Shown here piece by piece: positions 1 to 54,556 of a DNA stretch of 54,556 bases (position 1 is its first letter; each line of letters begins with the position of its first letter). This DNA comes from an uncultured Pelagibacteraceae bacterium. Its GTDB lineage: Bacteria > Pseudomonadota > Alphaproteobacteria > Pelagibacterales > Pelagibacteraceae. The stretch is taken from the NCBI GenBank assembly GCA_902560815.1, contig CACENP010000009.1, positions 1 to 54,556 of the forward strand, given 5' to 3'. The notes beneath the pieces are model-generated. The model searched no databases. It was not told the origin of the DNA and saw only the letters and a list, made by a program, of their open reading frames with translations. The translations under genes and the position numbers were made by a program.

Positions 1-648
1 TCAGAAAGTTATTCAGACCAACATAAAATTATTATGGGTATAAACAGCACCGAGGACAAAAAAGTGTTCAATTCAATGGTAGTTTTAGATTCAAATTTAA
101 ATATTTTAGCAAAATATAATAAAAATAAACTTGTTCCTTTTGGTGAATTTCTACCATTTGAAAATTTTTTCAGAAAATTTGGTTTAAAAAAAATTACCCA
201 AGGTTACAGTTCTTTTTCAAATGATGTTGAAAGGAAAATAATTAATATAAACAATATAAACTTTGTCCCATTAATTTGTTATGAAATAATTTATTCAGGA
301 AAAATTAACAAAACGAATAGTGATTTTGATTTAATATTAAATATTTCAGAAGATGGCTGGTTTGGTAATTCTGTTGGTCCATACCAACATTTCTCACACT
401 CAATATTCAGGTCTATAGAGGAAGGAAAGAATTTAATTCGTTCAGCCAATAATGGTGTTTCAGCATTTGTTAACCCTAAAGGACAAATAATAAAGCAGAT
501 TAAATCAACTGAGAGGGGAGTTATGGAGATAAAAAGTTTTGAACAAACAAAAAAAACTCTTTTTAGTTCTTTTGGTAATAAGATCTTCTTTTATTTTTTA
601 TTAATTTATATTAGTTTGTTTTTTTTTTTAAAAAATAAAGGGAGTTAA
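1..648 (+). CDS. lnt: Apolipoprotein N-acyltransferase, C-terminal part
   Basis: Partial gene: the reading frame is open from base 1, so the N-terminal membrane segments lie outside the window. Lnt transfers a fatty acyl chain from phospholipid to the N-terminal cysteine of lipoproteins, the last step of lipoprotein maturation in the inner membrane. The visible part is the periplasmic nitrilase-like domain with the family motifs [11 protein letters not shown] (catalytic Glu) and PLICYEIIY (catalytic Cys), then [14 protein letters not shown]. It ends with a hydrophobic segment (about the last 25 residues) matching the final transmembrane helix. The stop is one base before metK, so the two are almost certainly cotranscribed. 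Identification is firm; only the fragment's completeness is limited. Confidence 0.93.
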
Positions 649-649
649 G

Positions 650-1813
650 ATGAAAAAAAATTATCTATTTACTAGTGAGTCAGTTTCAGAAGGTCACCCA
701 GATAAAGTTTGCGATAGAATATCAGATATGGTCGTAGATAGTTATTTAGGGGCAGAACCTCAGTCAAGAGTAGCATGCGAAACATTAACAACCACAAATA
801 AAGTTGTTTTAGCCGGAGAGGTCAGAGGACCAGAAATTAAAAAAGATGATTTAATTCAGAAAGTTAGAGAATGTATCAAAGATATTGGTTATGACCAAGA
901 TGGTTTTAGTTGGAAAGATACAACTAAGATTGAAACTCATTTACACGCTCAATCAGCAGATATAGCAATGGGAGTAGACTCATCTGGGAACAAAGATGAA
1001 GGTGCTGGAGACCAGGGAATTATGTTTGGATATGCATGTAATGAAACCGATGTTTTAATGCCAGCTCCAATTCATTACTCGCATAGAATTTTAAGATTAA
1101 TGGCAGAAGATAGAAAATCTGGAAAGCTAAATGGAATAGAGCCAGATTCAAAAAGTCAAATTACAATTGAGTATAAGGATGGTGTGCCTAATGCTGTAAA
1201 ATCAGTAGTTATCTCTACACAACATTCCAAAAATGTTGATTTAGCAAAAGTTAAAGAACTCTGTATGCCATATATTGAGAGATCTATTCCAAAAAATTTA
1301 TTAGGAAATCTTGATGAAAAAGAGATTTATATAAATCCTACAGGAAATTTTGTTATAGGTGGTCCAGATGGAGATAGTGGATTGACTGGCAGAAAAATAA
1401 TTGTAGATACTTATGGAGGAGCAGCCCCACATGGTGGAGGAGCTTTTTCAGGCAAAGATCCCACAAAAGTAGACAGATCAGCAGCATATGCATCAAGATA
1501 TTTGGCAAAAAATGTAGTTGCATCCAAGATAGCAGACAAATGTTTAATTCAGTTAGCATATGCAATTGGTGTATCAAAGCCTTTATCAATTTATGTTGAT
1601 TTATTTGATAATGACGAAGAAAAAAATAGACATGTAGAAAAATTAATTAATGATAACTTTGATTTAAGCCCAAGAGGAATAAGAGAAATGTTAGGTTTGA
1701 ATAAAGCAATATATGAAAAAACAGCAGCATACGGACACTTTGGAAGAGATCCAGGGTCAGATGGCTCATTTTCATGGGAAAAAACTGATAAAGCAGATGT
1801 ATTTAGGAAGTAA
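650..1813 (+). CDS. metK: S-adenosylmethionine synthetase
   Basis: Cytoplasmic enzyme making S-adenosylmethionine from ATP and methionine. The 387-residue length is normal. Family motifs are all present: GHPDK at 15-19, GAGDQG at 118-123, and the glycine-rich [16 protein letters not shown] at about 262-277. The ATG is preceded by a clear Shine-Dalgarno sequence (AGGGAG, about 6 bases upstream) that overlaps the end of lnt. Because only one base separates the genes, there is no room for a SAM riboswitch here; any SAM-dependent control must act further upstream or elsewhere. The transcript probably ends, or is attenuated, at the hairpin at 1870-1896. Confidence 0.98.
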
Positions 1814-1869
1814 TTAAAGTTGAAAATATAATAAAAATACATATATTCACATCACATTGTTGAAATTTC

Positions 1870-1896
1870 AAAATGGGCCTCGGCCCATTTTTTTTT
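1870..1896 (+). terminator. Rho-independent terminator / possible attenuator between metK and nusA
   Basis: A perfect 10-bp inverted repeat (AAAATGGGCC / GGCCCATTTT, 1870-1879 and 1882-1891) is followed by T residues to 1896. It is by far the most GC-rich stem in this part of the window. The T tract runs directly into the nusA ribosome binding site GGAG at 1897-1900. It can end metK transcripts. Since nusA-infB has no other obvious space for a promoter, it may act as an attenuator controlling read-through into the nusA operon. Confidence 0.85.
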
Positions 1897-1909
1897 GGAG
1901 AACTTAAAA

Positions 1910-3463
1910 ATGTTAAATAGAAGAGCAGATAAACTTGAATTATTGAGAATTGCAGAAGCAGTAGCCTTAGAAAAATCTATAGATAAGGAGCTAATAATTG
2001 ATTCTATGGAAAGTGGAATTGCTAAAGCTGCTAAATCAAAGTTTGGCTCAGAAAATGAAATTAAGGTTTTAATTGATAGAGACAATGGTGATATTGGAAT
2101 TTTTAGAAAACTAATAATTGTTGAAAAGCCTGAAAATTCAAATTTGGAAATAAGTATAGATCAAGCAATTAAACTTAATGAAATTAATAAAGATAAAAAA
2201 ATTGGTGATGAAGTGCTTCAACCTTTGCCATCATTTGATTTTGGAAGAATTGCCGCCCAGACTGCAAAACAAGTTATTAGTTTTAATGTCAGAGAAGCTG
2301 AGAGAGAAAGACAATATCAAGATTTCATTGATAAGAAAGACACAATACTTAGCGGGATAGTAAAAAGATTAGAATTTGGAAATGTAATTGTTGATTTAGG
2401 AAGGACTGAAGCAATTATACAAAAAAATGAAATGATACCTCGTGAAAATATAAAAGCTGGCGATAGGGTTAAAGCATATTGTTTGGATGTTAGAAGAGAA
2501 GCTAAAGGACAACAAATATTCTTATCAAGAGCTCATCCAAAATTTATGGAAAAACTTTTTGTACAAGAAGTACCAGAAATATATGACAATCTAATTGAAA
2601 TTAAATCTTCTGCAAGAGATCCAGGAAGTAGAGCAAAAATTTGTGTTAAAGCAATAGACTCTTCTTTAGATCCGGTTGGAGCTTGTGTTGGAATGAGGGG
2701 AAGTAGAGTTCAAGCTGTAGTTAATGAACTTCAAGGAGAAAAAATTGATATAGTTAATTGGTCCGAAGATCCTGCTGTTGTTGTTGCAAATGCATTATCT
2801 CCAGCTGAGGTTCAAAGGGTAAATGTTGATAATGAATTAAAAAAACTTGATGTGATACTTAATGAGGAAAATTTGAGTAAAGCCATAGGTAGAAGAGGCC
2901 AGAATGTTAGACTAGCAACAAAACTTTTAAATTATGAAATTAATATCATGACTGACCAAGAAGACTCTGAAAGAAGGCAAATAGAATTTAAGGAAAAAAC
3001 TGAAAATTTTGTTAAAAATTTAGAGTTAGACGAAACTTTAGGCCAATTGCTTGTTGCGGAAGGTTTTTCATCTATTGATGATATTAAGGATAGTTCTATT
3101 GAAGCACTAACAAAAATTGAAGGAATTGAAGACGATACTGCAAAAGAACTTATAGAAAGAGCGGATGAGTTTTATAAAAAAGATCAAGAAGAGATAAACA
3201 ACAAAATAAAAGATTTAGGTCTTGAAAGTGAACTGATAAATCATAAGGGGTTGACCCTAGGCATGCTAGTTACACTTGGAGAGCAAAATATATTAAAATT
3301 ATCAGATTTTGCTGATTTAGCCTCTGATGAATTAACCGGAACTTACGATGTTGTTAAAGGTGAAAGAATAAAAATTAAAGGATTTCTTGAAGATTTTGCT
3401 CTTTCAAAAAAAGAAGCGGATGATTTAATAATGTCAGCAAGAGATAAAGTTTATAAAGATTGA
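1910..3463 (+). CDS. nusA: Transcription termination/antitermination factor NusA
   Basis: NusA binds RNA polymerase and modulates pausing, termination and antitermination. I place the start at ATG 1910, nine bases after GGAG (1897-1900); a TTG at 1895 would extend it by 5 residues but would consume that ribosome binding site. The 517-residue product has the usual order: N-terminal polymerase-binding domain, S1 domain (about 130-200), two KH domains (GACVGMRGSRVQAVVNELQGE and LSKAIGRRGQNVRLA in the middle), then two C-terminal helix-hairpin-helix repeats (around LLVAEGFSSIDDI and LGMLVTLGEQNI). The C-terminal repeats are known in E. coli and many proteobacteria. The usual alphaproteobacterial neighbours rimP (before) and ylxR (after) are absent; infB follows after 10 bases. 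Confidence 0.96.
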   Translation: MLNRRADKLELLRIAEAVALEKSIDKELIIDSMESGIAKAAKSKFGSENEIKVLIDRDNGDIGIFRKLIIVEKPENSNLEISIDQAIKLNEINKDKKIGDEVLQPLPSFDFGRIAAQTAKQVISFNVREAERERQYQDFIDKKDTILSGIVKRLEFGNVIVDLGRTEAIIQKNEMIPRENIKAGDRVKAYCLDVRREAKGQQIFLSRAHPKFMEKLFVQEVPEIYDNLIEIKSSARDPGSRAKICVKAIDSSLDPVGACVGMRGSRVQAVVNELQGEKIDIVNWSEDPAVVVANALSPAEVQRVNVDNELKKLDVILNEENLSKAIGRRGQNVRLATKLLNYEINIMTDQEDSERRQIEFKEKTENFVKNLELDETLGQLLVAEGFSSIDDIKDSSIEALTKIEGIEDDTAKELIERADEFYKKDQEEINNKIKDLGLESELINHKGLTLGMLVTLGEQNILKLSDFADLASDELTGTYDVVKGERIKIKGFLEDFALSKKEADDLIMSARDKVYKD

Positions 3464-3473
3464 GAGATGATAT

Positions 3474-5681
3474 ATGGAAAAGAAAAAATTGAAGCTTACT
3501 ATTTCAGGAAGTTCAAAAAAAACAATAAGCAATATTGAATTAGCAAAATCTCAAGCAAAAAATTCTGTAGTAATTGAAAAGAAAAATAAAAGATTTGGAT
3601 CAAAGTCTACTTTTTCTAAAAAAAATTTTCAAAAACCAATATTTAATAAGCCTAAAACTAATTTTATTCCTAGAGAGCCAATATCTCCTAAAAAACCAGT
3701 AATTAATGATTTTGAAAAAAGAAAACTAGCCGAACAAAGAGCAACAAAAAGGATTAAAGGTGAAAATAATCAAAAAGGAAAAACTGGTTTAAAAAGAAGA
3801 GAATTAAAATTAACAATATCTAGGGCGCTTAGCGATGAAGATATTGAAACTAAAGGAAGAAGCTTAGCTTCTTTAAAAAGAGCAAAGCAAAAAGAAAATA
3901 AAGAACAGAATAGAAATGAAAAAGTTGAAGATTTAAAACCTGTAAAAAGAGATATTAATATACCTGAAGTAATTACGATAAGAGAGCTTGCTAATAGAAT
4001 GGCAGAACAGTCAAGTAATTTAATAAAACATCTTTTGTCAATGGGAGTAACAGCAACAATCAACCATAGTATTAATTCTGACATCGCAGAATATCTTGTT
4101 CAAGAATTTGGACATAATCCAATTAAGGGAGAAAAAGCAGAAGAAAAAATAAAAAAAATTAAAGAAATCAAATCTCAAAATTTAAAATCTAGACCACCAA
4201 TAGTAACAGTTATGGGTCATGTTGATCATGGAAAAACTTCAGTTTTAGATGTTTTAAGAAAAGCAAATGTTGTATCTGGTGAGTTTGGAGGTATCACACA
4301 ACATTTAGGTGCGTATCAAATAAATTATAATTCAAATAAGATAACTTTTATTGATACACCTGGACATGCTGCATTTACAGAAATGAGGGCAAGAGGTTCT
4401 AAATTAACTGATTTAGTTATTTTAGTAGTTGCAGCAGATGATGGCGTAAAACCACAAACTGTCGAGTCAATTAAACATGCAAAGGCAGCCAATGTTCCAA
4501 TTGTAGTTGCTATTAACAAATGTGATCTTCCTGAAGCTGATCCGCAAAAAATAAAAAACCAACTATTAGAGCACGAATTAATTGCAGAGGATTTGTCTGG
4601 TGATACTTTAATGGTAGAAATATCAACAAAAACAAAAAATAATTTAGATAAATTAATAGAATCAGTTTTACTCCAAGCTGAATTATTAGATTTAAAAACT
4701 GATTATGATTTAAAAGCCAATGGAGCTGTAATGGAATCAAAAATTGATGTAGGTAGAGGCCCAATTGTTAATATAATTGTAACTTCTGGAACATTAAAAA
4801 AAGGAGATTATTTTGTAAGTGGATTGCAATGGGGAAAAATAAGAGCTTTGATTAATGATCAAGGATTAAATATTGATGAAGCAGTTCCATCTTTACCAGT
4901 AGAAGTTTTGGGAATCAATGGAGCAGCAAAAGCAGGTGATGATTTTGTTGTAGTTGACAATGAAAAGGAAGCCAAATCATTATGTGAGGCTAGAATACAA
5001 GAAAATAAACTAGGAAAAAATCCATTAACTTTTGTAACACAAGACTCCGCCTTTAAAGATAAAATTTCTGAAGAATTAAATATAATTATTAAATCAGATG
5101 TTCATGGATCATCCGAAGCAATTAAAAATGCAATTTCTCAAATAAAACATGAAGAAGTAAAAACTAAAATAATTTTATCTGACATAGGCATGATTACAGA
5201 AACAGATGTTTCGTTAGCAAAGGCATCTAGTGCAGTTTTGATAGCATTTAATGTTAAGCCTAGTAAAGAAGCAAAAAAGTCTGCAGAAAAAGAAAAAATA
5301 GAAATCAATTCTTTTAATATTATTTATGAATTATTAGATTTTATTAAAAAAAAGATGTCTGGACTGCTGACTCCAGATATAAAAGAAAAAATTATTGGTT
5401 CAGCAGAAATTCTAGAAATTTTTAAAGTATCCAAGGTAGGGAAAGTTGCTGGATCTAAAGTTACTGAAGGAGAAGTTTTACAAGATTCTGATGTGAGAAT
5501 CATTCGAGATGGGGTCGTTATATTTAGTGGTAAAATTGGCTCAATATTTAGAGAAAAAAATCAAGCCAAACAAGTATCTGCTGGTTTAGAATGTGGCATT
5601 ACAATTAAAAATTTTAATGATTTTCAAAAAAAAGATATTATTGAAATATATAATTCTACTATAACAGAAAGAACGATATAA
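3474..5681 (+). CDS. infB: Translation initiation factor IF-2
   Basis: GTPase that brings initiator fMet-tRNA to the small ribosomal subunit. At 735 residues it is shorter than the E. coli protein (890). It has a Lys-rich N-terminal region (about 1-165), an IF2N-like segment (VITIRELANRMAEQSSNLIKHLL), the G domain with GHVDHGKT at 248-255, DTPGH, and NKCDL, followed by domains II, III and IV. It sits between nusA and rbfA, the standard order, with gaps of 10 and 4 bases. Nothing is missing from the catalytic core. Confidence 0.98.
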   Translation: MEKKKLKLTISGSSKKTISNIELAKSQAKNSVVIEKKNKRFGSKSTFSKKNFQKPIFNKPKTNFIPREPISPKKPVINDFEKRKLAEQRATKRIKGENNQKGKTGLKRRELKLTISRALSDEDIETKGRSLASLKRAKQKENKEQNRNEKVEDLKPVKRDINIPEVITIRELANRMAEQSSNLIKHLLSMGVTATINHSINSDIAEYLVQEFGHNPIKGEKAEEKIKKIKEIKSQNLKSRPPIVTVMGHVDHGKTSVLDVLRKANVVSGEFGGITQHLGAYQINYNSNKITFIDTPGHAAFTEMRARGSKLTDLVILVVAADDGVKPQTVESIKHAKAANVPIVVAINKCDLPEADPQKIKNQLLEHELIAEDLSGDTLMVEISTKTKNNLDKLIESVLLQAELLDLKTDYDLKANGAVMESKIDVGRGPIVNIIVTSGTLKKGDYFVSGLQWGKIRALINDQGLNIDEAVPSLPVEVLGINGAAKAGDDFVVVDNEKEAKSLCEARIQENKLGKNPLTFVTQDSAFKDKISEELNIIIKSDVHGSSEAIKNAISQIKHEEVKTKIILSDIGMITETDVSLAKASSAVLIAFNVKPSKEAKKSAEKEKIEINSFNIIYELLDFIKKKMSGLLTPDIKEKIIGSAEILEIFKVSKVGKVAGSKVTEGEVLQDSDVRIIRDGVVIFSGKIGSIFREKNQAKQVSAGLECGITIKNFNDFQKKDIIEIYNSTITERTI

Positions 5682-5685
5682 TTTT

Positions 5686-6051
5686 ATGAGTAAATTAGGA
5701 AAGCCAGTATCCCAGAGACAATTAAGAGTTGGTGAAATGGTCAAGCAAGCTTTGGGAATGATATTTTTAAGGGATGAAGCAAAGTTACCAAATCTTGATA
5801 CAAAAGAAATAACAGTTACAGAAGTAAGAATGAGTCAAGATCTTAAAATTGCTAAAGCTTTTGTATTACCCCTAGGTGGGAAAAATGCTCAAGAGGCAGT
5901 AGGTAAACTTAAAGAATTTTCATTTGTAATTAGAAAAGTTTTATCAAAAAAAATAACAATGAAGTATTTGCCCAAACTTTTATTTGTTAAGGATGAATCT
6001 TTTGATTATGCTGAAAAAATAGAAAACTTAATAAAACAAACAAATAAATAA
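5686..6051 (+). CDS. rbfA: Ribosome-binding factor A
   Basis: RbfA helps the 30S subunit mature and acts during cold adaptation and 16S 5'-end processing. The 121-residue length fits. The N-terminal signature (SQRQLRVGEMVKQALGMIFL) and the KH-like fold motifs (VTEVRMSQDLKIAKAFVLPL, then KYLPKLLFVKDESFDYAEKIENLI) are present. It starts 4 bases after infB. TruB, usually placed between rbfA and rpsO in alphaproteobacteria, is not here; rpsO begins 8 bases later. Confidence 0.95.
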   Translation: MSKLGKPVSQRQLRVGEMVKQALGMIFLRDEAKLPNLDTKEITVTEVRMSQDLKIAKAFVLPLGGKNAQEAVGKLKEFSFVIRKVLSKKITMKYLPKLLFVKDESFDYAEKIENLIKQTNK

Positions 6052-6059
6052 GGAAAATA

Positions 6060-6308
6060 ATGACTAAAAAGATTAAAGAACTTGCTATTAACGATAAAGA
6101 CACTGGATCATCAGAAGTTCAAATAGCACAATTAACTGATAAAATTAAAAATTTATCTAATCATATAAAAAAATTCAAAAAGGATAAACATTCTTCTGTA
6201 GGATTATTGAAAGCAGTAAACAGAAGGAAAAAACTATTAGATTATTTGAAAAAAAATAAATTGGAATCTTATCAAAACGTATTATCAAAATTAAATTTAA
6301 GAAAGTAA
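6060..6308 (+). CDS. rpsO: 30S ribosomal protein S15
   Basis: Primary 16S rRNA-binding protein of the platform of the small subunit. The 82-residue product is about seven residues shorter than the E. coli protein, with the loss at the N-terminal helix. The conserved core [16 protein letters not shown] and the [22 protein letters not shown] segment that contacts rRNA are intact. The start ATG is supported by AGGA (6052-6055) immediately upstream. It precedes pnp by 4 bases, the arrangement known from E. coli, where rpsO and pnp are cotranscribed. Confidence 0.97.
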
Positions 6309-6312
6309 AAAA

Positions 6313-8385
6313 ATGTTTAAAGTATTTAAAAAAGAAATTGAATTAAATGGGAAAAAAATAAGTTTAGAGACTGGTAAAATAGCTCGCCAAGCAGATGGAG
6401 CAATAATTGCAAAATGTGGAGAAACAGTTGTTTTAGCAACTGTTGTTGGAGCAAAAAAAATAAATCCAGATATGGATTACTTTCCTTTATCAGTAAATTA
6501 TCAAGAAAAGTATTATGCTGCGGGAAAAATTCCTGGTGGTTATTTTAAAAGAGAAGCAAGGCCAACTGAAAGCGAAACATTAATTTCAAGATTAATTGAT
6601 AGACCAATAAGACCATTGTTTCCAAATGAATTTAAAAATGAAGTACAACTGCTTCCAACAGTAATATCTTATGATAAAGAAAATGAAGCAGATGTATTAT
6701 CAATCATAGCATCATCAGCAGCTTTAGCTATTTCAGGCATGCCTTTTATGGGACCAGTTGGAGCATCAAGAGTTGGTTTTATTGACGGGAAATATGTTCT
6801 TAATCCATCAAAAAAGGAATTAGAAGATTCAAAATTAGATCTTGTTGTTGCAGGTACAAAAGATGCAGTTTTAATGGTTGAATCTGAAACAAGCGGTTTA
6901 ACCGAAGAAGAAATGTTAAATGCAGTAAAATTTGGTCATGAAAATTTTATTCCAGTAATTAAAATGATTGAAGAGTTAGCAGCTGAATGTAAAAAACCTG
7001 ATTGGATTGTGGAGAAAAAAGACCTTTCTGAAGTTAAGAAAAAAATTGAAGAAGAATTTACTGATGAACTAAAAAAAGCTTTTTCAATAAGAGATAAACA
7101 AGAAAGATCAAATTTAATATCTGATATAACAGATAGAGCAAAAAAGTTATTTGAAGAAAATGAAAATTTTACAGATTTAGATGTTAATTCTGAACTCAAA
7201 AATTTAGAAAAGAGAATAGTTAGAACAGATATTTTAAAAAACAAGAATAGAATAGATGGTAGGGGACTTTCGGATGTAAGACCAATTATGTGTGAAGTTG
7301 GAATCTTGCCAAGAACTCATGGTTCAGCACTATTTACTAGAGGTGAAACTCAAGCAATTGTCACAACAACACTTGGAACCTCAGATGATGAACAAAGAAT
7401 TGAAAGTTTAGAAGGTCTTCAAAGAGAAAGGTTCATGCTTCACTATAACTTCCCGCCATTCTCAGTGGGAGAAACTGGAAGGATTGGAACGGGAAGAAGA
7501 GAAATAGGACATGGAAAACTTGCATGGAGAGCAATTAATTCGTCTTTACCTTCAAAAGAAAGTTTCCCTTACACATTTAGGATTGTGTCAGAAATAACAG
7601 AGTCCAATGGTTCATCATCAATGGCTACAGTTTGCGGTACTTCATTAGCATTAATGGATGCGGGTGTTCCAATAAAAGAACCAGTTGCAGGTATTGCTAT
7701 GGGATTAATCAAAGAAGGTGACGATTTTAGTGTATTATCAGACATCCTTGGAGATGAAGATCATCTAGGTGATATGGACTTTAAAGTTGCTGGAACTAAA
7801 GATGGAATTACATCTCTTCAAATGGATATAAAGATAACAGGAATTACATTTGAAATAATGGAACAAGCTTTAAAACAAGCAAAGGATGGGAGAATTCACA
7901 TCTTAGGTGAAATGAATAAGGCTCTAAATAAATCAAGAGATGGTGTTGGCAAACACACTCCGAAGATGGAAAAAATAACGGTAGATAAAAAAGATATTGC
8001 TACGGTTATTGGAAAAGGAGGTGCAACAATAAGAGAAATAGTTGAAAAATCAGGTGCTAAAGTAGATGTTAATGATGAAGGAGTTGTAACAGTTGCAGCG
8101 CCAGATGAAGAATCTAGAAATATTGCACTTCAATTTATCAAAGATCTTACTGCTAAAGCTGAATTAAATAAAATTTATAATGGTAAAGTTATGAAAATTA
8201 TGGAATTTGGAGCATTTGTTAACTTTCTTGGAAAACAAGATGGCCTAGTTCATATTTCTGAACTTGCAGATAAAAGAGTTGCTAAAGTAACAGATGTTGT
8301 AAAAGAAGGTGACGAGGTAAAAGTTAAAGTCATAGGTTTTGATAGAGGAAAAGTTAAACTATCTATTAAACAAGCAGCAATTTAG
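6313..8385 (+). CDS. pnp: Polyribonucleotide nucleotidyltransferase (PNPase)
   Basis: Phosphorolytic 3'-5' exoribonuclease central to mRNA decay. The 690-residue protein has both RNase PH-like domains (first from residue 1 to about 215; second beginning near [15 protein letters not shown]), the helical linker between them, a KH domain ([21 protein letters not shown]) and a C-terminal S1 domain ([30 protein letters not shown]). It is last of the nusA-infB-rbfA-rpsO-pnp group. A SUV3-type helicase is also encoded in this window (33981-36458); in mitochondria SUV3 and PNPase form a degradosome, so a functional link is conceivable but not shown here. Confidence 0.98.
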
Positions 8386-8396
8386 TATAAAAAATT

Positions 8397-8621
8397 ATGC
8401 GAAATCAAGAAATAATTCAAATAATTGAAAATCTAAAAGGCAGAAGAAATTATGAGGAGAAAAAAGCCTCAAAGCTTGGCTTCAATTCACTTTATGCTTA
8501 CTTTGAAGATAAAATCTTAAAAGAAAAAAAAGCTAATGAGGATATTAAAAAAGAATTAGAGGAAATAAAAGTTAATAGCAAATTAAAAAATAAACAAAAA
8601 AAAAGCTGTAGTTGTTGTTGA
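8397..8621 (+). CDS. Small coiled, Cys-tailed protein of unknown function
   Basis: 74 residues, not a family I recognise. The sequence is strongly charged and predicted mostly helical (MRNQEIIQIIENLKGRRNY at the N terminus, then a Lys/Glu-rich stretch of coiled-coil character) and ends in CSCC. The cysteine cluster at the very C terminus could bind a metal or be redox active, or could be incidental. It begins 11 bases after pnp on the same strand and so is probably the last gene of that operon. Its stop codon abuts the stop of the opposite-strand gene at 8622, leaving no intergenic space. Reality as a gene is supported by position and composition only. Confidence 0.6.
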   Translation: MRNQEIIQIIENLKGRRNYEEKKASKLGFNSLYAYFEDKILKEKKANEDIKKELEEIKVNSKLKNKQKKSCSCC

Positions 8622-8771
8622 TTACTTAATTTTATATCTAATTTTACTAATTAGAAAGATAGCTATTGCACTTAAAACAGCAAATACTTCCAATGCATGT
8701 CCTGAATTTCCTAAAAGAAATTGAACAAAATAAAATATAATACAAACTACAAACCAAACCAATATTAACAT
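8622..8771 (-). CDS. Small membrane protein, 49 residues, unknown function
   Basis: Found by translating the minus strand. The product starts MLILVWFVVCIIFYFVQFLL, a hydrophobic helix, has a short polar turn (GNSGH), then a second hydrophobic helix (about 27-42) and a basic tail (SKIRYKIK), which suggests two membrane passes with the C terminus in the cytoplasm. Its ATG overlaps the stop of the upstream micro-gene in a TAATG junction (8769-8773), consistent with translational coupling. It appears to be the last member of the fabA-fabB-fabI transcription unit. No function can be assigned. Confidence 0.55.
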   Translation of the reverse strand: MLILVWFVVCIIFYFVQFLLGNSGHALEVFAVLSAIAIFLISKIRYKIK

Positions 8772-8884
8772 TATTTATTCTTTTTTTTTTTTCTTTTTAT
8801 TTTTCTCTTTTCTTTAAAGGAAAGTTTGGCTTTTTTCATAACACTTGCATCTTTAAAAGATTTACCACTGTATCTTTTAGACAT
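8771..8884 (-). CDS. Small basic protein, 37 residues, unknown function
   Basis: Hand-translated minus-strand gene starting at an ATG 4 bases after the fabI stop. The product begins MSKRYSGKSFKDASVMKKAK and ends in a Lys/Arg-rich tail encoded largely by an A tract (8781-8792 as T on the + strand). A net charge this high suggests nucleic-acid, ribosome or membrane-surface binding, but that is inference. Overlap with the next gene (TAATG) and tight spacing to fabI are the main arguments that it is real. The A-rich run makes it prone to sequencing indels. Confidence 0.5.
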   Translation of the reverse strand: MSKRYSGKSFKDASVMKKAKLSFKEKRKIKRKKKKNK

Positions 8885-8888
8885 AAAA

Positions 8889-9674
8889 TTAAGTTATATT
8901 TTTTGGATCAGGCATTCCTACTTTATTGTAGCCAGCATCTACATAGTGAATTTCACCAGTAACACCACCTCCAAGATCACTTAGTAAATATAAAGCAGAA
9001 TTCCCGACATCATGAATGTCTACATTCCTTTTTAAAAAAGAATGATCTTCATTCCATTTATAAAGAAATTTTGCATCTCCAATTGCAGATGCAGCTAAAG
9101 TTTTAATTGGTCCAGCACTTATTGCATTTACCCTAATTCCCTTTGAACCTAAATCTCTAGCTAGGTATTTAACACTAGCCTCAAGCGCAGATTTACAAAC
9201 TCCCATCACATTGTAATTTGGAATAGCTTTATTAGACTCGTAGGTTAATGTAAGCATACTTCCTCCTTTATTCATTATTTTGGAAGCTTCTTTTGCAACT
9301 TCGGTAAATGAAAAGCATGAAATTAACATACTTCTTAAAAAATTTTCTCTAGTAGTATTTAAGTATTCTCCTGATAATTCTGATTTGTCTGAAAAAGCAA
9401 CCGCATGTACAACAAAATCAATTTGACCCCATTTTGATTTTATATCTTCAAAAAGTTTTATTACTTCATCTTTTTTTTCAACATCACAGCTAAAAGTTAC
9501 ATTTGAATTTAATTTTTCAGCTAAAGGAACTACTCTTTTTTTTAAAGCATCTCCAAGATAGGTAAATGCTAATTCAGCTCCTGACTCAGATAGTTTTTGA
9601 GAAATACCCCAGGCAATAGATCTTTCATTAGCAACACCCATTATTAATCCTTTTTTACCTTTCATTAAACTCAT
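8889..9674 (-). CDS. fabI: Enoyl-[acyl-carrier-protein] reductase (NADH)
   Basis: Reduces trans-2-enoyl-ACP in the last step of each fatty-acid elongation cycle. The 261-residue short-chain-dehydrogenase fold carries the FabI-type nucleotide motif (GVANERSIAWGIS), and the catalytic Tyr154-x6-Lys161 pair in NYNVMGVCK, with the second active-site Tyr145 (LTYES). It ends MPDPKNIT. It is the third gene of fabA-fabB-fabI, three bases after fabB. Only this enoyl reductase is visible in the window. Confidence 0.96.
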   Translation of the reverse strand: MSLMKGKKGLIMGVANERSIAWGISQKLSESGAELAFTYLGDALKKRVVPLAEKLNSNVTFSCDVEKKDEVIKLFEDIKSKWGQIDFVVHAVAFSDKSELSGEYLNTTRENFLRSMLISCFSFTEVAKEASKIMNKGGSMLTLTYESNKAIPNYNVMGVCKSALEASVKYLARDLGSKGIRVNAISAGPIKTLAASAIGDAKFLYKWNEDHSFLKRNVDIHDVGNSALYLLSDLGGGVTGEIHYVDAGYNKVGMPDPKNIT

Positions 9675-9677
9675 AAA

Positions 9678-10889
9678 TTAAACCTTTTCAAAAACTAAAG
9701 TTGCATTAGTGCCACCAAATCCAAAACTATTTGACATTATAGAGTTTAAATTTGTATCTTTTTCAACTTTTGTAACTATTGGAAATTTTTTTGCTTCATC
9801 ATCCATGTTAGTTATATTTATAGAAGCTGAAATAAAGTTATTTTTCATCATAATTAAACTATAAATAGCCTCATGAACCGAAGTAGCTCCCAATGAGTGA
9901 CCTGAAAGAGATTTTGTAGAACTTATTTTAGGTACATTTTCTTTAAAAACTTCTCCTACAGCCTTTAATTCAGTTATATCACCAACTGGTGTAGATGTTC
10001 CGTGCGTATTTATATAATCAATTTTGTTTTTGCTTGTATTTAAAGCCATTTGCATACATCTTACAGCTCCTTCTCCAGATGGAGCTACCATGTCATATCC
10101 ATCAGAAGTTGCTCCATAACCTGTTAACTCGGCATAAATTTTTGCACCTCTTGCTTTTGCATGTTCATATTCTTCTAAAACTAAAACTCCTCCACCTCCC
10201 GAAATTACAAACCCATCTCTTGTTTTGTCGTATGGTCTAGATGCTTTTTCCGGAGTATCATTATATTTAGATGAAAGAGCAGTCATTGCATCAAACATAG
10301 CAGTCATAGCATAGTGAACTTCGTCACTTCCTCCAGCAAAGACGACATTTTGTTTTCCAAGTTGAATTAATTCCATTGCATTTCCAATACAATGTCCACT
10401 AGTTGCACATGCAGAACTAATTGTATAATTAACTCCTTTAATTTTAAATGGCACTGCCAGAGTAGCAGAAGCAGTGCTAGACATAGTTCTTGGAACTACA
10501 AATGGCCCCATTTTTTTTGGATTTTTTTCTCTTGTTTTATCAGCAGCCAAAATAACATTTTGTATTGATGGTCCGCCAGATCCCATAATCATTCCAGTTG
10601 ACACATTACTTACATCTTTTTCTTCTAGCCCAGAGTCTTTAACTGCTTCAGTCATAGAAATATAATTATATGCTGAGCCAGGTCCCATAAATCTTATAAC
10701 CTTTCTATCAACATGGTCTTCTAATTTAATATTTGGTTTACCATGAACATTACTTTTTAAGTTATATTCTTTATATTCTTCAGAAAATGTAATTCCAGAT
10801 TTTGAATTTAATAAAGATTGATAAACTTCTTCTTGATTATTACCCAAACAAGATACAACCCCGATACCTGTTACAACTACTCTTTTCAT
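9678..10889 (-). CDS. fabB: 3-oxoacyl-ACP synthase I (KAS I)
   Basis: Condensing enzyme that elongates acyl-ACP and is needed for unsaturated fatty acids. The 403-residue protein has the catalytic triad Cys161 (SSACATSGH), His296 ([11 protein letters not shown]) and His331 ([10 protein letters not shown]), matching C163/H298/H333 of E. coli FabB. Its ATG overlaps the fabA stop by one base (TAATG at 10887-10891), so the two should be translationally coupled. Pairing with fabA identifies it as FabB rather than FabF. Confidence 0.96.
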
Positions 10890-11392
10890 TATTTAAATAA
10901 TCCAACCTTCAAATTTTCTGCTAAATAAATTTTTTTATCATCTGCTAATAAAATACCATTTGCCAAACCAACTGTTGTTCCACTGGGAGATAAAATTTTT
11001 TTCATATCAATTATATATTTTGCTTTTTTTACACTTTTTAAAACTTCACCAGTAAATTTTACAGTACCAACTCCTAATGCCCTTCCTTTTCCAGGATTGC
11101 CGAGCCAACCTAGATAGAAGCCTACCAATTGCCACATCGCGTCTAAACCAAGACATCCGGGCATAACTGGGTCTTCTTTAAAATGACAATTAAAAAACCA
11201 AAGGTCATCTTTTATATCCAGTTCAGCAGTAATAGAGCCTTTTTTGAAAGCACCATTATCTTCTCTAACTTCTGTTATTCTATCAAACATGAGCATTGGA
11301 GGAAGAGGTAATTTGGCATTTCCAGGACCAAAAAGCTTGCCATTTCCACAATTAATCAGCTCTTCAAAGCTATATGATGATTTTTTTTGCAT
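10889..11392 (-). CDS. fabA: 3-hydroxydecanoyl-ACP dehydratase/isomerase
   Basis: Introduces the cis double bond at the C10 stage that leads to unsaturated fatty acids. The 167-residue hot-dog protein has catalytic His70 ([16 protein letters not shown]) and Asp84 (LDAMWQ), at the same positions as E. coli FabA. It is first in the operon and divergent from irr, with a 79-bp intergenic region (11393-11471). A TTGACA occurs in that region on the minus strand (11459-11464 region), but I could not pair it with a well-spaced -10. The irr/fabA-fabB-fabI order is a known alphaproteobacterial arrangement. Confidence 0.97.
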
Positions 11393-11471
11393 AAATATAG
11401 ATCTTTAATACTTTATTTATAAAAATTACAATATACAATTTCTTAAGGTTTGTTATAAATTTGTCAAAAAA

Positions 11472-11888
11472 ATGAATAATAATAGCGGTTTTATTGAAAA
11501 ATTAAGGTCTTCAGGGCTAAGGCCTACGAAACAGAGATTAGAAATTTGTAAATTATTGTTTGATAGAAAAAAAACTTTTCATTTTACTATTGGTGATCTT
11601 TCTAAAATTTTAAAAAAAGAAACTAACAAGAAAATTTCTTTAGCAACTATATATAATACGGTTCATTCTTTTAAAAAAAAAGGTTACTTAAAAGAGATAT
11701 CAGTAGATAGAGAAAAGAGCTATTTCGATACCAACACTTCAAACCATCACCATTTTCTTGATATAAGTACTAATGAGCTTATAGATTTGAAAGAGGAAGA
11801 TGTTGATAATATAAAGATTAAAAAAAGTTTACCAGGAAAGAAGATCAAGTCTATAGAAGTGCTGGTCAAAATTGAAAATAATAACTAA
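11472..11888 (+). CDS. irr: Fur-family iron/heme response regulator Irr
   Basis: 138-residue Fur-superfamily DNA-binding regulator. The N-terminal winged helix (LRPTKQRLEICKLLF ... KISLATIYNTVHSFKKKGYLKEI) is followed by the triple histidine NHHHFLD at 91-97, the HxH heme/metal site typical of Irr. The next-door fabA-fabB-fabI operon is the usual Irr neighbourhood in rhizobia. No N-terminal heme regulatory Cys-Pro motif is present. A TATAAA (11454-11459) 12 bases before the ATG suggests a very short leader. Irr in other alphaproteobacteria represses or activates genes of heme and iron use; katG directly downstream with an Irr-like box fits that role. Other Fur members (Fur, Mur, Zur) are less likely. 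Confidence 0.85.
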   Translation: MNNNSGFIEKLRSSGLRPTKQRLEICKLLFDRKKTFHFTIGDLSKILKKETNKKISLATIYNTVHSFKKKGYLKEISVDREKSYFDTNTSNHHHFLDISTNELIDLKEEDVDNIKIKKSLPGKKIKSIEVLVKIENNN

Positions 11889-11943
11889 TCTCAATTATTA
11901 CAAAAATTTTAAATTAGAATTGGAGTGGGTCAATTCTGCTATA

Positions 11944-14217
<2,274 letters not shown>

Positions 14218-14222
14218 TTTAA

Positions 14223-14666
14223 TTAAATTCCCCAAACATTTTTTGTGTCAATCCAGCCGATGTAATCATCAGTTTCTATCTTACACCAACTAATTTCACA
14301 TTTTTTTATAATTACTAATCTACCTTTTTCTAATTTTACTAAGGGTTTTGAAAATTTATTATTTTTTTTAAAAACAATTTTTTCTTCAAGAACAATTAAT
14401 GAATTTAATTTTCTAAGCATAATTTGATGTATCCAGCCACTATTTTTTTTATGATCTATTATTCTTCTAAAGTTGTCTTTTTTATCAATTACTTTGATTG
14501 TTAAAAATTTTTTCTTATAAATATATTTTATAGGATAGTTTTTACCTGGGCCGTACCTGACATAAACTTTATCTTTTTTTAAAGAAAGGAAATAATCATT
14601 TTCTTCAGATATGACGTTGGAAGGATTCATTAATAAAAAAAATAATAGTATTAAGAATTTTTGCAT
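14223..14666 (-). CDS. Exported bacterial SH3-domain protein
   Basis: 147 residues from ATG 14666 (an in-frame TTG at 14672 adds two residues). The first 22 residues (MQKFLILLFFLLMNPSNVIS) look like a signal peptide, so the protein is probably periplasmic. Two SH3-like repeats follow: VYVRYGPGKNYPIKYIY ... GWIHQIML and VFKKNNKFSKPLVKLEKG ... IGWIDTKNVWGI. The pattern matches the SH3_4 / COG3807 family common in alphaproteobacteria, whose exact role is not known (cell-wall or peptide binding is usual for SH3b domains). It overlaps the 3' end of the thiF/moeB gene by 16 bases and is the last gene of that operon. Confidence 0.8.
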   Translation of the reverse strand: MQKFLILLFFLLMNPSNVISEENDYFLSLKKDKVYVRYGPGKNYPIKYIYKKKFLTIKVIDKKDNFRRIIDHKKNSGWIHQIMLRKLNSLIVLEEKIVFKKNNKFSKPLVKLEKGRLVIIKKCEISWCKIETDDYIGWIDTKNVWGI

Positions 14667-15409
14667 ACACAATTTTTCTTTTTATTAAACTTTGCTTTTC
14701 TAAAATTTAAATCAAGTAAATCTAAAATTAAAATTTTTTTATTTGATTCTTTACTTAAATTCAAAATTTTCTTTAATATTTCTGTTGCTTGAATATTGCC
14801 AACTATACCCGCTACAGGACCCAATATACCTTCAAATTCACAATTTAGCACTTCATCAGATGGTTCTGATTGATAAAAGCACTTTAAACAGGGGCTATTT
14901 TTATTTTTAAAATCAAAAGTAAAGATATGTCCATCCATTTTACTTATTGCACCTACTATTAAAATTTTTTTATATTTTATAGAGTATTCATTTAATAGAA
15001 ATTTAGTTTTAAAATTATCGGATCCATCAACAATAAAATCATATCCTTTAAATATTTTTTCAATATTTTTTCTTTCAATTCTTTTTTTAAAAGTTTTTAT
15101 TTTAATTTGTGAATTAACTAATTTAATTTTTTTTTTTAATACATTAACTTTAAACTTTCCTATATCTTTAGTATTGTATAATGACTGTCTATGAATATTA
15201 GAAATATTTATTTTATCATGATCCACAACTCCAATATTTCCAATGCCAGCTCTACTTAAGTAATCGATTACAGGACAGCCTAATCCACCTGCTCCCACTA
15301 CCAAAACTCTTGATTTAATTATTTTTTTTTGTCCGGAAGGTCCAACATCTTTTAAAATTATTTGTCTAGAATATCTTTCAATTAATTTTTTATTAAGAAT
15401 ATTTTTCAT
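14651..15409 (-). CDS. ThiF/MoeB-family adenylyltransferase
   Basis: E1-like enzyme that adenylates the C terminus of a sulfur-carrier protein (ThiS or MoaD type). The 252-residue protein has the nucleotide motif VVGAGGLGCP, the RQSLYNTKDIGKFK segment, DGSDNFKTKFLLNEYS, and the zinc ligands CLKC and CVC (the second pair is only four residues from the end). It lacks the C-terminal rhodanese domain. MoeB, ThiF and HesA cannot be separated by motif alone; no other thiamine or molybdopterin gene is nearby. It overlaps dut by 4 bases (ATGA). Confidence 0.85.
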   Translation of the reverse strand: MKNILNKKLIERYSRQIILKDVGPSGQKKIIKSRVLVVGAGGLGCPVIDYLSRAGIGNIGVVDHDKINISNIHRQSLYNTKDIGKFKVNVLKKKIKLVNSQIKIKTFKKRIERKNIEKIFKGYDFIVDGSDNFKTKFLLNEYSIKYKKILIVGAISKMDGHIFTFDFKNKNSPCLKCFYQSEPSDEVLNCEFEGILGPVAGIVGNIQATEILKKILNLSKESNKKILILDLLDLNFRKAKFNKKKNCVCKNS

Positions 15410-15843
15410 TTACCAGTTGATCCAAAACCCCCAGATCCTCTTATAGTTTTGGGTAATTGATCTACTTCTTCAAACTCCATCTTTATAACTGGTGTTAAAA
15501 CCATTTGGGCAATCCTATCATTATTATTTATAATAAAATCTTTATTACCATGGTTAAATAATATTATTTTTAATTCACCCCTGTAATCACTATCAATAGT
15601 CCCGGGAGTATTTAATACACTTACGCTAGATTTTACAGCAAGTCCTGACCTAGGTCTTATTTGTATTTCTAAATCTTCTGGTATTGCAATAGATAAACCA
15701 GTTGGGATTAACTCCAAAGTATTAGGCGCAATTTTTATTGAACTCTCAACAAACGCCATCAAATCCATACCAGATGAACCACTGGTTTTGTATTCAGGTA
15801 TTTTAACTTTAGGATCAAGTTTTTTAACTAAAATCTTAACCAT
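15406..15843 (-). CDS. dut: Deoxyuridine 5'-triphosphate nucleotidohydrolase
   Basis: dUTPase keeps uracil out of DNA and supplies dUMP for dTMP synthesis. All five motifs of the trimeric family are visible in 145 residues: SSGMDLMA, IRPRSGLAVK, GTIDSDYRGELKI, DRIAQMVL and the C-terminal GSGGFGSTGK that closes over the active site. Start and end overlap neighbours by 1 base (with coaBC, TAATG) and 4 bases (with the ThiF/MoeB gene), so this is a tightly coupled operon. The coaBC-dut order is conserved in many proteobacteria. Confidence 0.97.
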   Translation of the reverse strand: MVKILVKKLDPKVKIPEYKTSGSSGMDLMAFVESSIKIAPNTLELIPTGLSIAIPEDLEIQIRPRSGLAVKSSVSVLNTPGTIDSDYRGELKIILFNHGNKDFIINNNDRIAQMVLTPVIKMEFEEVDQLPKTIRGSGGFGSTGK

Positions 15844-17042
15844 TAATTTAGTTGAGAAATTATTCTATTTACTATCTCATTGGCAAGACTTGATTTTCTC
15901 ATTTTTGGAAGACTTTCTTCAGAATCATTTTTATAGAATATTGAAACTTTATTGAAGTCTGACTCAAAACCTATATCATTTTGAGATACATCGTTAGCAA
16001 TTATCCAGTCACAATTTTTTTCAGACAATTTATCTAAAGAATTTTTTTTTATAGAATTTGTTTCTGCAGCAAATCCAACAACCAATTTAGGTCTTAGCGA
16101 ATTGTGGTTTGAAATATGTTTTAAAATATCAGTATTTTTCTCCAAAGAAATTTGCGAAATATTATTTTTTTTTATTTTCTCATTTCCTTTATTTTTCACT
16201 TTAAAATCTGATACTGCCGAGGAGAAAATTGCAACATCAGTTGGAAGATTATTTAAAGTTGCTTCTAACATTTCATCAGCAGATTTAATTTTTATTAAAT
16301 TTACACCTTTGATTGGATTTAAATTTGTAGGTCCTGATATTAAAGTAGTTTCAAAACCATTTTCATTCAAAGATCTTGCAATCTCATATCCTTGCTTACC
16401 ACTAGATTTATTTGAGATAAATCTTACAGGATCAATGTATTCATGCGTAGGACCAGCGGTAACAAGAGCTTTAAATCTTTTATTATTTTTTAGATTTTTA
16501 AAGTAGTTATTAATGTAATTAATAATTATTTCTGGTTCAGACATTTTTCCATTTCCATACTCACCACAAGCCATTTCGCCAATTTCAGGTCCAATTATTT
16601 CATGACCAAAATCTATTAATTTTTTAAGGTTATCTTTGTTTGATTGGTGTTCCCACATTCTTACGTTCATTGCAGGTGCAATAAAGATTTTTTTATCTGA
16701 AGCAAAAACAACAGTAGAGGCCAAATCATCTGATAATCCATAGCTAATTTTTGAAATAGTATTTGCTGTTGCTGGAGCTAATAAGATTAGGTCTGCCCAT
16801 CTTGATAATGAAATATGATCCATTTCAGATTTATTATCTGAGTTAAATAAATCTGTATAAACATTTTCTTGAGATAAAGATGTTACAGAAAGTGGTGTTA
16901 CAAAATTTTTTGCATTATTCGTAAGAATTGTTTTTACGCTTGAACCATTCTTTTTTAATAGTCTAATAATCTCTAAACTTTTATAAGCTGCAATACCACC
17001 ACATATAATTAACAATATTTTTTTTCTATTTAAATTTTTCAT
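15843..17042 (-). CDS. coaBC: Bifunctional phosphopantothenoylcysteine decarboxylase / phosphopantothenate-cysteine ligase
   Basis: Two consecutive steps of coenzyme A synthesis. The 399-residue protein has an N-terminal flavin-dependent CoaC half (ICGGIAAYKS near the start, IAPAMNVRMW, then ACGEYGNGKMSEPE with the reactive Cys) and a C-terminal CoaB half beginning about residue 190 (VTAGPTHEYIDPVRFISNKSSGKQG, then KKNTDILKHI and VGFAAET). It is preceded by ubiB and followed by dut with one-base overlap. Confidence 0.97.
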   Translation of the reverse strand: MKNLNRKKILLIICGGIAAYKSLEIIRLLKKNGSSVKTILTNNAKNFVTPLSVTSLSQENVYTDLFNSDNKSEMDHISLSRWADLILLAPATANTISKISYGLSDDLASTVVFASDKKIFIAPAMNVRMWEHQSNKDNLKKLIDFGHEIIGPEIGEMACGEYGNGKMSEPEIIINYINNYFKNLKNNKRFKALVTAGPTHEYIDPVRFISNKSSGKQGYEIARSLNENGFETTLISGPTNLNPIKGVNLIKIKSADEMLEATLNNLPTDVAIFSSAVSDFKVKNKGNEKIKKNNISQISLEKNTDILKHISNHNSLRPKLVVGFAAETNSIKKNSLDKLSEKNCDWIIANDVSQNDIGFESDFNKVSIFYKNDSEESLPKMRKSSLANEIVNRIISQLN

Positions 17043-17049
17043 TGGCAGA

Positions 17050-18618
17050 TTAAAATACTATGATTCCCAGAAATACAAGCAATAATAATCCAATAATACT
17101 TTGATTTCTAAAAGATTTCATTTCTACTTTTTTTTCATTTAACGCTGAAAAAGAATTAGATTCTTGGGGAATTTTTCCACTAGCCATGAATGTTAAAGCC
17201 TGGTTTGCTTTATCCATTATTTTTGGAAATTCAGGAAGTTTTTTTAATACTTCAGCTGAATCTTTCAAAGTATTAGTAAAAGTATTAATTGGATCTTTGG
17301 TTTGTTTAAGCCACTTTTCCAAAACTGGTTTTGAAGTTTCCCAAATATTCGTATTGGGGTTAAGTTTTCTGGCTACTCCTTCAACTACAACCATTGTTTT
17401 TTGCAAAAGTAATAATTGTGGTTGAGTTTGCATATTAAACTTTTCAGTAACATCAAATAACTGTTTTAGTAATTTTCCTCCTGAAATATCTTTAACAGTC
17501 TGTCCAAAAATAGGTTCACCTATAGACCTTAATGCTTGTGCCAATTCATCAACGTTAACATTATTAGGAACCAATCCTGCTATAATATGAACTTCTGCAA
17601 CTTTTTTATAATCTCTTTGAACAAATCCATAAAGTATTTCCGCTAGGTAGCGTCTATTTAATTGATCCATTCTTCCCATAATTCCAAAATCAATTGGTAT
17701 AATTTGGCCATTATCATCTATAAATAGATTTCCTTGATGCATGTCTGCATGGAAAAATCCATCTCTTACAGCATGTCTTAAAAAATGTTGAATAATATCG
17801 GTAGCAATAACTTCTATATTAATTTTTTTATTTTTTAAAATTTCCTTTTCTCTTATTGAAACTCCTTCGATCCAATCCAAGGTTAAAATTTCCTCACTTG
17901 TAAAATTCCAATAAATTTTAGGAACATGAAAACCTGCGTCATTTTTTGTATTTTCAGCAAATTCATTTGCTGCGGCCGCTTCAAATCTTAGATCCATCTC
18001 ATGATTCGTTATTTCTTTTAACAAAAAAACTACCTCTATAAGTTTTAGTCTTTTTGTTTTAGAAATTAAACTTTCAATGAAATATGCTAATAGCATTAAA
18101 GCATCAATTTCATCATTAAAAATTTTTTTTATATTTGGTCTTAAAATTTTAATAGCAACATCTTTTATAATCTTGCCATCTTTTATTTGAGCTTTATGTA
18201 CTTGAGCTATTGATGCAGCAGCAACGGGTTCTCCAAAATTGATTATTGAATTAAATGCTTCGTTTCCAAGATTTTTTTTAGCTATTTCTTTTGCCTCATA
18301 AGTTGAAAAAGGAGGCAAACGATCTTGCAATTTTTCAAGTTGCATGGACAAGACTTCTCCAATTATATCTGGTCTCGTAGACAAAAATTGACCCAATTTA
18401 ATAAATGTTGTTCCCATTTCTTGTATAGAAGTGCATAATTTTTCCTCATCACTTATTTTATTAGAGTCATACTTATTTTTAGAAAAAGAAATTGAAAGTA
18501 AACTTAAAAAAATTTTAATTATAAGTGGAGGTTTATGAAATTTAGAAATAACTTTAATAGCATCTGATAAAGCAAGTTTTCTTGCAATTTTTAATAGTAT
18601 AAATAATTTTTTTATCAT
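17050..18618 (-). CDS. ubiB: Ubiquinone biosynthesis regulatory kinase-like protein UbiB
   Basis: Atypical ABC1/ADCK-family protein needed for ubiquinone synthesis. I choose ATG 18618, which overlaps the ubiE stop as TAATG; an in-frame ATG at 18630 would add four residues. The 522-residue protein contains the family motif region KLGQFLSTRPD, AAASIAQVHKA, the kinase-like HADMHQGN and PIDFGIMGR, and a C-terminal hydrophobic segment (IIGLLLLVFLGIIVF) that anchors it in the membrane. Coq7 elsewhere in the window (28648-29181) belongs to the same pathway. Confidence 0.95.
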   Translation of the reverse strand: MIKKLFILLKIARKLALSDAIKVISKFHKPPLIIKIFLSLLSISFSKNKYDSNKISDEEKLCTSIQEMGTTFIKLGQFLSTRPDIIGEVLSMQLEKLQDRLPPFSTYEAKEIAKKNLGNEAFNSIINFGEPVAAASIAQVHKAQIKDGKIIKDVAIKILRPNIKKIFNDEIDALMLLAYFIESLISKTKRLKLIEVVFLLKEITNHEMDLRFEAAAANEFAENTKNDAGFHVPKIYWNFTSEEILTLDWIEGVSIREKEILKNKKINIEVIATDIIQHFLRHAVRDGFFHADMHQGNLFIDDNGQIIPIDFGIMGRMDQLNRRYLAEILYGFVQRDYKKVAEVHIIAGLVPNNVNVDELAQALRSIGEPIFGQTVKDISGGKLLKQLFDVTEKFNMQTQPQLLLLQKTMVVVEGVARKLNPNTNIWETSKPVLEKWLKQTKDPINTFTNTLKDSAEVLKKLPEFPKIMDKANQALTFMASGKIPQESNSFSALNEKKVEMKSFRNQSIIGLLLLVFLGIIVF

Positions 18619-19322
18619 TATATTTTCCATCCTGAGTGTATTGCAACTATCCCACCACTTAGGTTTCTATATTCACAATTTATAAAATTATTTTCCTTCA
18701 TCTTTTCAATAAGTTGTTTTTGACTTATAAAATTTTCAATACTTTTTACTAAATATTCATAAGGTTTTTTTTCACCCACAACCACTTTGCCAATTTTAGG
18801 AATTAATTTAGAATAGTTTTTATAAAAAACTTCTAAATTATTGTTTTCAATCTTCGAGAATTCTAAACACAAAAATCTTCCACCTTTTTTTAAGACTCGA
18901 TTAGCTTCCTTTAAACTTTTGTTTATATCTTTAGCATTTCTGAGACCAAAACTTATAGTATAAAAATCAAAGGTATTATCAGGAACATTTAGTTTTTCTG
19001 CATTACAAATTTTCCATTTTATATTTTTAAAACTTTTTAAATTCTCTTTACATTCTTTAACCATATTAACGTTTGGATCTACACATAAAATCTTTGAATT
19101 ATAATTTGTTGCTTTTAAATATAATTTAGCAATATCTCCAGTACCACAAGCAACATCTATAAGCTTTTTATTATTTGAAGGATTCATCATTTGAATTAAA
19201 TTTTTTTTCCAAATTCTATGAATTCCTAATGACATTAAGTCATTCATTAAGTCATATTTTTTAAAGACTTTGTTAAATACACCTCTAACTAAACCTTTTT
19301 TTTGTTGGAGAATTTGATCCAT
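18618..19322 (-). CDS. ubiE: Demethylmenaquinone/2-methoxy-6-polyprenyl-1,4-benzoquinol methyltransferase
   Basis: SAM-dependent C-methyltransferase of ubiquinone synthesis. The 234-residue protein has the SAM-binding motif DVACGTGDIAKLYL, the family signatures YDLMNDLMSLGIHRIWK near the N terminus and SFGLRNAKDINKSLKEANRVLKKGG, and the C-terminal NLSGGIVAIHSGWKI. It is the first gene of the minus-strand operon through the SH3 protein and is divergent from mutM with only 38 bp between start codons. Confidence 0.96.
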   Translation of the reverse strand: MDQILQQKKGLVRGVFNKVFKKYDLMNDLMSLGIHRIWKKNLIQMMNPSNNKKLIDVACGTGDIAKLYLKATNYNSKILCVDPNVNMVKECKENLKSFKNIKWKICNAEKLNVPDNTFDFYTISFGLRNAKDINKSLKEANRVLKKGGRFLCLEFSKIENNNLEVFYKNYSKLIPKIGKVVVGEKKPYEYLVKSIENFISQKQLIEKMKENNFINCEYRNLSGGIVAIHSGWKI

Positions 19323-19349
19323 AGTTTAATATTTTATTTAAAGTAATAA

Positions 19350-19355
19350 TATAAT
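19350..19355 (+). promoter_or_regulatory. -10 element of mutM, placed for a leaderless transcript
   Basis: A perfect TATAAT ends five bases before the mutM ATG (19361). Transcription normally begins 6-7 bases after the -10, that is at or next to the A of the start codon. No Shine-Dalgarno sequence is present. The -35 region is not recognisable, so this rests on the -10 and its spacing. Confidence 0.4.
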
Positions 19356-19360
19356 CTTAA

Positions 19361-20224
19361 ATGCCAGAATTGCCAGAAGTAGAAATAGTAAAGCGATCAC
19401 TTAAAAATAGGGTTAAGTACAAAAAAATTAAAAAAATTATTATTACTAATAGAAATTTAAGGTTTAAAGTTCAAAAAAATTTTGAAATTCTTTTAGAAGG
19501 TAGATTAATAACCAGTATTTCTAGATTTTCAAAATATATCATTATATCTTTGGATAATCATAATTATTGTTTAATACATTTGGGAATGTCAGGAACTCTA
19601 CATTTAATTGATCATAAAAAAAAAGAAAAAATAACTAATTTAAGTTTTTATCACTCTAAAATTTTACCAAAAAAACATAATCATATTAAAATTAAATTTT
19701 CTAATTTTACCATAATTTATAATGATCCTAGAAGATTTGGTTTTTTTAAATTATTAAATAATAAAAAAGAACTCAAACAATATTTTCAAAGATTTGGACC
19801 CGAGGCAACTTCTTCAAAATATAATTTTAGATACATAAAAAATAGATTTTTAAACAAAAAAAAAAATATTAAAAATTATTTATTAGATCAAAATTTTGTT
19901 TCAGGTATTGGAAATATTTATGCAAATGAAATATTATTTCACAGCAAAATTAATCCTTTTAAATCAGCAAAAAAATTAACTAATAAAGAAATTAGCAAAT
20001 TAGCAAAGTATTCAAAATTAGTACTAAAATTATCTATTAAATTTGGAGGGTCTTCAATAAAAGATTTTAAAAATTTAAAAGGGATTTCAGGTCTATTCCA
20101 AAATAATTTTAAAGTTTACAATAGAGAAAATAAAAATTGTGTTACGAAAAACTGTAAAGGTAAAATAATTAAGATATTTATATCGAATAGATCATCTTTT
20201 TTTTGTAAATTTTGCCAAAAATAA
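19361..20224 (+). CDS. mutM: Formamidopyrimidine-DNA glycosylase
   Basis: Removes 8-oxoguanine and other oxidised bases and nicks the abasic site. The mature N terminus PELPEVE carries the catalytic Pro2 and Glu3; HLGMSGTL supplies the catalytic Lys region equivalent, LLDQNFVSGIGNIYANEILF the helix-two-turn-helix, and the C terminus a four-Cys zinc finger (CVTKNCKGK ... FFCKFCQK). 287 residues. The loop residues are unusually rich in Lys and Asn, as expected from the base composition. It is followed by rpsT after 50 bases. Confidence 0.96.
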   Translation: MPELPEVEIVKRSLKNRVKYKKIKKIIITNRNLRFKVQKNFEILLEGRLITSISRFSKYIIISLDNHNYCLIHLGMSGTLHLIDHKKKEKITNLSFYHSKILPKKHNHIKIKFSNFTIIYNDPRRFGFFKLLNNKKELKQYFQRFGPEATSSKYNFRYIKNRFLNKKKNIKNYLLDQNFVSGIGNIYANEILFHSKINPFKSAKKLTNKEISKLAKYSKLVLKLSIKFGGSSIKDFKNLKGISGLFQNNFKVYNRENKNCVTKNCKGKIIKIFISNRSSFFCKFCQK

Positions 20225-20236
20225 TTAATTATGCTA

Positions 20237-20265
20237 TTGACCGTTTCTAATTCACAAGTTATACA
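20237..20265 (+). promoter_or_regulatory. rpsT promoter
   Basis: TTGACC (20237-20242) and TATACA (20260-20265) are separated by exactly 17 bp, the best-matched promoter seen in the window. The predicted transcription start is about 20271-20273, two to four bases before the rpsT ATG at 20275, so the message should have almost no leader and no ribosome binding site. Confidence 0.7.
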
Positions 20266-20274
20266 ATCGCGCGT

Positions 20275-20535
20275 ATGGCAAACACAAAATCAGCAATTAA
20301 AAGAATTAGAAGAATTTCCAAGCAAACAACTGTTAACAAATCGAGAAAGAGTAGATTTAGAAAAGCTTTAAAAAAAATGAATTCGATTTTAATAGAAAAA
20401 AATAAGAAGGAAGCTTTAGCTTACCTGCCAAAATTAAATTCCGAGTTAATGAAAATTGCAAAAACTGGTATAATTAAAAAACAAAACGCTTCAAGAAATA
20501 TTTCTAGAATAACAAAAAAAATTAACTCTCTATAA
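20275..20535 (+). CDS. rpsT: 30S ribosomal protein S20
   Basis: Helical 16S rRNA-binding protein. The 86-residue product begins MANTKSAIKRIRR, the canonical S20 start, and continues with the Arg/Lys-rich helix (NKSRKSRFRKALKK) and C-terminal helix (NASRNISRITKKINSL). The conserved N terminus fixes the start codon, which matters because the promoter's -10 element ends only nine bases upstream. rpsT upstream of dnaA is a common alphaproteobacterial arrangement. Confidence 0.97.
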   Translation: MANTKSAIKRIRRISKQTTVNKSRKSRFRKALKKMNSILIEKNKKEALAYLPKLNSELMKIAKTGIIKKQNASRNISRITKKINSL

Positions 20536-20739
20536 TTGAATCAAATCAACTTCAAGTAGTTTAATAATTTCATATTCTAAATTTATTAAATTTTAAATTT
20601 TATAAATATTACAACTGTAAATATAAATTATTTTGGATACACTAAATATAAAAAAATATTTAATTAAAATACCATATCTAGTTTTAAATTTTTTTTTAAA
20701 TTTTAATTATTTTTAAATTCAATTTTTCCGCTAATCAAA

Positions 20740-20780
20740 TGCACTTAAAAATTTTACAAGTGCAGATTTTATTTTTTTTT
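20740..20780 (+). promoter_or_regulatory. Inverted repeat TGCACTT-N11-AAGTGCA upstream of dnaA
   Basis: Perfect 7-bp arms at 20740-20746 and 20758-20764 are followed by a T-rich tract (20767-20780). It could be a terminator for rpsT transcripts (205 bases after its stop), or an operator: a TATAAT at 20787-20792 would put a dnaA start of transcription near 20799, with the palindrome centred about 47 bases upstream. The rest of the 276-bp rpsT-dnaA gap is extremely AT-rich; I found only one weak DnaA-box-like sequence (near TTGGATACA, about 20634-20642). Confidence 0.5.
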
Positions 20781-20811
20781 AAAAAATATAATTAATTTAT
20801 TGCATTAATTA

Positions 20812-22257
20812 ATGATAGGTCTTAATTGGACTTCTTCCATGAAAAATATTTTGAACAAAAAAACAGAGAACTTTTCTATAAAAAAAATAGATTGGACAAA
20901 AGTTCAGCTAGATATGAAACAAAAATTAGGAAATGATATTTATGAATCTTGGTTAAAAAAAATTGATTTTATTGAAGAATTTAATAACTATATATTAATT
21001 TCTGTTTCAACAAGATTTATAAGAGACTGGATTACTTCAAGGTATCTTGATCAAATTTTGCAAATTATAAAAAATCATAAAAAAGAAATTGATAGGATAG
21101 AGTTCACAATTCTTGAACAAAAAAAAAATAGAGCTATCAATGAAAATAAAACTGAAAAAATTAAAATAGAAGATAGTGAAAAAGTTTCTTTTATAAAAGA
21201 TTCTTTTTTTCAATATAATAGAATTGATCCAAACAAAAAATTTGAAAATTTTATAATTGGACCTAGTAATAAATTAGCATTTGAGGCATCAAAAAAAGTT
21301 TCAGAAGAACTCTCTCACTATAATCCATTATACCTTTATGGAGGTGTTGGAATGGGAAAAACACATTTGCTAAATGCAATAGGTTTAGAAATTAAATCAA
21401 AAAAAAAAGTTATGTTTATTTCTGCAGAAAGATTTATGTATCAATTTGTTAAGTCAATTAAATCTAATGAAATGGTAAAATTTAAGGATTATTTTAGGAA
21501 TACGGACGTATTATTAATTGATGATATACAATTTATGAATGGCAAAGAAGCTATGCAAGAAGAATTTTTTCATACATTTAACGCACTAATTGATAAGGGT
21601 TCCCAAGTAATAGTCTCTTCAGACAGAGCCCCAAATAAATTGTCAAGAATTCAAGAAAGAATAAAATCTAGATTTGCAGGAGGATTAGTTATTGATATTC
21701 AAAATCCAGACTATGATTTAAGATACAAAATAGTTAAAGCAAAAATAGATGAACTTAAATTAAATCAATCAATCTCATTAGAGCTTTCTGAAGAAATTCA
21801 AAAATTTATTAGTTCAGAAATTAGTACAAGCATTAGGGAATTGGTTGGTGCATTAAACAGAATAATTTCATTTTCTAGGATATATAATAAATTACCAACT
21901 TTACCTGAAACAAAAGCAATTTTAAAAGATCTATTAAATTTATCAGAGAATAAGGTAACAGTAGATTTAATACAAACTACAGTTTGCCAATTTTTTAAAA
22001 TAAGTAAAAATGAAATGTTATCCGCAAGAAGGTCTAGATATTTAGTTAGACCAAGGCAAACTGCGATTTATCTCACTAAATTACTTACGTCAAAATCTTT
22101 ACCTGAAATTGGAAGATCATTTTCAAATAGAGACCATACAACTGTTATTCACTCAGTAAAAACTATTGAAAGATTGCGCCAAGAAGATAAGGATTTAAAT
22201 TCAAATATTGATAATTTAAAGAATAAAATTTTATACAATAGAGAAAATGAAATTTAA
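20812..22257 (+). CDS. dnaA: Chromosomal replication initiator DnaA
   Basis: ATP-dependent initiator that opens oriC. The 481-residue protein has the N-terminal oligomerisation domain (KLGNDIYESWLKKIDFIEEFNNYILISVSTRFIRDWI), a short variable linker, the AAA+ domain with GGVGMGKTHLL near 176-186 and DVLLIDDIQFMNGKEAMQEEFFHTFN, and the DNA-binding domain IV (NRDHTTVIHSVKTIERL). An internal ATG at 20839 is an alternative start that would shorten it by nine residues; the conserved part begins after both. dnaN overlaps its end by 11 bases. Confidence 0.98.
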   Translation: MIGLNWTSSMKNILNKKTENFSIKKIDWTKVQLDMKQKLGNDIYESWLKKIDFIEEFNNYILISVSTRFIRDWITSRYLDQILQIIKNHKKEIDRIEFTILEQKKNRAINENKTEKIKIEDSEKVSFIKDSFFQYNRIDPNKKFENFIIGPSNKLAFEASKKVSEELSHYNPLYLYGGVGMGKTHLLNAIGLEIKSKKKVMFISAERFMYQFVKSIKSNEMVKFKDYFRNTDVLLIDDIQFMNGKEAMQEEFFHTFNALIDKGSQVIVSSDRAPNKLSRIQERIKSRFAGGLVIDIQNPDYDLRYKIVKAKIDELKLNQSISLELSEEIQKFISSEISTSIRELVGALNRIISFSRIYNKLPTLPETKAILKDLLNLSENKVTVDLIQTTVCQFFKISKNEMLSARRSRYLVRPRQTAIYLTKLLTSKSLPEIGRSFSNRDHTTVIHSVKTIERLRQEDKDLNSNIDNLKNKILYNRENEI

Positions 22258-23359
22258 ATTAAACCAGCAAGATCTTCAAAAATCATTAAACTATTGCCAA
22301 GGTGTAATTGAAAAAAGAAGCACATTGCCAATTTTATCCAACGTATTGCTGGATGCATCGGAATCAAAATTAACAATAACTGCAACGGACTTAGATTTAA
22401 TTTTTATAAATAAAATTTTGAATGTTGAGATATCAGAAGAAGGAAAAACTACAACTTCCTCTTCAATAATGTATGATATTGTAAGAAAATTTTCTTCAGG
22501 AAAAAAAATAAATTTTTCTAGCATTGGAGATAATAAGATACATTTAGAATCTGAAAAATCTGATTTTAATCTTAATTGTATAAGTGCATCAGAGTTTCCT
22601 TTAACTGATGAAAATTTTAACGAAAACGAATTTTTTATAAATTCAAAAAATTTACTCAAACTTTTAAATAAATGTAAATTTTCTGTCTCTAATGATGAAA
22701 CTAGACATTATTTGAGTGGTGTTTTTTTTCATCAAACACAAATCGAAGATAAAAATTTTTTAACAGCAGCTGCAACTGATAGCCATAGAATGTCTGTTTC
22801 AAAAGTAAGACTAAAAGAAAAAATAAATTTTGATCCTATAATTTTGCCAAAAAAAACAATTTTTCAACTTTGTTCACTACTCGAAGATTATGAAGGAGAA
22901 GTTAAAGTTTCTAATATTAAGTCAAAAATTAAATTTGAATTAAATAATAGTATTTTAATTTCAAAATTAATTGATGGAAAATTTCCAAATTATGTTCAAG
23001 TCATTCCTAAAGAAAACCAAAAAAAACTTCAGGTTGATCTAAAGACATTTTTAGATTCAGTTGATAGAGTTGCTTCGGTATCTTTAGATAAAAAAGATGG
23101 AGTAAAGTTTAGTTTAAAGAAAGATGTTTTAAATCTTTCTGTTAATAATACTAATAGTGGAGATGGGAAAGAGAGTTTAAATGTTAAATTTGACCATGAT
23201 TTAGATATAAGCTTTAATTCAAGATATTTAATTGATGTTGCATCACAGTTGGATGGTGATCAAATTGAAATTTATTTTAAGGATACTGGTTCACCAGCTT
23301 TAATAAAAGATCCTGGAGACTTTGATAGTATTTATGTTGTAATGCCAATGAAAGGTTAA
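22247..23359 (+). CDS. dnaN: DNA polymerase III beta subunit (sliding clamp)
   Basis: Ring-shaped processivity clamp. The 370-residue length and the three-domain layout fit, with typical segments LQKSLNYCQGVIEKRSTLPILSN at the N terminus, SGVFFHQTQ ... AAATDSHRMS in the middle and the C-terminal SPALIKDPGDFDSIYVVMPMKG carrying the protein-binding cleft end. Translation probably couples to dnaA. Its stop codon overlaps the stop of the convergent plsC (23356-23358), so there is no room for a terminator between them. Confidence 0.98.
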   Translation: MKFKLNQQDLQKSLNYCQGVIEKRSTLPILSNVLLDASESKLTITATDLDLIFINKILNVEISEEGKTTTSSSIMYDIVRKFSSGKKINFSSIGDNKIHLESEKSDFNLNCISASEFPLTDENFNENEFFINSKNLLKLLNKCKFSVSNDETRHYLSGVFFHQTQIEDKNFLTAAATDSHRMSVSKVRLKEKINFDPIILPKKTIFQLCSLLEDYEGEVKVSNIKSKIKFELNNSILISKLIDGKFPNYVQVIPKENQKKLQVDLKTFLDSVDRVASVSLDKKDGVKFSLKKDVLNLSVNNTNSGDGKESLNVKFDHDLDISFNSRYLIDVASQLDGDQIEIYFKDTGSPALIKDPGDFDSIYVVMPMKG

Positions 23360-24058
23360 GCTATTTTATCAATTTCTTCATATATATTTTTTTGAATTAA
23401 ATTTAAGAACTCATCCGGATTCATGCCAGGGCTTATAGGATCTAAAATTGAGATAGTTAAAGTTTTATTTAATTTTAATTTTCCATTTTTTGGCCACACA
23501 CTTCCTGAATTGAGAGCCACAGGCTGGCAAAAAAATGTTTAGTTCTTCATAAATTCTTTTCACTCCTTTTTTAAATGGTGATCTATCCAAAACATCAACA
23601 CGAGTAGCCTGAGGAAAAATAATTATTGGTCTATTTGAATTATTTATATGTTTTTTTATCTGATCTGAAAAACCTAAATTATCTTTAGTAATTTTATTTC
23701 TATCGATCGATATTGAGCCTATTTTTTTTAAATGCCATCCAAATATTGGTATTCTTAATAATTCTTTTTTTAAAATAAAAACTGGTGAATTAAATAGCCA
23801 CTGAAGGAAAAATGTTTCAAATTGTGATTGATGAGCACATGCAATAAAAAATTTTTCATTATTTAAAATTTTTTCTTTTCCTTTAATCACTACTTTTGTT
23901 GATAAAAAAATTTCTAAACAAAATTTAGACCAAAATCCAAGAATTTTTCCCCCATAAAGTGTAATTTTTTTAGGAAAGATTAAAGCTGGTAAAAAAATTG
24001 TACAAATGAAAATAACCCCTAGATAAAAAAAAAATATAAAAAGTATTCTTTTAATCAT
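23356..24058 (-). pseudogene. plsC: 1-acyl-sn-glycerol-3-phosphate acyltransferase, frameshifted
   Basis: PlsC makes phosphatidic acid by acylating lysophosphatidic acid at the inner membrane. The 5' part reads well: N-terminal membrane segment, HQSQFE (the HX4D/E catalytic motif, with Glu), SIDRN, and IIFPQATR (usual form FPxGTR, here Ala). After IYEELNIF the frame runs into unrelated residues and stops at 23465. Reading one base fewer in a run of seven T (A on the + strand, 23529-23535) restores a family-typical continuation, CQPVALNSGSVWPKNGK, and then a frame to a TAA at 23356-23358. The gene is thus a single-base homopolymer frameshift: a true mutation, a slippage site, or a sequencing error. 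It follows lysA by 11 bases. Confidence 0.8.
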
Positions 24059-24069
24059 TAATTTAAAAG

Positions 24070-25284
24070 TTAAATGATATTAATTAGTTTTTGTCTCTTT
24101 GTTATAATTTTGGTTGAGATATTATTTACTAAAATTTCCGCTGGCTTTGGTCTTAAATTATAATTGGAACTCAAAACCATTCCATATGCACCCACATCAC
24201 AGATAACAATTATATCTTTTTGATTTATTTTTTGATAGTTAGCAACGTTTAAAAACTTATCGGTAGTTTCACATATTGGCCCAACAAACTCGTGCTTTTT
24301 TAATATTTTTGCTTTATTTAGTTTTGAAGGTACGATTCTATGCTTTGCACCATATAAAGCTGGTCTTATTAAATCGTTCATAGCTGAATCTAGAATTACA
24401 AAATTTTTTGAATTTGTCTTTTTTATATATATAATTTTTGAAATTAGATATCCAGCGTTACCAACAATTGATCTTCCAGGCTCAAAAATTATTTTTGAAT
24501 TATTTTTTTTTAAAAAAGATTTTATTAATTTATTATATTTTGCATAATTCAATTTATTTGAATTATTTTCATATTGTATACCCATACCACCACCCAAATC
24601 TATATACTTAAACTTAAATTTAGATTTTTGAATTATTCTATTAACTACATTCAACATATTTTTATAAGGTATGTGACTCATAATTTGACTCCCAATATGT
24701 ACACTTAAACAAATAATATTAATAAATTTTGATTTTTTATATTTATACAGAAGTTCTAAAAATTTTTTTTCTGTTAAACCAAATTTATTTTCTTTTTTTC
24801 CTGTAGAAATTTTTTTTAGAGTTTTAGCATCTGTGTTAGGGTTTAATCTTACACCTATATTTATTTTTTTTTTATTTTTTTTTGCAATTTTTTCAATTTC
24901 AATAATTTCATTTTCTGATTCTACGTTTATTAATAAAATTTTTTTATTTATAGCAAATTTAAGTTCATCTATAGTTTTGCCAACACCAGAAAAAACAATT
25001 TTTTCTGGTTTGATCTTAGCTTTCAAAGCAGATATTAGTTCACCTTTTGAAACTACATCAGCACCCAGTCCAAATTTATTAACTATACTTAAAATATTTA
25101 AGTTAGAGTTAGACTTAACTGAAAAACAAATTAATGGATTTATAGATTTAAAATTTTTTTTAAAATTATAAATATTATTTTTTATTTTATCATATGAATA
25201 AACATATGTTGGAGTACCAAATTTTCTTGCTATTCTTTCGGCACTTACATTCTCTATATAGAATTGCCTTTTTTTATATTTCAT
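24070..25284 (-). CDS. lysA: Diaminopimelate decarboxylase
   Basis: PLP enzyme for the last step of lysine synthesis. The 404-residue protein has the PLP lysine K57 in ICFSVKSNSN, the glycine-rich LGGGMGIQY, EPGRSIVGNAG, and the substrate-binding CETTDKF. The start codon overlaps the stop of the small lipoprotein gene (TAATG at 25282-25286). It forms an operon with argH, the lipoprotein gene and plsC. Confidence 0.96.
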   Translation of the reverse strand: MKYKKRQFYIENVSAERIARKFGTPTYVYSYDKIKNNIYNFKKNFKSINPLICFSVKSNSNLNILSIVNKFGLGADVVSKGELISALKAKIKPEKIVFSGVGKTIDELKFAINKKILLINVESENEIIEIEKIAKKNKKKINIGVRLNPNTDAKTLKKISTGKKENKFGLTEKKFLELLYKYKKSKFINIICLSVHIGSQIMSHIPYKNMLNVVNRIIQKSKFKFKYIDLGGGMGIQYENNSNKLNYAKYNKLIKSFLKKNNSKIIFEPGRSIVGNAGYLISKIIYIKKTNSKNFVILDSAMNDLIRPALYGAKHRIVPSKLNKAKILKKHEFVGPICETTDKFLNVANYQKINQKDIIVICDVGAYGMVLSSNYNLRPKPAEILVNNISTKIITKRQKLINII

Positions 25285-25406
25285 TAAATAATATTTTTTT
25301 GATTAATAAATATATTTTTACTCTCTTTATATTCTGGGTCGGATTTTTTTCCACACGATACAACAAAAGTAAAAATTATAATAATAAATATAATTTTTTT
25401 TATCAT
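25284..25406 (-). CDS. lptM: LptM-like small lipoprotein, 40 residues
   Basis: Found by hand translation between argH and lysA. The product starts MIKKIIFIIIIFTFVVSCGK: a short basic start, a hydrophobic stretch and a lipobox-type cysteine at 18 followed by GKKSDPEY. The CGKKxDPxY pattern just after the lipidated Cys is the signature of the LptM/YifL family, whose E. coli member assists maturation of the LptD lipopolysaccharide translocon. The family often lies upstream of lysA, as here. The ATG overlaps the argH stop (ATGA) and its stop overlaps lysA (TAATG), so all three are coupled. The mature peptide would be only 23 residues. Confidence 0.8.
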   Translation of the reverse strand: MIKKIIFIIIIFTFVVSCGKKSDPEYKESKNIFINQKNII

Positions 25407-26797
25407 TTTGTTTCTTTCTTATACTTTTTTATCATCTTCTTAACATTTTCAAAAGAAGTACCTCCATATGATTTTTTCGATTTTACTGAATTTTCTAAAT
25501 CAAAGACTTTTAAAACATCTTCGTTAAGTTTTGGTTCTATTTTTTTTAATTCTTTTATAGTTAATTCATTTAACATAATATTTCTAGATTCTGCATAGTT
25601 TACAATTTTAGAAGTAATTTGATAAGCTTTTCTAAATGGTAAGTTATAATATTTTACAAAATGATCTGCCAAGTCTGTTGAAGTCGTAAATCCAACACTA
25701 GCTAATTCGTACATTCTTTTTTTATCTGGAGTAAAATTTTTTAATACTTCTATAAGTATTAAAATTGAATTTTTTAACTGGTCAAAAGAATTAAATACTA
25801 ACTCTTTATCATCTTGCAGGTCTTTAAAATAAGAAAGAGGTAGTCCTTTTAAAATTGTAAGCATAGAAAATAGATTGCCAAAACTATTTCCTGTTTTTCC
25901 TCTTAGGTATTCTAGAGGATCAGGATTTTTTTTTTGTGGCATTATAGAGGATCCAGTAACTATTTTATCATTAAGTTTTATTAATCTGAAGGCGTCAGAA
26001 TTCCATATTATAAACTCTTCTGCCAGTCTTGAAATATGTATAGAGCAAACTGACACTGAATATAAAAAATCTAAAACAAAGTCTCTATCTGAAACGGTAT
26101 CAATTGAATTATGTGTTGGATTTTTAAATTTTAATTTTTTTGACGTATAGTTTCTATCTATATTAAAATTTGTTCCTACTAAAGCTGCTGAACCTAAAGG
26201 ATTTTCTGATAAATTTTCTAAATTATTTTGGAATCTTCTTTTGTCTCTTTTAAACATTTCTACATACGCTAATAAATAGTGACCAAATGAAACAGGTTGA
26301 GCATTTTTAAGGTGGGTAAAGCCAGGCATTACAGTTTTAATATTTTTTTCAGCATTTTTTACAATAATTTTTAATAAACTATTTAATTGATTAATAATTT
26401 CATCTGTTGAACTTCTTAACCAGAGTTTAAAATCAGTAGTAACCTGATCATTTCTTGATCTTCCTGTATGAACGTATCCAGCATCTTCTCCAATAATTTC
26501 AAATAATCTATTTTCAATATTCATATGAATATCTTCAAGGTTAGAGTTAAAGATAAATTTTTTTTTTAAAATTTCATTTTTTATTCTATTTAGTCCCCAA
26601 ACTAATTTATTTTTAATTTTAAATGATATAATTTTTTGTTTTAATAACATTTCTACATGAGCAACTGAGGCTTCGATATCCTCTTTAAATAGTCTTTTAT
26701 CTATATTAATCGAACTACCAACTTTTTTAAAAATTGATGATGTATCTTTCTTTATTCTAGTATTCCAAATAGCCTTATTGTTTTTATTTTGTGCCAT
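25403..26797 (-). CDS. argH: Argininosuccinate lyase
   Basis: Releases arginine and fumarate from argininosuccinate. The 464-residue protein has the fumarase/aspartase-family signature GSSIMPQKKNPDPLE with the mobile catalytic Ser, HTGRSRNDQV, and GFTHLKNAQPVSFGHYLL. It is first in the argH-lptM-lysA-plsC operon and divergent from the thioredoxin-like gene, with only 23 bp between starts. A TATAGT on the minus strand (26806-26811) lies eight bases before the ATG. Confidence 0.97.
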   Translation of the reverse strand: MAQNKNNKAIWNTRIKKDTSSIFKKVGSSINIDKRLFKEDIEASVAHVEMLLKQKIISFKIKNKLVWGLNRIKNEILKKKFIFNSNLEDIHMNIENRLFEIIGEDAGYVHTGRSRNDQVTTDFKLWLRSSTDEIINQLNSLLKIIVKNAEKNIKTVMPGFTHLKNAQPVSFGHYLLAYVEMFKRDKRRFQNNLENLSENPLGSAALVGTNFNIDRNYTSKKLKFKNPTHNSIDTVSDRDFVLDFLYSVSVCSIHISRLAEEFIIWNSDAFRLIKLNDKIVTGSSIMPQKKNPDPLEYLRGKTGNSFGNLFSMLTILKGLPLSYFKDLQDDKELVFNSFDQLKNSILILIEVLKNFTPDKKRMYELASVGFTTSTDLADHFVKYYNLPFRKAYQITSKIVNYAESRNIMLNELTIKELKKIEPKLNEDVLKVFDLENSVKSKKSYGGTSFENVKKMIKKYKKETK

Positions 26798-26805
26798 GTT
26801 ATGTA

Positions 26806-26813
26806 ACTATACC
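26806..26813. promoter_or_regulatory. Overlapping divergent -10 elements of argH and tlpA-like gene
   Basis: ACTATACC contains TATAGT on the minus strand (26811-26806, toward argH) and TATACC on the plus strand (26808-26813, toward the thioredoxin gene). Only 23 bp separate the two likely start codons (26797 and 26821), so both promoters must overlap here and both transcripts would be leaderless or nearly so. The -35 elements would lie inside the opposite gene and are weak. Confidence 0.35.
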
Positions 26814-26820
26814 CTTTAGA

Positions 26821-27351
26821 ATGAAATTATTAACATTAAAATTTATTTTAATTTTTATATACCTAATATCATCAACTTCATCATATGCAATACAACAGCC
26901 AAATTTAAAGAACCTAGTTATACATAAAGATCCGTTAAAATTAGAAAAAATAAATTTTAAAAATATCAATAATGAAATAATAAATTTAAATAGTTTTGAT
27001 AATTCACTAGTTATTATAAATTTTTGGGCAACATGGTGTGCACCATGTGCTGAAGAAATGCCATCTTTAGATAGATTGCAAACAAATCCAGTTTTTAATA
27101 ATTTAGAAGTAGTGCCAATTAATATTGGAAGAGATAGTATTGAAAAGTCAAAGAATTTTTATAAAAAATTAAAAATAAAAAATTTGAAAATATATTTTGA
27201 TAAAGATGTGGAATTAGCAAATAAATTTTTATTAAGAGGATTGCCAACTACAGTTTTCATAAATAAAAATGGAGAAGAGTTTGCTCGAGTAATTGGATTT
27301 ATAGATTTTAATGATAATAAAATAATAGAATGGTTACAGAAATATGACTGA
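26821..27351 (+). CDS. TlpA/ResA-type periplasmic thioredoxin
   Basis: I start at ATG 26821 rather than 26791, because the product then opens with a signal peptide/anchor (KLLTLKFILIFIYLISSTSSYA) and does not overlap argH. The 176-residue protein has the thioredoxin active site WCAPC (Cys73, Cys76) after FWAT and a cis-Pro loop (GLPTTVFINKNGE). Such proteins reduce disulfides in the periplasm, often for cytochrome c or oxidase assembly; in alphaproteobacteria a TlpA gene commonly sits next to argH. The esterase gene follows after 13 bases. Confidence 0.85.
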   Translation: MKLLTLKFILIFIYLISSTSSYAIQQPNLKNLVIHKDPLKLEKINFKNINNEIINLNSFDNSLVIINFWATWCAPCAEEMPSLDRLQTNPVFNNLEVVPINIGRDSIEKSKNFYKKLKIKNLKIYFDKDVELANKFLLRGLPTTVFINKNGEEFARVIGFIDFNDNKIIEWLQKYD

Positions 27352-27364
27352 AATCTTTTGACTT

Positions 27365-28015
27365 ATGAAATTTAGTTTAGATACGAAAATTATAAAACCA
27401 GATAATAATATTAAAAATGCTTTAATCTTACTTCATGGTTATGGAGGTGATGGTAACGATATAAGTACTTTAACTTTAAATTGGAAAAGATTTTTGCCTG
27501 AAACGATTTTCTTTTGTCCAAACGGTCATGAAACATGCCCAATTAATCCAAATGGATTTCAATGGTTTAATTTAGAAAAAGATGATCCGTCATATATTAT
27601 TGAAGAGTCAATAAAAGCGGAGAAAAAATTAAACTATTTTATTAATGAAATTAAATCAGAATATAAATTAAATAATTCTAAAATTTGTATTTCTGGCTTT
27701 AGTCAAGGTTGCATGATGTCTATTAATTTAGGCTTAACAGCAGAAGAAAATTTTAATAGTATTGTAGGATTTTCAGGAAAAATAATTGATAAAGAAAATA
27801 TTTTAAAAAGAATAAAATCAAAAACAAAAATGCTTTTAATTCATGGTGACGAAGATGTTGTTGTTCCACCAAGTAGTTTACTTGAAGCAAAAGACTTTCT
27901 AATTAGAAATAAAATAAATATTGAAACAAAAATGATCAAAAATTGTGGTCACCATATTTCAATTGAAGCTTCAAGTATTGCATTAAATTATATAAAAAAA
28001 AACTTATATATTTAG
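27365..28015 (+). CDS. Phospholipase/carboxylesterase family hydrolase
   Basis: 216-residue alpha/beta hydrolase of the COG0400 type (acyl-protein thioesterase/carboxylesterase). The oxyanion motif LLHGYGGDGNDI, the nucleophile elbow GFSQGCMMS (Ser), the acid in HGDEDVVVP and the base in CGHHIS form a complete triad. No signal peptide is visible, so it is cytoplasmic. The substrate is unknown; family members hydrolyse short to medium acyl esters. It is probably cotranscribed with the thioredoxin gene. Confidence 0.85.
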   Translation: MKFSLDTKIIKPDNNIKNALILLHGYGGDGNDISTLTLNWKRFLPETIFFCPNGHETCPINPNGFQWFNLEKDDPSYIIEESIKAEKKLNYFINEIKSEYKLNNSKICISGFSQGCMMSINLGLTAEENFNSIVGFSGKIIDKENILKRIKSKTKMLLIHGDEDVVVPPSSLLEAKDFLIRNKINIETKMIKNCGHHISIEASSIALNYIKKNLYI

Positions 28016-28016
28016 C

Positions 28017-28035
28017 AAATGTTTAATAAACATTT
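28017..28035 (+). other. AT-rich hairpin after the esterase gene
   Basis: AAATGTTT and AAACATTT form an 8-bp perfect stem with a three-base loop starting three bases after the esterase stop. The stem is weak (only two G-C pairs) and is followed by a single extra T rather than a T tract, so terminator activity is doubtful. Confidence 0.3.
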
Positions 28036-28077
28036 TGTAATATTGATTAATAAAATTATTTAAGCTAGTCTTGTTTT

Positions 28078-28647
28078 ATGAATAATTCTTTTAATTCAAA
28101 CATGTCTTTGCAAAAATGTCCTGCACTTGTTTTGAATGCTGATTATAGACCTTTGAGTTATTATCCACTATCTTTATGGAGCTGGCAAGATTCTATAAAA
28201 TCAGTTTTTTTAGACAGAGTATCAATAGTGAGTTATTATGATAGGATAATTAGAAGCCCTTCATTTAGTATGAAGTTACCAAGTGTAATTGCTTTAAAAA
28301 GTTACATCAGACCACAAACTAATCCAAATTTTACTAGGTTCAATGTTTTTTTAAGAGACAAGTTTTCATGTCAATATTGTGGAGATAAAAAAGAATTAAC
28401 ATTTGACCACTTGCTTCCAAGATCAAAAGGTGGAAAAACTAACTGGGACAACGTAGTGACAGCTTGTTCAGCTTGCAACGTACAAAAAGGTGGACGATTG
28501 CTTGAATTTTCTGGAATGACGCTTAATCAAAGGCCATATCGTCCAACAACTGAAGACTTACATAAGAATGGAAAAAATTTTCCTCCAAACTTTTTACATA
28601 AAAGTTGGATAGATTATTTGTATTGGGATGTAGAATTAGAACCTTAA
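28078..28647 (+). CDS. HNH endonuclease-family protein
   Basis: 189 residues. The N-terminal part (CPALVLNADYRPLSYYPLSLWSWQDSI) is typical of a conserved alphaproteobacterial HNH family. The nuclease motif is complete: CQYCGDKKELTFDHLLPRSKGG, NWDNVVTACSACNVQKGGR, with two CxxC zinc pairs and the catalytic His and Asn. It is not near any phage, restriction or intein element, so a housekeeping DNA-repair role is more likely than mobility; this is inference. The stop abuts the stop of convergent coq7. Confidence 0.85.
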   Translation: MNNSFNSNMSLQKCPALVLNADYRPLSYYPLSLWSWQDSIKSVFLDRVSIVSYYDRIIRSPSFSMKLPSVIALKSYIRPQTNPNFTRFNVFLRDKFSCQYCGDKKELTFDHLLPRSKGGKTNWDNVVTACSACNVQKGGRLLEFSGMTLNQRPYRPTTEDLHKNGKNFPPNFLHKSWIDYLYWDVELEP

Positions 28648-29181
28648 TTAAATTTTTTCTGAAATTCTTATTGCAATTTTAGATCCAGTTTTAATGATTT
28701 TATCCATTATTGAATAAAAACCTTCCTTAGTTGCGCCTTCTTCATATGCAATATCTTTATGGTGTAGTTCGTCATCTCTAAATTTAACTATTTTACTTTT
28801 AAGCTCTTTTTCATCATTTTTTAAGTGATTAATTTGATTTTGATAATGCTCATCAATCACTTCTTCAACCGAAGCAGTACAAAGCATTGCTGCTTTTTTT
28901 CCTATTAAAGTAGATCCAAAGCCAAGTCCAACACCCAATATATCCCATAATGGTAAAAATTTTGTTGGCCTAATATTTCTTCTTTTGATTTCTTTTTCAA
29001 AATAATCGCAGTGTTCTTTTTCATGGACTTGCATTTCTTCAATTTTTTTTTTTAGTTCATCATTTTTTACTATTGTATTTAGAGCCAAAAGTTGTCCTTC
29101 ATAAATTTTAATTGCTCCTCTCTCTCCAGCATGATCAACTCTGATAAATTCTTCTATTTTATTTTTATTTGTTTTTTTCAT
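28648..29181 (-). CDS. coq7: Ubiquinone biosynthesis 5-demethoxyubiquinol hydroxylase (Coq7)
   Basis: Di-iron monooxygenase that adds the last ring hydroxyl of ubiquinone. The 177-residue, four-helix protein carries the iron ligands in FIRVDHAGERGAIKIYEGQL, VHEKEHCDYFEKE, VEEVIDEHYQNQ and DELHHKDIAYEEG. In bacteria it replaces UbiF. It overlaps dsbB by 17 bases and is the last gene of the yqaA-dsbB-coq7 set. Confidence 0.94.
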   Translation of the reverse strand: MKKTNKNKIEEFIRVDHAGERGAIKIYEGQLLALNTIVKNDELKKKIEEMQVHEKEHCDYFEKEIKRRNIRPTKFLPLWDILGVGLGFGSTLIGKKAAMLCTASVEEVIDEHYQNQINHLKNDEKELKSKIVKFRDDELHHKDIAYEEGATKEGFYSIMDKIIKTGSKIAIRISEKI

Positions 29182-29644
29182 TTTTAATTATTTTCAAAAT
29201 TAATACAAAAATTATAAATGATAACAAAAAGTTTATTGTCGCAAGAGACAATCCAAGAATTCGAAAATCAACATTTTTACAAGAATTTACTTCTGAATTA
29301 AGTAATTTTAGTAATTCATTTTTATCTGTAATATTTATCAAATTACCTGTGCATCCAGAAAATTCACTAAATATTTCTTGCTCAATTCCAAAATGATAGC
29401 CCGAAAGTAATAAACTTGAAAAAAAAGAAATTAATAAAAAGTATAGCCAAATTAAATTTTTATAATAATTTATTCCTAATAAAGTTATAAAAATTGTCAG
29501 CAAATAAGGTATTCGTTGATAAACACACAACTTACAAGGTGAATGACCCAAATAAAATTCAATATACAAAGCTATCAGTAAAGAAAGTAAAGAAAAAACA
29601 AAAATAAATATATAAAATTTTTTAATTTCAAAAATATTATTCAT
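29165..29644 (-). CDS. dsbB: DsbB-family disulfide bond formation protein
   Basis: Inner-membrane protein that reoxidises DsbA using quinone. The 159-residue protein has four hydrophobic segments; the first periplasmic loop contains CKLC (Cys37, Cys40) next to VYQRIPY, and the second has the pair SGCTGN and NSCKN. The ubiquinone-pathway gene coq7 immediately downstream fits the quinone dependence of DsbB. No dsbA is seen in the window. Confidence 0.88.
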   Translation of the reverse strand: MNNIFEIKKFYIFIFVFSLLSLLIALYIEFYLGHSPCKLCVYQRIPYLLTIFITLLGINYYKNLIWLYFLLISFFSSLLLSGYHFGIEQEIFSEFSGCTGNLINITDKNELLKLLNSEVNSCKNVDFRILGLSLATINFLLSFIIFVLILKIIKNEKNK

Positions 29645-29648
29645 TAAA

Positions 29649-30254
29649 TTACATTAAAAAGTTGCTTAAAAACTTAAAAATTAAATAGGCAAAAATAATT
29701 AAAATTACTGACACAATTATTGATATTTTCAATAATTTCTTTTCGATTAATATTTTCATTGCTGGACCAAAATTTCCAATCAAAAAAGCGATTAAAAAAA
29801 AGCGCGAACCTCTGGTTAATAAAGCTACAACAATAAAATATATTAAATTGAAATTAACAAAACCACTACTAATGGTAAGAAGTTTAAATGGTACTGGAGA
29901 AAACCCAGCTATAGCAAGTAAAGTCATCCAGGCAATTACACCACCTTCTGACGAAACTTTGCTTTTCCAAAAACTCGGGTCTACGCCATAAAATTCAAAA
30001 ATCTTGATACCTATTTCATTAAAAAAAACATAACCAATAAAATAGCCTAAGCATGCACCAAGAACAGAACCAACTGTAGCGATTAAAGCTATTTTAACCC
30101 ATGCTTTCCTTTTTGCTATTGTCATTGGGATTATTAATACATCTGGAGGTATAGGAAATATGAAACTTTCTATAAATGAAATAATGCCTAAAAAAAATTT
30201 TGAACTTTTGTGACCTGCTAATTTAATTGATTTTAAATAAAGTTCTTTAAACAT
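29649..30254 (-). CDS. YqaA/DedA-family membrane protein
   Basis: 201-residue membrane protein with about five hydrophobic segments. The pattern SFIESFIFPIPPDVLIIPMTIAKRKAW and the following ATVGSVLGACLGYFIGYVF, then AGFSPVPFKLLTISSG with the reentrant-loop prolines, identify the VTT/SNARE-associated family, YqaA branch. DedA-type proteins are tied to lipid carrier or phospholipid scrambling, but YqaA's substrate is not known. It is the first gene of the minus-strand unit with dsbB and coq7. Confidence 0.8.
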   Translation of the reverse strand: MFKELYLKSIKLAGHKSSKFFLGIISFIESFIFPIPPDVLIIPMTIAKRKAWVKIALIATVGSVLGACLGYFIGYVFFNEIGIKIFEFYGVDPSFWKSKVSSEGGVIAWMTLLAIAGFSPVPFKLLTISSGFVNFNLIYFIVVALLTRGSRFFLIAFLIGNFGPAMKILIEKKLLKISIIVSVILIIFAYLIFKFLSNFLM

Positions 30255-30322
30255 ATTTTCTTTTAATACAATAATTCTTCTTATACTATTATTTTATAAA
30301 CAAATTAATGACAATTAAATTA

Positions 30323-30409
30323 GGGCGAATGGCGGAACTGGTAGACGCGTTGGACTCAAAATCCAATAGTAGCAATACTGTGAGAGTTCGATTCTCTCTT
30401 TGCCCACCA
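30323..30409 (+). tRNA. tRNA-Leu (anticodon CAA)
   Basis: Acceptor GGGCGAA pairs with TTTGCCC (one G-T). Anticodon stem TTGGA/TCCAA encloses the loop CTCAAAA, giving anticodon CAA (decodes UUG). The long variable arm (around TAGTAGCAATACTG) is that of a class II tRNA, and the T arm GAGAG-TTCGATT-CTCTC is intact. The CCA end is encoded (30407-30409). The downstream acyl-CoA ligase ATG is only seven bases further on. Confidence 0.93.
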
Positions 30410-30416
30410 AGAAATT

Positions 30417-32117
30417 ATGGATTTAACTAAAATAAATAGTTTAACTGAATTATTTTTTTATCAATTTGAAAAACAAAAAGATAAAAATAAAATATTATTA
30501 TCATCTTTAAAAGAACCTAAAAAAGACTACAGTTGGCAACAAACATTTCAATTAATAAATAATCTTACAAATGAATTAAAAAAATATGTAAATAAAGGAG
30601 ATAGATGCTTATTAATTTCTGAGAATAGACCAGAATGGTTTATTTCTGATTTTTCAATAATGCTTTCAGAGTCAATAACAGTTCCTGCATACACTACTTA
30701 TGCTGAAAGAGATTATGAATATATAATAAATGATTGTACACCTTCGATAGTTTTTGTTTCAAATACAGAGCAATTCAATAAAGTAAAAAATATAATTAAA
30801 AGTAAAAATTTTATAAAAAAAATATTCTCTTTTGAAAATTTAGAAGAATTGAATAAGGATGATTATATTAATATTAATAGCTTAACTTTAGATACTAAAA
30901 ATAATAATTTTAAAATACAAATTACTCGAAAAAATCCAGCTTGTATTATTTATACATCTGGTACGCAGGGAAATCCCAAGGGTGTAATATTAAGTCACGG
31001 TGGAATTCTAAACAATTGTGAAGGTGCAATTGAGATTTTGAAACCATTAATTACAAATTACCAAACTAGATTTTTAACGTGGCTACCCTTGTCTCATTCA
31101 TATGAACATACAGTTCAGTTTGTTCAGATAACAGTTGAAGCAAGAGTATTTTATGCTGAAAGTATCGATAAATTAATTAAAAATATGAATGATTGTAGTC
31201 CAGAAATTATGACAGCGGTTCCAAGATTTTATCAAAATCTTTATCAGAAAATAAATACTAGCTTTAATAAAACTACCGGCATCAAAAAAATTCTAGTAAA
31301 AAAAATGTTAAACTTAGGTCTTAAAAAAATCAAAAAAGAGCCTTTAAGTTCAATAGAAAAAATACTAGATAGTATTCTTGAAAAAATTGTGAGAAAGAAA
31401 ATAAAGGCACAATTTGGTGGTTCCTTAAAAACCTTTGTTTCTGGTGGAGGAGCATTGGATAAAGAAGTAGGTTTTTTTCTAAATGCTATTGGTCTGCCAA
31501 CTTTGCAAGGATATGGACTTACCGAAACATCTCCTGTTGTAAGTTGCAATCCTATAAACGATATAAGAGTTGAAACAGTGGGTCCCCCATTTAAAGGGAA
31601 TGAGGTAAAAATTGCAGAAGATGGAGAAATACTTGTTAAAGGTGAAAATGTGATGCTTGGGTACTGGAACAAAAAAGAAGAAACAGACAAAGTTATAAAA
31701 AATGGATGGCTTCATACTGGAGATATAGGGGTTTTTGAAAACAGCTATCTAAAAATAACTGATAGAAAAAAAGATATTATAATTACCCCAGGTGGAGACA
31801 ATATTTCACCTATAAAAATTGAAAATGAATTAGTTAATTCAGAATTATTTGAGCAAGCAATTGTTTATGGAGACAATAAACCATTTCTAGTTGCATTATT
31901 AGTTCTTAATGACGAAAAAAAATTCTTATCAGAAGATAAAATAAAAGATGAAATTGAAAATATTAATAAAAAATTATCTAAAATAGAAAATATTAAAAAA
32001 TATTTTACAATTAATGAAAAATTTTCAATTGAAAATGGAATGTTAACGCCAACTTTAAAGTTAAAAAGATATAAAATTATACAAAAATATAAAAATAATT
32101 TAGAAAAACTTTATTAA
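30417..32117 (+). CDS. Long-chain fatty acid-CoA ligase (AMP-forming, COG1022 type)
   Basis: Activates fatty acids to acyl-CoA. The 566-residue protein has the P-loop-like IIYTSGTQGNPKGVILSHGG, the adenylate-binding YGLTETSPVVS, GWLHTGDIG, and the hinge TDRKKDIIITPGGDNISP. Length and the FadD15-like motifs support long-chain specificity, though substrate cannot be read from sequence. The start lies seven bases after the tRNA-Leu CCA end with no Shine-Dalgarno, so the mRNA may be released by tRNA 3' processing. Confidence 0.9.
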   Translation: MDLTKINSLTELFFYQFEKQKDKNKILLSSLKEPKKDYSWQQTFQLINNLTNELKKYVNKGDRCLLISENRPEWFISDFSIMLSESITVPAYTTYAERDYEYIINDCTPSIVFVSNTEQFNKVKNIIKSKNFIKKIFSFENLEELNKDDYININSLTLDTKNNNFKIQITRKNPACIIYTSGTQGNPKGVILSHGGILNNCEGAIEILKPLITNYQTRFLTWLPLSHSYEHTVQFVQITVEARVFYAESIDKLIKNMNDCSPEIMTAVPRFYQNLYQKINTSFNKTTGIKKILVKKMLNLGLKKIKKEPLSSIEKILDSILEKIVRKKIKAQFGGSLKTFVSGGGALDKEVGFFLNAIGLPTLQGYGLTETSPVVSCNPINDIRVETVGPPFKGNEVKIAEDGEILVKGENVMLGYWNKKEETDKVIKNGWLHTGDIGVFENSYLKITDRKKDIIITPGGDNISPIKIENELVNSELFEQAIVYGDNKPFLVALLVLNDEKKFLSEDKIKDEIENINKKLSKIENIKKYFTINEKFSIENGMLTPTLKLKRYKIIQKYKNNLEKLY

Positions 32118-32226
32118 TTTTTTTTTTATAAACTGTTTATTAATCGCTATTTACTTAACTTTTTTCATTGTTTAAAAAAAAATTATTAAATTTTTTTTTT
32201 ATTAATTTTTATAAAAAATTATGTAA

Positions 32227-32255
32227 TTGACATAACTTATTAAAAAAAATAAAAA
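32227..32255 (+). promoter_or_regulatory. Promoter of the Arg/Lys-rich microprotein gene
   Basis: Consensus TTGACA (32227-32232), 17-bp spacer, then TAAAAA (32250-32255) as a weak -10. Predicted transcription start about 32262, which places the stem-loop at 32265-32287 at the very 5' end of the RNA. Confidence 0.55.
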
Positions 32256-32264
32256 AAGAGTAAG

Positions 32265-32287
32265 AAACGAATCATAAAGATTCGTTT
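32265..32287 (+). promoter_or_regulatory. 5'-end stem-loop in the leader
   Basis: AAACGAATC and GATTCGTTT form a perfect 9-bp stem with a five-base loop (ATAAA). It is followed by an A tract and a strong ribosome binding site (AGGGAG, about 32295-32300), not by T residues, so it is not a terminator on this strand. Its place at the predicted 5' end suggests RNA stabilisation or control of translation. Confidence 0.6.
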
Positions 32288-32306
32288 AAAAAAAAGGGAG
32301 CTAAAG

Positions 32307-32387
32307 ATGGCTAAAAGAAGAAAAAAAGCTGCTAAAAAGAAAACTAAGAAAAAAGCTAAAAAAGCTAAAAAAAGAAGAAGAAGATAA
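32307..32387 (+). CDS. Arg/Lys-rich 26-residue basic protein
   Basis: Starts MAKRRKKAAKKKTKKK and ends in four Arg; apart from Met, four or five Ala and one Thr it is all Lys or Arg. It has a strong Shine-Dalgarno (AAGGGAG, seven bases upstream), its own promoter, and a strong terminator 24 bases after the stop, so it is a complete independent unit, unusual in this packed genome. It resembles the tails of histone H1-like or HU-extension proteins and suggests binding to DNA, RNA or ribosomes; I know no named family for it. A non-coding reading of the transcript (about 190 nt) cannot be excluded. Confidence 0.7.
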   Translation: MAKRRKKAAKKKTKKKAKKAKKRRRR

Positions 32388-32410
32388 ATTAGTATTCTTT
32401 TTAATAAATT

Positions 32411-32450
32411 ACGCTTCTCATGGCAAAAGTTGTGGGAAGCGTTTTTTTTT
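32411..32450 (+). terminator. Strong rho-independent terminator
   Basis: ACGCTTCTCATG pairs with TGTGGGAAGCGT along 12 positions (three G-T type pairs among them) around an eight-base loop, followed by nine T (32442-32450). It ends the microprotein transcript just before the stop codon of the convergent carD gene. The RNA on the other strand is less T-rich after the stem, so it works mainly in the + direction. Confidence 0.9.
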
Positions 32451-32451
32451 A

Positions 32452-33279
32452 TTAGATATTTGACTCTTCTACAGTATCGTTGGGCGTTGCTTCAATTTTT
32501 TGAGTTGGTTTTGAACTTTGGGTTTCTAAGTTCCTTTTTAAAGCTTTATCCAATTTTTTTTGAGCATCTTGAGTGCTTAATCCAAGAATAATTTGAAATT
32601 CTGTTAATATTCTTTCATATGCTTTTTCAAAAAGTTGTCTTTCACTATAAGATTGATCAATCATTAAATCATCACCTTTATTTAAATCTCTAACTACTTC
32701 TGCAAGTTCATAAATCTTTCCAGAAGAAATTTTAGCTTCATATTCTTGCGCTCTTCTACTCCACATAGATCTTTTAATTTTTGGTTTACTTTTTAAAATA
32801 CTTATACACTTGTTTACTTGGTTTATGGTAGCCAAAGGTCTTAGGTGAGACTGCTTATTTATAGGAACCATTCCACTTGCTTTATCTTTTTCAAATCTAA
32901 GAATATATGTTTCTACGTCTATTCCTCCAATATTAATTTTTTTTAATTCTGTAATTTGACCAACACCATGTTTTGGATAAACTACATAATCTTTTACTTT
33001 ATATTCTTTTTTTTCCGAAGGTTGTGTTTTAATTTTTTTTATTTCAGGTTTTTGATCAAAATTTTTTGATATTTTTGTATTATCATTTTTGCTATTTGAA
33101 ACTTCCTTATTTTTCTTTTCTTTAATTATATTTTCTTTTTTTTTAGAATTTTTTATTTTCTTTACTTTTTTTTTAATGACTTTTTTTTTATTAGTATTTT
33201 TTTTAGTAATCTTTTTCTTTACTTTTTTTTTATTTTTAAAGGTTTTCTTTAAAATACTTTTCAAATTTATTTTCTTCAT
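32452..33279 (-). CDS. carD: CarD-family transcription regulator with Lys-rich N-terminal extension
   Basis: CarD binds RNA polymerase beta and stabilises the open promoter complex. The family domain occupies about residues 95-255 of 275: [21 protein letters not shown] (the RNAP-interaction domain), then [12 protein letters not shown], and the DNA-binding helices [30 protein letters not shown]. Residues 1 to about 92 are an extraordinary Lys-rich tail. The gene overlaps fdxA by 44 bases; no internal Met in the tail gives a shorter start, so the overlap seems real. The short C-terminal tail is unconserved. Confidence 0.88.
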
Positions 33280-33562
33280 TTTTGTATTTTTCGTTATCTG
33301 TTGGTGGTTCTTTTTTCTTTACAATATTTGGCCAAATTTCTGAATATTTTTTGTTTATGTCTAACCATTTTTCAGCACTTTCATTTGTATCTGGTTCAAT
33401 AGCATCTATTGGACACTCAGGTTCACAAACGCCACAATCTATACACTCATCTGGTTTTATTACAAGCATATTTTTCCCTTCGTAAAAACAATCTACTGGG
33501 CAAACTTCTATACAGTCCATCAATTTACATTTGATACATTTTTCGTTAACTATATAAGTCAT
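33236..33562 (-). CDS. fdxA: 7Fe ferredoxin (FdxA type)
   Basis: Small electron carrier with one [3Fe-4S] and one [4Fe-4S] cluster. The Cys pattern is C9-x2-C12-x4-C17-x3-C21-P and C40-x2-C43-x2-C46-x3-C50-P, in a 108-residue protein starting [13 protein letters not shown]. The acidic/Lys C-terminal tail (after residue 75) is usual for alphaproteobacterial FdxA. It is one-base-overlapped by the TerB-like gene before it and overlaps carD after it; fdxA-carD adjacency is common in alphaproteobacteria. Confidence 0.94.
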
Positions 33563-33981
33563 TATTTTAAATTATTTATCACTTTTTTTTTTATATCTCC
33601 TACAGTCATTGGATCCAAGTATAGTAAACCAGTTAACCTTCTCATTAGGCTATTTTCGTACATATCAGCATCACTGTCCGAATAAATTATAGTCCACAAA
33701 GTTTCAACAATTTTTATTTTTGAGTCTTTATGTAAATTTTTAACTTCTTTTGTAAAATCTAAAATTTGATTGGATTCTTTTTCTATTTCCTCAGCCTCTA
33801 TTAATACGCCTTCAGCCATTTCATTTTTTGTACCTAGCTCAATAATAGCTTTTTTAATTATTTCTCTTTCTTTTTTAGTATAATTTTCATCAATTTTGGC
33901 AACATGAATTAATAAAGCAGCTATTTTAGTTAGAGGATTTTCTAAAGTTTCTATATTTTTTTTTTTAAAAAAGTTAATCAT
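33562..33981 (-). CDS. TerB-like helical protein (COG4103 type)
   Basis: 139 residues, all-helical. The pattern [34 protein letters not shown] and the later [23 protein letters not shown] contain the acidic repeats of the TerB fold (DE..Y..E and DADMYE). Members of this group are widespread in alphaproteobacteria and their role is unknown; tellurite resistance should not be inferred from the name. The start overlaps the helicase stop by one base and its stop overlaps the fdxA start. Confidence 0.7.
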
Positions 33982-36458
33982 TATTTAAAATTAATATTTT
34001 TTAAAACATTAAAAGGATTTTCTTTATTTGTAATTTTTGAAGAAATTCTTCTTTTGTTATTTTTTATTGGAGAATATTTCAAATAGGTTTCTTGATTTTT
34101 CTCATAAGAATAATAATTCATTTTCTTAATTAATTTTAAAAAATCTTCTTTACTACATCCTAATAAATTTAACATCTCAGGAATTAATTTGATTTCTTTT
34201 TCATTTTTTAGATCTATTATTTTTATAAATAATCTTTCTAATATATCTATCCTAACAAAAAAATTGTCAAATTTTTCAAAGCCGCATAGTAACATAAAAT
34301 CTGTGGAATATTCTTGCTTTTCTTTTATAAAATTTAATCCAAAAGTTGGTGGTTTTAGATCAAAATATTTTTGATGAAAATTTTTCCAAAGAGCTATTCT
34401 TAAAGAAACTGCATTTGGTTTAAATAGTTTAAATAAAAAAATATGGTATCTGCCAAATTTTACACCTAAATTTCTTAAAATCTTTCTTTCATCTTGAGCT
34501 AATTTTTTTATAAAATCATTTACTTTTTCTCTTTTAATAACCCCATTATTTTCATATAATTGATATGCTAATGCTCTAATTGATGTATTTTGGGTATTAA
34601 TATTTTTCAAATCAGTTAAACTTTTAAGTTCAGAATTAATTTTTATATCTACCCAATTTTGTAAAAATTTAGAAAAATCTAATTTATAATTTCCATCAAT
34701 CATATCATCAATAATAAGATTAATCTCAGGTTTTAAATAATCTTTTCCTGGAGATAATTTTGCAATAGGAAAATTTTGCCAATAAATTTTAAAGTCATCT
34801 TTTAATACAATATTGTTAGTTTTTTTAATTTGGTTCATTCTATTTAATATTTCTGGCTCAACATTTTGTTTTGCTGCTTTTTTTAGTGATTTTATATCTG
34901 TATCAAGAGCACCAACTTTAAGATCAAGCTCTAATTTAAGACCATTTAATTGTCCAATAAATTGATTATTAATTAAGACTTTTCTATCTTCAAGTATTTC
35001 TGTTTTAAATGTTATATCTTGTTTAAGTCCTCTTGCTAACACGCTAGCTCTTTTATCTATAAAACTTTTTGTAAGTTCTTCATGTAATCTATCTGACAAT
35101 TTATCTTCTAAATTTTTTGTTCTTTCCACCCAGTAGTCTTGATTTTCAACCCAATTTACTTTATTTGAGACATATGACCATGTTCTAACATTTGCAATTC
35201 TATTAGATATTGAGTCAACATTTCCTTCAAGTTTATCAAGATTTGATAATTGCTGCTTCATATAATTGTTAGTAATTTTTCCTGGTTTTTCTCGCAAAAA
35301 ATTAAAAACTTTTCCAACTACTTCTAAATGATTTCCATAAGTTTTTTTAACAAAGTCTGGGATTTGGCAACATTCCCATAATAATTTTAGTTCATTTTCA
35401 TTATTGTAAACATTTAATTTGTCAGCATCTTTTAATATATATTTTAAAATTTTTTCATCCTCACACTCTGGAGTTTTTTTCAGCCAAGATTTATTTGGTT
35501 TTTCCTCAAGAGATTTAATTAGACTACTACCATTTTTAAAGTTTAAGTTTGAATTTCTCCAAAAAATTGTATGAATTTCATCAAATTTATGATTTTCTAA
35601 AAATTCAACTTCTTCTGAACTTATTTCTCCACAATCTCCAGTAATACCAAAAGTACCATCATTTAAATATCTACCTGCCCTTCCAGCTATCTGACCAATT
35701 TCAGATAGTTTTAATCTTCTAATTTTTTTTCCATCAAATTTTTTTAAATTTGAAAAAAAAACATTATCTAGATCCATGTTAATTCCCATTCCAATAGCAT
35801 CTGTTGCAACTAAGTAGTCAACATCTCCGGTTTGATAAAGACTTACTTGGGAATTTCTTGTTTTAGGACTTAGAGATCCCATTACAATTGCTGCACCACC
35901 TTTTTGCCTTCTTATTAATTCTGCAATTGCATATACTTCCTCTGCTGAAAAGGCAATTATTGCACTTTTTCTTTCTATGCGTGAAATTTTTTTATGACCA
36001 GTATAAATAAGCTTTGATAACCTTTCTTTATTAATAAATTCTATATCTCCTTCTAACTTGGATATAATATTTTTTATGGTATTAGCCCCCATAAACATAG
36101 TAAGTTTTGTTCCTCTAAGATTTAATAATCTGTCAGTAAATATGTGTCCTCTTTCATGGTCAAAACACATTTGAATTTCATCAATACCAACAAAATCTAA
36201 ATTTTTATCTATCGGCATAGACTCTACTGTACATAAAAAGTATTTCGCCTCTGAAGGAATTATTTTTTCTTCTCCGGTTATTAGAGCAACTTTTTTTGGA
36301 TCAACTTTCTTAATAACTTTATCATACACTTCTCTAGCTAATAGTCTTAGTGGAAAGCCTATCATTCCTGAGTCAAATGAGAGCATAGTCTCTATAGCTT
36401 GATAGGTTTTTCCAGTGTTAGTTGGTCCAAGAATGGCTGTAATCAATTTTTTTTGCAT
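33981..36458 (-). CDS. SUV3-type RNA helicase
   Basis: 825-residue superfamily 2 helicase of the kind shared by alphaproteobacteria and mitochondria (SUV3). Walker A GPTNTGKT at 11-18, motif II DEIQ (FVGIDEIQMCFDHERGH), motif III region, then motifs V/VI in YLVATDAIGMGINMDLD and QIAGRAGRY. The long C-terminal half is family-typical and shows no extra domain I can name. It should unwind RNA 3'-5'; mitochondrial SUV3 works with PNPase. It is the first gene of helicase-TerB-fdxA-carD. Confidence 0.85.
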   Translation of the reverse strand: MQKKLITAILGPTNTGKTYQAIETMLSFDSGMIGFPLRLLAREVYDKVIKKVDPKKVALITGEEKIIPSEAKYFLCTVESMPIDKNLDFVGIDEIQMCFDHERGHIFTDRLLNLRGTKLTMFMGANTIKNIISKLEGDIEFINKERLSKLIYTGHKKISRIERKSAIIAFSAEEVYAIAELIRRQKGGAAIVMGSLSPKTRNSQVSLYQTGDVDYLVATDAIGMGINMDLDNVFFSNLKKFDGKKIRRLKLSEIGQIAGRAGRYLNDGTFGITGDCGEISSEEVEFLENHKFDEIHTIFWRNSNLNFKNGSSLIKSLEEKPNKSWLKKTPECEDEKILKYILKDADKLNVYNNENELKLLWECCQIPDFVKKTYGNHLEVVGKVFNFLREKPGKITNNYMKQQLSNLDKLEGNVDSISNRIANVRTWSYVSNKVNWVENQDYWVERTKNLEDKLSDRLHEELTKSFIDKRASVLARGLKQDITFKTEILEDRKVLINNQFIGQLNGLKLELDLKVGALDTDIKSLKKAAKQNVEPEILNRMNQIKKTNNIVLKDDFKIYWQNFPIAKLSPGKDYLKPEINLIIDDMIDGNYKLDFSKFLQNWVDIKINSELKSLTDLKNINTQNTSIRALAYQLYENNGVIKREKVNDFIKKLAQDERKILRNLGVKFGRYHIFLFKLFKPNAVSLRIALWKNFHQKYFDLKPPTFGLNFIKEKQEYSTDFMLLCGFEKFDNFFVRIDILERLFIKIIDLKNEKEIKLIPEMLNLLGCSKEDFLKLIKKMNYYSYEKNQETYLKYSPIKNNKRRISSKITNKENPFNVLKNINFK

Positions 36459-36622
36459 TTCTATCTTTAGTGTTTTTATTTTTTAAACTACCATATGTTG
36501 TAAGTGGCTAAGAACAAAAATAGTATAAAACATGACCGAATCATTGAGGAAAAAGTTCTCATTTTTATTTTTTTATAAAATGACAGTAACATAATTCAAA
36601 AAATTTAAATATATATTTTATA
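36459..36622. other. Divergent intergenic region, helicase / acetoacetyl-CoA synthetase
   Basis: 164 bases that must hold both divergent promoters. Toward the right a TATATT (36612-36617) ends five bases before the ATG at 36623, again close enough for a leaderless transcript. A four-base TGAG/CTCA hairpin followed by T residues (about 36547-36575) is too short to call a terminator. Nothing else stands out. Confidence 0.35.
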
Positions 36623-38581
36623 ATGAATTCAAAAATACTATGGAAAGCTAAAAAGTCACAAAAAAATAAATCTAACTTATTTAGATATGAAAAGTTTTTG
36701 TCTTCAAAATATAAATTTGTAATAACTCAAAAGTATTCCAAATTACTTAAATGGAGTATTGATAATCCAAAAAAATTTTGGAGCTCTATTTGGGATTTTG
36801 CTAAAGTCAAAGGTTTGAAGAGACAAGATCATGAAAAATCGAATATATTTTTTAAAAATAAATTTCTTAAAAATTCTAAACTAAACTTTGCAGAAAATTT
36901 ATTATCTAAAAATGATGATAGTAAAGCAATAACTTTTATAAGTGAAAATGGTATTAAAAAAGTTAGAACTTGGAGAGAATTAAATAATAATGTATTTAAA
37001 TTAATTACCTTTTTTAAAAAAATCAAAATTAAAGAAAAAGATAGAGTAGTTGCATATCTACCAAATTTAATTGAAACTGTTGAGTCATTTATATGTACAT
37101 CGGCGATCGGATCAATCTGGTCATCTTGTTCACCAGATTTTGGAACAAATGGTGTTATTGAAAGATTTTCTCAAATAAAACCAAAAGTTTTAATTATTTG
37201 TGATAGATATTTTTACAATGGAAAAGAAATCAATGTTATTAAAAGATTACCTTTAATATTAAATAAAATTAAATCTATTAAACATGTAATAATAATTAAT
37301 TATCCAGGAAAAACATTTCTAAAATTTAATAAAATTAAAAATGTAAAATATAAAAACTGGAATTCTATTATGAAAATTAATCCTATAAAATTCAAATTTA
37401 AAAAATTTGATTTTGATCATGAACTAGCAATACTATACTCGAGTGGCACTACAGGTAAACCAAAGTGTATTTGTCACCGTGCAGGAGGCGTTTTATTACA
37501 ACATCTTAAAGAACATCAGTTACATAGTGAAATAAAGGAAAATGATAATGTATTTTATTTTACCACTTGTGGGTGGATGATGTGGAATTGGCTAGTAACT
37601 GTTTTAGCCTCAAAAGCATCAATAGTTCTGTTTGAAGGATTTCCAATGTATAAAAGAAATGATTTATTAATTAAATTAGCAAATGAAGAAAAAATAACTT
37701 TGTTTGGAGTTAGTGCAAAATATATAGATTCACTTAACAAATCTAATATTTTAAATAAAAAAAAGTATAAATTAACAAAACTAAGAACAATTTGTTCAAC
37801 TGGTTCACCTTTATCTGAAGATGGTTTCAGCTTTATATATAAAAAAGTTAAGCCAAATGTACATCTTGCATCAATATCTGGAGGAACTGATATCGTTTCA
37901 TGCTTTGTACTTGGAAATATTTATGAACCAGTAATTGCAGGACAAATTCAGAATAAAGGTTTAGGCATGAATGTTGATATATTTAATGATTATGGAAAAC
38001 CAATTAAAAATAAAAAAGGAGAGTTGGTTTGTAAAAATGCGTTTCCAACAATACCTTTAAAATTTTGGAATGATAAAAATAATATAAAGTTTAAAAAGGC
38101 ATATTTTAATAAATTTAATAATGTTTGGCATCATGGAGATTATGCAGAAGTAAAAAAATCTGGTGGATTTGTAATATATGGTAGGTCAGACACAACCTTA
38201 AATCCTGGAGGAGTAAGACTTGGAACATCTGAAATTTATTCAGAAGTAGAAAAATTTAAAGAAATAAAAGAATCTATAGTTATTGGACAATCCTGGGATA
38301 ACGATATTAGAATTATTCTTTTCGTAATAATGAATCAAAATTATAAATTTAATGATGAATTAGTTAAAAAAATTAAATTTCAAATTAAACTAAATGCATC
38401 GCCCAGACATGTTCCTACTAAAATTCTTAATGTTAAGGATATTCCAAGAACAAAAAATGGAAAAATAGTTGAACTAGCTGTAAAAAATATCATTGAGGGA
38501 AATGAGATAAAAAATAAAGAAGCTTTAGCTAATCCAGAAGTTCTAAATGAATTTAAAAATTTAATTGAACTAAAATATTAG
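36623..38581 (+). CDS. Acetoacetyl-CoA synthetase
   Basis: Converts acetoacetate to acetoacetyl-CoA with ATP, feeding ketone bodies or polyhydroxybutyrate-type intermediates into metabolism. The 652-residue ANL-superfamily protein has LNFAENLL near the N terminus, ILYSSGTTGKPKCICHRAGG, FYFTTCGWMMWNWLV, ISGGTDIVSCF, and the hinge YGRSDTTLNPGGVRLGTSEIYSEVE, then the end-domain IPRTKNGKIVELAVK with the catalytic Lys. The cysteine/tryptophan stretch and SGGTD separate it from acetyl-CoA synthetase. Stands alone on the + strand between divergent and convergent neighbours. Confidence 0.9.
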   Translation: MNSKILWKAKKSQKNKSNLFRYEKFLSSKYKFVITQKYSKLLKWSIDNPKKFWSSIWDFAKVKGLKRQDHEKSNIFFKNKFLKNSKLNFAENLLSKNDDSKAITFISENGIKKVRTWRELNNNVFKLITFFKKIKIKEKDRVVAYLPNLIETVESFICTSAIGSIWSSCSPDFGTNGVIERFSQIKPKVLIICDRYFYNGKEINVIKRLPLILNKIKSIKHVIIINYPGKTFLKFNKIKNVKYKNWNSIMKINPIKFKFKKFDFDHELAILYSSGTTGKPKCICHRAGGVLLQHLKEHQLHSEIKENDNVFYFTTCGWMMWNWLVTVLASKASIVLFEGFPMYKRNDLLIKLANEEKITLFGVSAKYIDSLNKSNILNKKKYKLTKLRTICSTGSPLSEDGFSFIYKKVKPNVHLASISGGTDIVSCFVLGNIYEPVIAGQIQNKGLGMNVDIFNDYGKPIKNKKGELVCKNAFPTIPLKFWNDKNNIKFKKAYFNKFNNVWHHGDYAEVKKSGGFVIYGRSDTTLNPGGVRLGTSEIYSEVEKFKEIKESIVIGQSWDNDIRIILFVIMNQNYKFNDELVKKIKFQIKLNASPRHVPTKILNVKDIPRTKNGKIVELAVKNIIEGNEIKNKEALANPEVLNEFKNLIELKY

Positions 38582-38583
38582 AA

Positions 38584-39009
38584 TTAACCACCAGGTCCAA
38601 AACCAGATATATTTTTATTTAATTTCTTCCATACGCCAGATGCTGACGCAATTAGTCTTGAGTTAGATTCTAAATAACAAATTAAAAAAACCATTGATTT
38701 TGTAATTTTTTGAATTTTAGTAAATCCTTTTATTTCATCTCCATTTTTTGTAGCTCCAATAAATTTAATATCTAAAGAGATGGTTACACATGGTGTATTA
38801 TCACTTGCTCTATGTGCTGCAGTACCTGATCCCGCATCAATGATTGAGCAAATATAACCCCCATGAGTAATGCCTGCAGAATTTAATTTGTTTTCATCAA
38901 TAGTAGCTTTAAATTCAAATTCTGTATCAGAAATTTTTCGAAAAAGAATTCCACCATTATGTTTCATAAAACCTGGTTTATTACTTATTTGTTCAAACTT
39001 ATCAGTCAT
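38584..39009 (-). CDS. PaaI-family hot-dog thioesterase
   Basis: 141 residues. The family motif GITHGGYICSIIDAGSGTAA includes the catalytic Asp, and SLDIKFIGATKNGDEIKGF follows the hot-dog fold. It probably hydrolyses an acyl-CoA, but the substrate is not readable. It ends two bases from the acetoacetyl-CoA synthetase stop (convergent). The start is the first ATG (MTDKFEQISN). Confidence 0.8.
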   Translation of the reverse strand: MTDKFEQISNKPGFMKHNGGILFRKISDTEFEFKATIDENKLNSAGITHGGYICSIIDAGSGTAAHRASDNTPCVTISLDIKFIGATKNGDEIKGFTKIQKITKSMVFLICYLESNSRLIASASGVWKKLNKNISGFGPGG

Positions 39010-39102
39010 AAATTTAAATTAATATTGTGATTAATGATAAAATAAGAAAAATTATAAGAAAAAAAATAATAACTGAGTTTTGTAAAGATATTTTCATAAT
39101 TT

Positions 39103-39179
39103 TGGTGGGCCGCGAAGGACTTGAACCCTCAACCTCAGAGTCCGTAGCTCTGCGCTCTATCCAATTGAGCTAGCAGCCC
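39103..39179 (-). tRNA. tRNA-Arg (anticodon ACG)
   Basis: On the minus strand: acceptor GGGCTGC/GCGGCCC, D arm GCTC-AATTGGATA-GAGC, anticodon stem CAGAG/CTCTG around CTACGGA giving anticodon ACG, T arm GAGGG-TTCAAGT-CCTTC, discriminator A and encoded CCA (39103-39105). 77 nt. The A34 is probably edited to inosine, as in other bacteria. Flanks 39010-39102 hold no further feature. Confidence 0.95.
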
Positions 39180-39333
39180 TTTATAGCAATATAGATGAAT
39201 AACAAAAAATTTAAACAGTAAAATTAAATATTTAAATAATTCTATATCTTTTCTTTAAAAGCAACTTTTGTATCCAAAATCTACTATCTATATTTTTATT
39301 TTTATTAGATAGGGTAAATTTAATAATAAAATG

Positions 39334-39350
39334 TGTTAACTTTATTAACA
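39334..39350 (+). promoter_or_regulatory. Inverted repeat TGTTAA-N5-TTAACA upstream of aceE
   Basis: A perfect six-base inverted repeat around CTTTA, 101 bases before the aceE ATG, in an otherwise AT-rich 271-base gap (39180-39450). It looks like an operator for a dimeric regulator of pyruvate dehydrogenase; which one is unknown. The gap holds no other gene; a 14-codon frame at 39396 (MSEMKLLFNF) has no ribosome binding site. Confidence 0.4.
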
Positions 39351-39450
39351 TATTACAATTTACACATTTAAGATTGACTAAAAAAAGATATAAATATGTC
39401 TGAAATGAAACTTTTATTTAATTTTAATAAGTTTTATTAGAAAAATTAAT

Positions 39451-42400
39451 ATGGCTAGTAAAATAATCGTACCTGATATTGGTGATTTTGAAAATGTAGA
39501 AATCATAGAAATCTTAGTAAAATCAGGGGACAAGATAAAAAAAAATGACTCAATCGTAACTTTAGAGAGTGATAAATCAAGTGTTGAGGTGCCTTCTACA
39601 GAAAATGGTACAGTTGAAAATATAAGTGTAAAAATTGGAGATAAAGTTTCAAAAGGAGATGTTCTCATATCACTTTCACCAGACATAGATAAAGCTGAAG
39701 ATGAGAAAATAAAATCTAAAAAAGATAAATTACCTGTAGATACAGAAAACATTATTCATGAGGCGGAAAAAACTTTAGAAAGAAAAGAAGAAATTACAAT
39801 AAGTAAAGTTGAAAAGAATAAAGATAAAATTATTCAATCACTCAAAGGTGATGATATAGATCCAACTGAAACAAAAGAATGGCTAGAATCCTTATCTGCT
39901 GTTCTTGAAAAAGATGGAAAAAATCGGGCTCAATTTTTAATTAAACAACTTATTGAACATTCTTATAAAGAAGGTTCTGATTTAATATTATCTAGAAATA
40001 CTCCTTACATTAATACTATTAAACCAGAAGAAGAGAAAAAATCTCCAGGAGATCAAAATTTGGAGAGAAAAATTAGATCTTTGATTAGATGGAATGCAGC
40101 AGCAATGGTAGTCAGAGCAAATAAAAAAAATCCTGAACTTGGTGGTCATATTGGAACATTTGCATCTGCAGCCACATTATACGATGTAGGAATGAATCAT
40201 TTTTGGAGAGCTAAAAATAATAAATTTGGTGGAGATTTAATTTATTTCCAAGGCCATAGTGCACCTGGAATGTACGCTAGAGCTTTTCTTGAAGGAAGAA
40301 TAAATGAAAAAGAATTAGATCATTTTAGACAAGAAGTTAAACCAGGTGGACTATCTTCTTATCCGCATCCTTGGTTAATGCCAAAGTTTTGGCAATTTCC
40401 TACAGTGTCCATGGGACTTGGACCAATAATGTCAATTTATCAAGCTAGATTTAATAAATATTTAATTAATAGAGGACTACTAAAAGATGAGGGAAGAAAA
40501 ATTTGGTGTTTTTTGGGGGATGGTGAAACTGATGAGCCTGAATCTTTAGGAGCTATTGGATTAGCAGCAAGAGAAAAATTAGATAATTTAATTTTTGTAG
40601 TAAACTGTAACCTTCAAAGATTAGATGGACCAGTGAGAGGTAACGGAAAAATTATTCAAGAACTTGAAGGAATTTTTAGAGGAGCAGGCTGGAATGTAAT
40701 CAAAGTTATTTGGGGTTCATATTGGGATCAATTATTAGCTAAAGATAATTCTGGTTTATTGATTAAAAGAATGGGTGAAGCAGTAGATGGAGAATATCAA
40801 GCATTCAAAGCAAAAGGAGGGAAGTATGTAAGAGATAAATTTTTTGGAAAATATCCTGAATTATTAGACATGGTATCCCAAATGACAGATAGAGATATTT
40901 GGAAACTTAATCGAGGTGGTCATGATCCACACAAAGTTTATGCTGCTTATCATGCTGCTATGCAGAATAAAGGTACACCAACTGTAATTCTTGCTAAAAC
41001 TATCAAAGGTTATGGTATGGGTAAGTCAGGCGAAAGCATGAATACAACTCACCAACAAAAAAAATTAGATGAAGAAGATTTATTATATTATAGAGATAGA
41101 TTTGATGTACCTTTAACAGATCAACAAGTAAGAAATATTCAATATTATAGACCAGATGAAAATTCACCAGAAATAAAATACTTAAAAGAATGTAGAATTA
41201 AGTTAGGTGGAAACTTACCAGAAAGATCATCATTTGCTAAAGCAATAAAAACTCCACCACAGGATATATTTGCAAAAATGAAAGAATCTACTGGAGAAAA
41301 AGAAATGTCTACAACAATGGTATTAGTTAGAATGTTAACAAATCTTATGAGGGATAAAAATGTTGCTCCAAGACTTGTTCCAATTATTCCAGATGAAGCC
41401 AGAACTTTTGGTATGGAGGGTTTGTTCCAAAAAATAGGAATATATGCTCACGAAGGTCAGAAATATGAGCCAGTAGACTCAGAACAATTAAGTTCTTATC
41501 GTGAGGATATAAACGGTCAAGTTTTAGAAGAAGGAATAACCGAAGCTGGAGCTATTTCATCTTGGATTGCAGCTGGTACATCTTATGCAAATCATGATAT
41601 CTCAATGATACCAATATATATATTTTATTCCATGTTTGGTTTTCAAAGAACTGGTGACTTTATTTGGGCCGCAGGAGACAATCAAACAAGGGGATTTTTA
41701 ATTGGAGCAACTGCAGGACGTACAACGTTGTCAGGAGAAGGTCTTCAGCATGGTGATGGACATAGTCATGTATTGTCTTCTGTAGTTCCAAATTGTATTT
41801 CATATGATCCAACTTTTTCTTATGAGTTAGCTGTAATTTTTAGAGAAGGTTTAAGAAGAATGTATGAAAAGAGAGAAAATATTTTTTATTATATTACTAC
41901 GATGAATGAAAATTATACTCATCCTGAAATACCAAAAGAAAAAAATATAGAAGAAGATATTTTAAAAGGAATGTATAAATTTAAAGAATTTAATAAAAAT
42001 AAAAAAACTAAAATTCAATTATTAGGGTCTGGTGCAATACTTAGAGAAATTATTGCTGCTGCAGAAATATTAGAAAAAGATTACAAAATAGATAGCAATG
42101 TATGGAGTGTAACAAGTTATAACGAGCTTAGAAAAGAAGCTGTAGAGGTTGAAAGGTATAATTTGCTTAATCCAGATAAAGAAAACAAAAAAAGCCACTT
42201 AGAAAAGTGCCTTTCTTCCACTGAAGGCCCAATAGTTTCAGCTTCAGACTATATAAGGTTAAATTCAGATCAAATTAGGCCTTTTACTAGAAAAAGTTTT
42301 TATTCTCTTGGTACAGATGGATACGGAAGAAGTGATACTAGAAAAAATTTAAGAAATTTTTTTGAAGTTGATAAACAACATATCGTAGCCTATTCTTTAA

Positions 42401-42501
42401 GTGTTTTAGCCAAAGAACAATTAATACCATCTAAATATGCAAGCGAAGCTATAAAAAAATATAACATTGACCCGAATAAAACAATCCCTACAAAACTATA
42501 A
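39451..42501 (+). CDS. aceE: Pyruvate dehydrogenase E1 (homodimeric type) with N-terminal lipoyl domain
   Basis: Thiamine-diphosphate enzyme decarboxylating pyruvate. The 1016-residue protein is about 130 longer than E. coli AceE (887). Residues 1-77 are a lipoyl domain of AceF type (VPDIGDFENVEIIEILVKSG, lipoylation site LESDKSS, Lys42). A charged linker (about 78-135) follows, and then full-length E1 from IDPTETKEWLESLSAVL. E1 motifs are intact: thiamine-binding GDGETDEPESLGAIGLA ... NCNLQRLDGPVRG, and TAGRTTLSGEGLQHGDGHSH. Lipoyl domains normally belong to E2; here E2 lacks one and sits 3 bases downstream. So the lipoyl arm appears to have moved to E1. No E3 gene in the window. Confidence 0.95.
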   Translation: MASKIIVPDIGDFENVEIIEILVKSGDKIKKNDSIVTLESDKSSVEVPSTENGTVENISVKIGDKVSKGDVLISLSPDIDKAEDEKIKSKKDKLPVDTENIIHEAEKTLERKEEITISKVEKNKDKIIQSLKGDDIDPTETKEWLESLSAVLEKDGKNRAQFLIKQLIEHSYKEGSDLILSRNTPYINTIKPEEEKKSPGDQNLERKIRSLIRWNAAAMVVRANKKNPELGGHIGTFASAATLYDVGMNHFWRAKNNKFGGDLIYFQGHSAPGMYARAFLEGRINEKELDHFRQEVKPGGLSSYPHPWLMPKFWQFPTVSMGLGPIMSIYQARFNKYLINRGLLKDEGRKIWCFLGDGETDEPESLGAIGLAAREKLDNLIFVVNCNLQRLDGPVRGNGKIIQELEGIFRGAGWNVIKVIWGSYWDQLLAKDNSGLLIKRMGEAVDGEYQAFKAKGGKYVRDKFFGKYPELLDMVSQMTDRDIWKLNRGGHDPHKVYAAYHAAMQNKGTPTVILAKTIKGYGMGKSGESMNTTHQQKKLDEEDLLYYRDRFDVPLTDQQVRNIQYYRPDENSPEIKYLKECRIKLGGNLPERSSFAKAIKTPPQDIFAKMKESTGEKEMSTTMVLVRMLTNLMRDKNVAPRLVPIIPDEARTFGMEGLFQKIGIYAHEGQKYEPVDSEQLSSYREDINGQVLEEGITEAGAISSWIAAGTSYANHDISMIPIYIFYSMFGFQRTGDFIWAAGDNQTRGFLIGATAGRTTLSGEGLQHGDGHSHVLSSVVPNCISYDPTFSYELAVIFREGLRRMYEKRENIFYYITTMNENYTHPEIPKEKNIEEDILKGMYKFKEFNKNKKTKIQLLGSGAILREIIAAAEILEKDYKIDSNVWSVTSYNELRKEAVEVERYNLLNPDKENKKSHLEKCLSSTEGPIVSASDYIRLNSDQIRPFTRKSFYSLGTDGYGRSDTRKNLRNFFEVDKQHIVAYSLSVLAKEQLIPSKYASEAIKKYNIDPNKTIPTKL

Positions 42502-42504
42502 ATT

Positions 42505-43416
42505 ATGTCAGAAAATAAAAAAATATTTGCCACACCTAAAGTAAGGAAATTTGCTAGAGAGCTTGGTGCAAATATAGCTGAGATTGAAGGATCAGAAAGA
42601 TTAGGAAGAATAACTGAAGATGATGTTAAAAATTTTGTAAATAAAAATTTAAATAAATTTAATACAAAAGAAGATATTAAAGTTAAATCTAAATTTAATC
42701 ATTCTGATTTTGGCGATATTGAGATAAAAGATATGCCTAGGGTAAAAAGATTAGCCGCCCCACATCTTTCAAATTCTTGGAATACAATACCACATGTTAC
42801 TCATCATGATGAAGTAGATATAACCGAACTAGAAGATTTCAGAGCAAAATTAACAGATCCAGTATCTGGTGATAAAATTAAAATTACACCTCTTGCCTTT
42901 ATAGCAAAAGCATTAACTAATAACCTAAAGAAATTTCCTACATTCAATTCTTCCATTGATGATATCAGCGAAGGCAAGATTACTTTGAAAAAATATATTC
43001 ATATAGGTATTGCTGTTGATACACCTCATGGGTTAATGGTTCCAAAAATACGAAATGTGGATCAAAAGAAAATAAAAGAAATTGCAGAAGATTTAAAAAA
43101 TGTAAGTGAACTTAGTAGAAATTTAAAAATAAATAAAAAGGAATTTTTTGGAGGATCAATAACCATAACAAGTCTAGGAGGTATTGGTGGAACTTATTTT
43201 ACACCTATAATAAACTATCCTGAAGTTGCAATTCTTGGCGTAGGTAGATCCTATAAAAAACAAATTTTTATAAAGGATAAGTTTCTTGCAAGAACAGTGT
43301 TGCCAATATCACTTTCATATGACCATAGAATTATAGACGGAGCAGAAGCGGCTAAGTTTTGTAATTCATTAAAAGAAAATTTAGGAAAAAATTTCGCCTA
43401 TAATTTGGCCTTTTAA
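42505..43416 (+). CDS. aceF: Dihydrolipoamide acetyltransferase (E2) without lipoyl domain
   Basis: Core acetyltransferase of the pyruvate dehydrogenase complex. At 303 residues it is far shorter than usual E2 (400-630). It begins directly with the peripheral subunit-binding domain (ATPKVRKFARELGANIAEIEG ... GRITEDDVKNFV, residues 9-47) and goes on to the catalytic domain (about 75-303) with the motif DHRIIDG (His274, Asp278). There is no lipoyl domain or DK-type lipoylation site. The only lipoyl domain nearby is on E1. The ATG is 3 bases after the aceE stop. Confidence 0.93.
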   Translation: MSENKKIFATPKVRKFARELGANIAEIEGSERLGRITEDDVKNFVNKNLNKFNTKEDIKVKSKFNHSDFGDIEIKDMPRVKRLAAPHLSNSWNTIPHVTHHDEVDITELEDFRAKLTDPVSGDKIKITPLAFIAKALTNNLKKFPTFNSSIDDISEGKITLKKYIHIGIAVDTPHGLMVPKIRNVDQKKIKEIAEDLKNVSELSRNLKINKKEFFGGSITITSLGGIGGTYFTPIINYPEVAILGVGRSYKKQIFIKDKFLARTVLPISLSYDHRIIDGAEAAKFCNSLKENLGKNFAYNLAF

Positions 43417-43424
43417 TTCAGCAT

Positions 43425-44321
43425 ATGTCCAAATCCTTATCATTAATTAGTGCATTACTTTGTACATTTATTTGGGGAACAACATTTATTGCCCAAGATA
43501 CTGGAATGGATAAAATAGGACCTCTAACATTTAATGGAGCAAGATTTCTTATAGGTTTTTTTTCTATAATTCCAATTGCTCTAATTTATGAAAATTCAAA
43601 AATTATTAAGCAAATAAATAATAATAGAAGTGAATTTTTTAAACTACTTTTTTGGATTGGCTTATTTTTATTTTTAGGCACATTTGTTCAGCAAGCTGCA
43701 CTACTTTATACAGACATTGCTAATGCAGCATTTTTCACTGTTTTTTACGTACCGATGGTTCCAATAATACTTTACATATTCTATAAAAAAAAAATACACT
43801 GGAGTATATGGCCCTCTGCAATTTTATGTGTTGTAGGAGTTTATTTATTGAGTGACTTTTCTAATGCAACAGTAAGATTTGGTGATAGTTTGGTTATATT
43901 ATGTGCATTTTTTTGGGCTCTTCATATAATTTTTATTGGTAAATTTATTAAAATTTTTGATATACCGTTATTTTTTGGAGCACTTCAGGCGCTCGTTGTA
44001 GCTTCATTTTCATTCTTGTTTGGTTTTTTCTTTGAAGATATATCATTTGTAAATATTTTAAATGAGTCAGTATCAATAATATATGCAGGTGTATTATCAG
44101 GTGGGATTGCTTTTACTTTGCAAATATATGCTCAAAAAAATATTGCACCATCTCCATCAGCAATTATCTTTTCTTTAGAGAGCGTATTTGCAGCGATAGC
44201 CGCTTGGATAATTTTAAATCAATATTTAGAGATTGATAATATAATTGGTTGCGTATTAATTCTTGCTGGTGTCATTTTTTCACAAATATTACCTGAAGCA
44301 AAAAAAACTAATAATAGATAA
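43425..44321 (+). CDS. EamA/DMT-family transporter
   Basis: 298 residues with about ten hydrophobic helices arranged as two EamA repeats (LLCTFIWGTTFIAQDTGMDKIGPLTFNGARFLIG, then ILCAFFWALHIIFIGKF ... YAGVLSGGIAFTLQIYAQK ... SLESVFAAIAAWIIL). Exporter or permease of metabolites; substrate unknown. It starts 8 bases after E2, so may be cotranscribed, though a link to pyruvate is not implied. The 3' end overlaps convergent uppP by 14 bases. Confidence 0.85.
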   Translation: MSKSLSLISALLCTFIWGTTFIAQDTGMDKIGPLTFNGARFLIGFFSIIPIALIYENSKIIKQINNNRSEFFKLLFWIGLFLFLGTFVQQAALLYTDIANAAFFTVFYVPMVPIILYIFYKKKIHWSIWPSAILCVVGVYLLSDFSNATVRFGDSLVILCAFFWALHIIFIGKFIKIFDIPLFFGALQALVVASFSFLFGFFFEDISFVNILNESVSIIYAGVLSGGIAFTLQIYAQKNIAPSPSAIIFSLESVFAAIAAWIILNQYLEIDNIIGCVLILAGVIFSQILPEAKKTNNR

Positions 44322-45075
44322 TTGAAAAAATTATTATAGATAAAATAATTCTATAAATTACGAAAAATTTTAAAGAAAACTTTTTTGTATAAATTAAAAA
44401 ATATTTAATTGTTAGATATGAAAAAATAAAAGATAATATTATTGAACCAATAAGAAATAAATTAAATTCTAAATTTTCATTTATTGCATCTTTTAAAGAT
44501 AGAACACTTGCACCCATTAAAGCTGGGATGGATAAATAAAAAGATATTTTAGTTGAGTCATGTCTATCAAAATTTAATAATCTACCAGCTGTGATTGTTA
44601 TTCCAGCTCTACTTACACCAGGTATAATTGCAAGAATTTGTAGTATTCCAATAATTAAAATATTTTTAATTGTTAAATCTTTTTCTATATTTTTTTTAAT
44701 TTCAAAATTATCTGCAAAATATAGTAAAATACCAAAAATTAATGTAGTCCACGCAATTACTTTTAGATTTCTAAATGAATCAATTATACCTGTTGAATAA
44801 AAAATATATCCAACTAATATTAATGGAATTGAACCAATTAAAAGTAAGTTGAATAATTTTTTATCATTTAAAATATTTAATAGTTCTTTTTTAAAATAAA
44901 ATATTATTGCAAGCAATGATCCAAAATGTAATCCAACATCAAAAATTATAGATTGACTTGAAAAATCAATTATATTTGAAAATATTATTAGATGAGCAGA
45001 GGAACTAACTGGTAAGAATTCTGAAACTCCCTGAATAATTGATAAGATAAGTATTTCTAAAAAGTTTGAAATCAT
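44308..45075 (-). CDS. uppP: Undecaprenyl-diphosphatase
   Basis: Recycles the lipid carrier for peptidoglycan and other surface polymers. The 255-residue membrane protein has the family motifs GVSEFLPVSSSAHL (with the catalytic Glu/His region) and PGVSRAGITITAGRLLNFDR, seven to eight hydrophobic segments and the usual length. It is a single-gene unit on the minus strand. The 180-base region before gltD holds its promoter and that of gltDB. Confidence 0.95.
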   Translation of the reverse strand: MISNFLEILILSIIQGVSEFLPVSSSAHLIIFSNIIDFSSQSIIFDVGLHFGSLLAIIFYFKKELLNILNDKKLFNLLLIGSIPLILVGYIFYSTGIIDSFRNLKVIAWTTLIFGILLYFADNFEIKKNIEKDLTIKNILIIGILQILAIIPGVSRAGITITAGRLLNFDRHDSTKISFYLSIPALMGASVLSLKDAINENLEFNLFLIGSIILSFIFSYLTIKYFLIYTKKFSLKFFVIYRIILSIIIFSIIYY

Positions 45076-45128
45076 TTTGATTTAATTTTCCTAAACAATA
45101 TAAATTAAAAATAAAGCATTTCCTTGAA

Positions 45129-45145
45129 TGCATAACAGTGATGCA
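45129..45145 (+). promoter_or_regulatory. Palindrome TGCA-N9-TGCA upstream of gltDB
   Basis: TGCATAACAGTGATGCA has a 5-bp perfect inverted repeat (TGCAT/ATGCA) and the 17-bp TGCA-N9-TGCA spacing of NtrC-type binding sites. A consensus -10 (TATAAT, 45164-45169) lies 18 bases downstream with no recognisable -35; the predicted start (about 45176) puts the palindrome centre near -39, the position of a class II activator. The leader to gltD would then be about 80 bases. NtrX is the likeliest candidate in SAR11. Confidence 0.5.
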
Positions 45146-45163
45146 GTTTGATAAAAAACCTTA

Positions 45164-45169
45164 TATAAT
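45164..45169 (+). promoter_or_regulatory. -10 element of gltDB promoter
   Basis: TATAAT, exact consensus. The 17-bp-spaced -35 hexamer would be ATGCAG, which does not match and coincides with the end of the palindrome at 45129-45145, suggesting activator-dependent transcription. Confidence 0.45.
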
Positions 45170-45255
45170 ATGGTAAATAATAGATTTTATAGTCAGTATT
45201 TATTACCTATTTATCTATTTGTCCTTTAAATTTATGCTATATGTTCATCCTAAAT

Positions 45256-46695
45256 ATGACAGATAAAATGCTTAAATTTGTAAAATTAGGTCAGCAAAAT
45301 CCACCTAAAAGAGGAGTTTTAGAGCGTAAGGAGGATTTTAATGAGATTTATAAAGAGTTTATAAATGAAAAAGCCAAAGAACAATCAAGCAGATGTTCAC
45401 AATGTGGAGTCCCTTTTTGTCAAGTACATTGTCCTTTAAGTAATAACATACCCGATTGGTTAAAACTCACTGCAGAAGGAAGGCTAAAAGAAGCTTATGA
45501 ATTAGCACAAAGTACAAATAATATGCCAGAAGTCTGTGGAAGAATTTGTCCACAAGACAGATTATGTGAAGGAAATTGTGTAATTGAGCAATCAGGCCAT
45601 GGCACAGTTACAATAGGATCAATAGAAAAATTTATTACAGAAAATGCGTGGGAGAATAAATGGGTTGAACCTATAAAAGTTAGAATAGAGAAAAAGCAAT
45701 CTGTAGGAATAATAGGTGCAGGACCAGCAGGTCTTGCTTGCGCAGAACAATTAAGAAAACAAGGTTATCAAGTAACAATTTATGATAGATATGATCGTGC
45801 GGGAGGCCTTCTAATATATGGTATTCCAAATTTTAAATTAGAAAAATTTGTAGTTGAGAGAAGAACAGATCTTTTAAAAAAAGGAGGTATTAAATTTATT
45901 CAAAATTTTGAAGTTGGAAAAGATGCAACATTAAATGAACTAAAAGAGAAACATGATGCAATTCTTATTGCGACTGGAGTTTATAAAGCTCGAGAAATAG
46001 AAATTCCTGGCTCTGATTTAGAAAATATTTTTCCTGCAATGGAATTTTTAACTGCATCAAATAGGAAAGGTTTAGGAGATAAAGTACAACAATTTGATAA
46101 TGGTAAACTCAATGTGGAAGGAAAAGATGTTATTGTCATTGGTGGTGGTGATACAGCAATGGATTGTGTTAGAACTTCAGTTAGACAAAACGCTAAATCA
46201 GTAAAATGTTTATATAGAAGAGATAAAGAGAATATGCCAGGTTCTGCAAGAGAAGTTTCTAATGCAGAAGAAGAAGGTGTTGAATTTGTTTGGCTATCAA
46301 GCCCAAAAAAATTTAAGGGGACAGCTAAAATTGAAAATGTATTGGTCGATAAAATGAAACTTGGTGATCCTGATGAAAGTGGAAGAAGAAAACCAATTAT
46401 AGAAAGTAATTCAGAATTTAATTTAAAGGCAGATATTATAATCAAAGCTCTTGGATTTGATCCTGAAGATCTTCCCAATCTTTTTAAAGATAAAAATTTA
46501 AAAGTTAGTAAGTGGGGAACAATTAAAGTCGATTTTGATACAATGGAAACAAATTTACCAGGAGTATTTGCAGCAGGAGATATCATAAGGGGAGCCTCTT
46601 TAGTTGTTTGGGCCATTAGAGACGGAAGAGAAGCAGCAATTTCTATTAAAAATTTCTTAGAAAAGAAAGAAAGTAAAAAAGCAAAGGTTGCATGA
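45256..46695 (+). CDS. gltD: Glutamate synthase (NADPH) small subunit
   Basis: Passes electrons from NADPH through FAD and Fe-S centres to GltB. I start at ATG 45256 because MTDKMLKFVKLGQQNPPKR aligns residue for residue with the E. coli GltD N terminus; an in-frame ATG at 45241 would add five residues. About 479 residues. Cys-rich [4Fe-4S] region RCSQCGVPFCQVHCPL and CGRICPQDRLCEGNC, FAD motif IIGAGPAGLACAEQL, NADPH motif VIGGGDTAMDCVRT, and GVFAAGDI. It overlaps gltB by 4 bases (ATGA). In E. coli the order is gltB-gltD; here it is reversed. Confidence 0.96.
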   Translation: MTDKMLKFVKLGQQNPPKRGVLERKEDFNEIYKEFINEKAKEQSSRCSQCGVPFCQVHCPLSNNIPDWLKLTAEGRLKEAYELAQSTNNMPEVCGRICPQDRLCEGNCVIEQSGHGTVTIGSIEKFITENAWENKWVEPIKVRIEKKQSVGIIGAGPAGLACAEQLRKQGYQVTIYDRYDRAGGLLIYGIPNFKLEKFVVERRTDLLKKGGIKFIQNFEVGKDATLNELKEKHDAILIATGVYKAREIEIPGSDLENIFPAMEFLTASNRKGLGDKVQQFDNGKLNVEGKDVIVIGGGDTAMDCVRTSVRQNAKSVKCLYRRDKENMPGSAREVSNAEEEGVEFVWLSSPKKFKGTAKIENVLVDKMKLGDPDESGRRKPIIESNSEFNLKADIIIKALGFDPEDLPNLFKDKNLKVSKWGTIKVDFDTMETNLPGVFAAGDIIRGASLVVWAIRDGREAAISIKNFLEKKESKKAKVA

Positions 46696-49600
46696 TAAAA
46701 AATTATAAAAAAAATTTAGGAATTTTAGAAAAAAATCATGTTTATTCAAAAAGTATGGAACATGATGCATGTGGTGTTGGCTTAGTTGCTTCTACAGATG
46801 GGAAAAAATTAAGAAAGATTGTAGAGTATGGAATTGAGGCTTTAAAAGCTGTATGGCACAGAGGAGCAGTTGATGCTGATGGTAAAACAGGTGATGGAGC
46901 AGGAATTCATGTTGAAATTCCATATGATTTTTTTGAAGAAAAGATAGAAACCAAAGGTCACAAACACGATAATTCTGAAATATGTGTTGGAATGATCTTT
47001 TTGCCTAGAGATAATTTTAGTGTTCAAGAAAGCTGTAAGACTATCGTTGAAAGAGAACTTACTAAATCAAATTTTAAAATTTATGGGTGGAGACAAGTTC
47101 CAATAAACACCAAGGTTTTAGGAGACAAAGCAAACAGCAACAGACCTGAAATCACACAAATACTTTTTAAGCATAATGATAAAAAATTAGTAGACAAGGA
47201 TTTAGAAAGAAAACTTTATGAGATTAGAAGAAAAATTGAAAATGAAATTATAAAAAATAACATAGAGGGATTTTATATATGCTCTTTAAGTTCTAAGTCG
47301 ATAATTTATAAAGGAATGTTTCTAGCTGAGGCATTGTCCGATTTTTATCCTGATTTAAGAGATGAAAGATTTATATCAAGATATGCAATTTTTCATCAAA
47401 GATTTTCCACAAACACATTTCCAAGTTGGGATTTGGCACAGCCTTTTAGAGCAATAGCTCACAATGGTGAAATAAATACTTTTAGGGGAAATTGTAACTG
47501 GATGAAAGTTCATGAAGATGAAATGGATAGTCAACTATTTGAAAACATAGAAAATTTAAAACCAGTAATACAACCAGGTGCCTCTGACTCGGCAGCTTTA
47601 GATAATGTTTTTGAATTATTAAATGTTTCAGGCCAGTCTGCACCTTTAGCAAAATTAATGTTAATTCCAGATGCATGGTCTAAAAAAAGTAAAATTTTAC
47701 CTAGAGATCATCAACGATTATTTAATTTTTTAAATAGTACAATGGAGCCTTGGGATGGTCCAGCGGCAATAGCTGCTACAGACAATGAATGGGCAATTGT
47801 AGCTAACGATAGAAATGGCCTTCGTCCTTTGAGATATACTATTACAAAAGATAAACTTCTTTTTGCAGGATCTGAGACTGGAATGATCGAGTTAGATGAA
47901 AAAAAAATTATTTCAAAAGGAAGATTAGGACCTGGAGAAATTATTGGATTAAGAATAAACAAGGGTAAGGTTTTTAATAATAGTGAAATTAAAAATTATT
48001 TAGCCAAAGAATTTAAACATTTTAATAACCAAATAGTTGATTTAGATAAAAAAATTAAAATTAATAAGGAAAAATTCATTTTTTCTGGAACAGATTTAAG
48101 AAAAAGGCAGCATGCTTTTGGAATAAGTATCGAGGACCTTGAAATGATTCTTCATCCAATGGTAGAGGATGCTAAAGAAGCAGTTGGCTCTATGGGAGAT
48201 GATACTCCAATTGCTGTTTTATCTGATAGGTATAGACCGTTGTACCATTTTTTTAGACAAAATTTCAGTCAAGTTACAAATCCTCCTATTGATTCATTAA
48301 GAGAAAATAAAGTTATGAGTTTAAAAACAAGATTTGGAAATTTAGGTAACATATTAAATTTTGATAAACTAACAAAAGAAAATATTTATGTTTTAGAAAG
48401 TCCTATTTTATCAAATTCACAATTTGAAAAATTTATAAAATTTTTTGGAAAAAATTCTAAAATTATTGACTGTACATTTTCCCACAACAACTCTCTTGTA
48501 GAGTCTTTAGAAAAAATTTTAAAAGAATCTGAAATAGCAGTAAGACAAGGAGCAACACAATTAATATTAACAGATATAAATATATCTGAAGAAAAATTAG
48601 CAATTCCAATGCTTTTGTGTGTAGGAGCTATTAATAAGCATTTAATTGAAAAAAAATTAAGAGGCTATGTTTCAATAAATGTACAAACTGGTGAAGCTTT
48701 AGATACTCATTCATTTGCAACAATTTTAGGCGTTGGGGCAACCACTATTAATCCATATTTGGCTTTAGATAGTCTTTATCAAAGATATGATAAAAAACTT
48801 TTTGGTAAACTCAACTATGAAGAATGTATAGAAAGATATATTAAATCAATAAATTTTGGACTTTTAAAGATAATGTCTAAAATGGGAATTTCAGTTTTAA
48901 GTTCTTATAGAGGTGGATGTAATTTTGAAGCTCTTGGACTTAGCCGAACAATTGTTTCAGAGTACTTTCACGGAGTAACTTCAAAAATTTCTGGTATTGG
49001 ATTAGTTGGAATAGAAGCGAAGATAAAAGATATTCATAAAGAAGCATTTCAGGGTAACGATAATGTTTTACCAATTGGAGGAATTTATAAATACAGAAAA
49101 AATGGAGAAATTCATCAATATCAAGGTAAACTAATTCATTTACTTCAAAGTGCAGTATCTAAGAATTCGTATGATACTTATAAAAAATACACAAAAGGAA
49201 TTTATAATCTTCCACCTATCAACCTAAGGGATTTGATAGATTTTAGAACGAGATATTTAAAATCTTCAATAAATATCTCTGAAGTTGAGCCAGCAACAGA
49301 AATATTAAAAAGATTTGGAAGTGGTAGCATGTCTCATGGAGCATTATCAAAAGAAGCGCATGAAACTTTAGCCATTGGAATGAATAGAATCAAAGGTGCT
49401 TCATGTAGTGGCGAAGGTGGAGAAGATGAAAAAAGATTCACTCTATTAAAAAATAATGATAATGCAAATTCAAGAGTAAAACAAATTGCATCAGCAAGAT
49501 TTGGTGTAACAATTAATTATTTAAATAATTGTAATGAGATAGAAATTAAAATTGCTCAAGGAGCAAAACCGGGAGAAGGAGGACAGTTGCCAGGTTTTAA

Positions 49601-51200
49601 AGTGACTGAAGAAATTGCCAAATTAAGATACTCCACACCTGGTGTCACACTAATATCGCCACCACCTCACCATGACATTTATTCTATAGAAGATTTAGCA
49701 CAATTAATTTATGATTTAAAACAGGTTAATCCAAAAGCTAGAGTAGCAGTTAAACTGGTTGCATCCTCAGGAATAGGCACGATAGCAGCGGGAGTTGCTA
49801 AAGCTAAAGCTGATATAATTTTAATTTCAGGTCATAACGGTGGCACGGGAGCAACCCCCCAAACGAGCGTTAAGTATGTTGGAATACCATGGGAAATGGG
49901 ATTGACAGAAGTTAATCAGGTTTTGATTTTAAATAATTTAAGACACTCTGTTACTTTAAAAACTGATGGTGGAATAAAAACTGGAAGAGATGTTGTTATT
50001 GCTGCAATGATGGGAGCAGAGGAATATGGTGTTGCTACCACAGCATTAGTTGCAATGGGATGTATTATGGTTAGACAGTGCCACTCAAATACTTGTCCAG
50101 TAGGAGTTTGTACTCAAGATGAAAAATTAAGAGAAAAATTTAGTGGTACACCTGAAAAAGTTGTAAATTTATTTAATTTTATTGCTGAAGAAGTAAGAGA
50201 AATATTAGCTGATTTAGGGTTTAAAACATTAAACGATATTATTGGAAGAACCGATTTATTAAAACAAGTTAGCACAGGGTCTTCAAATTTAGATGATTTA
50301 GATTTACATCCACTTTTTATTTTACCCGACCCCGGTGATCATAAAAGATATTGTGAAAAAAAAGATATTAATCAGATTCCAGATACTTTGGACCAGCAAA
50401 TACTTCCCAAAATTGAAGATAAGATTGGAATAAAAAAGGTAATTGAAAATGAGTTTAATATAAAAAATACTCACAGAGCAGTTGGTACTAGAATATCTTA
50501 CCATTTATTACAAAAATATGGCCATCAGAAATTAGAAAAAGATTTTTTAACTTTAAAGTTTAAAGGTTCAGCAGGACAATCATTTGGAGCATTTGGAATT
50601 AAAGGTTTAAAACTTATACTTGAGGGTGATGCCAATGATTATGTTGCCAAAGGTTTGTCTGGAGCTTCAATTTCAATTAAATTATCCAAAGAAAGTAATT
50701 TAATTTCAAATCATAATACAATTATTGGAAATACTGTATTATATGGAGCAACATCAGGAGAATTATTTGCTTCAGGAAAGGCTGGTGAAAGATTTGCTGT
50801 TAGGAACTCAGGTGCAACAACAGTTATAGAAGGATGTGACTCGAATGGTTGTGAATATATGACAGGAGGAAATGTAGTTATTCTTGGAGAAGTGGGGGAT
50901 AATTTTGCAGCAGGAATGACAGGTGGAATGGCATTCATTTATGATGAAAAAAATGAATTTGAAAAAAAAGTTAATCCAGAAACAGTTATTTGGCAAAGAG
51001 TTGAAACTGAATATTGGAAAAATTTACTAAAAAATTTAATTCAGAAACATTTCGAAGAAACAGACTCAAATATAGCTAAAAAAATTATTTCTGATTACAA
51101 AAATGAAATAAATTATTTTTATCAAGTATGTCCAAAAGAAATGTTGGATAAACTTGATAATCCAATAACGATTAAAGATAATATTGATGTTGCTATCTAA
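46692..51200 (+). CDS. gltB: Glutamate synthase (NADPH) large subunit
   Basis: Converts glutamine and 2-oxoglutarate to two glutamates, the main ammonium assimilation route with glutamine synthetase. The 1502-residue protein begins with a 26-residue propeptide; after processing, Cys27 (HDACGVG) becomes the N-terminal nucleophile of the glutaminase domain. Then come the central domain, the FMN-binding synthase domain (GAKPGEGGQLPGFKV, SGHNGGTGATPQTSVKYVG) and the [3Fe-4S] cysteines (CIMVRQCHSNTCPVGVCTQD), and the C-terminal beta-helix (SFGAFGIKGLKLILEGDANDYV). It overlaps the convergent hydrolase by 4 bases. Confidence 0.98.
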   Translation: MIKNYKKNLGILEKNHVYSKSMEHDACGVGLVASTDGKKLRKIVEYGIEALKAVWHRGAVDADGKTGDGAGIHVEIPYDFFEEKIETKGHKHDNSEICVGMIFLPRDNFSVQESCKTIVERELTKSNFKIYGWRQVPINTKVLGDKANSNRPEITQILFKHNDKKLVDKDLERKLYEIRRKIENEIIKNNIEGFYICSLSSKSIIYKGMFLAEALSDFYPDLRDERFISRYAIFHQRFSTNTFPSWDLAQPFRAIAHNGEINTFRGNCNWMKVHEDEMDSQLFENIENLKPVIQPGASDSAALDNVFELLNVSGQSAPLAKLMLIPDAWSKKSKILPRDHQRLFNFLNSTMEPWDGPAAIAATDNEWAIVANDRNGLRPLRYTITKDKLLFAGSETGMIELDEKKIISKGRLGPGEIIGLRINKGKVFNNSEIKNYLAKEFKHFNNQIVDLDKKIKINKEKFIFSGTDLRKRQHAFGISIEDLEMILHPMVEDAKEAVGSMGDDTPIAVLSDRYRPLYHFFRQNFSQVTNPPIDSLRENKVMSLKTRFGNLGNILNFDKLTKENIYVLESPILSNSQFEKFIKFFGKNSKIIDCTFSHNNSLVESLEKILKESEIAVRQGATQLILTDINISEEKLAIPMLLCVGAINKHLIEKKLRGYVSINVQTGEALDTHSFATILGVGATTINPYLALDSLYQRYDKKLFGKLNYEECIERYIKSINFGLLKIMSKMGISVLSSYRGGCNFEALGLSRTIVSEYFHGVTSKISGIGLVGIEAKIKDIHKEAFQGNDNVLPIGGIYKYRKNGEIHQYQGKLIHLLQSAVSKNSYDTYKKYTKGIYNLPPINLRDLIDFRTRYLKSSINISEVEPATEILKRFGSGSMSHGALSKEAHETLAIGMNRIKGASCSGEGGEDEKRFTLLKNNDNANSRVKQIASARFGVTINYLNNCNEIEIKIAQGAKPGEGGQLPGFKVTEEIAKLRYSTPGVTLISPPPHHDIYSIEDLAQLIYDLKQVNPKARVAVKLVASSGIGTIAAGVAKAKADIILISGHNGGTGATPQTSVKYVGIPWEMGLTEVNQVLILNNLRHSVTLKTDGGIKTGRDVVIAAMMGAEEYGVATTALVAMGCIMVRQCHSNTCPVGVCTQDEKLREKFSGTPEKVVNLFNFIAEEVREILADLGFKTLNDIIGRTDLLKQVSTGSSNLDDLDLHPLFILPDPGDHKRYCEKKDINQIPDTLDQQILPKIEDKIGIKKVIENEFNIKNTHRAVGTRISYHLLQKYGHQKLEKDFLTLKFKGSAGQSFGAFGIKGLKLILEGDANDYVAKGLSGASISIKLSKESNLISNHNTIIGNTVLYGATSGELFASGKAGERFAVRNSGATTVIEGCDSNGCEYMTGGNVVILGEVGDNFAAGMTGGMAFIYDEKNEFEKKVNPETVIWQRVETEYWKNLLKNLIQKHFEETDSNIAKKIISDYKNEINYFYQVCPKEMLDKLDNPITIKDNIDVAI

Positions 51201-51952
51201 ATAGAATTAGAAATAATATTATTTAATTCCTTTGTAATTATTTTCAAGTTTTTTTTTGATGAAAGACTATGGTCACCATTCTTAATAATTAATAATTTTT
51301 TGAAAGCATTTTTAAAAACTTTAAGAACTTTTTTAGAATAATTTACTGGAACAACTTCATCTTTTTTTCCATGCACCATAGTGACATAAATTTTATTTTT
51401 TATTTTTTTATTTAAAATTCTATTTTTTCTTCCATCCTTAATTAACTGATATGTTATTGGATATTCATAATTTCCATGTTTTAGATTATAAATTCCCTTT
51501 TTTCTAATTTCATTTTTCATTTTATTATTAAATTTTTTCCAAATTAAATTTTCTAAAAATTCAGGTGCAGATCCTATTCCTAAAAAACCTAAAATTTGAC
51601 TATTAAAAAATTTAAATTGATTTAGAGATATCCAGGAACCCATACTTGAGCCAACAAGAATAAATTTATTTTTTTTTATAATTTTCTTTATTGATATTCT
51701 TACTTCATTTGTCCATTTACTAATATTTCCTTTTGTAAATTTTCCTGTAGATTTTCCGTGACCAGAATATTCAATAGCAAGAAAACCTATCTTTTTACTA
51801 TTACAGAATTTTAATATTTTTTTTGGCTTTTCACCTTCTAAATCAGACATAAATCCATGAAGAAAAACAACATAGGTCTTTTTTTTGTATTTATTGATTA
51901 AATACCTAATTTTCTTAGATGGAGATATTTTTAAAAATTTATATTTATTCAT
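51197..51952 (-). CDS. Alpha/beta hydrolase
   Basis: 251 residues. Oxyanion region VVFLHGFMSDLEGEKP, EYSGHGKSTGKF, nucleophile GSSMGSW (Ser), acid in HGKKDEVVP, base in NGDHSLS. The pattern resembles ABHD10-like and other small esterases; the true substrate is unknown. No signal peptide. It is a lone gene divergent from the glycosyltransferase, with 42 bases between starts. Confidence 0.8.
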   Translation of the reverse strand: MNKYKFLKISPSKKIRYLINKYKKKTYVVFLHGFMSDLEGEKPKKILKFCNSKKIGFLAIEYSGHGKSTGKFTKGNISKWTNEVRISIKKIIKKNKFILVGSSMGSWISLNQFKFFNSQILGFLGIGSAPEFLENLIWKKFNNKMKNEIRKKGIYNLKHGNYEYPITYQLIKDGRKNRILNKKIKNKIYVTMVHGKKDEVVPVNYSKKVLKVFKNAFKKLLIIKNGDHSLSSKKNLKIITKELNNIISNSI

Positions 51953-51980
51953 TAAAGTTTATCTGAGTAAGTTCTTAATA

Positions 51981-51986
51981 TATAAT
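51981..51986 (+). promoter_or_regulatory. -10 element of the glycosyltransferase gene
   Basis: TATAAT, exact consensus, eight bases before the ATG at 51995; the start of transcription would be within one to three bases of the start codon. No -35 was recognised and no ribosome binding site is seen. Confidence 0.35.
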
Positions 51987-51994
51987 TCTATCAA

Positions 51995-53164
51995 ATGTCA
52001 TCTAAATTAAAAGTTTTGCAAGTTATTCCAAAATTAGGTTATGGGGGTGCCGAAACTGGATGTTATGATTTAGCCCATTATTTGCATGAGCAGAATACCA
52101 AATCATACATAGTAACTAGCGGCGGTCCTTTATTAAAATATATAGATAAAAAAAAAGTAAAATTAATAAGGCTACCTGTTCAAAGTAAAAATCCTGTTCT
52201 TATTTTTTTAAACTCAATTATTTTAATACTTATTATTTTGTTTTCCGGAATAAATATAGTTCATGCTAGAAGTCGTGCTCCTGCATGGTCATGCTTTATT
52301 GCTTGCAAGATTACTAGAAGAAAATTTGTTACAACATTTCACGGAACTTATAATTTTAATAGTTCAATCAAAAAATTTTATAATTCTGTGATGGTAAAAT
52401 CTGACTTGATAATTGCAGGATCAAACTTTATTTTTTCTCATATAAATGAAAATTATTCTAATTATTTAAATAAGAATAAAAAACTATTAACTATTTTTAG
52501 AGGTATAAACTTAGATTACTTTGATTCAACAAAAATAAAAATTAAAGATGAATCAAAATTGATGAATGAATGGAAATTAGATAAAACTTTAAGTTTTTAT
52601 CAGAAAAAAATTATTCTTTTTCCAGGCAGATTAACTTCATGGAAAGGTCACGAGATGTTTATAGAATCTTTAAATATATTTAAACAGAAAAACCCAGAAA
52701 AATTATTTTTTGCAATTATTTTAGGTAGTGATCAAGGAAGAAAAATATATAAAAAAAAAATTCAAAGACTAGTTGAGCAATATAGACTGATTCAAGATGT
52801 ATTATTTATTGATAATTGTAAAGAAATGCCCTTAGCCTATAAAATAGCCGATATTGTTACAAATTGTTCTATAGAACCCGAAACTTTTGGAAGAGTAGCG
52901 GTGGAAGCTCAAGCAATGGAAAAAGTAATAATCGCAAGCGATATTGGTGGTTCAAAAGAAACAATAATTGATAACAAAACTGGTTTTTTATTTAAAGCTG
53001 GAGATGCAAATGCTTTAAGTGAAAAATTGGCACATATATTTGAATTGGATGAAACAACGTTGAAATCTATGGGTATTGAGGGTAGAAAAAATGCAATAAA
53101 AAAATTTAATGTTGAAAAAATGTGTTTTTCTACTTATTCAGAATATATAAAGCTAGTATCATAA
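51995..53164 (+). CDS. Glycosyltransferase, GT4-like
   Basis: 389 residues. N-terminal VLQVIPKLGYGGAETGCYDLAHYL and RSRAPAW, and C-terminal GT-B motifs FPGRLTSWKGHEMFIESL and EPETFGRVAVEAQAMEKVIIASDIGGSKETI with the Glu-x7-Glu retaining-transferase signature. A hydrophobic segment at about 69-88 may attach it to the membrane. The sugar and acceptor are unknown; surface polysaccharide or lipopolysaccharide is likely. thrS begins at the base after its stop. Confidence 0.87.
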   Translation: MSSKLKVLQVIPKLGYGGAETGCYDLAHYLHEQNTKSYIVTSGGPLLKYIDKKKVKLIRLPVQSKNPVLIFLNSIILILIILFSGINIVHARSRAPAWSCFIACKITRRKFVTTFHGTYNFNSSIKKFYNSVMVKSDLIIAGSNFIFSHINENYSNYLNKNKKLLTIFRGINLDYFDSTKIKIKDESKLMNEWKLDKTLSFYQKKIILFPGRLTSWKGHEMFIESLNIFKQKNPEKLFFAIILGSDQGRKIYKKKIQRLVEQYRLIQDVLFIDNCKEMPLAYKIADIVTNCSIEPETFGRVAVEAQAMEKVIIASDIGGSKETIIDNKTGFLFKAGDANALSEKLAHIFELDETTLKSMGIEGRKNAIKKFNVEKMCFSTYSEYIKLVS

Positions 53165-54556
53165 ATGCCTAATATTAAATTACCAGATGGAAATTCAATT
53201 AGTTTTGAAAAAAAAGTTACTGGATTGCAAATAGCAGAAAAAATTAGTAAATCGCTCTCAAAACAAGCCTTAGTCATAAGTGTTGATGGAAATTTAAGAG
53301 ATTTGAATTATGAAATAAATAAAGATTGTACTGTTAAAATTCATACAGCAAAAGATAAAGAAGGACTAGAAACAATAAGACATGATACAGCACATGTTTT
53401 AGCAATGGCTGTACAAGAAATTTTTCCTGGCACACAAGTTACTATTGGACCAGTAATTGATAATGGATTTTATTATGACTTTGCAAGAAAAAAACCATTT
53501 ACAGAAGAAGATTTACGAAAAATTGAAAAAAAGATGTTAGAAATTGTAGAGAGAGATGAGCCTACTCATAGAGAAGTTTGGAAGCGCGATAAAGCAGTCG
53601 AACATTTTAAAAAAGCAGGAGAACTTTATAAGGCCGAAATAATTAAAGATATACCAAAAGATGAAGAGGTTTCGGTTTATTTTCATGGAAAATGGCATGA
53701 TTTATGTAGAGGCCCACATCTAATGTCTACAGGAAAAATTGGAAAATACTTTAAACTTATGAAAGTTTCTGGGGCGTACTGGAGAGGTGACTCTAAAAAT
53801 GAAATGCTCCAAAGAATTTATGGAACAAGTTGGTCTACTCAGAAAGATTTAGATAATTATTTGAATATGATTGAAGAGGCTGAAAAAAGAGATCATAGAA
53901 AATTAGGTAAAGAAATGGATTTATTTCATTTTAGAGAAGAAAGCCCAGGGTCAGTTTTTTGGCATGAAAAAGGTTGGAATTTATTCCAAAAATTAATTGC
54001 ATATATGAGATCTAAACAAGATGATGCAGGGTATAAGGAAATTAATACACCAGAAATATTAGATCGATCATTGTGGGAAAAATCAGGTCATTGGGAAAAA
54101 TTTGGTGCAAACATGTATACATCGACAACACCAGATGAAAAAGTATTTGCAATAAAACCAATGAATTGTCCAGGCTGTGTTCAAGTTTTTAACCAAGGAT
54201 TAAAAAGTTATAGAGATTTGCCACTTAAAATGTCAGAGTTTGGTAAAGTTCATAGATATGAACCATCTGGTGCTTTACATGGACTTTTAAGAGTAAGAGC
54301 TTTTACACAAGATGATGCCCATATTTTTTGTTCTGAAGATCAAATTACTCAAGAATGTTTAAATGTAACAAATTTAATTTTAGAAATTTATAAAGATTTG
54401 GGTTTTGAAAATGTAATTTTAAAATATTCTGATAGACCAGATGTACGTGTTGGTGATGATAAAGTTTGGGATAAATCAGAGAAAGCATTATTAGAAGCAA
54501 TTAAAGCTACTAAACTTGAATACAGTATAAACAAAGGTGAAGGTGCATTTTATGGA
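53165..54556 (+). CDS. thrS: Threonyl-tRNA synthetase, N-terminal part
   Basis: Partial: open through the window end (464 codons visible of about 640). Attaches threonine to its tRNA and edits Ser-tRNA. The N-terminal TGS domain ([17 protein letters not shown] ... KIHTAKD, about 1-62) is followed by the editing domain with [12 protein letters not shown] and [12 protein letters not shown], and the catalytic domain starts with FWHEKGW, MNCPGC and [23 protein letters not shown] (motifs 1 and 2). The ATG directly follows the stop of the glycosyltransferase gene (TAAATG). Confidence 0.97.

Follow-up and report, generated by a model that had tools for sequence, protein, structure and literature searches.

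The window, the whole stretch of 54,556 nucleotides analysed here, carries genes for the E1 and E2 components of pyruvate dehydrogenase (PDH), which are adjacent on the forward strand and separated by 3 bases. Their features are as follows.

39451..42501, + strand: E1 gene, a single open frame of 1016 aa comprising a lipoyl domain (LD), a linker and a full-length AceE
39460..39672, + strand: E1 lipoyl domain (E1-LD), residues 4-74 (PF00364, 74.2 and 68.6 bits)
39574..39576, + strand: codon of Lys42, the predicted lipoylation site in ESDKSSV; Lys in all E1-LDs compared
39676..39849, + strand: Lys/Glu-rich linker from the LD to the AceE part, residues 76-133
39733..39768, + strand: short conserved linker motif P95..T98 E99..I102..A105 E106, predicted with low confidence to be a helix
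39850..39975, + strand: E1 N-terminal segment, residues 134-175, similar to the E1 fragment in PDB 9h1n
39850..42492, + strand: AceE catalytic part, residues 134-1014 (TIGR00759)
41050..41052, + strand: codon of His534, the residue paired with His407 of 1l8a in the alignment
42505..43416, + strand: E2 gene without an LD, 303 aa
42523..42630, + strand: E2 peripheral subunit-binding domain (PSBD), residues 7-42 (PF02817, 46.6 bits)
42721..43383, + strand: E2 acetyltransferase catalytic domain, residues 73-293, containing DHRIIDG with His274 (PF00198, 256 bits)

An earlier note on this DNA had described an AceF-type LD fused to a full-length homodimeric-type AceE and an E2 that begins at its PSBD, and the domain searches bore out both descriptions. 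Pfam placed Biotin_lipoyl at E1 residues 4-74 (E 4e-19); the AceE part scored well above the curated TIGR00759 cut-off (1421.3 versus 859.9 bits) and was aligned with structure 1l8a end to end. This operon has one AceE-type E1 gene and not separate E1-alpha and E1-beta genes, and the E1 is predicted from its sequence to be a homodimer. The E1-beta model PRK11892 (NCBIfam) also matched E1 residues 4-118, at 22 bits, far under its cut-off. No Met codon lies between codons 1 and 219 of E1, and upstream of residue 134 only one alternative start occurs, the GTG of codon 47, within the LD; an LD-free product from this start is possible in principle, but nothing in the data suggests it. The domain search of the 303-aa E2 product found no LD, the first domain being the PSBD, with PF02817 and PF00198 both over their cut-offs. 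This E2 fell below the cut-off of the AceF-type model TIGR01348 (332.3 versus 552.1 bits, covering positions 280-581 of 587) and below that of PRK11857 (NF008815), a model of LD-less E2 (193.2 versus 378 bits, spanning 294 of 308 positions).

Among solved structures, the E1-LD was best matched by the E2 acetyltransferase chains 7b9k, 1iyu and 1qjo and the lipoyl chain 1gjx, and it also matched the lipoyl part of the E3 chain 5u25. An AlphaFold model of E1 built from 29 close relatives reached a mean pLDDT of 40, at which the core is unusable; the LD alone looks folded (block-mean pLDDT 65-83), with Lys42 of the DK motif modelled in a beta-turn between strands 34-39 and 44-48. The E2 model (mean pLDDT 65) gave PDB matches chiefly to E2 catalytic domains, in agreement with the sequence. 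The aligned catalytic residues were invariant in both enzymes: D135, D137, E140 and H534 in 29/29 E1, and H274 and D278 in 21/21 E2. His407 of the 1l8a chain, the counterpart of H534, has a role in reductive acetylation. For docking, E1 residues 134-175 and E2 residues 5-50 matched the two partners, an E1 fragment and an E2 fragment, of a single PDB entry, 9h1n, and the PSBD of the window E2 was aligned with chains 9h1n_A and 4qoy_E. Binding of the PSBD by the N-terminal region of E. coli E1 is described in the available text of PMC6270654.

We examined the distribution of the two LDs in 223 complete Pelagibacteraceae operons. The E1-LD was present in 222 of them, the one exception being an operon whose frame is broken; it is general in the family. 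All 218 single E1-LDs have kept the lipoyl Lys, as have the two LDs of each of the 4 E1 with a double LD, and ESDKSS occurred in every E1-LD compared (226 domains in 222 loci). E2 has kept an LD in 169/223 operons, and 163/223 have one LD on E1 and one on E2. The window layout, an E1-LD with an LD-less E2, was found in 53 operon rows including the window's own, with the two genes overlapping or lying no more than 6 bases apart. In some genera two LDs occur on E1 or on E2. The states in the family are one LD on each enzyme, a pair on either enzyme with a single LD on its partner, a pair on each, and an LD on E1 alone. Fifteen of 194 family genomes (completeness 87-97%) gave no strong AceE match, which may be due to assembly gaps. 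Outside Pelagibacteraceae, an LD in the E1 frame was found in 0/34 AceE loci, while 28 of these 34 had an LD on E2; among the AceE matches that were listed for other Pseudomonadota, none showed an LD. In the samples searched, an LD on AceE is specific to SAR11.

A second full-length aceF elsewhere in the genome, which the earlier note had considered, was searched for in four near-complete relatives with an LD-less E2 (G017, G036, G028 and G090; 99, 97, 98 and 95% complete), and the result was negative in all four. Each contains three PF00364 proteins: E1, SucB (the E2 of 2-oxoglutarate dehydrogenase) and an AccB-like biotin carrier with the motif EAMKT, which adjoins an accC-like frame and whose best model is BCCP, each time just under the cut-off. 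Each contains two PF00198 proteins, SucB (over its NCBIfam cut-off in 4/4) and the LD-less E2. The only LD in these genomes besides that of E1 is thus on SucB. The E3 gene (lpd) adjoins SucB; it is an open frame of 466-471 aa in five relatives, with the match to the model beginning at its position 1 or 2, and in the four relatives none of the PF00364 proteins was an E3. The window genome is 83.75% complete, and its own inventory is not decisive because its assembly lacks sucB and a full-length lpd. LipA and LipB were present in 7/7 genomes searched, the window's own included.

The earlier note had the arm shifted from E2 to E1. The end state stands, as the window has an E1 arm and no E2-LD; a simple move does not, since both LDs occur in 163 of the operons and the E2-LD was lost several times. 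On operon trees we counted approximately 7 to 9 losses. Unordered parsimony gave 7 changes of E2 state, 6 of them forced by well-supported branches, and a single clade of LD-less rows was rejected (p-AU 6.8e-51). Since nearly all operons have an E1-LD, most have an E2-LD as well, and losses are repeated, the likeliest order is that E1 gained its arm first and E2 lost its own later. Streamlining would fit as the cause of the repeated loss of a redundant copy.

A different history, in which a single loss of the E2-LD at the base of the window's genus was followed by its regain, or in which the deletion spread by recombination, would leave the mechanism unchanged. Four LD-less groups branch as a basal grade of the genus, unordered parsimony permits regain, SAR11 recombine often, and a tree uniting the window and L009 clades was not rejected (p-AU 0.127). 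Joining all 22 rows of the window, L009, L031, L057 and L074/L224 groups, however, was rejected (p-AU 0.00115), the E1-E2 junctions vary among groups, and the losses of L183 and L188, which belong to two other genera, and those of L291 and L322 stand apart. In the LD tree (75 columns, unresolved for the most part and containing very long rows) the E2-LDs of the genus group loosely, with weak support, with E2-LDs of other genera and outside the genus's own E1-LDs, which also speaks against regain. We consider this alternative history unlikely.

We infer, with a probability of about 80%, that the locus encodes a working PDH whose sole dedicated arm is on E1, the LD having been gained on an ancestral AceE and the E2 set lost repeatedly. 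The sequences themselves show the order of domains, its conservation and distribution in the sample and several changes of E2 state on the tree; that the arm is lipoylated, that E1 docks and the complex works, the stoichiometry and which way the change went are the inferred parts of this reading. Lys42 of the E1-LD would be lipoylated by LipB and LipA. E1 would decarboxylate pyruvate and acetylate the arm of its own dimer or of a neighbour; the acetylated arm would move to E2, where the acetyl group would be passed to CoA, and then to E3 for reoxidation. The usual E2 order is LD, linker, PSBD with docked E1, linker and core. The order in the window would be LD, linker, E1 docking segment on the PSBD, linker and core. 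The E1-LD, on its flexible linker, would lie directly N-terminal to the E1 segment that docks on the PSBD, and therefore the arm would be near its usual place, held there by a non-covalent joint. There would be as many arms as bound E1 chains, and a PSBD holding E3 would bear none. In the family ancestor, the joining of the LD to AceE would have created two arm sets, of which the E2 set was then lost repeatedly.

Could PDH instead borrow the LD of SucB in a mixed complex, as Corynebacterium OdhA does with AceF, leaving the E1-LD as an accessory or spare? An LD-bearing SucB adjoining lpd was found in 4/4 of the near-complete LD-less relatives, its LD could in principle serve PDH, and LD sharing in the hybrid PDH-ODH complexes of Corynebacterium is reported in the available text of PMC7568260. 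Against borrowing, Lys42 and the E1-LD are conserved while the E2-LD is repeatedly lost, and the E1-LD matches E2p-type LDs, while the five SucB LD rows lie apart from the E1-LD on a long branch of the LD tree. (L143, a sixth row labelled SucB, is not one; its locus is accB-accC.) We regard SucB borrowing as improbable. Still less probable is that the E1-LD is an unlipoylated regulatory or assembly element in a complex that is crippled or serves another reaction. Lipoylation is itself a prediction from sequence, and LD folds can persist without the site, as in 3/3 second E2-LDs, which lack the Lys in all double-E2-LD loci with complete genes; but the invariant ESDKSS, the presence of LipA and LipB and the invariant catalytic residues of E1 and E2 argue against such an element. 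An assembly, frameshift or gene-calling artefact, for which the fragmented assembly and the broken E1 frame of relative G185 might be cited, is refuted by independent genomes, as 52 other distinct intact operons have the same layout.

Textbooks place the lipoyl arm of 2-oxoacid dehydrogenase complexes on E2 where E1 is homodimeric. The window PDH resembles that of E. coli and Azotobacter (homodimeric AceE plus AceF, 24-meric E2 core) in that its E1 is likewise an AceE and its E2 core and PSBD align with AceF 7b9k; those complexes, however, carry the LDs on E2, whereas the only PDH-specific LD of the window is on E1. The available text of PMC8421416 gives three LDs for E. coli E2. In Mycoplasma hyopneumoniae the arm is also on a partner enzyme, but this is the E3 (PdhD) and not an E1 of the homodimeric AceE type. 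The Mycoplasma E2 (PdhC) is not known to have an LD, a point of likeness to the window. The alphaproteobacterial E1-beta of Zymomonas and relatives has an N-terminal LD on an E1 chain, as in the window; E1 of this type consists of separate alpha and beta chains, and its E2 also has an LD. The E3 of Neisseria meningitidis and Alcaligenes eutrophus has an N-terminal LD on a peripheral enzyme, again as in the window but on E3 rather than E1, and the E2 of these species has its own LDs. The available text of PMC7873978 reports demonstrated lipoylation of K42 of Mycoplasma PdhD, names Zymomonas (as PdhA) among the exceptions and describes the N-terminal LD of the Neisseria and Alcaligenes E3. In the Corynebacterium PDH-ODH hybrid, a mixed complex, the partners share arms, E1p and OdhA both relying on the AceF LDs, whereas the window E1 brings its own. 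We found no report of an LD on a homodimeric AceE or a SAR11 E1 in the available text of open-licence PubMed Central papers, including PMC8421416, PMC7873978, PMC6270654, PMC8146983, PMC10030771 and PMC7568260. The available part of PMC10030771 mentions aceEF in SAR11, along with multiple copies of aceE, and does not contain 'lipoyl'.

LDs on E3 or E1-beta are known elsewhere; here the arm is within a homodimeric E1, with the E2 arm lost in the window lineage and several others. SAR11 include some of the most abundant cells of the ocean. We lean, with some reserve, towards a broader proposal that Pelagibacteraceae PDH forms a distinct class, in which the arm comes with E1 and E2 is reducible to a core and a docking site. 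The E1-PSBD contact would replace the covalent link, arm number and active-site coupling would depend on how much E1 is bound, and the family would preserve the whole LD series with convergent E2 loss. The natural series makes it testable whether arm and core must be covalently joined for active-site coupling or whether PSBD docking is enough. An unusual stoichiometry is predicted, the arms per complex being fixed by E1 rather than E2, and the layout could be a natural template for minimal PDH designs.

Two possible consequences of E2-LD loss were examined in E1 and rejected. The linker averaged 62.5 aa in 53 rows with an LD-less E2 versus 54.9 aa in 163 rows with one LD on each, and it was longer in 6/7 LD-less groups (two of which were set against the same 140 keepers); in independent pairs, compensation by a longer linker was not significant (median p 0.5). 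Divergence of the E1-LD relative to the E1 core was 1.80 in the window clade, 1.56 in all LD-less rows and 1.89 in keepers, small differences by which the E1-LD is hardly more constrained after the loss. Within the linker, each of the six motif residues was kept in 192-212 of 218 rows, and the motif may be an additional docking element.

We examined the domain layout of the pyruvate dehydrogenase complex encoded by two neighboring genes of the window:

39451-42501, + strand: E1 gene (AceE-type pyruvate dehydrogenase), 1016 residues
42505-43416, + strand: E2 gene (acetyltransferase), 303 residues, with a peripheral subunit-binding domain (PSBD) at residues 7-42 and the acetyltransferase domain at residues 73-293

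The E1 protein matches Biotin_lipoyl at residues 4-74 (Pfam, E 4e-19) and AceE (TIGR00759) at residues 134-1014 (NCBIfam, 1421 bits; cut-off 860). The top matches of its lipoyl domain (LD) part are the lipoyl domains of the E2 acetyltransferase chains 7b9k, 1iyu, and 1qjo, together with the lipoyl chain 1gjx. Met is absent from residues 1-219, and before residue 134 the sole alternative ATG, GTG, or TTG codon is a GTG at codon 47, within the LD. The genes are 3 bases apart, and a domain search of all 303 residues detected no LD on E2.

AceE was searched in 247 genomes of the order, 194 from f1, the family of the window, whose closest named loci belong to Pelagibacteraceae, and 53 from family f2. 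A strong match was found in 179 of the 194 f1 genomes, the other 15 (87-97% complete) having none, and LD-bearing AceE is present in all six f1 genera sampled. An operon table of 260 rows was reduced to 240 by removing 20 with an E1 identical to that of another row; complete E1 and E2 are found in 223 rows, and the remaining 17 (including L325) are truncated at an end or have no E2 frame. Among the 223 complete operons, 163 have one LD on each of E1 and E2 and 53, the window included, have an LD on E1 only, but 61 of the 223 rows came from 80 loci chosen as best matches to the window E1, so these proportions over-represent the window's relatives and should not be taken as population estimates. 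The rarer layouts are two LDs on E1 and one on E2 (three operons), one on E1 and two on E2 (two), and two on each (one). No LD was counted in a single operon, L210 of genome G185; there (L210/L327, G185:C7) an LD lies just upstream in a different, overlapping frame, and the E1 frame is broken between LD and AceE, which is a frameshift or an assembly error. Every one of the 218 single E1-LDs and of the 166 single E2-LDs has the lipoyl lysine, as do both domains of each of the four double-LD E1 chains. In the three double-LD E2 chains the first LD has the lysine (3/3); the second, in L177, L181, and L185 (genera g3 and g4), has Glu in its place and looks degenerate by sequence. One genome of genus g2 encodes an additional AceE without an LD (G001:C1:10930-13545, 52% identity). 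Multiple aceE copies are reported for SAR11 IIIa (PMC10030771).

Outside the family, AceE was searched within Pseudomonadota in 385 genomes (class), 398 (phylum), and 369 (class of genome G941), some genomes being common to several sets. Many AceE matches were listed, and none of those from beyond f1 extended into the LD region of the query: the alignment reaching furthest toward the N-terminus began at query residue 83 and came from a row interrupted by stop codons. Direct examination of 34 AceE loci outside the family found no LD in the E1 frame (0/34). The LD search works at these loci, since 28 of the 34 show an LD in the adjoining E2 frame; the other six have none within the fetched stretch. 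The sister family f2 may be without this pyruvate dehydrogenase altogether, because a strong AceE match is absent from all 53 of its genomes, and the six searched for PF00198 (G002, G004, G006, G008, G010, and G018) have just one such protein apiece. We concluded that the arrangement is real, conserved, and lineage-specific within the samples searched.

The assembly that holds the window as its contig 9 has 36 contigs totalling 1.10 Mb and is 83.75% complete; its only PF00198 protein is the window E2, and its three PF00364 matches are the window E1 and two carriers. One carrier, with an EAMKT motif, adjoins an accC-like frame, its best model being BCCP (91 bits against a cut-off of 115); the other, of 72 residues with an EVMKT motif, is read from its sequence as a probable biotin carrier. 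The 2-oxoglutarate dehydrogenase E2 (SucB) and a full-length lpd were not found in this 83.75%-complete assembly, likely owing to one assembly gap, because the two genes are adjacent in five relatives. LipA and LipB were found in all seven genomes searched (the window's own and six relatives). Whether a second lipoyl-bearing pyruvate dehydrogenase E2 exists is better answered by four near-complete relatives with an LD-less E2: G017 (99%), G036 (97%), G028 (98%), and G090 (95% complete). Each has three PF00364 proteins, namely E1, SucB, and a small EAMKT carrier that adjoins an accC-like frame (best model BCCP, 96-113 bits against 115), and two PF00198 proteins, SucB (above the NCBIfam cut-off in 4/4) and the LD-less E2. 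No second lipoyl-bearing E2 was found in these four genomes by the PF00364 and PF00198 searches. Their E3 (lpd product) is an open frame of 466-471 aa whose match begins at model position 1 or 2, and it is absent from the PF00364 matches. Less complete LD-less relatives give a similar picture within their limits, G202 (89%) also having SucB, and G193 (89%) and G230 (87%) the LD-less E2 only.

The earlier note held that the arm had apparently shifted from E2 to E1. The layout behind that claim, an LD on E1 and none on E2, stands for the window; the history is better described as a gain of the arm on E1 across the family, with later, repeated loss from E2. A FastTree phylogeny of E1 core plus E2 core (230 rows, 224 operons and 6 outgroup E1) gave seven LD-less groups and seven parsimony changes, two groups being poorly supported (0.27 and 0.40). 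IQ-TREE on 75 hand-chosen rows (28 LD-less, 43 with an LD on E2, 4 outgroup) also gave seven changes, at least six of them forced by well-supported branches, or nine losses, counted by eye, if regain is disallowed. Topology tests rejected the grouping of all 28 LD-less rows into one clade (p-AU 6.8e-51). They did not reject a union of the window and L009 clades (p-AU 0.127) but did reject one of the 22 rows that make up the window, L009, L031, L057, and L074/L224 groups (p-AU 0.00115), p values that are weakened by the groups having been defined after viewing the tree. In LD-less rows, E2 begins immediately ahead of the PSBD; the junction varies from group to group. A single loss of the E2-LD at the base of the window's genus, followed by regain, is compatible with parsimony taken alone; the LD tree, however, places the genus's E2-LDs outside its own E1-LDs, which argues, with weak support, against regain from E1.

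PDB entry 9h1n includes a 49-residue E1 fragment, matched by residues 134-175 of the window E1, and an E2 fragment, matched by residues 5-50 of the window E2. The main E1 contact in E. coli is the PSBD (PMC6270654). Taken together, these matches and this contact suggest that the LD lies directly before the docking segment of E1, from which it would hang by a 58-residue Lys/Glu-rich linker. In the usual E2 the LD sits on a linker directly ahead of the PSBD, whereas in the window it sits on a linker directly ahead of the putative E1 docking segment; the arm would thus be at nearly the same point in both layouts, with one joint non-covalent in the window's. E1 His534 (aligned with His407 of 1l8a) is invariant in an aligned set of 29, as are E2 His274 and Asp278 in a set of 21. 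We infer lipoylation, docking, and activity of the window's complex. Divergence of the linker, measured as p-distance, is 4.6- to 5.0-fold that of the E1 core, yet the linker contains one short motif recognized by conservation:

39733-39768, + strand: linker motif P..TE..I..AE, E1 residues 95-106

P95, T98, E99, I102, A105, and E106 are each retained in 192-212 of the 218 single-LD rows. Genera g1, g3, and g4 have the motif, which in g4 lies between the two LDs; rows examined from g2, g5, and g6 did not show it. It is helical in the predicted structure, at low confidence, and as a guess might be a second docking element.

Most prokaryotes carry their LDs on E2, and the named exceptions have an LD on E3 (Alcaligenes eutrophus, Neisseria meningitidis, and, from that paper's own data, Mycoplasma hyopneumoniae) or on an E1 subunit (Zymomonas mobilis) (PMC7873978). 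None of these four is a homodimeric AceE; M. hyopneumoniae, with its LD on E3, is nearest in logic to the window's layout. To our knowledge its PdhC has no LD, nor is the LD-bearing E1 subunit of Z. mobilis a homodimeric AceE. No report of an LD on a homodimeric AceE or a SAR11 E1 was found in open-licence papers. Elsewhere in the window, at 11472-14217, a Fur-like regulator is followed by a KatG-like catalase-peroxidase, both named by eye from sequence; as far as we know, SAR11 bacteria are commonly described as being without catalase.
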